Assembly (NCBI RefSeq): GCF_026210795.1
Contig: NC_089435.1
Coordinates: forward strand, 4,898,001-4,962,000
Direction of reading: 5' to 3'
DNA: 64,000 nucleotides
Source of the DNA: Rhizophagus irregularis
Taxonomy: Eukaryota; Glomeromycota; Glomeromycetes; Glomerales; Glomeraceae
Made by a program: the position numbers and the translations under genes. The notes beneath the pieces were generated by a model, which made no database searches, was not told where the DNA came from, and worked only from the letters and a program-made list of their open reading frames with translations. Shown one piece after another: positions 1 to 64,000 of this stretch (position 1 is its first letter; each line of letters starts with the position of its first letter).

Positions 1-492
1 TGAACTTAAAGGAAGGCCTGCAAATTGATTACCCTTTAAAATATTGTATTTCTTCAAGATTTTTGATAATCTTTGATTTAATATTGCTACCATGAGTTTT
101 CGTACTGTTTCAAGCAAAGTTATTGGTCTGGTATTAACTAAATCACATCCCCACGGTTTCGGCTTTGGTATGGGATATACATTAGCTAATCTCCAATCTT
201 TAGGTATTTGTCCATGTTTAAAGATTCCTGATATCATTTCTTTAATTAAATTCAAATATTCTGGTGATGCATGTTTAATCATTTCATAAGTAATGGTTGA
301 TGGACCAGATGCTTTATTATTTGGTAAATTATGTATAAAAAATTGCCATTCTTCATCAGTGATCGGTTCTAATATATTTTTATATATTTCTGGATTTATT
401 TCATCTATAGGTTGATATTGATATTTCCAATTTTCTGGAATTTCTTTTTCTCTGTTAAACGTTAGCTTCGCTATACTAACATATATATAAAA
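1..492 (-). mobile_element. 5'-truncated LINE-type reverse transcriptase, runs off the left edge
   Basis: On the minus strand a 164-codon open frame continues past the window edge. It starts just after a TAA at 493-495 and has no credible start codon, so the 5' part is missing or lies across an intron. The translation contains the hallmark blocks of a non-LTR (LINE) reverse transcriptase N-terminal region: LPNNKASGPSTITYEMIKH, IPKDWRLANVYPIPKP, and RPITLLETVRKLMVAIL followed by NQRLSKIL. These match the RT0/RT1-2 part of LINE polymerases, before the catalytic YxDD, which would lie outside the window. The enzyme would copy element RNA at a nicked target. Very probably one LINE copy truncated at its 5' end, as is usual for this class; whether the outer part is intact cannot be seen. 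Confidence 0.85.
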
Positions 493-495
493 TTA

Positions 496-1176
496 TGTGA
501 GACTTTTTTATCCAAATTTGGACTTATGGTTAGATCAAATGCAACATCTAATCCATAAAAATGCACTAACTAATCCATAAAACCGCACAATTTTTCATAA
601 TTTTTCATTTTAAGATATGATTGTCAATGATCTAATGCATTCCAGGATATGATCATCATTTTGGCACATCGAATTATTTGATATGAGGGTTAACAATTTA
701 TTAAAATAAAATCATCAGCAATTTGCACTTGTATAGATCATTATATAGTAATTAATAGTAAATTTATATATGACTTCAGTTCAAATTATGATCCATTAGT
801 TTGTGTAACTTAAGTTGGCTCTGTATATTTATCTATCCCTAGGTAATCCTGCCTGAGTTTACTATTTTTAGTCACGTGTTTTGTTACCTCAAAATTAAGC
901 CGTACCAGGTTGTTTATTTTTCTTTTTTTTTGTACGACAAAGACGTAAAAAAAAATTTTCAAAGTTCAACTCAAACTTATATAAATACTTTTGCTTTTTT
1001 TTACTTATTACAAGTTTGAAAAGTAATACTATGTTTTGTATTTTAAATGTTTTAATAATAACTATAATTCTTTTTTACTAATAAAATCTTTTTTTTATTT
1101 ATATATTATTTTAAAGACAATACAATTCTTTTTTTTTTGAAAAGCAGAGTTTTATAGTTTTTTAATTTTAAAAAGA
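496..1176. other. Intergenic, no gene seen
   Basis: AT-rich sequence with homopolymer A and T runs near 920-1135. No open frame with coding character, no convincing repeat structure and no RNA gene were recognised. The A/T runs next to 1177 could include a promoter for the broken gene downstream, but no definite element can be assigned. Confidence 0.5.
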
Positions 1177-2031
1177 TGTCAAATAAAATTGAAAAACATC
1201 TTTTATTAAATAAAACTCAAAAGCAAAAATTAACCTTACTATTAGAAAACAATTGATTAGTTGAAATGTATTGAAAAAAAAGCAACAAAATGAGGCTAAG
1301 GCATCTTTAAAGCAATATAATCTCTTACCAGATCAAATTAAGAGTGGTCTAACAAAATGGAAAATACATCAAAAAAGGAATGATTTAAAAACAATGAATA
1401 AAATATTATACCAATGTACTACAGGAAGTTTTATAAAAATACCAAAGGTACTGGGAAAAATCAACACTACTAATAAAGCAACTGGTTTTTATATAAGAGC
1501 AATGGGTTACTTGGAACATTCAGAATCTTGTAAAAGAGCAATAAGGGTATTACCACCTGTACTTAATTTACATCCTTGTGTTAAAGAAATGGCTTTAAAT
1601 TTATTAAAATTAATGCTCAAATTTATTGAACAGAAATGTAATAGTAAAGTGATTATTGGAAATCATAGGCTTTTATTAAAAGCATCTGATCTATCAAATA
1701 TTATGAGAAATTTTAGAAAAACTCATCTTAATATAAATACAAGAGTAACAAGTAGAATATAATTTAGATCAAATATTTGGTAATGATGGAAATTTGGTAT
1801 TAAAAGAAGCATACTTTCATTATCAACCTGAAACAATTAATAATAGATTAGAGATAGGTATTTCAACAAAAGCTCAAAGAAATCTTGCTTGGTCATTTGG
1901 TCATAAAAATATTTTATTACTAGGAAACAGGAACCGTTAGAGCGTCTGAAGTATTCAGTATAATTAATAATTGTACATTTAATACTAAAAAAAATTGTCA
2001 GCGTTCTGTGCATGTCCAAATTCTTGTGTAA
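1177..2031 (+). pseudogene. Frame-broken unknown gene
   Basis: Coding-like sequence runs along the plus strand but needs at least four reading segments. An ATG at 1177 opens a 26-codon stretch (MSNKIEKHLLLNKTQKQKL...) that stops at 1255-1257. A second frame from 1271 (no ATG, KKKQQNEAKASLKQYNLL...) runs to 1762. A third from 1755 (NLDQIFGNDGNLVLKEAY...) stops at 1938-1940. A fourth from 1924 (ETGTVRASEVFSIINN...) stops at 2029-2031. The segments join end to end without overlap of sense, as expected for one gene carrying several one- or two-base indels. The joined product would be about 280 residues, Lys/Asn-rich, with no domain I recognise. The RASEV-type string faintly resembles a tyrosine-recombinase box, but that is too weak to name it. 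A mobile-element ORF is a possible alternative. Confidence 0.55.
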
Positions 2032-2351
2032 TATTTGTCTAAGATATCTCACTAAATACTTTCGTTCTAAGTCACAATATAATCAGTTTTCACCCTTAAC
2101 ATAATATTTTCAATATTATTTCTTCTATCAAAATAAGTAAAAGTTTAGCCCGCTTAAAGTTTTCTTATTTATTAAAATTTTATTGATATCACGAGATCTG
2201 TAACACATGGCTAAATTTGTATATATGTAACACAAAATTTCATTTGTCGATCAGGCTATAGTACAGAACGACATTGCATTTGAAATGTGTAGAAGTAGTA
2301 TGTCCTCATACTTCGGACAATTAGATGGAACATTTGGAGTAGTGCTTCGAT

Positions 2352-2540
2352 CTGGATTATACATGCCACCCAAATTATTTTGGACTGCCGTAATTATAAG
2401 TAAAATCCCAAATTCAATTATGGCATCCCAAATTATTTTGGCATTTTACATAGTAAATTATATATAAACCGAATGAATTATAGCATCTCAAATTATAATT
2501 ATGACATCCCAAAATAATTTGGGCAGCATGTATAATCTGG
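2352..2540. mobile_element. MITE-like hairpin element (189 bp)
   Basis: The segment 2352-2399 is an imperfect inverted repeat of 2493-2540; both arms carry ATTATACATG followed by CCCAAATTATTTTGG-type sequence. The loop repeats the CCCAAATTATTTTGG block again near 2425. No ORF and no clear target-site duplication. Non-autonomous DNA transposon is the likeliest reading. It is followed at 2560-2645 by a run of TCTGGATT/TCCGGATT near-repeats. Confidence 0.6.
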
Positions 2541-3490
2541 GTGAAAACCGTCATCTGGATTACACAAAAAAAGGATCTGGATTTTATCTGGATCAATCCG
2601 GATTCTTATCCAGGTCAAATAATCTAGATTCCGGATTGGATTTACAACTGATCGGCAATAATCCTGGCCAGAATTACAAATTTGTGTAACATTAAAATTT
2701 TTGTGCCACTATGCTTAGCCAATAAAAAAAGTTTTACACAGTGGCTAAACTATTTTCCCCGGTATCACATGATATTAATTTCAGCCAGAATTACAAATTT
2801 GGCCAAAATTATCTAAGACCACGAAATTTTCATAATCCAATTTTATTCAATACTTTTTTTAAACCAATTATGGTACGATCACTGTAGTAAAATCATTTTT
2901 ATAAAGTATCAATTCGTTAGTAGCGACTCTTTACTACTAGTAGTTAGATTTGGAGTGGGATTCGGATTATTATAGCCATTTTTCTAAATTCGAAAATACA
3001 TTTTATTAACCAGGTAAGTAACTATTTCCAAGTATTTATACAGTATATATTATTTATTTCGGATTTATAATTTAATGATTTTTGCAAGTTTTCTATTGCT
3101 TTACCATAGTTACTTTGCCAATAAGATATTTCTCTACAAATTAAATAGTTATAGAATATAGAACCACTTTCTTGATTCATTTTCATGAAAAAATTTTTTT
3201 CCATATTCTGTATTAGATTTGGTATTATTTGTTAGTTTGAGTTGACACAAACTTGTTAAACTATAACGTTAAAATTAGGAATCATTAATTTGGCCTAAGT
3301 TATATAAAATTTTCCAATAAAAAAAAAATCTTTTTTATATAAATAATTTAAAAAAGAATTGAGTGAATGTATGGTAGGAACGAGATAAAGCATGAGTACT
3401 GTGTTGTTCAGTTACTACATAATAATCGAATACCTTATATATATAGAACTTTTTTTCATTTTTATCATAAGTTAATAATTGATTATTATT
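2541..3490. other. 3' flank of kelch unit K1, with a decayed TPR-like remnant
   Basis: From about 2870 this matches the flank downstream of K2 (20060-20690), sharing the blocks around GGTACGATCACTGTAGTA and TTCGTTAGTAGCGACTCT, so the duplicated unit extends beyond the gene. On the minus strand 3022-3204 reads ICREISYWQSNYGKAIENL then QKSLNYKSEINN, which has the spacing of a tetratricopeptide repeat. The K2 flank holds the same remnant at about 20180-20350 with a frameshift. It has no start context or partner exons, so it is treated as a relic and not as a gene. Confidence 0.5.
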
Positions 3491-5679
3491 TTAATCTTGT
3501 TTTGTATTGTTTCTTGTGATGTTAAGATTATCCTCTCTAACAGCTTGAAGAAGTTCATTTTTTAAATTTTGGCCAATTTCATTTTTAACAGCTTGAAGGA
3601 ATTCATTTTTCAAATTTTGGCCAATTTCATTTTTAACAGCTTGAAGAATTTCATCTTTAAAAATTTGTGATGATGCCCTATTATTATTATAACTATTAGT
3701 ATTAACTACTGCAGGAGCTGGAATTGTTGGTTCGTGATCATTATTATTTTCATTTTGGAGCGTTTGCATAATTTCTTGCCCATGATGATCATTGGCTGGA
3801 ATTATTATTGGTTCATGGTTGGTTGTATTTTCATTTTCGGGTGTTAGAATAATTTCTTGCTTACGATAGTTATTCTTATTAATTATTGGAGGTGGAATTA
3901 TTATTGGTTCATAATTGGACGTACTTTCATTTCTAGGTATTTGATCAATTTGAATAGTTTCTTGCTAATTATTATTGATATCTTGTTCATAATTATGAAT
4001 ATCTCTTACGATAGGAAGCTCCTTTTCTTCTTGACTGTAATCATTATTTTTATCATTTTTATGAATAGTTTTTAGTTTATTTTTATTCCATTTATATATC
4101 AAGAAACTTCCAACTGTTAATAAAATACCACTCAATAAAGATCCCACAACTATACCAGCTATATTACCTGAATTATTTGGTGGTGATGAAGAAGATAGTG
4201 AAGGCGAAGGTGGTGGCGAAGGTAGTGGTAATGGTGGTAGTGTTGATGGTGGTGGTGATGGCATTTTTGGATCAAATATTGTTGTCCATATATATTCTTC
4301 ATTATTACTAATATCAAGCAATAATATATCACCGACTTTCAACTGTTTTATCATAACTATATCCTATCAATAAATCAAAATTTGTTAAAAATAATTATCA
4401 ATCAAATTAAATAGAAGAGTATCATAAAATATTATATTTACCAAATGATATGACCATATATTTTCCAATTACATTTGCTTTATGAAAAACCCTAGGCTTC
4501 AGGATTTTTCCAGAAATTTTTGGAATGTACCAATTATAATTAGCTAAATCTAATACGTAAAGTGTGGTATCTAAATATCCAGGATTTATAAAAAATCCTC
4601 CATAAATTATAATGGAAATTTACTATTACTGACTAATATTAATCTTTTAATAATAATCATAGTGTTCTCATTTGATTACATACCAAGAATAGCAGAAAAA
4701 CCAGCTCTATTAGAAGGAATTTTTCCTGATGTTGCCTAAATTCAATAATTGAAATTAATTCACAACTGAATATAAAAAATTTCATCATAATAATTTGCAT
4801 TACTTACTTTTGTATCCCAATTGTCATTAATTATATCATACTATATATAAATCTACAAATAATTTATCATAATTAATTAGATTTATTTTTTTTAAAAAAA
4901 ATTTATATATTTACAAAATATACCTCACTTAATATTAAACCAGTTCCTTTATCAATATTCAAAGTATTAGCATTATAAGTAATAGCATAATCCTAAACAA
5001 TAAGTGTTCATTAATAAAATAACAAGTATATTTAAATAAATATAATATGTCGCTTACCTATGTAAATAATCTTATTGTTAGGTAATAAATGGTACCATAA
5101 TTAATTCTTGGATTTGGAGCGTTAATTATACTACCTTTACTCCAATTAAGATTTATTGTATCTAAAATAAGCATTTCATTTACATAATCAGTATTTGTTT
5201 CCCCACTCCATAAATACATCCTTCCGTCTTTATTAATAATGCTTGTTAAATCCCATTTTCTAAATGTAACTCCAGCTATTTTTGGAATACTCCATATAAT
5301 ACTTCGTGAATCAAATGTATAAACCAATGCCATCGTTTGATCAACTGTAAATCCTCCGAATAAAAATAGAGTATCATTATTTGGACCACCTTTAACTGCC
5401 GTTGCAGAAGAATGAGGTGGAACCATATTAATATTTGATATCTTGCCATGATAATTCTTAATTATTAAATGGTGCAGAAACATCAAGATAAAAAAATTCT
5501 TTTATTTGGTTATTATTTAAATCATATCCACCCAAAATATATAATTTATTATCAATGAGTGTAGCAGTATGGCGATGATATACAGTTGGCTTAAAAGGCG
5601 TCATTTGACAATTTACTTTAACTACTAATGCTTGAAGTAGTATCCATAATATGAAATAAACTGAAGGATTTCTTAACAT
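3491..5679 (-). pseudogene. Kelch-domain type I membrane protein, copy K1 (decayed)
   Basis: Aligned with the intact copies K2-K4, this copy keeps the gene plan (signal peptide at 5679, kelch exons, membrane segment, repetitive tail) but carries many lesions. In exon 1 a CAA codon became TAA at 5458-5460, a 2-nt deletion follows near 5445, and a 1-nt deletion lies near 5086. Exon 2 is 11 nt short. The 3' splice site and first codons of exon 5 are deleted near 4605. Four extra bases near 4331 shift the start of exon 6, and a GAG-to-TAG change stops the tail at 3965-3967. The tail also has fewer repeats than K2-K4. No single transcript could give a full protein. It sits at the downstream end of the array, and its 5' flank is cut by a 5.3-kb transposon. 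Confidence 0.88.
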
Positions 5680-6712
5680 AACTGTAATTTATTTAATAGG
5701 AAATAAATATTTGAGAAAAAAAATATTTATTTACTTTTTTTAAAAAAAAAATTTTTACCGTATTTAATTAAATTTTTAGTGTTACACTTAGCATTAAAAA
5801 CATGATGGTTGCATACTTTACAGAAACATGTCAAACCAAGACGAAGTCGTGACTAAACCATGGCCAACTTGTAAACAATCAGGAAAAGAGTTAATCACAT
5901 GTTAGTCATGAGTTAGTCATGAGTTAGTTACGGCTTCGTCATAGGTTTAGTACTTTAGTTACTGGATATTAAGGCGATATTCACAGATCGTCAATAAATC
6001 GCAATATCATCGATAGCAACTTATATAATATATCGTAGCGTCATCATAACTAATTATGTAAATAAAATTCAATAAATTGTTGATTGGCATAACAAATTAT
6101 GTAATAAAACTTTAATAAATCATTAATAAATTACAGTGTCTTCTTAAAAACGTTATAACTACATTGTAGGCATATATAGAATAAATCTTAATTACACTAT
6201 AACAGCTTTTATAATAAATCTTAATCACATTGTGGCCACGTATATGATAAATCATATCGAAACATTATTCATGTATAAACTGAGTATAGATAACTCAAAT
6301 TACTTGTAATAATTAATTGTAAATGTAAAATCAAAATAAACCATATAAAATACATATTTAAGCATCTTTAAAGAAATAAAGATTTCTTTCGTTTTCTAGA
6401 TTGTAACCATCAATGCATTCATTCTCATTACAATAGTGAATAAAATGCATAGTACTTGTACGAATCATGCTCATAGGAAAGACACGTTGTTATCTATTCA
6501 CAGACTGGAGCTTGAACACAGGGCATTCCAGCACAGTTTGATTGGTAATTTCGAATCCATTAACGGAAACAAAGGCAAACTGTTGGTTGTTGTATGGATG
6601 ACTAAAAATTGACCGTATAGTTTTAAAAGCTTCTATCATTAGTGACTACAGTAAACAACTTTGATTCTTTAATAGAAAAAATTAAAATTTCAAAGTTAGT
6701 TTTGAAACTTAC

Positions 6713-7388
6713 CGCCAATCTAATAAAGTCCAAAGGGAAACCTACAAAAAAAATAAAGAAATAGTTGTTCCATAATCCAAAAATCGGGTAAGATACCTAA
6801 AAAAAGTTAGAAACGTTAAATAACATTTTTTAAAGTTTTTGAAACAAATTCATAAACTTACCAACCGGGTCTCTAAAAAAAAGAAAATTAAACATTAGCA
6901 AATGTTTTATTGAAGAAATAATATAAATCGCACGTCCAACTGTCTAAAAAAATGAAAGAATTCATTAAAAAAATAGTGTTAAAAAAAAACCTACCGAAAT
7001 CCACATCCGTCCAAAGCTGTCTAAGCTACAAAATGCAAAACACGAAATGTTAGTTGATGTTTTGTTACATAAAAATCAAAAATAAATTTTGATATTACCT
7101 TCGATATATGAAAAAAATAACAAAATGTTAGCAAAACGTTTCATTAAGATAAGTTTGAAAAACTTCACTAAAGTTCACACGCGTCCATGAGCTGAAGAAC
7201 AAACCACCTAAAAAAAGAAAAAAAGATTTAGTAGCTGTTTTTAAAAGATAGAGCGTAATTTTTCTTTTTTTGCATGAATGAAATAAAAAAAAAATATTGT
7301 AATTTAGAATAATGCAACAAAATAATAAAGAAAATAAAAAAATTACAAAACTTACCAGAATACCACATCCAAAGAACTGAGAAGTCGT
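6713..7388 (-). repeat. Array of intron-shaped repeats (left arm of the 5.3-kb element)
   Basis: Read on the minus strand, short cores are each preceded by a T-rich tract ending in AG and followed by GTAAG or GTAGG. Clear cores lie at 7356-7388 (33 nt), 6995-7025 (31 nt), 6862-6872 (11 nt) and 6713-6741 (29 nt); weaker acceptor-like ends lie at 7207 and 6796. Several cores share a TTTGGACG-like centre. Between cores there are about 100-140 bp of A/T sequence. Each inter-core segment therefore looks like a small intron and each core like a micro-exon. No continuous coding sense is evident when the cores are joined. Confidence 0.6.
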
Positions 7389-8179
7389 CTAAAAAAGAGA
7401 GAAGAGGAAAAATATTGGGAAAGGGGAAGACGAAAGTGTGAAAATGGAAGTGTGGGAAACAGGAAAAGAGTAGAGTTAAAAAAAGTTTAATTAATCGTTC
7501 AGACGTTCAATTATTATTAATATAATATCACGTGATTTACTTGATGAATTGAATTTTACTGAAAAGTTATATGACGTCATCTGCTTAGTAATTCTTTCAT
7601 TCGATATATGATAGGATTATATGTATTATAGCGATTTCTTACAATGGTTAAGAGGAGCATAACGATTTTGAAACATTTGTAATTTTGTTCTAATTTGTGC
7701 TTATTTTTATAATTTTTATAGGAATAATTTTCGTATTATATTAGTTAGGTGTGGAAAATAAAAATTTATTTAAAATAAATTAGGAATTTAGGAAATAAAC
7801 TTTATGATCTTGTACTTTTATATTTAAAAAAATTACAATTAATACATATATACTGTATACATATATAATTTTCTTTTGACTTAAATACTTAAATACGCGT
7901 CTAATTTAATACATAAAATAGTTTAAATTAATAGCTTTTTAAAAATTAAATAGCTAAATTTAATACTTGAATTAAATTAAATAGCTTAAATTAAATACGC
8001 GTTTAATTAAACAAAATAGCTTAAATTTAAATTTAAATACACATCTAACTTGATACTTAAATTAAATTAAATTAATTAATTGTAAAATTTTATTAATTTT
8101 TATCGCTTACAATTTATTATTATAATTTTATTGCTTATGATTTTGCTGGTACTAAAATTTACTATTAATTTATCATATA

Positions 8180-9086
8180 CAGATGGTGGCCTAAATGATC
8201 CGGCCACTTTTTAATGCAAAAAGATTTACATACATATTATATATTAAAAATAAAATTTTAAGTTAAATATAATCATTACGTTTTTATTTATTAATTTAAA
8301 TAAAAAATTTAATAATAAATTCTATCTCTATTTGCAATAATGGCATCAATACTGAGATAGTATGCTATTAATGGATTTTTAATAATATTCTAGAAAATTT
8401 TTTTTTCCATGTGATTTCAATATTCTTCCTAAGTACTCTTAACATAAAATTTAATAAGTTATAGTAAGTATAATATTGTATAAGTCTTACATAACAATAT
8501 TTTTTATAATTATAGGTTCTATGCAAATATAATTATTATGCAAGTTTTTGAAGCTTTGTAAGTTCATATAATTTAAATTTAAAAATGATCTAGTGATTGG
8601 ATTTTCATGATTTTAGATTTATTATATTTGTCTCATTAAGAGGATTATAATAATTATAATGATTTTGCAGTTGTAGAATTCAATCTTTGGCATGTAATTA
8701 CACTTTAAAAGTCTAAACATTAAATTTAAACATTTTCTACAATATCTTTTGTTTTTGATAATTGGATTTTCATAATTTTTGGCTCATTAGATTCGCTCGT
8801 TGAGACGATTCAGATGGTGGTAAATTCATGATTATCTGATCGATATTGACTGAATTACAATATTTTTAATCTTATAAATTTTTGTTGTGTAATTGTAAAA
8901 ATTCATGCAGTAAATGGTTCCATATTTTCAAAAAAATTCTGAAATGATATGAAAGAATTGAAGTATGGAAATTTATTTTTTGTCATTATTAATACAAAAT
9001 TATAAGTATTTTATATCATATCAACATGTAATGATCTGTGTAATTTTGGCAAAATAAACTGGCCGGATCATTTAGGCCACCATCTG
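8180..9086. mobile_element. Nested 907-bp TIR element with TA target duplication
   Basis: The left end begins CAGATGGTGGCC and the right end finishes GGCCACCATCTG; the inverted repeat is perfect over about 27 bp. TA flanks both sides (8178-8179 and 9087-9088), as for Tc1/mariner-type insertions. The interior is AT-rich with no ORF, so it is non-autonomous. It lies inside the 5.3-kb element between its two intron-shaped arrays and so is probably a later insertion. Confidence 0.85.
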
Positions 9087-9683
9087 TACTTTATTAATTT
9101 TTATTATAAAAAAAAATAATTAAAAGGGTATTTGTACATCACATGTGTTATGACGAGTGGATTTAGCCTTTTAGTAAGTTTCAAACTAAAACTCTTTTAA
9201 AGGTTTTGATCAAAGTCGAAACTTTTTAACTATTTTTTTATAATTTTCTTTTAAAAGTTTCGATCAAACTATCAAACCTTCTTTTTTTTAATTTTTTTTT
9301 TTTGAAAGTTTTGAGCTTTTGAAATTTTTTAATTTTTCTTAATCGAACTATCTAATTTTTTTTTCTTTTTAAGCTTTTGAGAAACTTTTTTTTTGAGAAG
9401 TTTAAACTTTTGAGTAATTTTTTTTTTAAAAAAAAGTTTCTATCGAACTATCAGTGCTTTTTTTAATTATTATTTTTTTTCTATCAAACTGTCAAACTTC
9501 TTTTTTAAAAGTTTAATCAAGCTGTTTCATTTTTGACTTTTTTGAAAAATTTCGAGTTTTTAACTTTTTTTAGTTTCAAAATTTCAAAAAATTTTTTTGA
9601 CACAAGATTTCGGTATGTGCAATTTTTTTTTATTTTATCCTTCTTTAAACAAACATTATTATTAACATTTTACATTTTTTTAG

Positions 9684-9925
9684 GCGGCTCTTTAGGTTTC
9701 CTTGGACGTGAAATTTTGGTAAGCGCAAATTTTCTACTCTGTCTTCTAGTGAACATTTACTGACAGTTTGTTCTCTTTCTTTTTATTAGATAGTTGGTTC
9801 TTTGGCTCTTTGTACATGAATTTCGGTAAGTTTTTCTTTGTTTTTCTTTAAAATACTTTTAACAAAACGATTATTAATATTTCATTTTTTTTTAGGTGGG
9901 TCTATAATTTCTATGAGAGGGTTGA
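9684..9925 (+). repeat. Array of intron-shaped repeats (right arm of the 5.3-kb element)
   Basis: On the plus strand, cores at 9684-9718 (35 nt) and 9790-9825 (36 nt) are each preceded by a T-rich tract plus TAG and followed by GTAAG. A third begins at 9896 but has lost its donor. Core starts are exactly 106 bp apart (9684, 9790, 9896), so this is a tandem repeat with a splice-signal-bearing unit. The orientation is opposite to the array at 6713-7388, so both arrays point outward from the centre. Upstream (9160-9540) is a T-rich zone with repeated TCGAACTATCAA-like blocks. Confidence 0.65.
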
Positions 9926-10220
9926 TTTAAGCTAAGTCAAACTGTTAATTGGATTAAAGACGAGCGCCCTGTATACAGTACCTTTGTACTATTATTCAAG
10001 ATCAAATCTATTTTTTGATTAATTTATTTCTCTTAACAAAATTTTTCCTAATGTTTCATTTATCCTTTTTTTGGATGGTTGTTCTTCGGATTTCTTTAGA
10101 TGCATGAGAATTTGGCGAGTGGGTTTTTCTTTAAGTCAACTTATTATTTTAACCCTTTAAAAAACGGCTTTTAACACTTTTTTTTTGTAGGAAGAATTGC
10201 TCCAGGTGAGTACGAACTAC

Positions 10221-10447
10221 CCCAACGGCACCCAGAAAAATTCTTCGAACTCGGCCGGCGTTATGCACTGACACGTGATCGAAGAATTTAGGATGTGATG
10301 AATAAAACGTGACAAATAGAATTTCATCTACTTGAAAAAATCTAAGTCCCTCGGATAAATATAAACAGTGAAACTCGGACAGGGTGTGACGATGTGATAA
10401 ATAAAAACAGATCACGTGATCGAAGAATTTTTCTGGGTGCCGTTGGG
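10221..10447. mobile_element. Hairpin MITE, 227 bp
   Basis: Perfect 28-bp terminal inverted repeats start CCCAACGGCACCCAG and end CTGGGTGCCGTTGGG. The interior contains CACGTG motifs, a GGCCGGCGTTA block and GTGTGACGATGTGATAAAT. The same interior occurs in the element at 39811-39964, so this is a family. The interior is clearly richer in GC than its surroundings. The target duplication is not obvious. An apparent 106-codon minus-strand frame across it is an artefact of the palindrome. Confidence 0.8.
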
Positions 10448-11136
10448 TTATATGGTGAGTACGGATCAATCAGGTGATACTATTGACCAAATCAGGTTCC
10501 CACCTTATTATAGTTGTGTCACCAGGGGCGCTATGTCAACGGAAATTTTTAGTACGTTGATCGCTTAAAAATCCGCGGCTATCCAATTATAATAAGAACA
10601 ACATTGGAACATTAGATAATGTATTTGCAATGTACTGTATTTTATAAATAAATTTATATTATATTTTACGGTTAAATTTTACAATTGTACATGTTAATAA
10701 ATTAATATTAGTTACAATTAATGTATTGTATGTATTTTATGATATCCTACAAGACCAAATACATTTAGAAAATTTAAAGTATTTTAACACTTCGAAAAAA
10801 AAAAATAAAATAAAATAAAATAAATAAAAAATTATAAATACAAAACAAAAAAAAAAAATATTTTTAACATCTTTGACTCATCGTTGTATACTCGCAGATA
10901 CGTCACACAAATGTCTTGATTAATATATTCTGACTGATGTTCGATGTTATTTGCTATCTTTTAAAGATTATTATTCGAGCTCGCCACTATTTCAAGACTA
11001 GTTTTTGTCAAAACTTTATCGGAATGTTATCGAAAACTTAGCAAAATATGTCATCGAAAGATAGATACGAATTCGAAAATATTGGGTGACGAACTCATGA
11101 CTGCTAAGTCGCAAAACACCAGGTTTCTGTAAAGTA

Positions 11137-11800
11137 GAACGGATTATAATATTCAAGTATTTATTTTTCACAATAATAATTAATGCACACCCACATACCC
11201 TATGCAAATTTATTAGCACAATTTCCACATGTATTGCATAAAATCATAAGATAATAATAGCAAATTCAATAATGTTAAAACGTTACCCAAATAATTAAAT
11301 TAATTTTTTGGCTTGAAAATACGCTGTGTAAAAAAAGATGATCCAATAAGAAATAAATTGTTACGAATTCTTTCGATGTTTGTGATCAACAAGAATGATC
11401 TTAATTCCTCAAACCTAAATAAATATGCAGTGTATTATCGTGTTAAATTGCATTTGAAAAATTCAAAAGTATGACAAATGCGTTAAGAATTTATCTTTCA
11501 CGAAAAAAAATTTCTTGAAACTATGAATTATCCTTTCCGATGAAAGTCTTGCTATTACATAAGCTTCATGATGAATATTTTGAATTTATAAATAAAAAAC
11601 AAATACTAGTATAACAATTGAATTAACTTTCACTTTTTGCATAAAATTGGTAAAATATATAATGTGGACCGCGAGGACGATTATCGAAGTTGCATAAAAA
11701 ACAAGATCCTTAACAATAACAAGAGAATGGTTAAAATAATAGTTTCTATTTTAAATTTCTATATTAAGTAATATTATAATGAATTGGCTTCTGCATGTAT
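11137..11800. repeat. Kelch upstream flank block (K1 copy, displaced by the 5.3-kb insertion)
   Basis: This sequence, beginning GAACGGATTATAATATTCAAG, matches the upstream flanks of K2 (about 23109-23740), K3 (39232-39790) and K4 (44950-45350). It shares the landmarks TTAATGCACACCCACATA, CCACATGTATTGCATAAAA and ATATGCAGTGTATTATCG. It belonged directly upstream of K1 before the insertion at 5816-11134. It shows no coding content. Confidence 0.8.
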
Positions 11801-14085
11801 TTATAATTTATATCACAGGACCAAATAATTGGATCAACGTAATGGCCATTTTACGCTAATTGTGACTGATATACACATCCAATAAAAGTGATGCATTAAT
11901 TATAACATCATATGCTATTTTAATCGACTTTATAGCTTTATTTAAATTTTTCCTATAAAAATTTTCATTTACACTATTTTCGTTTACTCCACCTTGTTAC
12001 ATAAACTTACTAGGTATAATCATTATTGTTATGCTTAATAGAAATATCGGTCTGGGCTAGTATTGGACTCATTATTTATCGTAGAGTAAAAATAGTCTCT
12101 AATTTTCTTGTCTAAAAATTTTTTTCTAGTTAGTGATCATCTAACTAGCTAATGATTTTTTACTGTAAGTGATCGTACTATGATGAAATTTTATTTTATG
12201 TAAAAAAAAATGTTTATTACGTTTCGTTCAATCATTCAAATCACGCCACTTACATGGTTCATTTTCATAAAAAAAAAGTCGAAAAATTTTTTTTTTCTAA
12301 AATAAGCTTCCTAATCCACATTGCTCCTTAAGTACTATGAAAAAAAAAGATAAAAAAAAATTTTCATATTTTTATTAAACATTTATTTTAGTATTCTAGT
12401 TATTTGGTAGTTTGGTACAAATAGTGATGAAGGATAAATTATTTGAATAATTTCAAACGGCTGCAATGAATATTCCGAATATATGTAACATGACATTCCA
12501 CATAATGGGGTGGGGTAGCGCTAGATATTAATTCGCAGTAATACTTATGTATTTTTAAATATGAAGGCGTATAAAGAATGAATTTCATCTTTGTTGACTT
12601 CGCGATTCTTTAGTTATTAATACAATGCTTTGAATTATTAACCACCTCCAAAATGCTTGTAGAACATGGAAGGTAATTAATTACCTTGTAAATTTTCAAA
12701 ATAGAATTTTTACCTTCTAGCAAAAAAAAAATCCTATTATTATCAATTTAAAAATTAAAATTGTCATATGAAGTAACTGCAAAATAAATAACCACGCTGA
12801 TAGATGAAAATATTACCAAAGATATTAATATTTATATTATTTTAATTGAGCCTCTTATAAATATACTGTTATAGTTAATATTGGTAACCCCAATTAATAA
12901 TTTATCGTATTTTAAAATTTGTAAGATTAAAACCTGTTATCGTTCGGAGAGAAGCGTAGGTCTATAGAATTATTTCCTTCCTTCCGCCTATGCACTTTCT
13001 TTTTATGTTTGCTAAATATATCGTTGTGGTTATCAAAATTGATACCTCGAATTTAGTTCCTGACTTTTAAATTAATGACCTGTGATCCGCATGACCTGAC
13101 CCGATATTTTTAATTCTGGCCAAATTATAATATCGGCCGAAATTAAGCTAATAGTTAGAATTATGTTGTTAACGCCTAAATCTTTGACTTCTATTATATT
13201 AAACTAGTCAGTAGTTTCAGAACTTATAATAATAAATTTTATTTTGTATTACATGTCTTGCATGACCACGCACTCATCATTAGTGGCAAATTACTAAGCC
13301 ACTTTTTCTTTAACCGATAAATGAAACTCATGTAGTACTTATATGGAGAATATTTTCAATAGGATCGAGTCAAGGTTCGGTTACGAAAATATGAGACTCG
13401 AATAAATTACGGGTCTTACCATTTTTCATTCAGATCGGGCCGAATATATTCTCAAAACCCAACCCGATTTGACCCGGCAGGAGAACTATAAATATAATAA
13501 AATATCTTTTTTTCCGGTTACCACGAGTTCAGGTAAATTAATCTCTGATAATAACGTGCATACTGCCTTAAATTAAATGTGCTCAACAAAAGAAAATTAA
13601 TTTAATAATACATTATAAATGATAATTTTAGATTGAGGAAGTCACAAGGCAACGTCAAATGACTACCCAATTGTAAAATATTATTTTTTTATTACTAAAC
13701 TAAAAAAAAAAAAATATCTGTCAAAATAAATTTTATTCGATAAATAAATATATTGGTCAAATTCTGCATGCAAACTTTAATTTAAACCAAGGGAAACCTA
13801 TTGTCTTGTTACGCCCTAAATTTTTTAAAATTTTTCGAAAATTCTTTTTAATCAATGAACCAAATATAAAGTTCCTATTTAAGCAATTCTTTTATTCCCA
13901 CATTAAAGAACAATGGTTTTTTGAATAATATTCAAACATTTCGACAACAATATAAAAAAAAGGGTTATACAAATTCCCTTATATATTTCATTTACTTTCA
14001 AAATTACATTATCAAGAAAAGCTTAATAAATGTTTTTTACATAAAATTAAATAAATAAATAAACAATAACCAAATAATAAATAAA
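11801..14085. other. Intergenic, no gene seen
   Basis: AT-rich sequence with short homopolymers. Scattered GACCCG/CGGGTC-type words occur near 13090-13480. I found no coding frame, clear TIR element or RNA gene. Weak remnants of old transposons are possible but cannot be delimited by eye. Confidence 0.45.
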
Positions 14086-14287
14086 GGAAAAGTCTCTATA
14101 CCACCCGGGTGGTACATGATTTTTTACCACCCTATCACGTGACGATTATTTTTTTAACGTTTATTTGTTTATCAAATAAAAATTTTTTTAACGCGTTGCG
14201 GTTTTTCTTCGAAACTTCTTGCAAGTTTCTAATATTATATATATATATTTTGTTAATTAGCGTTAAGTACCTCTTTTTTCTTCATAG

Positions 14288-14520
14288 ATAGTTTTTTTCC
14301 AGCTTAGGGGGCTTTCAGTAAGTCTTTTATGCCACCATATATGTTTCTTTTTGTTAATTAACGTTACCTGATCTTTTTTTTGTAGGTACTTCTTTTCTTA
14401 GCTTCAGAGCTTTCAGTAAGTTTTTTTTTAATATTGTTCCTATTTCTATTTATCAATTAATGTTGACTGTCCTCTTTTTTTTAGGTAGTTCTCTCTAGCT
14501 TTCAACTTGGCCTTGAATTT
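14288..14520 (+). repeat. Array of intron-shaped repeats (98-99 bp period)
   Basis: Cores at 14288-14317 (30 nt) and 14386-14415 (30 nt) each end GCTTTCA or GAGCTTTCA just before GTAAG, and each is preceded by a T-rich stretch ending in AG. A third core starts at 14485 without a clear donor. Starts are 98 and 99 bp apart. The spacers contain TTGTTAATTAACGTTA-like sequence and a polypyrimidine tract, so each repeat resembles an intron of about 68 bp plus a 30-nt exon. Confidence 0.65.
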
Positions 14521-14769
14521 TAGCATTGGTGTTCTAGTAAATAGTTTCAGCCTTTCAAGTATTTCAGGCATTCGGTCTTTAGGAATTTATTTTCTTTAAC
14601 TTACCAGTCTCTTTTTTCTTTTTTTTTTGGTCAGGTTTTTTATTTTATTTTGTTTGACTTGCTTCTTTTTTTGTCTTGGGTTTTGTGACAATTTTATTTC
14701 TTCTGATGCTTTGGGCTTACATCATATCTTTTAATATTTGGATTTTCGTTTCTTTTGATACCTTGATTT

Positions 14770-15240
14770 TAAATTGTTTCATTTGATACCTTTATCTTCA
14801 TTCCTTCTTCATTACTCTCCTTTTTTTGTTTCTTTTCACCCTTTATTCTCATTCCTTTATCGTCTCCTTCCTTTTTTTTGTTTCCTTTTCATCCTCTTTT
14901 CTTTTTTTTTCATTTCTCTTCATTCCTATTTCATCTTCATTCTCTTTCTTTTTTTTCGTTCCTCTTCGTCTCCCTTTTTTATTTTTCTTTATCATTTTCT
15001 TTCTTTCTGTTCTTTCTTTATTTTCGTTTCCTCTTGTTCCTCTTCTTCTTTTTCATTTCTTCATCTCCTCCTTTCAATCTGTTTCTTCTTATTCTCTTTT
15101 CTTTTTTTTCATTTCATCTTCTTCACCTCCGTTTTGTTCATTTCTTTCATCTCTCTTTTTTTTCATTTATCCCTTTATTTTTTTTTATTCTCTTTGTTCC
15201 TTTTCATTTCCTTTTATTCTCCTTATTCCTTTTTATTCCA
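14770..15240 (+). repeat. Almost pure T/C (polypyrimidine) tract, about 470 bp
   Basis: The plus strand is almost entirely T and C with few purines, built from TTCTTTTTT, CATTTC and TTCCTCTT words. All three plus frames stay open only because stop codons need purines, so the long Phe/Ser/Leu frames here are composition artefacts. It follows the intron-shaped array inside the 1.6-kb element and may be an overgrown form of its polypyrimidine spacers. Confidence 0.85.
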
Positions 15241-16576
15241 CTTACTTTGGAATTCCGTAATGAAAAACTATATGATGTTTTAAGTTAAACAAAGACGAGA
15301 TAAATGACATTAATAAAGATGCTAACGAAGAATCAAATGATGCTAGTGGTAAACTAAATAATAAATATGTTTCTTTTGGTTTTCATTTCTTTTATATTTT
15401 GCTTTTTCCGATATTTACTATTTCATTTTTTCTGATGCTACGTCTATAATTCTTTGACTTCAATTTTAGTTGATCAAATAAAATAGTCAACAATGGCTAA
15501 ATAAAATTTATAAGTGCTTTTTTTTAATTTTTTTTTATTAAGAGAAGTGTGATAAAAAAACCCCCATAATAAAGCGAAAAAAATGTTTTATAAGTGCTAC
15601 AAGTGGTTTTAACCAATCAAATTTTATAAATCAATCACGTGACTAGGGTAGTAAAAACATGATACCACCCTGGGTGGTGGCTAGACAACTCCATAAATAA
15701 ATAAACTAAAAATAAATTAAATTTTGTGCAACGAAAAAAAAAATAAATATCATTTTTTTTCTGTTCTGCCGAATATTGTATGGTAAAAGTTTTTATACTT
15801 ATTTATTTATTTATTTACTTTATTTCTAAAAGAGTAGTAAATCTAAGACTATTACAAATAAAAGCAGATGGCATTTTCATGCGAAATAACTAATATGCGT
15901 GTATAGATCTCAAACTATTATCCCATATGAGACCTCACTCTTCAGTCGAAACTATTTGAAAAAATAGGACTACGCTAATTAATCAAATGGTAAAAGTTTT
16001 TATACTTCTCTCTTTTAAATTTTAAAGACTACATTGCAGAAACCCGTGATTTGTTATAAGTCAATTTGGTAACCAACACGTGATGATGTGATTTCAGACG
16101 TTCATCGTGAAATTATTGATAGATGGTAAATATCATCGAAGAAATTAATTCAAGATATTTTTTCGATGTATTAGATATTATTTAACGATGAATCTACCGA
16201 TTTCTTAAGTTTTTTGTTTTGTTTTTTTATATATATTTTTTTGTTTTTTGTCATCTCTTTTATTAAATAAAAGTTAATTAATATGAAATTATAATAAAAT
16301 TTCATTGTAATAAAAAAACGATTTATATAAATTTCATTGTAAAAAATTATAAAATTGTAAATAAAAAACGCTGTTTTAATATTAATAAAAAATGCTGTTA
16401 TGAAAAAAAAGTCATAATAAAATACAATAGAATTATTGAAGAAAAAAGTGTCATCATATAATAAAATAATTATCTATCATAATAAAATGCCTATTGTGAA
16501 GATTTTATTATACAATAAAATACTGTATTATATGTTAACTAAATAGCTTATTGACTTATTATGCAGACGTCCAAGA

Positions 16577-16846
16577 TCATGCTTTCATATAAATAAACTC
16601 ACTTTGATCGTATTTTATGAACATAAACCAATATTGGTAGCGATAATTCCTATTGGCGCCGTGAAAATCATGATACTCCAGTGACTCTCTCACGATATCC
16701 GTACCATAAAGCCCTTTAAACTTTAATATAGTACTTATTTTGACTAATAATGATAGACTTTTTATTCCAATTTTAATAGACTTTTTACCCATCTTTTTAA
16801 CTAGTAAATAAAACACCACCCGTGAGAATATCAAGAAAAAAATCAC
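16577..16846 (-). CDS. Hypothetical 89-residue frame inside the 3.4-kb element
   Basis: A minus-strand frame of 89 codons with a hydrophobic N-terminus (MIFFLIFSRVVFYLLV) and a mixed C-terminal half including GTDIVRESLEYHDFHGANRN. The C-terminal half is richer in GC than its surroundings and looks more coding-like than random AT sequence. I recognise no domain and see no paralogue in the window. It could be a relic exon carried by the element or a chance frame. Confidence 0.25.
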   Translation of the reverse strand: MIFFLIFSRVVFYLLVKKMGKKSIKIGIKSLSLLVKISTILKFKGLYGTDIVRESLEYHDFHGANRNYRYQYWFMFIKYDQSEFIYMKA

Positions 16847-17718
16847 AAATTTTAACTAATAAAATTCAATTCAGCTTGAAATATCATATGTTGCTATATT
16901 TTATTTAACACAAGTACATAACATTATACTACAAGTTTAAAAATAAACAAAATAAATATGGTGATATGACATATCACAATTTACAATTCCAATATTCTTT
17001 TACTCAAACAAAAGGTAAATAAACAATTTGTACGTCAAATAATATTATGTACTGTATGATTAAGATTAGTAAAAATATGAAAAGACAAGTTGAACTCCAC
17101 ACAAAAATGTATTATATAGATTAAATAATAATGATGCGGTGAGAATTACTATGAGAATAAGAATGCATACATTACAAAAAAAAATAGTTGCTTAGCAGAA
17201 AATGGTGATATTATAACAAAAGAAATGTACAAATGTTACATGCATTAATATCGAGTTGGAAGGATAAAAGCATCAATGGTGTAGACCAATAGGGGATGTA
17301 ATAGAAAGGGCTATGTCGATAGGGTATTAGCCAATAATTAATAATAATAGATTTGTAATGAAATAATAAAAGTTCCGTATGAATGAAATAGTAATTTAGA
17401 AGTGATAACGCTATGAATTACACTAGTCGAAATATGAATATTCGACCTTATAATAATTTGGCCTATCTATATTCGGCCAAAATTAAACTATTCGACCTAA
17501 ATTAATAATGATCTATATAAAAAATTAGTATTTTTTTTTTGTCCTTCTTTTTCCCTTTCCCTTCTTTCCCTTCCCTTCATTCCTTTACTTTCCCTTATTC
17601 TTTTCCCTCTTTTTCTTTGTCCTTTTTTCTTTCCTTTATTTTTTAGAGCTCCTCAGAATTCGACTATCCAATTCTGATACGTGATATGAGAGATAATCTA
17701 AAGAAATCTTTTTTGTAG

Positions 17719-18760
17719 GACTTCGGCTTCTTTACTATAGCTCCGGAACTTGGTAAGTTTTGTTTTTTAGGTTTTGGTTATATGGAAATTCGAAGGTATA
17801 AGTTCAAAGGTAGTATATACCTTCGAATTTTTTACTTTTTTTTAACGAACCATTTTTACTAACGGTTTCATGTTTTTCTTTTGTAGGTCCAAGACGCGAC
17901 TGGACTCCTGTTTCGAAGGTACAATATATTGTACCTTCAAATTTACTTTTTTTTTATTTTTAACAAAATGTTTTACTAATATTTTTATTTTTTCCTTTGT
18001 AGGTCTTGTACGGCTTGGACGCGGATTTAAAGTAAGTGTTTTTTTATTTTTCTTTTTACTTTCTTCAACGAAATGTTTATTAATTTTTTGTTTTTCATTT
18101 TATTTTCATTTTGTAAGGTACTTCGCTTCAAGTTTGAACTTAAGATTTTTTTTCTTTTTGTGGGTACTTCCGCTTTAACTTGAGAATCTTCTTTTTGTAG
18201 GTACTTCTTAAAGTCTTATCCTGGCGGAAAGCACACATTTGCTTTAACTATTTCGATTCTAGTCTAAGACTTTCAGCCTGGACTCTGGAATTTGTTTCAA
18301 TTCAACTTCGGCTAGGGGTTTCTTTTCTTTTTTAGGTCACTTCGTTCCTGAACTTTAGGAATTTTTCATTTTGTGGGTTCTTCATTTTGAACTTTAACTT
18401 TGGGGGATTCTGACTTCAGATTTTTTTTGAAAGGTTGACTCGACTTTTAATTTGACTTTGACTTCAGATTTGCTTTTTTGTAGGTATTTCAAATTTTCAA
18501 TTTTGATTTCAGCCTGGAATTTTCTCTTTGTAAGTACTTTAAACTTCGACTTTGACCTCTCGTTTGGATTTTGATTTTCTTTTTGTAGGTTGATTCAAAC
18601 TTTGACTTTGACTTTGGCTTTGAATTCAGATTCAGAATTTTCTCTTGTGGATTTATTTCAACTATGGCTTTGGATTCAAATTTTCTTTTTGTAGGTTTCT
18701 TTGATTCAACTGCTGATGTTATTTTTGTAAGTTTTTAAAGATGGATTTGGGCTTTATTTT
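17719..18760 (+). repeat. Array of intron-shaped repeats (about 116 bp period, decaying to the right)
   Basis: Cores preceded by T-rich TGTAG and followed by a GTAAG/GTACA-type donor lie at 17719-17752 (34 nt), 17887-17918 (32 nt) and 18003-18031 (29 nt); further acceptor-like TTTTTGTAGGT words follow near 18201, 18484, 18588 and 18696 with fading donors. The GGACGCGGATTT core resembles the TTTGGACGG core of the left array in the 5.3-kb element. From 18200 on the repeat degenerates into GACTTCAGATTT/TTGACTTTG words. Confidence 0.6.
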
Positions 18761-19421
18761 CTTTAGGTGTGGTGAATTTAGTGCTGACTGACTTGAATTT
18801 TTTTATTTTAGATTTGGACTTGAATTTTCTTTAGGTGCAGCGAATTTGAAACAATTGGACTTTGTTTTTTAGAACGGACTTGAACTTAGTTTCGACTGGA
18901 CCATTTTTCGGGAAGTATGAATTTGGGGTAATTTTTTATTTGAGAAACATTTCATTAATTTTTCTTTCTCTTAATGACATTTTTGCAGGTTCCGGTCAGA
19001 TTTCTTCTTTTTGAAATATGAGAAGTATGATTGTTAGGGTTTATGATTGTTAGGGTTAATTAGCTTAGAATAGGAACTTTACTATTACTTAATGACTTAT
19101 TTACAACTTCGAAAATAAAATTTTACTATAACTTTAATATAATTGTACTATTTATTTACTATCTACCGGCATAATATAACTTTAATATACATTTAATACA
19201 ATTTGACTATAACTTAAACTTGACTATAACAACATAACTTACGATTTTTACAAGACCCGGTGATGATCTCCTTAATACGCGTAAACTTTATACATACGAT
19301 CAACTTAATCTTATCGTGACTATGTGAAACCATATCGTGACCAAATCTTAGTTATAAGGTCTGCAATAAATTTTCGACTTAGTCACGATATGGTTTCGAT
19401 TATAAAAAGTTCTGCAATGTA

Positions 19422-20695
19422 ATTTGTTTACATTTTTTTTTTACAAAAACCTAACAAAAACTTTTACTGAGATTCAGGTTATATATACCTTAAAAGCCAA
19501 AAAAATTCCCCTAAATATTTTTCGCTTGTTTAGAAATGTGAGAGAATTAAAAACAAGAACAACCAATAAGTTAAGACAGTCCTGACTTCTAACTATTGAG
19601 GTAGGTCTGTAGGTCTTCCTTTTATTTTTATTTTTTTTTATTTTTATTACTTTTTTACTGTTTTTTAAAGCAATATTAATGTTTCCTTTTCTTTTCCTAT
19701 TGTTACAGCAGCAGTTCTTTCTTATCTTGGTTCTTTCTTATTATTATAGTTTCTTTATTATTGCTAAGATTTTTCCTTATCTTATATTTCCTTTTTATTT
19801 CTTGTTATGGACTTAAGCTGACTTGAGTTTTACCTAAAGAAAAAAAGAGAAAAGAAATGTTAGTGAATGTTAGTGATGTTCCTACAATAAAAAAAAATAT
19901 ATAACCCGAACTCTTTAACTTGCCATTTTCAAATTTCAAGTCAGGAGTACAATTCTAAAGAAAAATAATAAAAAAAATGTTTAATGTAAATGATTGAACG
20001 AATATTTTATTAACATAAATAAACATAATTTTTTTTTTATATAAAATAAAATTTCATCAAGGTACGATCACTGTAGTAAAATTATTTTTATAAGTATCGA
20101 TTCGTTAGTAGCGACTCTTTACTAGTAGTGGGATTCGGATTATTATAGCCATTTTTCTAAATTCGAAAAATCCATTTTATTAACCAGTAGGTAAGTAACT
20201 ATTTCCAAGTATTTAAACAGTATATATTATTTATTTCGGATTTATAATTAATGATTTTTGCAAGTTTTCTATTGCTTCACCATCGTTACTTTGCCAATAA
20301 GATATTTCTCTACAAATTAAATAGTTATAGAACCACTTTCATGATTCATTTTCATGAAAAAATTTTTTTTTCATATTATGTATTTAATTTGGTATTATTT
20401 GTTAGTTTCAGTTGACACCAAATAGTGGTGGAAAATAATTAAAATTTATTAGAAACATAGTCTTATATACTAACGTACTATATAACGTTAAAATTAGGAA
20501 CCATTAATTTGGCCTAAGTTATAATAAAAATTTTCAATAAAAAAAGTTCTTTTTTATATGAAATAATTTAAAAAAGAATGGAGTGAATTTTTTTTTTTTG
20601 GTAGAGGCGAGATAAAGCATAAGTACTGTGTTATTACTACATAATAATCGAAGACCTTATATATATAGAACTTTTTTTCATTTTTATCATGTAAT
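19422..20695. other. Intergenic and 3' flank of kelch unit K2
   Basis: 19422-20040 is AT-rich with no feature seen. 20060-20690 matches the sequence downstream of K1 (2870-3490), including the TPR-like remnant (frameshifted here) and the AAAAAAGAATGGAGTGAATT block found just after every kelch gene (also near 36430 and 42390). Confidence 0.6.
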
Positions 20696-22980
20696 TTAAT
20701 CTTGGTTTGTATTGTTTCTTGTGATGTTAAGATTATCCTCTCTAACAGCTTGAAGAAGTTCATTTTTCAAATTTTGGCCAATTTCATTTTTAACAGCTTG
20801 AAGGAGTTCATTTTTCAAATTTTGACCAATTTCATTTTTAACAGCTTGAAGAATTTCATCTTTAAAAATTTGTGATGATATCCTATTATTATTAGGTGTT
20901 GAAATTACTTCTTGCCCATACTTATAATTATTAGTATTAACTACTGCTGGAGCTGGAATTGTTGGTTCGTGATCGCTAGTATTTTCATTTTGGAGCGTTT
21001 GCATAATTTCTTGCCCATGATGATCATTAACTGGAATTATTATTGGTTCATGGTTGGTTGTATTTTCATTTTCGGGTGTTAGAATAATTTCTTGCTTATG
21101 ATAGTTATTCTTATTAATTATTGGAGGTGGAATTATTATTGGTTCATAATTGGACGTACTTTCATTTCTAGGTATTTGATCAATTTGAATAGTTTCTTGC
21201 TCATTATTATTGATATCTTGTTCATAATTATGAATATCCCTTATGATAGGAAGCTCCTTTTCTTCTTGACTGTAATCATTATTATTATCATTTTCATGAA
21301 TAGTTTTTTGTTTATTTTTATTCCATTTATATATCAAGAAACTTCCAACTGATAATAAAATACCACTCAATAAAGATCCCACAACTATACCAGCTGTATT
21401 GCCTGAATTATTTGGTGGTAATGAAGAAGGTGAAGGCGAAGGTGAAGGCGAAGGTGGTGGTAATGGTGGCAATGTTGATGGTGGTGGTGATGGTGGTAGT
21501 GTTGGTGGTGGTGGCATTTTTGGATCAAATATTGTTGTCCATATATATTCTTCATTATTACTAATATCAAGCAATAATATATCACTTTCAACTGTTTTAT
21601 CATAACCATATCCTATTAATAAATCAAAATTTTTTTTGTTTTGTTAAAATAATTATCAATCAAATTAAATAGAAGAGTATCATAAAATATTATTTTTACC
21701 AAATGATACAACCATATATTTTCCAATTACATTTGCTTTATGAAGAGCTCTAGGATTTGGGATTTTTCCAGAAATTTTTGGAATGTACCAATTATAATTA
21801 GCTAAATCTAATACGTAAAGTGTAGTATCTAAATATCCAGTATTTGTAAAAATTCCTCCAAAAATTATGATTCTTTTACCATCTAAACCTGTTGAAAATA
21901 TAATGAAAATTTACCATTACTGACTAATATTAATCTTCTAATAATAATCATAGCATACTCATTTTGATTACATACCAAGAATAGCGGAAAAATCAGCTCT
22001 ATTAGAAGGGATTTTTCCTGATGTTACCTAAATTTAATAATTGAAATTAATTCACAACTGAATATAAAAATTTTCATCATAATAATTTGTATAACTTACT
22101 TTTGTATCCCAATTGTCATTAATCAAATCATATATATAAATCTACAAATAATTTATCATAATTAATTAGATTTATTTTTTAAAAAAAATTTATATATTTA
22201 CAAAATATACCTCGCTTAATGTTAAAGTAGTTCCTTTGGCAATATTCAAAGTATTAGTATCAAAAGTAGTAGCAACATCATTATCACCACCTAAACAATA
22301 AGCGTTCATTAATAAAATAACAAATATATTTAAATAAATATAATATGTCGCTTACCTATGTAAATAATCTTATTGTTAGGTAATAAAACGGCACCATAAT
22401 TCATTCTTGGAGTTGGGGCGTTAATTATACTTCCTTTACTCCAATTAAGATTTATTGTATCTAAAATAAGCATTTCATTTACATAATCAGTATTTGTTTC
22501 CCCACTCCATAAATACATCCTTCCGTCATTATTAATAATGCCTGTTAAACTCCGTTTTCTAATTGTATTAACTCCAGCTATTTTTGGAACACTCCATACA
22601 ATTCTTTGTGAATCAAATGTATAAACCAATGCCATTGTTTGATCTGTACTAGCTCCTCCGTATAAAAATAGAGTATCATTATTTGGACCACCTTTAACTG
22701 ACGCAGCAGAAGAATGAGGTGGAACCATATTAATATTTGATAAATCTTGCCATGATAATTCTTGAGTATTAAATGGTACAGAAACATCAAGGTAAAAAAA
22801 TTCATTTATGCGTTTTATGTTTAAATCATATCCACCCAAAATATATAATTTATTATCAATGAGTGTAGCAGTATGACGATTATATACACTTGGCTTAAAG
22901 GGCGTCATTTGACAATTTACTCTAACAAATATTTGTATTAGTATCCATAATATGAAGTAAACTGAAGAATTTCTTGACAT
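20696..22980 (-). CDS. Kelch-domain type I membrane protein, copy K2
   Basis: Six exons on the minus strand: 22980-22356, 22290-22211, 22141-22100, 22027-21976, 21888-21700, 21612-20696. All introns are GT-AG with donors like GTAAGC, GTATAT and GTAAGT, and the phases fit, giving 634 residues. Residues 1-23 form a signal peptide ending near NC. Kelch-type blades follow (RHTATLIDNKLYILGG, TLFLYGG, GRMYLWSG, KIIYIGG, KRIIIFGG, KYMVVSFG), then a Pro-rich stalk (about 362-396), one membrane span (about 403-424) with a basic stop-transfer sequence, and an Asn/Glu-rich tail. The tail ends in two copies of an EIGQNLKNELLQAVKN-type amphipathic repeat. Predicted role: a surface propeller with a cytosolic scaffold tail; the ligand is unknown. 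K3 and K4 have the same exon plan. Confidence 0.88.
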
Positions 22981-23740
22981 GATCGTAATTTACTTAATAA
23001 TTGAAATGAATAATATTTAAGGAAAAAAATATTTATTCACTTTTTTAAAAAAGAATTTTACGGTATTTAAATGTTTAACGTTACACTTAGCATTATAACA
23101 TGGTTGCATAGAACGGCGGAATCATAATATTCAAGTATTTATTTTTTCACAATAATATAATTAATGCACACCCACATACTCTATGCAAATTTATTAGCAC
23201 AATTTCCACATGTATTGCATAAAATCATAAGATAAAAATAGCAAATTCAATAATGTTAAAACGTTACCCAAATAATTAAATTAATTTTTTGGCTTGAAAA
23301 TACGCTGTGTAAAATAAGATGATCCAATAAGAAATAAATTGTTACGATGTTTGTGATCAACAAGAATGATCAAACCTAAATAAATATGCAGTGTATTATC
23401 GTGTTAAATTGCATTTGAAAAATTCAAAAGTACTGTAGATGACTTAAATGCTGATTGAAAAGTTAACTATCTCAAAAAAAAAAATTTCTTGAAACTATGA
23501 ATTTTCCTTGCCGATGAAAGTCTTGCGATTACATAACCTTCATGAATGTTTGAATTTATAAATAAAAAAACAAATAGTATAACGATTCACTTTAGGCATA
23601 AAATTGGTTAAATATATAATGTGGACCGCAGGGTCGATTATCCGTAGAAGTTGCATAAAAAACAGAATGGTTAAAATAATAGATTCTATTTTAAATTTCT
23701 ATATCAAGTAATATAATGAATTGGCTTCTGCATGTATTTA
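22981..23740. repeat. Conserved upstream region of K2
   Basis: All four kelch copies share the first 120 bp upstream (an ATTTTACGGTATTTAAAT block next to an A/T run, then TTACACTTAGCATTA). K2-K4 then continue GCATAGAACGG into the longer flank block. The part nearest the ATG probably holds the promoter; a distinct TATA element cannot be singled out in such AT-rich DNA. The GCATAGAAC word at 23107 is the empty site for the 5.3-kb element in the K1 flank. Confidence 0.6.
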
Positions 23741-26587
23741 TAATTTATTAAATATACAGTATATTATTGGTTGGGGAATAGTTATGTCGGTCACAGGACC
23801 AGATATTTGGGCAACGTAATAGTAAATATTTTTTGGATATGACGCAGCATATTTACAGAATTACAGTAGAGTCAGGCTACACTTCAATATAAATGTAATA
23901 AAAACAGTATTTATAGTAAAATATATATATACATTTCACGGTCCTATTTATAGTCTACATACAGTTATGTAATATACTTTATATACATACAGTAATTAAT
24001 AAAAACCTAATTTAGATAATTGAACCGAAGATCTATTCTTTTACTAGACTTTAAATAAACTGCCCAAAAAATAAAGTTTTTTAAGACTAAATAAAAATAA
24101 TAATGAAAATATATATAAAAGTTTCGGCTCTTTGTTTCAGATAATACAAAGATATTTGTTATCAATAAAGCTAAATTCGAAAATGGGATTAGGATTTACA
24201 CAAAGAAACTTTTTGAACTCATTTACAATAACTCTCTTTTGGGAAGTAATGATGACGAACAATTTACTTTTTTTTCTTGGCCATTTTTAGAGAATTATAA
24301 ATTGGCTTTATGTACCTGCTGCTTAAAATGAAAATCTCATCAAGTAACACTAAACTTGATCTTGATTTAGTACTCTTCTTTCTTTTTGGTTTTTATTCCT
24401 TGTTCGCATTGTAGAAACAATAGAAACAATAGAAAAATGTTGAATGTTGTGTATATATGTACATAAAAGGAAGTTCTGTTTAATCGGCTGTTAATTTAAC
24501 CGAAGGGTACAAATTTAAATGTCTCAGGTACAGATAGATCAATCATTTTTTTTTCCGACTTAATAATTATTAATGATACGTTATAGTTTCATTATAATTT
24601 AAGGAAAGGATGTATGATAAGTTATGTCAAATGACCGTCATAATATTAACTTGATTTGCTAAATAGACCAAGAAAAATCTTGTTACGTCACAACTTTTTT
24701 GTCAATTTTTTTTTTTTATACCAACCAAATAACAGAGTAATTAAACCAAAAAATGATACTGTATACACTAGGGCCAGCAAAATCTTATGTGACACAAAAT
24801 TAATATAATATATATTATCAGTTATCCTCATAAGTTCATGCAGATTTTACTTAATTGTTATTTAGGTCGGTTATCTCATATTACTATGTATTAGCATAAT
24901 AATAAAATTATTGGATAGTAACGGAAGTTTATTATAAAAATTGCATGAACGGTCCCGTCAAACCGATAATATATAATAATTGAATATTAAATCTTACCTG
25001 GGGGAGTCTAGTTTCTACTTTTATAAATTAGCTAAAGGATGCACAATATATTAATTTAGCTCATTAATATAAATTTTATGTTATCAAAAAATTAAAAAGC
25101 ACCAGGAATTCTAACGTTAATTGCAAAAGTTCTTAGATTAGTATGTTGCAGTGATTCTAATAAAAAATGTGTAGGTCCATCGGTACGCACGCCTAACAAC
25201 AGTACAATTGTTTAAAATTCGTTTATTTCATATGATGATCAACAAATTTCGCAAGAATTACTCATTATTTACATAGGATCATGTTATTCATGTATAGAAA
25301 AACTTTATAGTTATCCAATAGTATTTTATATTATTATTTATACGCGTAATAAAATAATATTTATATACATTATCAATACTATAAATTAATTAATGTGGAA
25401 AATTAAAAAAGTGCAGTTATTAAATGAAAAATTACCTCCTTAAAGGTGATAAAATTATACTTTGTTAGACTATTTAGACTATTGATAAACTATTTATACA
25501 TGATCATAGAGGCATTATATAATATAAAGCTCATTAATTCTTTCTGGTGCAATTGGTGCAATAGGAATAATTGTTCTGCCATTTTTTGTTTTATAACAAA
25601 ATAGTTTCGCCAATTAAGTATTATAAACTTTTGATATATTACTTAAAAAAACCAATTCCTTCCAAAAAAAAAACCAATTCGAAACCATAAACGGAGTGAT
25701 AAGCCACTAAATTATCATGTGCGTCATGTGCGTCATTGTGCATCCGATATTATCACTTATTTTTTGATCGACATATTGATCAAAATTCGTATTAAAATTC
25801 GTATTTATCACTAAATTTGATTAGTGAGACAAATCGCACACACGTACGCCACAAACAATACGCCCCCCTAAATTGGGACGGGCTTGTAATCCAAATTAAT
25901 TGAATCTGATCCGAGTATTACCGTTATATTTCTAAAAACTCAGTGAACTCATATGACTCACATGGAATATAAACTAATTTTTATTCCAATTAATCCTTTT
26001 TACACAAATATTAACATTTTATTCAAGATGGTTTCTTTCTTCGGTTTCAAAATATTATCGAACGCACTTTGCCAACCCTAATATAAACTAATTAAAGTAC
26101 AATTTTAACAATTTCATGATTGATAACAAAAAAAATCCAAATAGTACTAGTTTTTTTTTTGGTTTATTTTAGTAAATAGTTGTCAAACAAAGATTCCACG
26201 GAAATTGAGAAAAAATAATGAATACTTTATAAAATTATACAGCATATTGTATATCTTGATTCTAAAAAAAAATTACAATTTTTTTATATTACAATAAATA
26301 ATTTTCTTTCTCTTTTTTATATCACGGAAAGTATTTCCGATTTATTTTGAAATTGATTTTTAATAATTCTGATAATGGGATTATGTGATGAATGGAGATA
26401 TGCATCATCGTTTCAGAAATTTTTGTTCGTGTGACCATGTATAATATAATCTAAGACTCTCGAAATTATATAAACTGCCTTGTTCCTTATCGTTTTCAAA
26501 AGTAACATAGAAATTTTATCATTCTATAGTCTCCTTACAAAGAATTTCTAAATATCAAAAATAAATAAATTAAAAAAAAAAGGGAAA
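23741..26587. repeat. Duplicated unit S1, upstream part
   Basis: From about 24000 this is the most diverged of three copies of a unit that carries the small basic gene (others: 30340-32120, 47700-50440). Shared landmarks include GGGATTAGGATTTACAC and AAAGAAAC near 24185, TTATTCCAATTAATCC near 25980 and ACTTTATAAAATTATACAGC near 26225. No ORF of note was seen in 23741-26587. Confidence 0.6.
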
Positions 26588-26758
26588 ATGAACCAACCAT
26601 CATATATACAGGATCGTATTCATAAGCGTCGAATTCGACGACGACTAAGAATTAGATTAAATCCTATTACTAGACAAATTAGACAATTACCAATACAAAA
26701 CATATACAACGTTTATTCATTCGAAAATCAATTATTTAATGGAACCAATTTCCCTTAA
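26588..26758 (+). CDS. Small basic protein, family member 1 (56 residues)
   Basis: ATG at 26588, TAA at 26756. The protein begins MNQPSYIQDR, then has a dense basic block (HKRRIRRRLRIRLNP), then TRQIRQLPIQNI and SFENQLFNG, ending FP. Two paralogues in the window (32121-32324, 50441-50656) share the basic block, RQIR-LP-QNI-N and SF-N--FNG---FP, with substitutions concentrated in the linker, as expected for a protein under constraint. This copy lacks the Ser/Asp-rich insert seen after the N-terminus in the other two. No signal peptide, no Cys, no known domain. The Arg density would suit nucleic-acid binding or nuclear targeting, but that is a guess. Confidence 0.6.
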   Translation: MNQPSYIQDRIHKRRIRRRLRIRLNPITRQIRQLPIQNIYNVYSFENQLFNGTNFP

Positions 26759-26799
26759 AATTGTTCACTTAATAATCACTATACTTAGTTCCTTTCTAA

Positions 26800-27215
26800 T
26801 AGACCTTTCGCGTTTATTCGAATCTTTTTTTTTTAATTTCATGGCCTAATAATTACATTTAATCCCTTCTAATAGACCATTCGCTTACGTTTATTCGAAT
26901 TATTTTAATTTCGTAGCCTAATAATTAAATTTAATCCCTTCTAATAGACCATTCGCTTACGTTTATTCGAATTTTTTTTTTAATTTCGTAACATTTAATT
27001 TCCTTCTAATAGATCCTTCGTTTGCGTTTATTCGACCTTTCGCTTGTTCGTTTGCGTTTATTCGAATCTTTTTTTTTACATAATAATTATATTTAATTCC
27101 AATCTAATAGACTTTTCGCTTACGTTCGCTTGCGTTTATTCGAATCTTTTTTTTTAATTTCGTAGCATTTAACTACCTTCTAATAGATCCTTCGTAGCAT
27201 AATAATTTACATTTA
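26800..27215 (+). repeat. Tandem repeats downstream of small gene 1
   Basis: A unit of about 75 bp (CCTTCTAATAGACCATTCGC, then TTACGTTTATTCGAAT, a T run, AATTTCGTAGCCTAATAATT) is repeated about five to six times with shortened copies. The other two small-gene copies have only one trace of it after the stop codon (near 32340-32400 and 50690-50750), so the expansion is specific to this locus. Confidence 0.75.
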
Positions 27216-28686
27216 ATTCTCTTCCTTCACATTCGAAATCCTATTCTAATTTCGCAAATCAAAATCCGTTTAATGATAAAGCTCGAATATCTCAAATACC
27301 ATTAGCATCCTATAAAAGAATACTCGTAGTTAATTCAAATGGCAAATGTACAACTTATTCGAATACAAGATTTTATTTATTACTTACCCTTTTATATTTC
27401 AAAAAAAAAAAATTTCAAGATCTTTTATTTGTAGATTAAAACTAGGAGGTTCACATAATATAAATTATTATTATTATTATTTAATTATAAGTCTCATATA
27501 TGATTAATTATTTGTTGAATTAAGAAAAAAAAAAAGAATCAAAGAAAATTCTTTATTCGTAAAATTTTAAATAAGTTTTAAAAAATATATATGTAAATTT
27601 TTCGGTGAGATTGATTAAAATTATTAAATTAAATAATCCGAATTAATAAAAATAGTATTAAAAAAAACATGAAATAAGCTTCACATAAAAACTCAATGGA
27701 AAAAAGAACTTGAAATTTTTCAATAGGATTTTATACAATATTTACGGTTGAATTTAATAGAATACTTTTAAGGAAATAAAAAATAACGTTGCTATATGCG
27801 TATATGTGATCGTTATATGGCCAGAAGAGATGTTGTACAAGGTCAAGATTGCGTCAAAACCCCTATTATTACCATTATTAATGATAAAAAAGGGAAAAAC
27901 TTAATTTTTTTCTTATTATGAGCGACAGTTTACAACAATAACTTTCTTTTTTCGACAATGGAAAATGAAATGACCCTAGACGACTTTATTGATAAGTATT
28001 ATTGGTGCAAAAATTTTAATATGTAATCCTAAAATCTCAGGTTGTTTAGACTCAAACTCATGGAGAAACTTAACAAGTTTTTCAAATAAATTTACAATAT
28101 ATAATTAATATTAATTTCATAAATACTAAGTATAAAAATTTTCGTAATATTATGTGATATAAAGTTTACTTGTATGATATGCGATACAGGTGACGACTGG
28201 TGACGTGGTCAATCAACACCTGACGCCTGAGGCACAGCATATACATTATACAATATGTTAAAAATTAGGTAAATAGTTTAAAGAAAATAACAATATGAAT
28301 TATGTGAACGCATATCTGTAATGTGTGACAAAGACTCGCTTACGGACCGTTTCCTGACATGCTATGCCGATTATATTGTACTTTTAAATTTTAGGAAATG
28401 GTTGGCACTCTTGGCAGATGATCAGCACATACGCCACGACTGTTTTTACGAAAAAATTTTTACCTTGAAAAAAAAGGGTTAATAAACTTTACTTTTAACT
28501 TCCAAAAATTACGCCTAAGAATGTATTTTCACCCGCTCTGCAAGTTTACTTAGAACGACGAAATAAGTTTTATATGACTTATACGCGTTTCTTTTAAAAA
28601 CATGCGCCACGTACATTAGCGCCACGTACAGTACATTAAATATGCGATTATGAACATCATGGATGATAAGTTACTAATTATAGAAC
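27216..28686. repeat. Duplicated unit S1, downstream part
   Basis: Matches the sequence after small genes 2 and 3: the AATTCAAATGGCAAATGTAC block (27334), AGAATACTTTTAAGGAAAT (27759), TTTAGACTCAAACTCATGG (28043) and CAATCAACACCTGACGCCTG (28210, also near 51915). It lacks the 200-bp segment with ATATCACGGG found in units S2 and S3. No gene recognised; short frames after the small gene are not conserved between copies. Confidence 0.55.
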
Positions 28687-29102
28687 TAGGGATGGGGTCG
28701 GTTCGATTACGTAATTTTGAGCAGTTTTTGGAACCGATCAAAATCTCGTGAGTTTCGAACTTATATGAGCCAAAAATCTTATTGGGAATAGAGAAACACT
28801 AATATTTTTACAATAAATAAAAAAAAAGAAAATTTATAAGTCAAAACAATTTTTAATAGCTTTTAAAAATTGAACCGAACCGGTTCCGAACCGGTTCTAA
28901 AAACCGGTTCAAAATATGATCAACATCAAAATTATGATGATCATGAACCAACTATTGATTGTTAACCAATCAAAATTTTTTTAATTCATAATCAATATAT
29001 GTTCGACTTGTGTCTTTAATTTGACACATGTAGCTCATATTTTTCTTAATGGGAACCGACGTGGAACCGAAATGGAACCGAACGAACCGTCCCCATCCCT
29101 AT
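28687..29102. mobile_element. hAT-like non-autonomous element, 416 bp
   Basis: The ends are TAGGGATGGGGTCGGTTCG and its near-perfect inverse CGAACCGTCCCCATCCCTA. A perfect 8-bp target duplication TATAGAAC flanks it (28679-28686, 29103-29110). TAGGGATG termini with 8-bp duplications are typical of hAT elements. The interior has GGTTCCGAACCGGTTC-type palindromes and no transposase. Confidence 0.9.
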
Positions 29103-29512
29103 ATAGAACGGGATTGAGTCAAGACAACAAGTTTATCATTCATAAAAGAAGACTCCTTTAATATAGGTGTTTGTTGTGTAGGATATTTGATATGAAATTT
29201 ATTAAGCAATCCCAAAATTTTTAATAGCCAGCATTAATGGAATTACTTAATATAAAAGTACGCAACACCGATCATTGCTCATTACATAATTAGGATCATA
29301 TGATAACCTTTATACATGCTTTTTTTTCTGCCAGTCAAAATTTGATGCAAGGTAAGCATTGTAAATATAAATATAACGTGTTTATGATTTTATGCGTGAT
29401 AATAATTTGTTTTTAATTCTTGCTGATAAAAAGATTTTTTGAGAAAGTGGGCGTTGATAAATTACCATTATATCAACAGTGGAACTTATATACGAAAACG
29501 TGTTATCATATA

Positions 29513-29692
29513 CAGTCATCCTCCCATATAATCGCACCCTTCGGGACCAAAAAAAAATGGTGTGACTATAAAAATTATATATGATATGATTAAAGGGAAG
29601 GTTTTTTTAATAATAGTAACTTGGGATTAATGTAAATGTGCTTATAAGGGAGTTGTGATTATACAGGGGGTGACTATATGGGGGGACGACTC
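29513..29692. mobile_element. Tc1/mariner-pogo-like MITE, 180 bp
   Basis: Imperfect 27-bp inverted ends: CAGTCATCCTCCCATATAAT at left and, inverted, GAGTCGTCCCCCCATATAG at right, each flanked by TA (29511-29512, 29693-29694). The CAGTC...TATAA.CGCACC style recalls pogo/Fot1-type termini. Too short to code. Confidence 0.75.
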
Positions 29693-29694
29693 TA

Positions 29695-32120
29695 TATAAA
29701 TATATTTGTCAATATTTTCTTTCCTTAAATTTCTTAAAAAATAATCACGTTTTTTTACATTTATTGTATTAATTGATTAGAAAAAAATTTTTTCTTTTAG
29801 AAGTTTTGAAAGAGCAAATCTGTTCCAACAAAAACTTAAGATCGAATATTATTGCCAAACCCGTCTTCAAATACTTTTGGATTTTAATGATTCATTCAAT
29901 ATTAATAACTTTTAGTTGAACCTAATTTATAAGTTATTTTATTTCTTATAGTATTCTTTTGAGTATTGTTTATATTTATCTATTTCATAAAATAAATAAC
30001 GTCCTTGTAGTAAAATTTGTTTCCAAACTATAGATACTTTTTCAGTATATCCATTCAATGTACATTCAAATTTTGTCAGATTTTCCGAAATATCTCGGCA
30101 TATTTACAGTAGTAGATTTTATACATGCCAGAAATTTAATAAATTTAATTAATCTTAAATGAATTAATATTTTTAATTCTCTTGAGAATTCTCAAATTTA
30201 TGTTTATACAGTATATAATATTTGTCTAAGATTGGGCATTGTCATAATCGGGTAAAATTTAACGTTTCGTATACACAAACAACTATAATTGCAAAAACAT
30301 GATATCTGATATTCCATTTTGTAAAAATCATACCATATACTGTATGTAAAATTGCATAATTACTATTGTATCTTCCCATAAATAATAATGAATTTTTCTA
30401 AAAATTAGTAATCAGGTTACATCATTTATAAAGTGATGTTTTAAAAATAAGTTGGTTTACACGGTATTTATAGTAAATTAATATATTTACTGTATATATA
30501 TAGTATACGCTGTGTTCTGATTCTGGAGCTTTTATTAGAAGTTGTTGCGATCCTATTTATAGTTAAAGTTCTTTAAAGTTTAAAAAAAAAATATCAATTA
30601 ATAAAAATCTAATTTGGAATTGAAAGGAATACTGTAGCATTTTAAGATAATTTCTTCCCTCGGAATTCAAATTTCTCGTAATGTAAGCCTTTTTTGGAAG
30701 ATCATTTCGGGATTGAACCGAAATCTACGCCATTTTGCTTTTATTGTTGTTAATAAACTGCGGTAAAAGATGCAAATGTTTATGAATTAACCCAAAAAAG
30801 TAATAAAGTTAATACTGCTGTATGATAAAGATTGAGAAGGTAAAGAAAAGAAAGAATGGACAAAAAGAACTTGGTCTCTGCTTTTTGTTTCAGGCTTTCA
30901 GCTGATAATAATTTGCGTAAAAGAAATAACGATATATATCTGATATAGTTATCAATAAGAGCTAAATTCACGAAAATGGGATTTACACAAAGAAACGCAA
31001 TTAATTATTATTACTAATTATTAATAGGTTTCATTTAACTCTCTTTTAGGAAATTATTTAAATAATGATGATGCTTTTAATTTGGAGGATTATAATACAT
31101 ATCTCAAGAAAAGGATGTTGAGATTTTACAATCATCCCGTGATACAAAATTAAGCATTCTTATTGGTCGAAATTAAAAATTGAATATTATTGGTCATCAA
31201 AAAAATCTTATCTGGGGCGCTTCCTTATGAAACTAATACTATAGATAATATATGTCACTGCCATTATTATTTTACATTTATAAATTAGATACATAATATA
31301 TTATTTAAGTTCATTAAGGATATCAATAAATTTGATGTAATCAAAGTACAGGAATTCTAGCAATGATTGCAAATAAGAAAAGTAATGTGTAACGTTTAAT
31401 CGCACGCCACGCACGTCATGTCTCCTTAATATCCAAGTAGGGAAATTAAAATTTATTTCTATAAAATCTCAGAACTCACTCACATGAAATATATACTGAT
31501 TTTTATTCCAATTAATCCTTTTTACACAAATATAACATTTCATTTAAAGGGGAGATTCTTTCATCAATTCATGATTGATTATAAAAAAATCCATCATTAA
31601 CATGTGAAATGATTGTAATTTTAATTATTTCAACCATTTTTACCTGGAAATCGAGAAAAAATAATGAATACTTTACAGTACAGTATAAGTAATAGTATCT
31701 AATCGTGTATAATATAAAAAAGAATCTCTTCATTATATTTTTTAAAGTTATACAGCATACTACTATATTTTTACATTATGATAAATAATTTTATTACAAT
31801 ACCTTTTTCTTTATTAATAATCTGTTATGTATTCTGGAATGTTCTTTGCACAGAAATATTTCCGATTTATGGTCTTTGTGGTTAAATATTCCGATCATTC
31901 TAATAATGGTATGCACAAATCGACCCAGTTCGTGCGACAATAAATAGTTATAAATTGTTATTCATCGAGGAAGTAGGTTGAGATATTCTAAAAGATTTAA
32001 ATGTTCAATAACGAATGTTTTTCTGCTTTGTTATTTATCGTTTTCAAAGTAATATAGAATTTCTATATATCAAAAAAAAAAATAAATCAATAAATAAATA
32101 AAATTATAAAAAAGAAAAAG
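29695..32120. repeat. Intergenic, then duplicated unit S2 upstream part
   Basis: 29695-30340 shows nothing specific. From 30340 the sequence parallels unit S3 (47700-50440): GGAGCTTTTATTAGAAGTT (30526 and about 47953), CTTCCCTCGGAATTCAAATT (30655 and about 48124) and GGGATTTACACAAAGAAA (30978 and about 48450). No gene seen. Confidence 0.6.
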
Positions 32121-32324
32121 ATGGACCAACCATCAGTCACTTATTCCATTAATGACACCGATAACTCATCATCATATCGTAAACGACGAATCCAACGACA
32201 ACTAAGAAGCAATACATTTAGATTAAATCCTATTATTAGACAAATTAGACAATTACCAACACAAAACATAAATAACATTAATTCATTCGAAAACCAATTC
32301 TTTAATGGAGCTAGTTTTCCTTAA
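32121..32324 (+). CDS. Small basic protein, family member 2 (67 residues)
   Basis: ATG at 32121, TAA at 32322. It begins MDQPSVTYSINDTDNSSSYR, then KRRIQRQLRSN, LNPIIRQIRQLPTQNI and SFENQFFNGASFP at the end. Paralogous to 26588-26758 and 50441-50656. Compared with member 1 it has an 11-residue Ser/Asp/Asn-rich insert near the N-terminus. The A-rich leader just before ATG and the upstream block TAGAATTTCTATATATC are shared with member 3. Unknown function; no targeting signal or domain recognised. Confidence 0.6.
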   Translation: MDQPSVTYSINDTDNSSSYRKRRIQRQLRSNTFRLNPIIRQIRQLPTQNINNINSFENQFFNGASFP

Positions 32325-33384
32325 AATTGTTCACTTATTAAATAATTATACTTAGTTCCTACCATTCGCGCGCTTTAGTAGTATTTACATTTCGATATCG
32401 ATATCGTTCCTTCGCATCATTCGAAATCTTATTCAAATTTCGTAAATCCGTATATTTAATTTAGATAGCAAAATCCGTTTAACGACAAAGCTCGGATATT
32501 TCAAATTCATTGGCGTCCTATAAAAAATACTCATGGTTAATTCAAACGGCAAATGTACAACCATCCGAATACAAATTTATCTATTACTTACCCTTTCACA
32601 TCTCAAAAAAAAAAAAATTTAAGATCTTTTATTTTAAGATTAAACCTAACAAACATAAATTATTATTTTTTTTAATTATAAGTCTTATATATCAATTAAT
32701 AATTGTTTTGAATAGAGGAAAAAAAGTAAGAATCAAAGAAAATTTTATGCAAAATTAAATTAAATTTAACTGAATTAATAAAAATACCGTATATCACGGG
32801 CCATAGTACCTGGGTCGGTTGACGCTGTGTACGAAATTTTTTATTTATAAATGAAGGGTTTTAAAAACTTGTAGTATATTAAAAAAATATTTAAATGTGT
32901 CGCCTGGGTAAAATTAGATTGTTTAAATAGTATAATCAAAAGAAATGGAAGAAAAAAAGTGGGGGATACTATACATCAATTGAATTTATACAATTTACGA
33001 TTGAATTTAATAGAATACTTTTAAGGAAATATTCATGTGATGAAAATCGTTGTGTTACATATAGGAGGGGTTAAATCCCCCTATTATCATTGTTGTCGAT
33101 AAAAAAGGGAAAATTTGATTTTTTTTTATTATGAATGATGAAAACAGTTCACACAATGAAAAATGAAATGGACCTGGACGACTTTATTTGAAAAGTATTT
33201 ATTATTATTAGTGCAAAATTTTTTTGGTATCATATATTATACATTAATATTTATTCTAATATATAATATATAAAAATGAAGTTTTAAATGAAGTTTTAAA
33301 TACAAAAATATTTACAATAAATTTACATGGAATCGGTAGAAGAGTTTTCTTTTTCTTGAGTACGCCTCCTGCTTCTTGAGAGAG
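32325..33384. repeat. Duplicated unit S2 downstream part
   Basis: 32760-33310 is nearly identical to 51090-51640 (both contain ACCGTATATCACGGG, GGTTGACGCTGTGTACG and GTCGCCTGGGTAAAATTAG), a much closer match than the rest of the unit, and unit S1 lacks it. That suggests either recent conversion between S2 and S3 or a conserved insertion. A plus frame at 32510-32758 is not kept in the other copies and is ignored. Confidence 0.6.
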
Positions 33385-33477
33385 TCATTCTTTATACACA
33401 AAAAGATGATCAAGGTGACCAGATAATTCTCGCACAGCCACAGGCCCAACTTCATTTTCTAGTTTCCAAGTTTTTTT
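33385..33477 (-). pseudogene. Orphan terminal exon fragment (30 codons)
   Basis: On the minus strand a TTTTACAG acceptor at 33478-33480 is followed by an open frame containing KTWKLENEVGPVAVREL then SGHLDHLFVYKE and TGA at 33385-33387. The stretch is richer in GC and more coding-like than its surroundings. It lies in a segment of about 300 bp (33320-33630) that is absent from the matching point of unit S3 (near 51640), so it arrived by insertion. No upstream exon or domain was recognised. Confidence 0.35.
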
Positions 33478-33639
33478 CTGTAAAATTGAGAAATTTTTAA
33501 TTTGTTTGACAAATTAACGGATATTTTTTTTACGGGAAAAGTAAAACCTTTTTACTTTTTGCAGTATGATTTTATATAAATTACTTAAATTTTAGACTTG
33601 TTATATAACATTAAGATATAATTAAACATTAAAATTTCC

Positions 33640-34447
33640 AGTCTTAATAAATTTTTTATTGTTTAAATAAATTTATTTATTACATTAAAAAGTATGTAAT
33701 CATAAAATCTCATATTGTTTAGACTCAAACTCATGGAAAAACTTCGAGATAATTTTACAATATATAATTAATTTCACATAAATCAAATAAGTATAAATTT
33801 TCATAATATTTATAATTCATTATACAATATGTTAAAAATTAGGTAAATAGTTTAAAGGAACGAAATCTCAGGAATGATTTATGAGGTTGTATTATATTCG
33901 AGGTTCATCATTAAACAGGTTATAAATTAGGAATTGAAGATAACAATTTCGAATTATGTGAATTGAACGTATATCTGTAATGTGTGACAAAGGCTCGCTG
34001 GTATTACAGAAAGGAGTATGGTCAGGTCGGCGTGGTAAGTAGAGTATGGTGATATTTAGCCGTGTGAAACATAAACGGTGTGAACCATACAATAGCATCT
34101 CGCCCACTCTGAATCACGTGTTTGGCCCGTCGTGTTATTAGTCCGGAGCGTAGCAAAGGACTCTATATGTTCTAGCCGTGGTGGTACAAAATATCCCATT
34201 GTCCGTCCGCTTGTTCTTTGAGTCAACGTTTAATTGGTTCTTATATTACATGAAATTATCTCGATCGGTTAATTGAGCATGTGGTTATCTACCTAAGCTC
34301 CGGACTACGTAATGGTTTACCGTTTCCCTAGTTTATCACTTAACTGATATATATATACTGTATATATATTATACAACGCGTCTTTTGACACTTAAATTGC
34401 ATTATACTTAATGTAAACTTATAAAAAAACTCTTATACAAAAATAAA
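33640..34447. other. End of unit S2 and GC-richer spacer
   Basis: 33640-33990 still matches units S1 and S3 (TTTAGACTCAAACTCATGG near 33717, TATCTGTAATGTGTGACAAA near 33970). 34080-34330 is less AT-rich than its neighbours but shows no coding frame, tRNA or hairpin that I can support. A TATATATATACTGTATATAT stretch around 34350-34370 could serve as a promoter for the small frame at 34448. Confidence 0.4.
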
Positions 34448-34534
34448 ATGGAATATATAACTAGTGAATTTAACTATTGTAAAGGGTGCCAGAAGCGTTT
34501 GCCTATTAACAATCTTCGATGTGACAAATCGTAA
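34448..34534 (+). pseudogene. Remnant of a Cys-rich N-terminal exon (28 codons)
   Basis: ATG at 34448 opens MEYITSEFNYCKGCQKRLPI then NNLRCDKS and TAA at 34532. The C-x2-C spacing and style resemble the Cys-rich N-terminus of kinases such as the one at 60714 here. A GTAAG donor follows at 34553. The product is too short to fold as a complete zinc ribbon (only three Cys), so a truncated first exon seems likeliest. Confidence 0.35.
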
Positions 34535-34821
34535 CTTAGTATGGTAAGTCTCAAAAAACAGAAGTCTGAAAATAATTGTTACGATTTAATAGTAAAGCTT
34601 GTGATCAACGCTTAAACCCAAATAATAATATGCAGTGTAATATCGTCCTATTAAAAAATGTAAATGTATAAAATTTTTACAGGGCGTGTTAACATGCAAT
34701 GAAAAATTCCAATAAATATTTCTTGAAATTATGAATTTTTTCGCCTATGAGAGTCTTGCTTGCAATTACATAAGTTATAATTAATAATAAATTAAATAGT
34801 GTAGGAATCAGTTCTTTTAGG

Positions 34822-35281
34822 GGTCTGGTTCACATTACCGACAATCATATTACCGACAATCATTTTACCGACAAATAATAATATAATTTTTTATTAATTG
34901 AAATAATATACAGTACATTATTATATTCAATTAGTTACAAAAAAAGCAAATTATATAAACTAAATTAAGAAAATTTTTAAGAACAATTCTAAGTACAATA
35001 TATTATGAAGCTGAAATAAATTTTTTAAAAAATAAAATTGATAAAATTCAAGTTATTTTATTATATATGAATATCGTAGTATTTTACATTTGTTATATAT
35101 TAATCAATTTTTTATTTATATATAATATATTATGGTAAATTCTTTTATACTAAATATGTATTATAATTTTCATACTGAAGTGGGTAGTGAAATAGTAATA
35201 AATACTGTAAGTGTTGATGGTAAAATGAGTGTCGGTAAAATGATTGTCAGTAATATGATTGTCGGTAATGTGAACGGGTCC
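34822..35281. mobile_element. MULE-like non-autonomous element, 460 bp
   Basis: Long inverted ends: GGTCTGGTTCACATTACCG at left and CGGTAATGTGAACGGGTCC at right. Both continue with repeated ATTACCGACAATCAT units, giving arms of about 50 bp. A perfect 9-bp duplication TCTTTTAGG flanks the element (34813-34821, 35282-35290), as for Mutator-like elements. The interior is AT-rich without coding sequence. Confidence 0.85.
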
Positions 35282-35299
35282 TCTTTTAGGAGGGTTTTT

Positions 35300-36565
35300 A
35301 ATGGGTAATACAAAATAATGAAATATCTTTTCGTAGTGCTTTTATTTGTTTTTTAGGGGTAATTGCGAATTACTGTTTTGGGGATTTTTTAAAATCTATA
35401 TCATTTAAGGAAATTTCAGTAAATAAACATTAAAAATAAATTTTTTATTACATAATTAAAATTTGAAGTAGTAGGATTACTAATATCTGGATATTAAGTT
35501 TATCCACTAAACTTTAAAAAAAATTTTTATTAAACTGAAAATTAGGGGTTGCTTTTTTTATTCTCTGCACCATGTGCTACAGATTTTTATATAGGATTCG
35601 GAGTGGCGCATCATTTGCCATTGATTAGCTTAATTCTCAAGATTTGAATTAAAAACATCATAAACCGTTTTATGGAACAAAATGTACTATCGTGATTGAT
35701 GATTCGAGATCCAAATAAAGCATTTTTTCTTTTAATTTCGTGAGTCAATAGAAATAATAGATCGCGGATTTGGATACTAGCTTTGGCTTAAATTTAATTT
35801 GCATATAATATCATACTACTAAAAATGCGATATTATAATAAATTATTGGTTGGAGTGAACCCCAAAAAGAGAGTGTAACTGTATGCGAGATAGAAATCGT
35901 CTTCTACAGATTGACATTAATTCGTGATTTTATAATGAGATTATTTCTGCATACATGTATTTAATATTGCTCGTTAATCTTTCTGTAATTAAATAATGTG
36001 AGACGAAGTTCCTTTTAATACCATGCAACTATGTCAAATTTCCTTAAAGTCGAGTTTCAGATATATTTCATAATTGCTAATATAATTTTTACAAAGTAAA
36101 ATCGAAAGTTAACGTTAAAAGAATTAAGGTCGAAATTTTACCAGTATTTTACCGGTAATTTTAATTTCTATTTGTTTTCTATACAAATAATCAGGCATAT
36201 TCATAGTACATATTATTATTTTCTTTCTAATAATCTCTAACTTATCTTAGCAATTTAACACAAGAATAGATATTATTGATAACGAAACTTTATTTTTTGA
36301 AGAAAATAATTAAAACTATTAGAGACATAGTACATAGCGTTAAAAATTAGGAACTAACCGAACTATCAATTTGTCCTAAGTTATAATAAAATTTTTCAGT
36401 ACAAAAATTCTTTTTTATATAAAATAATTTAAAAAAGAATGGAGTGAATTTCCTTTTTTTGGTAGAGACGAGAAGTACTGTATTGTTATTACATAATAAT
36501 CGAAGACTTTACATATATATAGAACTTTTTTTCATTTTTATCATAAGTTAATAATTGATTATTAA
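35300..36565. repeat. 3' flank of kelch unit K3, duplicated as the K4 flank
   Basis: 35330-36560 matches 41115-42520 in order, including GTTTTGGGGATTTTTTAAAA, GGATTCGGAGTGGCGCATC, CATCATAAACCG and TTTTACCAGTATTTTACCGG. The K4 side has small extra segments (for example near 41235 and 41390). With the upstream flanks this shows a head-to-tail duplication of a unit of about 6 kb. No gene in it. Confidence 0.75.
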
Positions 36566-39094
36566 TTAATCTTGGTTTGTATTGTTTCTTGTGATGTTAA
36601 GATTATTTAAATTTTGGCCAATTTCATTTTTAACAGCTTGAAGGAGTTCATTTTTTAAATTTTGACCAATTTCATTTTTAACAGCTTGAAGAATTTCATC
36701 TTTTAAAATTTGTGATGATATCCTATTATTATTAGGTGTTGAAATTACTTCTTGCCCATAATTATAATTATTAGTATTAACAATTGCAGGAGCTGGAATT
36801 GTTGGTTCGTGATCACTAGTATTTTCATTTTGAAGCGTTTGCATAATTTCTTGCCCATGATGATCATTGACTGGAATTATTATTAGTTCATGGTTGGTTG
36901 TATTTTCATTTTCGGGTGTTAGAATAATTTCTTGCTTATGATAGTTATTCTTATTAATTATTGGAGGTGGAATTATTATTGGATAATTGGACGTACTTTC
37001 ATTTCTAGGTATTTGATCAATTTGAATAGTTTCTTGCTCATTATTATTGATATCTTGTTCATAATTATGAATATCCCTTACGATAGGAAACTCCTTTTCT
37101 TCTTGACTGTAATCATTATTATTATCGTTTTCATGAATAGTTTTTTGTTTATTTTTTTTCCATTTATATATCAAGAAACTTCCAACTGATAAAAAAACAC
37201 CACCCAATGAAGATCCCACAACTACACAAGCTATATTGTCTGAAATATTATGTGGGTCTGACATATTATGTGGTGATGAAGAAGAATGTGAAGGCGAAGG
37301 TGAATGCGAAGGTGGTAGCGAAGGTGGTGGTAATGGTGGCAGTGTTGATGGTGGTGTTGGTGGTGGTGGCGATGGCATTTTTGGATCAAATTCTGTTGTC
37401 CATATATATTCATCATTATTACTAATATCAAGCAATAATATATCACTTTCATCTGTTTTATCATAACCAATTCCTATTAAATCAAATTGTTTTTGTTAAA
37501 ACTAGTTAACCTGATTAAGTAATAATTTAAGGAATATTATATTTACCAAATGATACAACCATATATTTTCCAATTACATTTGCTTGATGAAGAGCTCTAG
37601 GCTTTGGGATTTTTCCAGAAATTTTTGGAATATACCAATTATTATTAGCTAAATCTAATACGTAAAGTGTAGTATCTAAATATCCAGGATTTATAAAATA
37701 TCCTCCAAAAATTATAATTCTTTTACCATCTAAACCTGTTAAAATATAATGAAAATTTACTATTACTAATATTATTAATCTTTTAAAATAATCATAGCGT
37801 TCTTATTTGATTACATACCAAGAACAGCGGAAAAACCAGCTCTATTAGAAGGGATATTTCCTGATGTTACCTAAATTTAATAATTGAAATTAATTATTCA
37901 AACTGAATATAAAAATTTTCATCATAATAATTTGCATAACTTACCCTGTAAAAAAAAAATGTCCGGAAATTGTAGCTAAAAACATCCGGAAAATGTCCGT
38001 GTGTCCGGAAAACGTCCAGAAAATTGCAATATTCCGGACACTTTCTGGACGCTGGGTCTGAACCCTCCTAGACATTTTCTGGACATTTTCTGGAAAATGG
38101 AAATTTTCCAACGTCCGGAATATTGCAATATTCCGGACATATTCCAGACAAATAAACATTTTCCGGACGTTTTCAGCTACAATTTCCGGACATTCTTTTT
38201 TTATAGGGTTACTTTTGTATCCCAATTGTCATTAATCATATCATATATATAAATCTACAAATAATTTATCATAATTAATAGATTTATCTTTAAAAAAAAA
38301 TTTTATATTTACAAAATATACCTCACTTAATGTTAAAGTAGTTCCTTTAACAATATTCAAAGTATTAGAATTAAAAGAAGTAGTATCATAGTCATTACCG
38401 CCTAAACAATAAGTGTTCATTAATAAAATAACAGATATATTTAAATAAATATAATATGTCGCTTACCCATGTAAATAATTTTATTGTTAGGTAATAAAAT
38501 GGCCCCATAATCAGTTCTTGGAGTTGGAGCATTAATTATACTTCCTTTACTCCAATTAAGATTTATTGTATCTAAAATAAGCATGTCATTTACAAAATCA
38601 GTATTTGTGCACCCACCCCATAAATACATCCTTCCGTCGTTATTAATAATGCCTGTTAAACCCCGTTTTCTAATTGTATTAACTCCAGCTATTTTTGGAA
38701 TACTCCATACAATACTTTGTGAATCAAATGTATAAACCAATGACATTGTTTGATCTGTACTAGTTCCTCCGTATAAAAACAGAGTATAATTATTTGGACC
38801 ACCTTTAACTGATGCTGCAAAACCATGCGGCGGAACCATATTAATATTTGATAAATCTTGCCATGATAATTCTTGAGTATTAAATAGTACAGAAACGTCA
38901 AGATAAAAAAATTCTTTTATTACATTTCTGTTTAAATCCAACCCACCCAAAATATACAATTTATTATCAATAAGTGTAGCAGTATGACGACAATATACAT
39001 TTGGCTTAAAGGGTGTCATTTGACAATTTACTTCAACTAATACTTGTATTAGTATCCATAATATAATGAAGTAAACTGAAGAATTTCTTGACAT
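36566..39094 (-). CDS. Kelch-domain type I membrane protein, copy K3
   Basis: Six exons: 39094-38467, 38401-38322, 38254-38213, 37870-37819, 37735-37547, 37473-36566; 632 residues with all phases consistent. Same plan as K2: signal peptide, kelch blades (KLYILGG, TLFLYGG, GRMYLWGG, KIIYMGG, KRIIIFGG), Pro/Ser stalk enlarged by HNMSDPHNISDN, membrane span, and a tail ending in one complete and one shortened EIGQNL repeat. The third blade ends WGG as in K4, where K2 has WSG. Intron 3 holds a 265-bp transposon (37944-38208) immediately beside the donor of exon 3. The target duplication left GTAA at the donor, so splicing is still possible. Closest to K4. Confidence 0.86.
37944..38208. mobile_element. 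265-bp palindromic TIR element in K3 intron 3
   Basis: Starts CCCTGTAAAA and ends TTTTATAGGG, with long inverted arms built from GTCCGGAAAATGTCC-type words. A 3-bp duplication TTA flanks it (37941-37943, 38209-38211). K2 (about 22097) and K4 (about 43933) have the uninterrupted ACTTACTTTTGT site, which proves the insertion. An almost identical copy in reverse orientation lies at 58514-58777. A 3-bp TTA/TAA-type duplication suggests PIF/Harbinger mobilisation. The ORFs across it are palindrome artefacts. Confidence 0.92.
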
Positions 39095-39810
39095 GATCGT
39101 AATTTATTTAATACTAGTAGAAATGAATAATATTTAAAGAAAAAAATATTAATTCACTTTTTAAAAAAAGAATTTTACGGTATTTAAATTTTTAACGTTA
39201 CACTTATTAGCATTAAAAACATGGATGCATAGAACGGCGGGATCATAATATTCAAGTATTTTATTTTTCATTAATGCACACTCACATACCCTATGAAATT
39301 TATTAGCACAATCCACATGTATTGCATAAAATCATAAGAAAATAATAACAAATCCAATAATGTTAAAACGTTACCCAAATAATTATTAATTCTTTGACTT
39401 GAAAATACGCTGTGTAAAAAAAGATGTTCCAATAAAAAATAAATTGTTACAACAAGAATGATTTTAATTCTTTAAATTATACCTAAATAAATGTGCAGTG
39501 TATTATCGTGTTAAATTGCATTTGAAAAATTCAAAAATAGATGACTTAAATGCTGATTGAAAGTTAAGAATTTATCTTTCAAAAGAAAAAAAAAATTTTC
39601 TTGAAACTATGATGAATATTGATAAAAAAACAAATAGTATAATAATATATACATATATATCTTTCACTTTTTGCATAAAATTGGTTAAATATATAGATCC
39701 TTAACGGTAACAAGAGAATGGTTAAAATAATAGTTTCTATATTAAATTTCTATATCAAGTAATATTATAATGAATTGGATTCCGCATGTATTTATAATTA
39801 CACAACTACC
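39095..39810. repeat. Conserved upstream region of K3
   Basis: Matches the K2 and K4 upstream flanks: TTTTACGGTATTTAAATTTT, TGCATAGAACGGCGGGATC and TGCAGTGTATTATCGTG. It carries deletions relative to K4 (for example near 39270 and 39620). It contains the empty site for the 423-bp element found upstream of K4 (TATATCAAGTAATATTATAA near 39752). Confidence 0.7.
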
Positions 39811-39964
39811 CCAGTCGCACCGACAAAAAATTTAGCGCAGGGCCGGCGTTACAGCATTATGCACGAACACGTGAAAATAAACAGTGAAACTCGGACGAGG
39901 GTGTGACGACGTGATAAATTAAAAATATGTCACGTGATCGCTAAATTTTTGTCGGTGTGACTGG
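39811..39964. mobile_element. Hairpin MITE, about 154 bp, sibling of 10221-10447
   Basis: Inverted ends of about 26 bp (CCAGTCGCACCGACAAAAA against TTTTTGTCGGTGTGACTGG). The interior shares GGGCCGGCGTTA, AAACAGTGAAACTCGGAC and GTGATAAAT with the element at 10221-10447, although the terminal sequences differ. It interrupts the K3 upstream flank relative to K4 (near 46360). Exact borders and duplication are uncertain by a few bases. Confidence 0.75.
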
Positions 39965-42524
39965 ACTAGTTTAATTACACCTGATCGTATTAAAATATGC
40001 ATTTACACAATGTACCATTATTTTTAACAATTAATGGACATGATTCGTCAGGTTCTTAAGAACACTATAAATTTTAAGAATTAAAAATTTTGGCTTTATT
40101 CAGTTTAATCTGGCCAAGGAAATGTTGTCTATTATATGACTATTTTGATACAGCAGTAAACTAGTAAAGCAATAAGAAAACTTTTTCAACCATTTTCTTT
40201 TGCTTATTTTTTTCAAATATTTCATAAATATCTTTTATTTTAACGCTATTTTAATTATATAAAAAAAAATATTTTACTTATTTATTTATTACAGTATTTG
40301 TATTTATGACTTATAGTTAACAAGATTTTCTTTATGAATAAATGATTTTTTATTTTATTTTCATGTTAAAGTGTTAAAATGGAGTGTATTTACAAATTAT
40401 TAAAAAGAAAAATAAAAAATTTAAATCTAATTCAGCAAAAGATTTAGTATAGATGGTTTAATTTAAAAACCATTGTGTTTAACCAAATTTTCAATTAAAA
40501 AAAAACAATTTATAATACCAAAAAAGATCTAATAATACTATTTTAATAAATAAAAAAAAGATTTATTAGCGTTCTAATTAAAAAATTTTAACAAAATTTA
40601 TGAATAACAAAAATTCTGGTTGATTAATCAACCTTTTCAAGCTTAATAAAAGTTGTTTATTTCACAAAATTATACCTAAAAATTAAATGTTTACTGGTTA
40701 AAAAAAGCTCCCATTAAAGTATTATTGGAATAAAGAAATTCTTTTTTATTATAAAAATTGTTTGTTTGCAAAAACTACCTAACTAATTAACTTTTTTAAC
40801 TTAAGAGATCTTTTTCCCCTCATAAAATTACATATATTTTTATTATTTAAATTTTAAATTGTATTAAGCACCTACTTTTAAGTTCAATCTGGAGGAAAAT
40901 TACATTTTTGAGACGAGCTTTCTTGTATATGCAAAAAGAAAAAAAAAAATATTGAAATGATGATGACGCTTTTTATTTTTATTAGAAATTTCTCATTTTA
41001 ACCAGGGTAGGTAGCAAGTAAGTAACGGAAATTGGTCAAGTAAGTAACGTAAAGTTACTAATTTAGGTCAATTTCCGTTACTCCTATATATAAGGTACGG
41101 AACGTAAAGTTAATTATAGGCGAATTACTGTTTTGGGGATTTTTTAAAATCTATATCATTTAAGGGGGTCCCCCATTTAAGGAAATTTCAGTAAATAAAC
41201 AATAAAAATAAATTTTTTATTACATAATTAAAAAATTTTATCAGGGTACAATCACGTGTAGAAAAAATTTTATTTATAAGTGGTTAATATTAAATTTGAA
41301 GTAGTAGGATTACTAATATCTGGATATCACTAAACTTTAAAAAAAATTTTATTAAACTGAAAATTAGGGGTTGCTTTTTTTATACTACGATAATAAAAAA
41401 AAGCTTTGTGCGACCGTGACGTTAAGACTACCCTGCATAAAAAGGTGGATTTAAATTAAATCATCCAGCATCATGTGTCTGCGCCATTTGCTACAGATTT
41501 TTATATAAATTATATAGGATTCGGAGTGGCGCATCATTTGCCATTGATTAGCTTAATTCTCGAGATTTGAATTTAAAACATCATAAACCGTTTTACGGAA
41601 CAAAAAGTACTATCGTGATTGAGATCCAAATAAAGCATTTTTTCTTTTAATCTCGTGAGTCAATAGAAATAATAGATCGCGGATTTGGATACTAGCTTTG
41701 GCTTAAATTTAATTTGCATATAATATACTACTAAAATGCGATATTGCTAATAATCGATAATAAATTATTGGTTGGAGTGAACCCAAAAAGAGAGTGTAAC
41801 TGTATGCGAGATAGAAATCGTCTTCTACATATTGACATTAATTCGTGATTATAATGAGATTATTTCTGCATACATGTATTTAATTTTGCTTGTTAATCTT
41901 TCTGTAATTAAATAATGTGAGACGAAGTTTCTTTTAATACCATACAATTATGTTTCAAATTCCCTTAAAGTCGAGTTTCAGATATATTTCATAATTGCTA
42001 ATATAATTTTTATAAAGTAAAATCGAAAGTTAACGTTAAAAGAATTAAGGTCGAAAATCCTATAATTCCGTCGGAATAATCAGATAAAATTTTACCAGTA
42101 TTTTACCGGTAATTTTAATTTCTATTTGTTTATCATGCAAATAACCAGGCATATTCATAGTACGTATTATTATTTTCTTTCTAATAATCTCTAACTTATC
42201 TTAGCATTTTAACACATGAATAGATATTATTGATAACGAAACTTTATTTTTTGAAGAAAATAATTAAAACTATTAGAGACATAGTAGTACATAGCATAAA
42301 AAATTAGGAACTAACCGAACTATCAATTTGGCCTAAGATATAATAAAATTTTTCAGTACAAAAACTCTTTTTTATATAAAATAATTTAAAAAAGAATGGA
42401 GTGAATTTCCTTTTTTTGGTAGAAACGAGAAGTACTGTGTTGTTATTACATAATAATCGAAGACTTTATATACTATATAGAACTCTTTTTTCATTTTTAT
42501 CATAAATTAATAATTGATTATTAA
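39965..42524. repeat. Distal K3 upstream flank, then K4 downstream flank
   Basis: 40000-40990 matches 46390-47640 (GAACACTATAAATTTTAAGA, CATTTTCTTTTGCTTATTTT, GATCTAATAATACTATTTTA, ATTACATTTTTGAGACGA). 41115-42520 matches 35330-36560. The junction of the head-to-tail duplication is near 41000-41110, where a short imperfect palindrome (AAGTAACGGAAATTGGTCAA against GTCAATTTCCGTTACT) lies. No gene seen. Confidence 0.7.
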
Positions 42525-44814
42525 TTAATCTTGGTTTGTATTGTTCCTTGTGATGTTAAGATTATTTAAATTTTGGCCAATTTCATTTTTAACAGCTTGA
42601 AGGAGTTCATTTTTCAAGTTTTGACCAATTTCATTTTTAACAGCTTGAAGAATATCATCTTTAAAAATTTGTGATGATATCCTATTATTATTAGGTGTTG
42701 AAATTACTTCTTGCTCATAATTATAATTATTAGTATTAACTATTGCAGGAGCTGGAATTGTTGGTTCGTGATCACTAGTATTTTCATTTTGGAACGTTTG
42801 CATAATTTCTTGCCCATGATGATCATTGAGTGGAATTATTATTGGTTCATGGTTGGTTGTATTTTCATTTTCGGGTGCTAGTATAATTTCTTGCCCATGA
42901 TGATCATTGACTGGAATTATTATTGGTTCATGGTTGGTTGTATTTTCATTTTCGGGTGTTAGAATTATTTCTTGCTTATGATAGTTATTCTTATTAATTA
43001 TTGGAGGTGGAATTATTATTGGTTTATAATTAGACGTACTTTCATTTCTAGGTATTTGATCAATTTGAATAGTTTCTTGCTCATTATTATTGATATCTTT
43101 TTCATTATTATAAATATCCCTTATGATAGGAAGCTCCTTTTCCTCTTGACTGTAATCATCATTTTCATGAATAATTTTTTGTTTATTTTTATTCCATTTA
43201 TATATCAAGAAACTTCCAACTGATAACAAAATACCACTCAATAAAGATCCCACAACTATACCAGCTATATTACCTGAATTATTTGGTGGTGGTGAAGAAG
43301 AAAGTGAAGGCGAAGATGAAGGCGAAGGTGGTGGCGAAGGTGGTGGTAATGGTGGTAGTGTTGATGGTGGTGGCGATGGCATTTTTGGATCAAATATTGT
43401 TGTCCATATATATTCTTCATTATTACTAATATCAAGCAATAATATATCACTTTCAACTGTTTTATCATAACCTTCTCCTGTTAAATCAAATTGTTTTTGT
43501 TAAAACTAGTTATCTGCTTAAGTAATAATTTAAGGAATATTATATTTACCAAATGATACAACCATATATTTTCCAATTACATTTGTTTGATGAAAAGCTC
43601 TAGGCTTTGGGATTTTTCCAGAAATTTTTGGAATGTACCAATTATAATTAGCTAAATCTAATACATAAAGTGAAGTATCTAAATATCCGGGATTTATAAA
43701 ATATCCTCCAAAAATTATGATTCTTTTACCATCTAAACCTGTTAAAAATATATAATGAAAATTTACCATTACTAATATTAAACTTAAATAATAATCATAG
43801 CGTTCTTGTTTGATTACATACCAAGAACAGCGGAAAAACCACCTCTATTAGAAGGGATTTTTCCTAATGCTACCTAAATTTAATAATTGAAATTAATTCA
43901 CAAAAATTTTCATCATAATAATATGCATAACTTACTTTTGTATCCCAATTGTCATTAATCATATCATATACATAAATCTACAAATAATTTATAATTAATT
44001 AGATTATTTTTTTAGAAAAAAAAAATTTATATATTTAGTAAATATACCTCACTTAATGTTAAAGCAGCTCCTTTAACAATATTCAAAGTATTAGTATCAA
44101 AACTAGTAGTAGCATCATTACCGCCTAAACAAAAAGTGTTCATTAATAAAATAACAAATATATTTAAATAAATATAATATGTCGCTTACCCATATAAATA
44201 ATTTTATTGTTAGGTAATAAAATGGCCCCATAATCAGTTCTTGGAGTTGGAGCATTAATTATACTTCCTTTACTCCAATTAAGATTTATTGTATCTAAAA
44301 TAAGCATGTCATTTACAAAATCAGTATTTGTGCACCCACCCCATAAATACATCCTTCCGTCGTTATTAATAATGCCTGTTAAACTCCGTTTTCTAATTGT
44401 ATTAACTCCAGCTATCTTTGGAATACTCCATACAATACTTTGTGAATCAAATGTATAAACCAATGCCATTGTTTGATCAGCTGTTAATCCTCCGTATAAA
44501 AATAGAGTATCATTATTTACACCACCTTTAACTGACATTGCAGAAAAATGAAGTGGAACCATATTAATATTTGATAAATCTTGCCATGATAATTCTTGAG
44601 TACTAAATGGTACAGAAACATCAAGATAAAAAAATTCTTTTAGTCCATTGTTGTTTAAACCCAGTCCACCCAAAATATACAATTTATTATCAATAAGTGT
44701 AGCAGTATGACGACTATATACACTTGGTTTAAAGGGCGTCATTTGACAATTTACTTTAACTAATACTTGTAATAGTATCCATAATATGAAGTAAACTGAA
44801 GAATTTCCTGACAT
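42525..44814 (-). CDS. Kelch-domain type I membrane protein, copy K4
   Basis: Six exons: 44814-44190, 44124-44048, 43977-43936, 43873-43822, 43738-43550, 43477-42525; 645 residues, phases consistent. Exon 2 is one codon shorter than in K2 and K3. Order as in the other copies: signal peptide, kelch blades (KLYILGG, TLFLYGG, GRMYLWGG, KIIYMGG, KRIIIFGG), Pro/Ser stalk, membrane span (AGIVVGSLLSGILLSVG) and tail. The tail has an extra tandem copy of the QEIILxPENENTTNHEP then IIIPxNDHHG unit (42840-42960), so repeat number differs between paralogues (K2 and K3 have one such unit, here two). The C-terminus has the shortened second EIGQNL repeat, as in K3. Confidence 0.87.
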
Positions 44815-45380
44815 GATCGTAATTTATATAATAGTAAAAATGAATAATATTTTAATATTTAAAGAAAAAAATATTATTCACTTTTTAAAAAAAGAATTTT
44901 ACGGTATTTAAATTTTTAGTGTTACACTTAGCATTAAAAACATGGTTGCATAGAATGGTGGGATCATAATATTCAAGTATTTATTTTTCACAATAATATA
45001 ATTAATGCACACCCACATACCCTATGCAAATTTATTAGCACAATTTCCACATGTATTGCATTGCATAAAACCATAAGATAATAATAACAAATCTAATAAT
45101 GTTAAAACGTTACCCAAATAATTAAATTAATTTTTTGGCTTGAAAATATGTTGTGTAAAAAAAGATGATCCAATAAGAAATAAATTGTTACAACAAGAAT
45201 GAACCTAAATAAATATGCAGTGTATTATCGTGTTAAATTGCATTTGAAAAATTCAAAAATAAATGACTTAAATGCTGATTGAAAAGTCAAGAATTTATCT
45301 TTCAAAAGAATGAATTTTCCTTGCTGATGAAAGTCTTGCGGGTCATGAATATTGATAAATAAACAAAATAGTATAATAAT
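44815..45380. repeat. Conserved upstream region of K4
   Basis: Same order of landmarks as upstream of K2 and K3 (TTTTACGGTATTTAAATTTT, GCATAGAATGG, TTAATGCACACCCACATACC, TATGCAGTGTATTATCG). The promoter presumably lies in the first 150 bp before the ATG at 44814. No other feature seen. Confidence 0.65.
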
Positions 45381-45720
45381 ATATACAGTACATCACACGG
45401 ATCACGTGCTTATCATACTCGGTGATCTGCGTAAATAATTTCCTTTTTTGGAAATTTGTACAACGAATTTTCATTTTTACTGAGAATCAAAACTGCCTTT
45501 TTGGGCTGTGTAACGTTGCGCCTATTTCCATAAATGGAAATTCAAGTAAATTTTGGCTGGAATTTATAAAATTTGGCCGAAATTATAGGGCGCGACATAT
45601 AATATGTGACAAATAAGGCTTCGCTGAAAAATTCGTCCCTAGAATAAATAGTAAAATGGAAAACTAGAGGATGGGTAACAATTTAAAGTCACGTGATCCG
45701 CATTTCGCACACTAGTGTAT
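45381..45720. mobile_element. TIR element of about 340 bp in the K4 upstream flank
   Basis: The K3 flank runs straight from AATATATACATATATATC to CTTTCACTTTTTGC (about 39640-39670), whereas K4 has about 340 extra bp here. The insert begins CAGTACATCACACGGATCAC and ends near GTCACGTGATCCGCA then CACACTAGTGTA, an imperfect inverted repeat centred on GGATCACGTG. Target duplication unclear. The 64-codon frame inside has no coding character. Confidence 0.6.
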
Positions 45721-45886
45721 TTTAAGAAATTTTCATATATATATCTTTCACTTTTTGCATAAAATTGGTTAAATATATAATGTGGACCGCGAGGTCGATT
45801 ATCGAAGTTGCATAAAAAACAAAGATCCTTAACAGTAACAAGAGAATGGTTAAAATAATAGTTTCTATGTTAAATTTCTATATCAG

Positions 45887-46309
45887 GGGGCCCGTTAAAG
45901 CGGGGTAGAATCACGCGATTTAAAATTATTATGATTTGATAAATTTTTTATAAACTAAAATTAAAGTGAACTTGAAAATCATTAGATAAGTGTATTTCGG
46001 CCTGCTCCACAAGTTTACTTAGGGAGAAAAAGTGGAAAAAGAACAATGTTTTTGACTTTACATATGAGCAAACGAATTTTGCTGATCATACCCAAAAAAG
46101 GATAGATCAATTTTAACGAAATTGAAAAAGTTGAATAAATCGAAAACGGTGTTCTAAACCTCATTTTGTGCTCTAAGTAAACTTGCAGAACAGGTCAAAA
46201 TGCACTTAGTATATGTTTATTTGGAAGGTTTTATATATAATAAAGAGTTTTATTTAAAAAAAGAAAAATTTCGAAAGTCACGTGATTCTACCCTGCTTTA
46301 ACGGTCCCC
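45887..46309. mobile_element. hAT-like non-autonomous element, 423 bp
   Basis: Inverted ends of about 32 bp: GGGGCCCGTTAAAGC at left and GCTTTAACGGTCCCC at right. Perfect 8-bp duplication TATATCAG (45879-45886, 46310-46317). K2 (about 23700) and K3 (about 39752) carry the unfilled TATATCAAGTAATAT site. 8-bp duplications fit hAT. No ORF of note. Confidence 0.92.
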
Positions 46310-46752
46310 TATATCAGGTAATATTATAATGAATTGGATTCCTCATGTATTTATAATTACACCACTAAGAGATTTGTTTGCTGCTGATCGTATTAAAATA
46401 TGCATTTACACAATGTACCGTAATACAAAAATTGGATTTTCACAATTTTGTTCATTTTTGGTCCAAACGGTACACCGTACTATTTTATTTTTAACAATTA
46501 TGGACATGATTCGTCAGGTTCTTAAGAACACATTTATAAACTTTAAGAATTAAAAATTTGCTTTATTCAGTTCAATCTGGCCAAAGAAATGATGTCTATT
46601 ATATGACTATTTTGATACAGTAAACTAGTAAAGCAATAAGAAAACCTTTTCAACCATTTTCTTTTGCTTATTTTTTTCAAATATTTCATAAATATCTTTT
46701 ATTTTAACGCTATTTTAAAAACATTTTACTTATATATTTTATTTATTTACAG

Positions 46753-46913
46753 CCCAGTAAATAGTTTTTGTATAAATTTATACCAAACGGGCTCATTGGC
46801 TCAAAATTAGCTCAAATTTATGCAAAAATTAATCAAAATTTAAGCCAATCTAGAGCCAATTATATATGGATGAGCCCATTTGGTACAAATTTATACAAAA
46901 ACTATTTACTGGG
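46753..46913. mobile_element. 161-bp TIR element with 3-bp duplication
   Basis: Starts CCCAGTAAATAG and ends CTATTTACTGGG with arms of about 45 bp. The duplication CAG lies at 46750-46752 and 46914-46916. The K3 flank has the empty ATTACAGTATTTGTATT site (about 40290). The 63-codon frame over it is an artefact. CCC...GGG ends with 3-bp duplications resemble the CCCTGTAAA family in this window, but the sequences differ. Confidence 0.88.
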
Positions 46914-46916
46914 CAG

Positions 46917-47640
46917 TATTTGTATTTATGACTTAGAATTAACAAGATTTTCTTTATGAATAAATAATTTTTTATTTTATTTTCATGTTAAAGTGTTAAA
47001 GTAGAGTGATTGTGTAAATACTTACAAATTATTAAAAAGAAAAATAAAAAATTCTTAAAATCTAATTCAGCAAAAGATTTAGTATAGAAGATTTAATTTA
47101 AATAATAAAAAAAACCATTATGTTTAACCAAATTTTCAATTAAAAAAACAATTTATAATACCAAAAAAGATCTAATAATATTATTTAATTATTTTAATAA
47201 ATAAAAAAAAAAGATTTATTAGCGTTCTAATTAAAAAATTTTAACAAAATTTATGAATAACAAAAAATCTGGTTGATTAATCAACCCTTTTTAAGCTTAA
47301 TAAAAGTTGTTCATTTCACAAAATTATACCTAAAAATTAAATATTTACTGGTTAAAAAAAAATCTCCCATTAAAGTATTATTGGAATAAAGAAATTTCTT
47401 TTTTATTATAAAAATTTGTTTTTTTGCGATTTACACAAAAACTACCTAACTAATTAGCTTTTTTAACTTAAGAGATCTTCTTCCTCTCATAAAATTACAT
47501 ATATTTTTATTATTTAAATTGTATTAAGCACCTACTTTTAAGTTCAATCTGGAAGAAAATTACATTTTTGAGACGAACTTTCTTGTATATGCAAAAAGAA
47601 AAAAAAAAATATTGAAATGATGATGACGAATTTCTCATTT
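46917..47640. repeat. Distal K4 upstream flank
   Basis: Continues the match to the K3 flank (40290-40990), ending with TGAAATGATGATGACG, after which K4 changes to unit S3. No gene. Confidence 0.65.
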
Positions 47641-47850
47641 TAGCCATGGGGTGATTCAATAATGATCGGTACACAAAATTATTTTAATTAATGATCGACA
47701 AGTGTTGATGTAAAATTGCATAATTACTATTGTATCTAGATTATCAGAATTGCACAAATATAATGTAATGATTAACTTTTTAAGAAGTTATTTTACATTT
47801 AAGTGATATCAATCAAGTATAAAAAGTATCATTTATAAAGTGATGTTTTA

Positions 47851-47851
47851 A

Positions 47852-47889
<38 letters not shown>

Positions 47890-47890
47890 T
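47851..47890. repeat. (TA)n microsatellite
   Basis: About 40 bp of TA dinucleotides broken once by ACATA. It lies at the start of unit S3; S2 has a much shorter run at the matching place (30480-30510). Confidence 0.9.
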
Positions 47891-50440
47891 CTGTGTACAT
47901 CTCGGCTAATATATGCTTTTCTTTGTTAAGTTTGAGATTCTTCTGATTTTTGGAGCTTTTATTAGAAGTTTTCACGATCCTATTTATAGTTTAAAGTTCT
48001 TTATAATAATGTAATATAATTAATTATACTTTATAATACGTATTTTTAAAGGTTAAAAAGAAAAAAATAAATTAATAAAAATTTAATTTGGAATTGAAAG
48101 AAATAGCATTTTAAGATAATTTCTTCCCTCGGAATTCAAATTTCTCGTAATGATAGCTTTTTTTGGAAGATCATTTTGGTTGAACCGAGATCTACGCCAT
48201 TTTGCATAACTGCGGTCAATCGGAAATAATATGAATTGACCTAAAAATTAATAAAGTTTTAAGACTAATAATGAAAATATATAATCATTATACTGTATAA
48301 AGATTGAGAAAGTAAAGGAAAATAAAGAATGGACAAAAAGAATAAAATAAAACAGGTCTCTGCTTTTGTTTCAGGCATTCAGCTGATAATAATTTGCGTA
48401 AAAAAAATAACGATAAAAAAATATATATAGTTATCAATAGAAGAAAAATGGGATTTACACAAAGAAATGCAATTAATTGTGAAATTACTAATTATGAATA
48501 GGCTAATATTGTTAATATGTAACAATTTAATTGTAATTTTTTTATTTACAAAATGAATCTCTTTTGAGAAATAAATGATGATGATGCTTTTATTCGACTA
48601 TTTTTGGAGTAATTATAACACTAATTAAAGATTAGTTCGGATGAAAGGACCATCGTCCGCTGACAAATTTTAAATATCACGTGATAGAACCCGTTACAGT
48701 AACAGCAACAAATTTTCTACCCACGTGACCTAAAATATTCATCACATATTTATCTGAGGGACTTGGGTTTTTTTTTTGCCTCACAAAATTATTTTTTTCA
48801 CATACTTTAAATGTCACCGGTCACGTGGGAGTAGAAATTTTTAATTATAAAATTGTTACGGCAACAGATATAATACCCAAATCCCACCAAGGTGACGTCG
48901 GCTACGTACCGGTTTGGTTTTCAGATTTTAGAATTGCAGACTCAATTGCTTTTCGGGTTTTTTTTATAAAATCTTTGTAATTTGTACTGTTACCACGTTC
49001 ACTTTGTGAAATAAAAATAAAAATATAATACCCAATCAAATCTTTTTTTTCCGAATTAATAATTATTAATGATACTCATTATAAAATTTATAATTAATTA
49101 AATAAAAATATTTGTACTTAAAATTTAGATTTTGTTTGTTTGTTAGACTTATAAGTACAATCTTCGTGATACAAAATTAAACATTTTTATTGGTCAAAAT
49201 TAATAATTGAATATTATTGGTTAAAAATCTTACATGAGGTTGCCTCCTTATGAAACTAATATAGATAATATATGTCACTGCCCTTTATCATTTCTACTTT
49301 TATAAATTAGCCAAAGAATACATAATATATTATTAAGGATATTAATAAATTTTATGTAATCAAAAAAATGAAAAGTAAAGCTCTTAAATTAGTATGTTGT
49401 AGTGATTCTAAGAAAAGAAATGTGTAACATTTAACCGTAATTGATACGCACGCCCAAACACGCCCAATATTATAAATTTAAAAAATTCTTATACGCGCAA
49501 AGCGCATATCATTTGCGCAACCTACTAATTTCATATTCACTTTATATATTAATTAAATTAATGATAAGTGCTACTAAGAAAAATGCCGCCTAATTTTTTC
49601 AACGAAATACGCGGGGAATAAAAGTAATGTACGCTGCACCTACTTACATTAATGCACACGCCACAAAAAATGCGCCTCCCTAATATCCAAGTTGGGAAAT
49701 TAAGTTTATAATTCTTTAGGATCTGACCCGAGATGATTCCGTTATATTTCTATAAAAACTCAGTGAACTCATATACTCACATGAAATGTATACTGATTCT
49801 TATTCCAATTAATCCTTTTTACACAAATACAACACTTATTTAAAAGGTGGTTTCTTTCTTTGGGTAATTCTTTAACTTCCGGTTTAAAAATACTATCGAA
49901 CGCCCTTTGTCAAACCATATTAACTAATTAAAGTACAATTTTGAAAAATTCTTTCATCAATTTCATGATTGATTATAAAAAAAATCCATTAGCATGTGAA
50001 AAAAAAAATGAATAGTACTAGTTTTTTAGTTTATTTTTAGTAAATAGGTGTAATTGGTACCTGGAAATTGAGAAAAAATAATGAATACTTTATAGTATCT
50101 AATCGTATATAATAAATCAAAAGAATCTTTTTCATTATATTTTTAAAGTTATACAACATACTACTGTATATCCTGATTTTATAAATAATTTTCTTATAAT
50201 ACCTTTTTCTTTATTATATTATCTGTTATGTATTCTGGAATGTTCTTTGTGCAGAAATATTTCCGTGTTCGTGCGACCATATATTCAAAATATAGTTATT
50301 CATTTGCTATTCATTGAGGAAATAGGTTAAGATTTAGTTAATATATTCTAAAAGATTCAAATGTTATAAATAACTGCTTTGCTCTTTATTTCAAAGTAAT
50401 AGTATAGAATTTCTATATATCGAAAAAAAAAAAATTAAAG
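47891..50440. repeat. Duplicated unit S3, upstream part
   Basis: Parallels S2 (30500-32120) with an inserted stretch at about 48640-49050 that S2 lacks. That insert contains an inverted repeat, 48696-48730 (ACAGTAACAGCAACAAATTT then CTACCCACGTGACC) against 48819-48867 (GGTCACGTGGGAGTAGAAAT), so another small transposon is likely. No coding frame. Confidence 0.55.
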
Positions 50441-50656
50441 ATGAACCAACTATCAGTCACTTATTCTATTAATGACCGGACCGATAACTCATCGTCATAT
50501 CGTATTCGTAAACGCCGAATTCAACGAAAACTAAGAAGCAATATATTTGGATTAAATCTTAATATTAGACAAATTAGAACATTACCAACACAAAACATAA
50601 ATAACACTAATTCATTCGCAAACCATTTCTTTAATGGAATTAGTAGTTTTCCTTAA
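50441..50656 (+). CDS. Small basic protein, family member 3 (71 residues)
   Basis: ATG at 50441, TAA at 50654. It begins MNQLSVTYSINDRTDNSSSY, then RIRKRRIQRKLRSN, NIRQIRTLPTQNI and SFANHFFNGISSFP. Member of the family with 26588-26758 and 32121-32324. Relative to member 2 it has in-frame insertions (R before TDN; IR before KRR; S near the end). All indels among the three copies are multiples of three and the stop is at the same point, which supports a real protein. Function unknown. Confidence 0.6.
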   Translation: MNQLSVTYSINDRTDNSSSYRIRKRRIQRKLRSNIFGLNLNIRQIRTLPTQNINNTNSFANHFFNGISSFP

Positions 50657-52020
50657 AGTTATTCACTTATTAAATAATTATACTTAGTTCCTACCGTTTA
50701 TTCGAAATCTCGTAGCTTAGTAATTACATTTCGAGATCGATATCGTTCCTTCGCATTTGAAATCTTATTCAAATTTCGTAAATCCATGTCCTATAAAAAA
50801 CACTCATAGTTAATTCAAACGGCAAACGTACAACCATCCGAATACAAATTTACCTATTACTTACCCTTCCACATTTCAAAAAAAAAAAATATTTTTAAGA
50901 TCTTTTATTTCAAGATTAAACCTAACAAACATAAATTATTATGTTTTTTTTTTAATTATAAGTCTTATATATCAATTAATAATTGTTTTTGAAATAGAGG
51001 AAAAAAGTAAGAAATCAAAGAAAATTTTTTGCAAATTAAATTTTTCAGTGAGGTTGATTAAAATTATTTACTGTTAAATCAAATAATCTGAATTAATAAA
51101 AATACCGTATATCACGGGCAATAGTACCTGGTGTCGGTTGACGCTGTGTACGAAATTTTTTATTTATAAATGAAGGGTTTTAAAAACTTGTAGTATATTA
51201 AAAAAATATTTAAATGTGTCGCCTGGGTAAAATTAGATTGTTTAAATAGTATAATCAAAAGCAATGGAAGAAAAAAAGTGGGGGATACTATTATTTTTCA
51301 ATTGAATTTATACAATTTACGATTGAATTTAATAGAATACTTTTAAGGAAATATTCATGTGATGAAAATCGTTGTGTTACATATAGGAGGGGTTAAATCC
51401 CCCTATTATTATTGTTGTCGATAAAAAAGGGAAAATTTGATTTTTTTTTATTATGAATGATGAAAACAGTTCACACAATGAAAAATGAAATGGACCTGGA
51501 CGACTTTATTTGAAAAGTATTTATTATTATTAGTGCAAAATTTTTTTGGTATCATATATTTTACATTAATATTTTATTCTAATATATAATATATAAAAAT
51601 GAAGTTTTAAATGAAGTTTTAAATACAAAAATATTTACAAATTTCCAGTTTTAATAAATTTTTTATTATTTAAATAAATTTATTTATTACATTAAAAATG
51701 TGTAATCATAAAATCTCATATTGTTTAGACTCAAACTCATGGAAAAAACTTTGAAATCAACAAGTTTTTTCAAGTAAATTTTACAATATCAGATATATAA
51801 TTAATTTTACTTAAATCAAAAATAAGTATAACATTTTCATAGTATTTATAATTTATAAAGTTTACTTATAGAATAATTGCTTTATGCGATACAGGTGACA
51901 ATGGTGAATATGTGACAAGTCAATCAACACCTGACGCCTGAGCCCTGAGGCACAGCATGTTAAAAGGAATGAAACATAGGAATGATTTATGAGGTCGAGG
52001 TTCGTCATATCTAGAAAAGC
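50657..52020. repeat. Duplicated unit S3, downstream part
   Basis: 51090-51640 is nearly identical to 32760-33310. 51700-52010 matches S1 and S2 (TTTAGACTCAAACTCATGG, then CAATCAACACCTGACGCCTG). It lacks the orphan-exon insertion of S2. No additional gene. Confidence 0.65.
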
Positions 52021-53222
52021 TAAAAAGGCTTGAATTATTTTATTTAAATGATAAATATCACGAGATAAATAAGCTAAAATTGCATTTATTAATACAAAAG
52101 ATTATAAAAAATTAAACAATTTAAGCAACGCACGATTTAAAAATTCAATGAATTCAAAGAAAAATATTAGAATATTAAATGGAATGTGTTTTTTTTCGCG
52201 CCCGCGATATGCCTTTTTTGGTCGATCATTTTGATCACATGACTTCGTTTAGATTTCCTATTTTTAAAAAATCCTGGCGTGAGACCTTATGCACTTACTA
52301 TGTACTATAAGAAACCTTACACTATGCATATTTAGCCTTTCACGGATCCATTCACGGAAAATGTAAATAATCCGTTAAATTCCGTGATATAAAGTTATTA
52401 ATTCCGGAAATATGAGCCTTTTACGGAAAAAAAAGATGGAATAAAAAAACGGATTGACTTTTTTTACAGGGAACGCAGGTGCGATAAAAAACAAAACCCA
52501 TATTAAATTACATAACAGATAAGTAAAAATTCAACAATATCACGATTAAAAAATTAAGAATTGATCATTAATTTAATAATACAAACGAATAAAAAATACA
52601 CAATTAAATAATATAATTTACGATTTCATTCAAGTTCATCAAATAATTGATAAATATATTTTAATAATACGATAATACAAGCTGTTTTTACAATACATTA
52701 AATAATCACAAATTCACCATAATTGAATTTTAATCATCATCGCCTAATAACCTATTTATCGTAAAAAATAATGACGATGAAAATGGGTATTCTTGCAAAC
52801 AACAAATACGTAAATCACTACCCCCATGTAAATTATTACATAAATTCAAAAATAATCAAGATAATCCAAACAACCTTTACACAGTAGCATCTTTATTGGC
52901 TACTACTCATCTAGTACTTTTAGTAATAAGAAAACAAAGAAATATATAACACGTAAAAATATAGAAAACACGGAACGTGACATTTATATTTTATTTAATT
53001 TTATTACATAATAAAATTTTAGCATTTATTACATAATATTTTAGGGTGAATATAACATAAGATTTATATATTATGTGGGATGGGGGTTAAGACTTATAAC
53101 AAATGGATGTTACGTAATAAATGTCGCCGCACTTACAATAAGTTGCTTAATTTCGTATAATCGACCAATTTCGTAGTTTATTTTATATATTGTCCCCGAG
53201 TCAGATTTCAAATTTGGGAAAG
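52021..53222. other. Intergenic, one possible decayed transposon end
   Basis: AT-rich. At 52340-52471 there are CCGTGA and TTCCGGAA-type words and a terminal TTTTTTTACAGGG that resembles the end of the CCCTGTAAA family, but no matching left end was found. No gene seen. Confidence 0.4.
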
Positions 53223-55255
53223 TTAGTTAATCTGGTTTATTATTACCCGATTGCGGCCACTTTCTTTGGCCTTTCGACAAGCCTCTTCAGCATGATTCAA
53301 TAAGTCAGTAGAAGTTTCTACCGATGAGTTTATTTCGAAAACACCAATGCTAAGCGTAATAGAAAATTTTTCCTCATTGAAAGTAATTGAGTGTTTTTCA
53401 ACAGAATGTCAAATTTTTTCAGCAATTTCAGAGGCCGATTTTGCATCAGTAGTATTATTAAGAAGAATAGTAAATTCATCTCCACCATATCGTGCAAAAA
53501 TATCCTTAGGACCAATATGTTCATTTTTAATTAACTCGGACAATTCTTTTAAAATGTGGACTCCAGATTCATGGCTATGTTGTTTATTGATTTCTCCGAA
53601 TTTATCCACATCAAAAAACAAAAAACTCAAACTTTGTTTATTTTCTCTAGCATTTTCGAATTCATTTTCCAAGCTTTTCCGCAAATAATCCGTGTTGTAA
53701 ACGGGTAAAAGTTTATCCATACGGTTCTCATATTTTCCAGCGGGAAGGTATTGGAAAACTGCTCTTCCTAATTTAATTAAATCGTCTTTTTCTAAAGTTT
53801 GAGAAGCTCGAAATTCGAGTTTTTTATCATTTACATAAATCCCAGATTTAGATCCCAAATCGAAAATTTCGACTTTTCCTTGAAAACTTTTAATTTTTGC
53901 ATGCTGTTTACCAAGTTCTTGATCTTTTATAATAATATGATTTGATTCAGTTCTTCCAACAAATGTTTCATTTTGGGTAAGGAAGAGATATGGGGTTTCT
54001 TCATATAAACCTTTATTAATAAATAAACAAGCTTCTTTCTTTGACGGAGCATTATTTCTCTTAAGGTAAACATTTGGAATATAATCAGAATCTTGATATA
54101 AATGGTTAATATCAATGTCTCCAAGGCTTCGAGCGATCTCTTCAATTGATGGTCGTTTTTTAGGATCGTTGCTCCATGCACTTTCATAAAGCTCTATGTA
54201 ATCTATTGGAGTTGAATTGACTGGAATTTCCTTATTTTTCTCATGAGGGATTTTGCCACTAGATATTTGCCATAGTATCAATCCAAGGCTGTAAATATCT
54301 GAAGATTTGTCGTATTTATAATCAGCGTTAGAACACATCGGATCCACGTAAATATTATCCCCAGGATCAGATATTTCTTTAAGATCGTCAAGTTCGGAAA
54401 GATGATCAAGAGACACGGATTGATTAAATCCTATAATCACAAATGTGCCATCATGATCTAATATGTATTTTGGACACTATTCATGACATTTATGTATAAA
54501 TTTTAGTAAATAATGCAATAAAAATTAAGAATATGAATTGTTTAGCAGGGTCTAAACTAGTTTGGCTGTTAATAATAAATCGATTATTTTTTGCCAATTT
54601 TAATACTCACCAAAACACGGTGTACAATATTTGCTTTATGGATATATTCTACTAAGCCATTGGAAATATCTGCAGCTATTTTTATTTTAAGAGTCCAATC
54701 CATTTTTTCAATATTATTTTTATTTTCTAAATAATCCTTAAGATTTTCACCATAGCATTGCTGCTGAAACACCATAGAGTAATACTTCTTAGAAGGTTCT
54801 GAAATAATGATGTGATAAAGTGAATTATAGATCGGATTAAATGCGAGAATTTAGATGTTTAAAATAGAAATCATATATGTAACCTTTTGTAACGCCATAA
54901 AATCTCATTACGTTTTTATTTTGGTCAACGTCTTTTAAATTCATTACATACCTATTTGTTTTCATTTAAAAATTAGGTGGAAAATTGAAATATAGAACTT
55001 ATGTACATTAACAATCGATGATTTAGGGCTCGTTATAATGTTAATCACTTCTCTGTGAAGCTTTTTATAATATTTATCTTCGTCACTCTAATCTAGTATA
55101 TATTTGATAATGACTCTGCCTTGAGATTCTATATAGGCTTTTTTGATCTCATGTGGCCCTACGTTTGGAATCGCTTCTACGCATTCAAAATTGTCGTATT
55201 TGAACTCCTTTAAAGCACGATTACTGATAAAGATTTGTAATAATATCCATATTGT
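53223..55255 (-). pseudogene. Degenerate kinase - FHA - GGDEF fusion gene with two in-frame stops
   Basis: Minus strand. N-lobe coding from 55255 (FKYDNFECVEAI, RVIIKYIL) meets TAG at 55088-55090. Exons 54951-54884, 54798-54611 and 54476-53223 follow with GT-AG borders; the end of the first exon is unresolved. The kinase-like part keeps the VIIK lysine but reads HRVL for HRD, KY for KN and GFN for DFG, so phosphotransfer is unlikely. The C-lobe is typical (SSDIYSLGLILWQISSG). An FHA domain spans 53993-53745 (VGRTESNHIII, HAKI, DLGSKSGIYVN), a phosphothreonine-binding fold. Then a bacterial-type GGDEF domain (53720-53226): FFDVDKFGEIN, RYGGDEF at 53492-53472, SITLSIGV, AKESGRNRV. GGDEF enzymes make cyclic di-GMP from two GTP. 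TGA at 53409-53411 interrupts it, but the frame resumes for 61 codons to TAA at 53223. The inhibitory RxxD site reads GPKD. It is either a young pseudogene or a gene with two sequence errors or read-through. Confidence 0.85.
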
Positions 55256-55630
55256 TTAGAGGAGGATCACACCGGGTCTGTGGATCTTGTTGATCAATAG
55301 TTAGAAAATGTGATGGTGGTGACCTAGTGGGATTTTCACGAATTATTACACGAGTGTCGAGGGTTAGAGTTCTTTAAAGGAACGTTATAGTAGATGCGCA
55401 AACTTGATTATCGAAGTAATTTCTTTATTGAATTCTTATTGAACTGGTTAGTGAAGAGGATAAAGACCTTTCTTTTAGATACAATTTAAATTAGGAAAAG
55501 GCCCAAAAATTTTATAGATCTATATACAGAATTTTTATACTTTTTCTTTTAACGTACTGTACATGACAGACCAAAATCACTTTATACGGAATAATGGAGA
55601 TAAGCTGAATTTAGTGGCGGCTTATTTTAG
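55256..55630. other. Upstream spacer of the kinase-FHA-GGDEF gene
   Basis: A first exon may lie here, because the N-lobe frame has no ATG, but no convincing exon could be chosen. The sequence 55260-55400 is less AT-rich than average. No repeats. Confidence 0.35.
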
Positions 55631-55733
55631 AATGAGCATCAGAATGAACATCAGAATGAACATCAGAATGGCATCAGAATATGGACATCAGAATGGAGAA
55701 TGAGCATAGAACGGGCATCAGAATGAGCATCAG
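55631..55733. repeat. Minisatellite with CATCAGAATGAA-type unit
   Basis: About eight imperfect copies of a 12-bp unit (GAGCATCAGAAT, GAACATCAGAAT, GGGCATCAGAAT) in 103 bp. In one direction it would stay open as coding sequence, but there is no gene context. Confidence 0.85.
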
Positions 55734-55734
55734 A

Positions 55735-55882
55735 TCTATTGTTCTAATCAATAATCAATAATTAGAATACAATAAAAAAATAATATTCTATTAAGTTGTC
55801 AATAAAATATTATATTTGTATTCAATAGAATTAATGGAATAAGATCTATTGTTCCATTCATGAAACTTTAAAACCGGTTTTT
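55735..55882. repeat. Direct repeat, left copy (about 148 bp)
   Basis: Begins TCTATTGTTCTAATCAATAA and ends with ACTTTAAAACCGGTTTTT. The right copy is 56728-56868 in the same orientation with about ten small differences. The spacing of 0.85 kb and flanking position could mean relics of two insertions of one element, or a small element between long direct repeats. Internal inverted words (ATTCTATT and AATAGAAT) favour a MITE. Confidence 0.75.
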
Positions 55883-56230
55883 ATAAATGCTTTTAGATTA
55901 TCTAAATTATCGTTTATACATGTTTTTATTTTGGTATTACATTTTTCTGTGAAACACTTCATATATTGATTTGTGAGTTAATATCATGTCTTAAACTCAA
56001 TTTCATTGATTTCGTTAAACGACCTATATATAGGTTAGTTGTGAAAACAAATATGCATGTACCATGAGGTAATTTCATTGTCGCATTTAGTTTTCGTAAT
56101 GATCAAGCGGTCACACAAATAATTTATGCATGTTAAATTTCAATGATTTTCTGTGATACATATTATCTAGTTTACACTAGGCGACAAATAAAGCCTATCA
56201 CTGAAGGCTTGTTCAAAAATTCTTACATAA

Positions 56231-56325
56231 CCCTATAAAAAAAACTCCGATAAATGATCATTTTCTAATTTGTATTCCAAGATAACCTCGACATGTGATC
56301 AATTTCTAAAAAAATTTTTATAGGG
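56231..56325. mobile_element. 95-bp MITE of the CCCTATAAA type
   Basis: Starts CCCTATAAAA and ends TTTTTATAGGG. A perfect TAA duplication lies on both sides (56228-56230, 56326-56328). The termini match the 265-bp elements at 37944 and 58514, but the interior is different and short, so it is a separate non-autonomous subfamily using the same ends. Confidence 0.85.
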
Positions 56326-56727
56326 TAATAATAAAAATTATGTGAAAATTTAGTAAATTTATTATAAAAATAAATGTCCATCTTTTTAAATTAATTTCTT
56401 TAAAGAATAAATATTATAATTTTAATTGATTTATTGCCGTTTTCAAAATGATGTACGCAGTTAAATTTGAATAAAAGAAAAGAAACCCGAAAACCGGACG
56501 AAAATCGGACGAAATATGGACAAAAAAAGGATGAAAACCGGGCGAATATTGGTATTCGAATATACAATCAATTCATTTATGAAATAAGAATTGTCAATAT
56601 TTTCTGAAGATAATCGTTTAACTTTGATATATAACGATGCAATCTATCTGTTCAGGTATAGATAAAGTAGAACTTTCAGCAGTATGCATAACGATAAAAT
56701 AGTTGTTATTAACAGTATGATTGTCAT

Positions 56728-56868
56728 TCTATTGTTCTAATCAATAATTAGAAAATAATAATAAAATAAAAATTCTATTAAGTTGGCAATAAAATATTCT
56801 ATCGGTATCCAATAGAATCAATGGAATAAGATCTATTGCTCCATTCGTAAAACTTTAAACCGGTTTTT
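56728..56868. repeat. Direct repeat, right copy
   Basis: Same-orientation partner of 55735-55882, ending ACTTTAAACCGGTTTTTTTG. It lies just upstream of the small frame at 56915. Confidence 0.75.
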
Positions 56869-56914
56869 TTGGCCGGAAGCTCCATAAAATTCTTCTTCCT
56901 TAGAACTAACTATT

Positions 56915-57043
56915 ATGGAAGTTTTAGAACTAAGTTTAAATTCTTGTGATGACGAGACAAAAGAACAAAAAGCAAGAATAATGCAGGTAATTAAGAACAA
57001 AGAAGTTGTCATTATCGTTTATCTGAAGAGAAGGATCTCGTAA
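56915..57043 (+). pseudogene. Short coding-like relic (43 codons, continues frameshifted)
   Basis: ATG at 56915 gives MEVLELSLNSCDDETKEQKA then RIMQVIKNKEVVIIVYLKRR and TAA at 57041. Another frame continues NYRLSEEKDLVRSGKREDCL then LLYEIIISRGF to about 57110. The two parts overlap as if one indel had split a charged helical protein of about 60 residues. No domain recognised. Confidence 0.35.
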
Positions 57044-57119
57044 GAAGTGGAAAAAGAGAAGATTGTTTGCTTTTATATGAAATTATTATAAGTAGAGGCT
57101 TTGTTACCAAGCCTTAATG

Positions 57120-58513
57120 ATAAACAGCTCCACTTAGGGGCTTAATATTTAGAAAATGTTGACTGTTTTTTTTTTTGATGATAAAATTTAAATTTTTAAA
57201 TGACGTGTCCAATAATTCATAGACTACACTCGTTGTATTTAAATAAAATTAACTTTTGACCTCAATCTTGGAAGCAGAACTTACGACAAAGAAATAGATT
57301 TTCGCGCGTTTCTATGAATTTAACAAATTCATCAGGATCGATAATAGGTCCTTGATGCTTATGATGGCAATACGTTGAACTTCGTCATTTAGGAAATCAC
57401 GAAAAATATCAAATTCTATGCATTAAAAATTTTTTGAATAAAACTGATAAATTAAATATTTGGTTTCAAGCGAATTGTGTTCTTCAATTCAGCTTTCAAT
57501 TCATGTATTTATTAGTCACTAGATCCTCAACTGATTTTGCTTCTCGGCTATATGTTTTCATAATTTTTCAATATGTTATAACATTTTGTTCAGCTCATTG
57601 AGCCTTGTCTTAGGCAAGTATAGCAACAAGCAAATAATAATACTGCGCTTTTCTATATCCTTTACATTCTCTTGCATGTTATTGAGCTCAAGTTACTATA
57701 TTTCCCCTAAGTAAGAAAAATAAAACGAGCTATAAATTATTTGTTTCAGAACAACTATGGTTCGATTTCATTCAACAATCTTTAATTATTCATTATTTAA
57801 TGAATGCGTTAGTTAGCTTTATAGGAGTTGTTTTATTCTGCGCAAGATTTATTTTATATTGTTGCTTTTTAACCTCCTTTAAAAATAAATACTTGATTTA
57901 TTGATTTATTGATTAAAGTTCGCCATACTGCTCCAAATAAATACAATGAAAGTTATCATAATATCTCCCCTCTGTTAACATTATTAAATGAAATACAATT
58001 TTCTATTTGAATAACAACATCAGATACGTGATATTTTTATATTACGCCCAAGTTTTCTCAATAAAAATTTCAGCCGATTCAGCCAAAAATACTTATGTAG
58101 GAAACTCAGATTTCGATGGGTTGCACGAATTACGATAATAAAATATAAATAGATTAAAAGATATTGTCACCTAAAATTAGAAAAACTTCTTTACTGCTTG
58201 CGCCATTTAATTTTTACTTCCTTAGTCTAATAGTATATCGATCTAAGCATATCTGATATTTGAACAAAATGTTTTTTTACTGATCAATAATTTATTTATT
58301 GTAAAATTATAGAACATTTAATAATGTTCTCATGTTATAATTATGCAGTGACGTTCAAGACAGTAATATATCTAACCTCAAGTGAAAGTAAGGTACATTA
58401 TCTGTTCATAATCTTACATAAAACGTTATCATTATTTGTATTATAGTATTACATTGTATAAATAAATATAAAGATTGCAAGTGAATTATAGTGTATAGCC
58501 AATAAATGGTCAA
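57120..58513. other. Intergenic, no gene seen
   Basis: AT-rich. Only short frames without coding character were found, and no clear TIR element was identified. Confidence 0.45.
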
Positions 58514-58777
58514 CCCTATAAAAAAAGAATGTCCGGAAATTGTAGCTGAAAACGTCCGGAAATGTTTATTTGTCTGGAATATGTCCGGAATATTGCAATA
58601 TTCCGGACGTTGGAAAATTTCCATTTTCCGGAAAATGTCCAGAAAATGTCTAGGAGGGTTCAGACCCAGCGTCCAGAAAGTGTCCAGAATATTGCAATTT
58701 TCTGGACGTTTTCCGGACACACGGACATTTTCCGGATGTTTTTAGCTACAATTTCCGGACATTTTTTTTTTACAGGG
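58514..58777. mobile_element. 264-bp palindromic TIR element, reverse copy of 37944-38208
   Basis: Starts CCCTATAAAAAAAGAATGTC and ends TTTTTTACAGGG. A 3-bp duplication CAA lies at 58511-58513 and 58778-58780. It is almost identical to the inverse of the element in K3 intron 3, so both moved recently. Built of GTCCGGAA/TTCCGGAC words and able to fold into one long hairpin. No coding capacity; the ORFs on both strands mirror each other. Confidence 0.92.
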
Positions 58778-58780
58778 CAA

Positions 58781-59230
58781 ACGTACTAGATAAGATAGTC
58801 TCATTAAACCATTTGATGTGCCAAAAGAAAATTTAGGTTTAAAGTAGATTTATTTCTAAAAGCCATACTACATAATATAAATCGTAATAACAAAAAAAAA
58901 ATAAAAATAAAAAGGAAAAAGGAAAAAAAATTTAAATTTTCTATAACCAAAAGAATTTAAGTTTCGCGCATTTTTAGCTAAAATTATTTACAATTTTTGT
59001 CCAAAACTGCGACATCGGTATGCTTTTCATACAGATTATATTCGCTTTTCTCGACATGGAGATAATTTTTATCCACGAAATATTAAATGATTAGGAGGAT
59101 TCAAATAGAAAGGATGTGAATGTGAAAGTTTTTTTACTGATGTCTGTGTAATAAAAGTGTGTGAGTGTCAGAATAGAGGCAAAAGTATATAAGAAAAAAG
59201 AGTTGTAAAGATTTTTCACTGTCTGGATGT
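58781..59230. other. Spacer and probable 3' UTR of the kinase gene
   Basis: A/T-rich sequence downstream of the kinase stop codon (minus strand). No other frame or repeat. The polyadenylation site cannot be fixed by eye. Confidence 0.4.
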
Positions 59231-60714
59231 TCATTTATTAACAATATCTACAAATTAAAAAAAATGAATGAACGTCAATATAAAGAATAATGAAAAAAAG
59301 CAAAAAACACGTTATATAGAAAATGAGAAAATAAGAAAGGTATATATAAATTTCTTACCAGGAAGTTCACGGCAATCTTGATCAACTTCTGAAAAGGATG
59401 AATGTTAATATAGAGCACGAATAAATAAGATGATGGCTTCAAAATTTACCTGCGGATGGCTCTTGCGATTTAGGAGTTGGATTATACATTCCTGCACGAT
59501 ATCTCCTGTCTTCTTTGCTTTTTTCATCATCAGCTTCCTCAAATTGTTTCGCTTCCTCATCACTGCGGCTCTCCTCAGTAGGGAACCAACCTAGCACGGA
59601 CTGCCATTTCATTATTTTCTCTTTAATGTCTAGAGCAGTTGGACGATTTTGTGGATCACTATCCCAACAATTTCTTATCAAAGTTGCATAGCATTCGGGT
59701 ATTTCTTTGGGAATTTCAGGTCTTAGGCCATTATTCTTGATCCGACATACAAGTTCATTATCATAGGAGAGATCTGCATAAGGTTTTTCCCCAGTTCCCA
59801 CTTCCCATAAGATCATTGCAAAGCTATAAATATCAGATGCCTCAGTGTATGGTTTTTTATTTAATACTTCAGGAGCGATGTAAGGTATGACACCAATAAT
59901 TTTTTCCGTTTTTTCTTCACTGGCTTGTTTAGATAACCCCAAGTCGGTGATACGTGAGGGATACAGAAGATCTTTGAACTGCAAAATGTTTCCAGTATGG
60001 AGATCACGATGTGTCATACCAGTTACATGAATTATTTCCAAGCCCGCGACTATGTTTCGAAGAATATCAAGTTTTCGACGCCAATATAATTTGGCTTTGT
60101 TATTTTGAAGGTATTCTCGTAAATCACCATTTTCCGCGTATTCCATTACTATTGCATAATTTTTCGTATCCGGATTTTGAGTGATGCCAAGATAGCTAAT
60201 AAGATGACGACTAGCACATTGAAAATATGCTTCAAGCTGCAAATTGTTTAATAAGTTAATTAAAAATGTGTGGCATACTAATACAATTAATGACATTATT
60301 AACGTGAAATACATATAATGATAATACCTCAGCGATAAAATCATCACTAATATTGTCCGAATTGTTCATAGTTTTTAAAACAACTTTCATTTTTCCTTGT
60401 CTATGCCATTGATTCATTTTATGATTCCATCGTACAACATAACCATTTATCCAAGTTGCCAGAGATATTGTTCCATAACCACCTTTAGCAAAATCTTTTT
60501 CGTTTATTTCAAGATCTTCATAGGGAATCCATTCAAGAAAAAGAATAGTGTTGATAAGGGATGGTCTAACATATTTAACTAGTTCGTCAATTTTTTTGTT
60601 TCCACTTGACCGATTTTCATATTTTTTTTGATTTTGATATTGCTCTTTAATACATGGTTGACAAGGGAGCTTATCTATTTTACACTGATCACATTCTGAA
60701 CAGTTGTGAGACAT
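59231..60714 (-). CDS. Protein kinase with Cys-rich N-terminus
   Basis: Four exons: 60714-60328, 60236-59450, 59388-59359 (30 nt) and 59247-59231 (17 nt, ending DIVNK); 406 residues, phases consistent with GT-AG borders. Residues 4-21 hold a C-x2-C...C-x2-C set (NCSECDQC, CQPC) that could bind zinc. The kinase domain follows: Gly-rich loop FAKGGYGTIS (75-84), catalytic Lys114 (VVLK), hinge MEYAENGDL, HRDL with D207, N212, DLG at 227-229, APEVL, DIYSFAMILWEVGTG and the C-lobe Arg in RPTA. All catalytic residues are present, so it should be active; the tyrosine-kinase-like style is common in large fungal kinase expansions. ATG at 60714 is preferred over 60855, because the upstream part is hydrophobic and ends in an acceptor-like CTTTAG just before the ATG. 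Confidence 0.88.
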
Positions 60715-61445
60715 TGGCCTAAAGTAAAAAATCAAGATATGTAAAACAAGAACTTCCTTTGACTCCTTTCTTTCTTGTCGTTGTGAAAAATTTTGTAATA
60801 TGTATATTTTTAAAAGTATATGAGACAAGAGGAAAAACAAAGAATTTATTTTCACAAGTTATCCAATTTATAAGATTCATTAACATTCAAGATAACACAA
60901 TTTATTAATATTATTTAAAATATATTTTTTCATTTGGAAGAAATTATTGAATATGTTACAAATAGAATAGGAACAATGAAATTCTTTTCTTTCAAATTTT
61001 CAAATTTGGAAATTTTTATGGTTTGCCCAGAAGGCCAGAACAGATTTTCCATTTCAAATCATAACAAGGTGTGACTTGTGAGCCGTGAACGCCAAGGATT
61101 TCTATAAATGACTAAAATAATCACCTTATCCTAAAAAAAAAATTGTTTATTTATACAATAAAACTTGTTTTGTCTTAATTTTTTTGTTTAAACACACGGG
61201 CTGTGCATTGTGCAGTGATGTACATTGGAAGCTTCTAATGGAATTGGAAGGTTCGGAAGCTTCCAATGAGCATGTGTAACAAGTTTATTTTTTATAATGT
61301 ATGTCGAAATATCATTGATTATCATTTGAATGAAATCAAATAAGTTATAAATGAACTTGTCAGAATTTTTTCTTCTAATTCAATTATATTTTAAATTATT
61401 TTTTCAATTATTTTTTAAAAAAAAATAAATTTCACAAATAAAATC
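60715..61445. promoter_or_regulatory. Divergent intergenic region between two kinase genes
   Basis: 731 bp between the starts of the minus-strand kinase and the plus-strand HeLo-kinase-Sel1 gene, so it probably holds both promoters. An inverted GGAAGCTTC/GAAGCTTCC motif occurs twice near 61228-61268 (TTGGAAGCTTCTAATGG and TCGGAAGCTTCCAATG). GAANNTTC-type repeats are the form of heat-shock elements, so stress control is possible but unproven. Confidence 0.4.
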
Positions 61446-63782
61446 ATGAAAGAAACATTTTCAAGTTTTAACGTTGATGTATTAGAAAGTGTTAAAGATC
61501 ATGGAATAAAAGTTATACAAACAACTGCAGATATTATTCAAAATTTAATTCCACATTTTGATATAGCAATTAATATAGCATCATGTATATTAGAGATTTA
61601 TGAAAAAGCGAAAACGAATAAAAAAATTTGTAGAGTATTCGCTGATAGAGTGGAATTAGCTTTAACATCAATAAATTATTTAAAAAGGCATATGGATAAA
61701 AATGTTGAAAAATTTCGAGAAAAAAGTTATTTTAAAAATTTTATGCATTTTATTGAAGTATTAGACAAGATTAAAAATTTTGTTGAAGAAATTTCTGAAA
61801 TTAAAGGTTTTAAAAAATATCTCGTCGCTAATGTAATTAATCAACAACTTAATGAAATTAGGGATGATTTTGATCATTGGTATAAATCATTACAACTTGT
61901 TATTACTATTGGTGATGTCATCAGTCGTGAAATTGAAAATGAAGAGATAAAAAGTGATTTAAGTCAATTAAAAGGTCTTTATGAAGATATTAAACAAAAT
62001 TTTAATATAACTGATCAAAAATTATCTATTATTACTGCAAAAATTGAAATGTTAGAGAAAAATTCTTCAATTTTGGATAAATCCAAACCACCTGAAATTG
62101 GTCCGGAACATCTTACTGTACCAGAAGAACCCATCATAGAACGTAATAGTGTTATATTAAGAAAATATAAAAATTTTGATGTCGCTTGTAAGCCAACTAA
62201 ATATTCACTTAACGATACTAGTCCGGATTCAAAAAAAGCTGGTGCAACTCTAACAATTTGGAATGAATTAAATGAATGTCCTTATATAATTAAATTTTTT
62301 GGAATTTCAAATTTGGATATATACACTGAAAATGTTATGGTTTTAGAATGGGCTGAATTTGGTGATTTAAAAAGTCTTTATGAGAGTAAGAATCTTAATT
62401 GGAAACTTAAATTAAGTATGGCGAGAGATATTTTTCGTGGTCTTTGTTTCTTGAATTATATTCGTAAGTTCTGTTTATTTAGTATTAGTTATTTTTTATT
62501 AATATTTACGTCGTAAACTAAATTTATATCAACCACAGGTGTTTTACATCATGATGTTAGATGTGAAAATATTTTGGTAAGTTCTTTGATTCATCAGTTA
62601 TTAATTAAATATTGACTATATGCTGATTTTATTAATCTGTATAATTTAAAGGTAGCTGAAGGATTTAAATGTAAAATAACCAATTTTACTTTAAGCCGTA
62701 AAACAAAATATGTAACTACCAAAGTACATGATGATGAGAGTTCGAAACAAATGATGCGTTGGATGGCTCCTGAGAAACTTAAATCTTATCAAAAATCAAA
62801 TCAAAATACGAAAATAGAACCATATACTTATGCGTGTGAAATGTTTAGGTATGTAATCAGGTTGGCTAAAGATAAATTATATAAATAAGAAACAACTTTT
62901 TAAATTCTTTTTTTCTTTTATAGTTTTGGAATGCTTCTTTGGGAGCTTTCTTTTAATAGAGTACCATATAAAGACATGGAATATGATGAAATAATTGAAC
63001 ATGTTATGAGTGGAAAACGAGAAACATTAGACTTTGTAAATTGTCCACGTGATATAATTGATGGTTTCACCGAAATTATTACATTGGCATGGCAACATGA
63101 AAATCGCAAGCGTCCGTCAACCCAAAAGGTCTCAAAAATTCTTGAATCATTATATAAATCTTACGAAAATAATTTATTAAATTTAAATGAAGAAACAAAT
63201 TATGAATCTCAAAAATGTTCTTCTACTATCTCTACCACTACCAGTAATAATACTATTGAATTTGTTAATGAGTATGTCCTTGATCTTTTACCATTATCAA
63301 AAGGTATTGAACATCATAATTTAAAAGCTAAGAAAACGAAATCAGAACAAGATTACAAAATTTGTTGGGAATGTTTCAATGCACACGCAAATCTTGGTAA
63401 TAAAACGGCCATGTATTGGAAAGGACTTTATTTATGGAAGGGTTTTGTTGAAGAGAATCAAATTGAAGCAAAAAGATTATTTAAAATTGCAGCTGACTCT
63501 GGAATAGCTGAAGCTCAATTAGAATATGCTTTTGCTTATGATAGTGAGAATCTTGAAAATCCTGATTTACCTTTTAATGAAAAAGAATGTTGGAAATATT
63601 TAAAAATGGCCGCTGAAAATAGTAATCCTACAGCATTATACCACGTAGGTATTACTTATTATAATGGAAATGTGGGAGTGCAACAAGATAAAGAAAGAGG
63701 TATTGAATATCTTAAACTTTCCGCTTTACAAGTTAATCCTAAAGCAATTGAAACATTAAATAAATACGGAGTTAATCTTTAA
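61446..63782 (+). CDS. HeLo/4-helix - pseudokinase - Sel1 protein (MLKL-like architecture)
   Basis: Exons 61446-62463, 62539-62576, 62652-62848 and 62924-63782; 703 residues, GT-AG introns, phases consistent. Residues 1 to about 200 are helical and amphipathic (ADIIQNLIPHFDIAINIAS, then coiled-coil segments), resembling the HeLo/MLKL four-helix region that acts on membranes in cell-death proteins. The kinase-like domain (about 235-560) has VACK (K249), HHD (D345) and N350, but DFG is NFT (N363) and the Gly loop is unrecognisable, so it is probably a pseudokinase or a weak kinase. From about 580 on are Sel1-type repeats (AMYWKGLYLWKGFVEENQ, EAKRLFKIAADSGIAEAQLE, ALYHVGITYYNGNVGVQQD), which are protein-binding solenoids. 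Likely a regulated effector or signalling adaptor; ligand and trigger are unknown. Confidence 0.87.
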
Positions 63783-63833
63783 TAGATTCGTTATTGATTT
63801 AAATTTCTTTTATTAAACTATATTAAGTTAATG

Positions 63834-63852
63834 TGCGGTGACGAAGTCACCG
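63834..63852. repeat. Perfect 8-bp hairpin GCGGTGAC-gaa-GTCACCGC
   Basis: A GC-rich perfect inverted repeat in AT-rich DNA 50 bp after the stop codon of the HeLo-kinase-Sel1 gene. It could be an RNA hairpin in the 3' UTR or a fragment of a dispersed palindromic repeat. No second copy was seen in this window. Confidence 0.7.
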
Positions 63853-64000
63853 CCGTATAACATTAATTCTGTTACTTTCATTGACTAAACATATAAGTTT
63901 AAATTTATAACTTAGATAGGCTAAAGATAATAAAAATGATACTTTATTGGTCATATGAAATTTATTGTTATTAATGCATTTAAGAAAGAAAATTTTTAAA
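63853..64000. other. Downstream spacer to window end
   Basis: AT-rich, no feature seen. Confidence 0.4.

Follow-up and report, generated by a model that had tools for sequence, protein, structure and literature searches.

Background

Can a fungal genome capture a bacterial gene for a diguanylate cyclase, join it to a kinase of its own, and keep the product working? The question is raised by a locus of Rhizophagus irregularis, within a 64,000-nucleotide stretch of DNA (the window in what follows; C7:4898001-4962000) from a 32-contig genome with a length of 146,748,485 bases. A sequence-only reading of the window had described a gene with introns, whose kinase C-lobe runs without a break into an FHA domain and a full-length GGDEF domain, and had proposed that a bacterial FHA-GGDEF gene was transferred as a unit, became fused to a host kinase-like gene, and would, if functional relatives exist, link phosphothreonine recognition to cyclic di-GMP (c-di-GMP).

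Several known systems bear on this proposal. In Bdellovibrio bacteriovorus DgcB, as described in PMC6733907, a phosphothreonine of the protein's own N-terminal tail binds the FHA domain, and the trapped tail licenses c-di-GMP production. A eukaryotic diguanylate cyclase acquired by horizontal transfer has been reported from Dictyostelium (DgcA; PMC10559540, PMC10399225), and an expanded kinase family from Rhizophagus (PMC8647823). The sequence-only reading knew of no described fungal GGDEF protein, and our search of the literature, with subscription papers and preprints mostly outside its coverage, likewise found no published fungal GGDEF gene. The Rhizophagus transfer table of PMC5982333 (Table 1) identifies its donors no further than as bacteria or plants and has no entry for a GGDEF or FHA protein, and GGDEF and FHA are absent from the main text of PMC11291939.

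Results

A kinase-FHA-GGDEF frame that is interrupted near its end

The predicted gene model (Table 1) consists of three exons and two GT-AG introns, both upstream of exon 3, joined into a 438-aa frame that starts at the ATG at 54944. The third exon is an unbroken frame of 355 aa plus stop (53409-54476, minus strand), in which Pfam matches follow one another in the order kinase C-lobe (2.6e-4 and 2.8e-4, both below the curated cut-offs), FHA (5.4e-13) and GGDEF (9.6e-21). The introns and the continuity from kinase through FHA to GGDEF thus stand as first described, as do the named GGDEF motifs (FDVDKF, RYGGDEF, LSIGV and AKESGRNRV, all in frame). The domain is, however, not full-length as assembled, since an in-frame TGA (53409-53411) cuts it 3' of the GGDEF motif. 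The 61 codons that follow (53226-53408) form an open frame, to which the last part of the GGDEF model gives a match (6.9e-7), and the read-through protein matches TIGR00254 at 5.8e-36 and the solved structure of DgcB (6hbz) at 4.4e-35, so that the resemblance to GGDEF and FHA proteins is far beyond chance.

Table 1. Features of the fused gene, in positions of the window
Feature	Positions	Strand	Remarks
Possible upstream kinase N-lobe exon, with in-frame TAG (55088-55090)	55007..55255	-	Assigned by eye only
Exon 1 of the minimal gene model	54884..54944	-	Predicted from the joined frame; in-frame ATG at 54944, end of kinase N-lobe (..NVMRFYGVTK)
Intron 1, GT-AG, 85 bases	54799..54883	-	From splice sites and frame only
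Exon 2, from the kinase hinge as far as the catalytic loop, with HRV in HRD position	54611..54798	-	
Intron 2, GT-AG, 134 bases	54477..54610	-	From splice sites and frame only
Exon 3, one unbroken frame: kinase C-lobe, FHA, the larger part of GGDEF, terminal TGA	53409..54476	-	
Kinase-like C-lobe and linker to FHA, GFN in DFG position	54036..54476	-	
FHA domain, bacterial DgcB type, two pocket residues replaced	53727..54035	-	
GGDEF domain, interrupted by TGA	53226..53720	-	Metal and phosphate residues kept, guanine-contact aspartate replaced
In-frame TGA within the GGDEF domain	53409..53411	-	Column holds the same residue in 33/33 near relatives
Open frame 3' of the TGA, C-terminal third of GGDEF (LSIGV, AKESGRNRV), ends in a stop	53223..53408	-	

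On the kinase side, 54584-54850 gives a weak kinase match (PF07714, 8.5e-6), and exon 1 matches the paralogue locus L095 (NQRKVDYHKNIIRFYGISK, E 1.5e-4). Further upstream, a reading as kinase N-lobe runs into the TAG at 55088-55090; up to E 1, Pfam gives nothing for 55088-55255, and among the paralogues the upstream stretch finds at best a match with an E of 0.24, which rules out a confident N-lobe there. At 55628-55732, also upstream of the fused gene, inspection by eye showed a short and imperfect tandem repeat whose unit resembles TTCTGATGCTCA.

The neighborhood of the gene contains other kinase-related frames. A kinase frame with HRDL lies at 59439-60365 on the minus strand (PF07714, 3.5e-41), and the plus-strand frames at 61419-62516 and 62904-63782 encode Sel1 repeats and a kinase C-lobe as well as an MLKL-type N-terminal domain (PF22215, 1.7e-7). 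Elsewhere in the window, on the minus strand, a Kelch-like frame is repeatedly paired with a proline-rich one that contains a stretch like a membrane span (3491-5501, 20696-22989, 36566-39103 and 42525-44823). By eye these pairs are closely similar, which suggests a tandem gene array in 40 kb; Pfam confirmed Kelch domains at 5058-5501 and 44164-44823 only. Three overlapping low-complexity frames rich in phenylalanine and serine occupy a T-rich stretch at 14759-15288 on the plus strand, and a tRNA search within the 64-kb window found none.

The locus within the fungal genome

All searches on the fungal side concern this one genome. It matches in size the published DAOM197198 assembly, which is described in PMC10234402 as having 32 scaffolds and 146,773,001 bases, built from long reads with Illumina polishing and Hi-C, at a quality of Q36.27. 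Within it the gene is single copy, with no second DNA match to 53223-54944, and a six-frame profile search of the 147 Mb found the GGDEF match at this locus and no other; a protein search returned one further match, at chance level (E 0.58). Six-frame searches for EAL and PilZ found neither, while the same searches were positive in control genomes (GGDEF in 8 of 14, EAL in 6 of 14, PilZ in 5 of 14). A wider fungal c-di-GMP system was rejected on these results, within the reach of six-frame searches, all of which can miss weak matches in a genome with introns. GC content at third codon positions (GC3) is 0.22 over the FHA-GGDEF part and 0.26 over the kinase part to which it is fused.

The kinase part belongs to an expanded host family

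By similarity over the kinase domain, the kinase part is a member of the expanded Rhizophagus family, which is very large: with 150 of 2834 candidates scored, at least 163 genome matches reached E ≤ 1e-3, two of them its own exons, and the ten best family members are 37-45% identical to it. The HRD and DFG motifs of active kinases are absent, with HRV and GFN in the frame. Eight paralogue loci could be aligned at the catalytic loop; HRD stands in L086, L087, L089 and L091 (L089 and L091 overlap) and other residues in L088, L090, L092 and L093. As half of the aligned loci also lack HRD, its loss is common in the family and may predate the fusion. DFG was seen in paralogues L090 and L093. In most alignments of the C-lobe to paralogues, some 10-15 residues are missing from the fused protein.

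Bacterial relatives and the origin of the FHA-GGDEF part

Among solved structures DgcB is the best match in sequence. It aligns with the read-through protein over both FHA and GGDEF, as do its relatives, and the fungal gene is of DgcB type in having the FHA domain followed by the GGDEF domain. A Foldseek search with the predicted model also placed DgcB first, at an rmsd of 12.2 over the whole alignment, a value that reflects a different relative placement of the domains.

A scan of bacterial genomes was considered for the best 80 of 452 relatives. Its best 15 rows carry Oligoflexia, Bdellovibrio or Bacteriovorax-type names, except for L007 (Proteobacteria) and L011 (Lysobacteraceae); the genome of L007 belongs to the same class as that of L006. 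Within this class, hereafter the nearest class, matches at E ≤ 1e-30 are present in 52 of 58 genomes (best 3.6e-66, identity 35-44%); in 51 they span both domains and in one (G031) GGDEF alone. Its FHA-GGDEF proteins are the nearest relatives found, with up to 44% identity end to end. The NCBI phylum of the named loci of this class is Bdellovibrionota, apart from L007. Across the phylum, with at most 6 candidates scored in each of 368 genomes, matches at E ≤ 1e-45 occur in 87 genomes, and the nearest class takes every one of the best 42 places. The genomes of L013 (Bacteriovoracia), L014 (Bacteriovorax) and L023 (Bdellovibrio bacteriovorus) lie outside it.

Searched alone, the FHA part finds all 65 bacterial rows; of the frames of at least 50 aa at the other 8 fungal FHA loci it finds none. 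For this reason we ruled out that the fungus combined an FHA domain of its own with a GGDEF domain acquired separately, and FHA and GGDEF, judged by these searches, came from bacteria as one unit.

A tree was built from 66 rows, i.e. the fungal protein and 65 of 110 locus proteins. Left out were 6 duplicates of included loci, the partial L028 and L042, L043, and 36 rows (L047-L083 except L074), most of which match GGDEF only; L049, and partly L047, L056, L071 and L080, extend into FHA. The fungal protein falls within a 34-row clade (nearest class plus L011) with support 96/89, and the group of class and fungus is weaker, at 85/83. The terminal branch of the fungus is very long (2.95), and approximately unbiased (AU) tests do not reject a placement beside Bdellovibrionia (p 0.301), beside the Bacteriovorax clade (p 0.467) or beside a group of Myxococcota and Acidobacteriota (p 0.308). 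The nearest class is therefore the best donor by similarity rather than a proven one, and neither tree nor AU tests fix an exact donor. A plasmid source was considered and set aside; among the 40 of 888 plasmid records listed, matches are at 24-41%. L011, titled Lysobacteraceae, has an FHA-GGDEF protein that stands beside the Bdellovibrionota class in the tree (96/89), which suggests that the genome bin is chimeric or carries a wrong label, or that a further transfer took place.

Functional sites of the FHA and GGDEF domains

The fungal protein was compared, site by site, with the 65 bacterial FHA-GGDEF rows. In the FHA domain, with pocket residues of DgcB taken from PMC6733907, Ser75 and Asn97 are invariant in all 65 rows and replaced in the fungus, and Arg61 and His78 are kept. 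Of the phosphothreonine-pocket set of arginine, serine and asparagine, the fungal sequence thus retains only Arg61. The near relatives carry two conserved tail threonines (33/33 and 32/33); the fungal protein has no threonine from the end of its kinase part (RPSIEEIARS) to the point at which its FHA domain begins, as read directly in the frame, the alignment of near relatives having begun at the fungal FHA start. The linker between FHA and GGDEF, 28 residues long in 65/65 bacterial rows, has 18 in the fungus.

In the GGDEF domain, the GG(D/E)EF motif with its second glutamate, the metal aspartate (D327 column in PleD numbering), N335, K442 and R446 are kept, the last two in columns positioned after the stop. 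Changed in the fungus are K332, D344 and the glycine of the GH pair, each of them present in 65/65 bacterial rows, and the I-site arginine of 60/65 bacterial rows is a glycine. According to PMC7288161, D327, N335 and D344 are essential and K332 acts through its main chain, so that the change at K332 may matter little. At D344 the fungus has valine, so that of the pair of guanine contacts N335 is kept and D344 lost. Hypr enzymes have serine or threonine in this column (PMC9140294), and valine goes unmentioned in the portion of that source available to us. AlphaFold2, given the read-through protein with 23 bacterial rows, predicts the FHA and GGDEF domains with mostly high and the kinase part with low confidence.

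Possible constraint and decay along the frame

Conservation was measured against 33 near relatives, namely 32 rows of the nearest class and L011, counts which do not represent independent lineages because some rows are near-identical (L009 with L123, L118 with L119). Among columns conserved to at least 95% in these relatives, the fungus keeps 54 of 88, or more fairly 54 of 85, since three tail columns lie outside the segment compared. When drift was simulated on bacterial coding sequences, 20% amino-acid change brought a mean of 3.6 stops, with 13% of 200 runs at one stop or fewer, and 40% change a mean of 6.9 stops in 270 codons, with no run of 200 so low. Against this, about 270 codons of the fungal gene hold one stop and no frameshift, which indicates that the frame was maintained while a large part of the divergence accumulated, either in the fungus or in an unsampled bacterial donor; whatever share arose in such a donor weakens the argument for constraint.

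The match to the commonest residue of the relatives falls across the stop, from 51/102 before it to 20/61 after it (ratio 0.66, Fisher p 0.035), and all 33 leave-one-out ratios among the bacteria at the same position are at or above 0.85. In strongly conserved columns the difference is small (23/34 kept before, 11/18 after). The weaker match after the stop argues, if weakly, against a mere sequencing error at this codon, although the TGA could be an assembly error or a strain variant.

Discussion

Taken together, these results make it very probable that a bacterial FHA-GGDEF gene was transferred and fused to a kinase-like gene of the fungus, as the sequence-only reading had proposed, given the DgcB match over both domains and the bacterial rows found by the FHA part. 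Homology of the locus to DgcB-type FHA-GGDEF proteins and to the fungal kinase family is observed directly, and from it we infer the transfer event itself. The proposed functional link from phosphothreonine to c-di-GMP is not supported, with residues of the FHA pocket and the guanine contact replaced, the kinase part lacking HRD and DFG, and the GGDEF domain interrupted; on its residues, the gene would not be a source of c-di-GMP, and a working link of this kind is unlikely.

We consider it likely that transfer and fusion are old and that the enzyme function was lost, leaving a pseudoenzyme or a decaying gene. A DgcB-type FHA-GGDEF gene from Bdellovibrionota or a close relative would have entered the fungal lineage and become fused behind a kinase-like domain of the expanded host family, a domain that stands in place of the N-terminal tail of DgcB and could once have served as an input. 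The frame would have stayed open through much divergence, but all three domains have lost key site residues (HRD and DFG, the phosphopeptide pocket, the guanine-contact aspartate and the I-site arginine), with a linker 10 residues short and a stop ahead of the last third of GGDEF. The product, if made, would have 438 residues and no complete catalytic domain. This loss of function is argued from the FHA, linker, guanine-contact and stop evidence.

A more specific form of the pseudoenzyme seems to us rather doubtful; here the fungus would produce the truncated protein of 438 residues under selection, and the FHA fold and incomplete GGDEF domain would offer binding surfaces independent of catalysis. 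It would account for a frame open from the ATG to the stop behind GT-AG introns, for the share of highly conserved columns that is kept, for domains predicted to fold with mostly high confidence in the read-through model, and for the ratio across the stop, which fits a working protein that ends near it; yet the strongly conserved columns differ little across the stop, losing the last third of GGDEF should destabilize the fold, and, if the upstream N-lobe belongs to the gene, a TAG is present and the first ATG is out of frame. Very improbable is a diguanylate or other dinucleotide cyclase that still works and is controlled by a kinase-like input, which would require that the stop is read through, is confined to a minor allele or arose from an error in sequencing. 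The GGDEF motif, the metal aspartate and the N335, K442 and R446 columns are kept, and the codons 3' of the stop are open and still GGDEF-like, but an aspartate described as essential (PMC7288161) is valine, the linker is short, FHA pocket residues are lost, and the six-frame searches of the genome show no second GGDEF match and no EAL or PilZ match. An assembly chimera or bacterial contamination, for which the divergence of the kinase part from its paralogues is the only point, is rejected as exceedingly improbable, as kinase and FHA-GGDEF share one frame and one exon of a single-copy gene with introns upstream, GC3 is similarly low in both parts, the locus lies within a chromosome-scale contig, the matching published assembly was built from long reads with polishing and Hi-C, and the best bacterial identity found is 44%.

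The gene differs from each of the systems that it resembles. Like DgcB it has FHA followed by GGDEF, alignable over both domains, but a kinase-like domain instead of the threonine tail, an altered pocket, I-site and guanine contact, a shorter linker and a stop inside GGDEF. With Dictyostelium DgcA, compared here by description, it shares a prokaryote-type diguanylate cyclase gene that reached a eukaryote by transfer; DgcA, however, is active and has a known role, whereas the fungal gene combines an FHA-GGDEF unit with a kinase-like part and has lost residues of its sites. Hypr GGDEF enzymes, Bd0367 among them (PMC9140294), also do not have aspartate in the D344 column, but they have serine or threonine where the fungus has valine. 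Within the Rhizophagus kinase family, the fused gene differs in being single copy, in its HRV and GFN, and in the FHA-GGDEF part behind the kinase part.

These analyses document a GGDEF-bearing gene inside a fungal chromosome and trace it to FHA-GGDEF proteins of Bdellovibrionota. There is a slim chance that an intact kinase-FHA-GGDEF protein, with its origin in a DgcB of the Bdellovibrio phylum, persists in other strains or species of these fungi and makes a cyclic dinucleotide under host kinase-like control, perhaps not c-di-GMP, because the guanine contact is changed. If such a functional relative exists, it would be the first second-messenger synthase of this class in fungi. If no strain of Glomeromycotina keeps a working copy, the locus would still be a clear case in which a bacterial signalling unit was captured by an expanded host kinase family and then lost its site residues.
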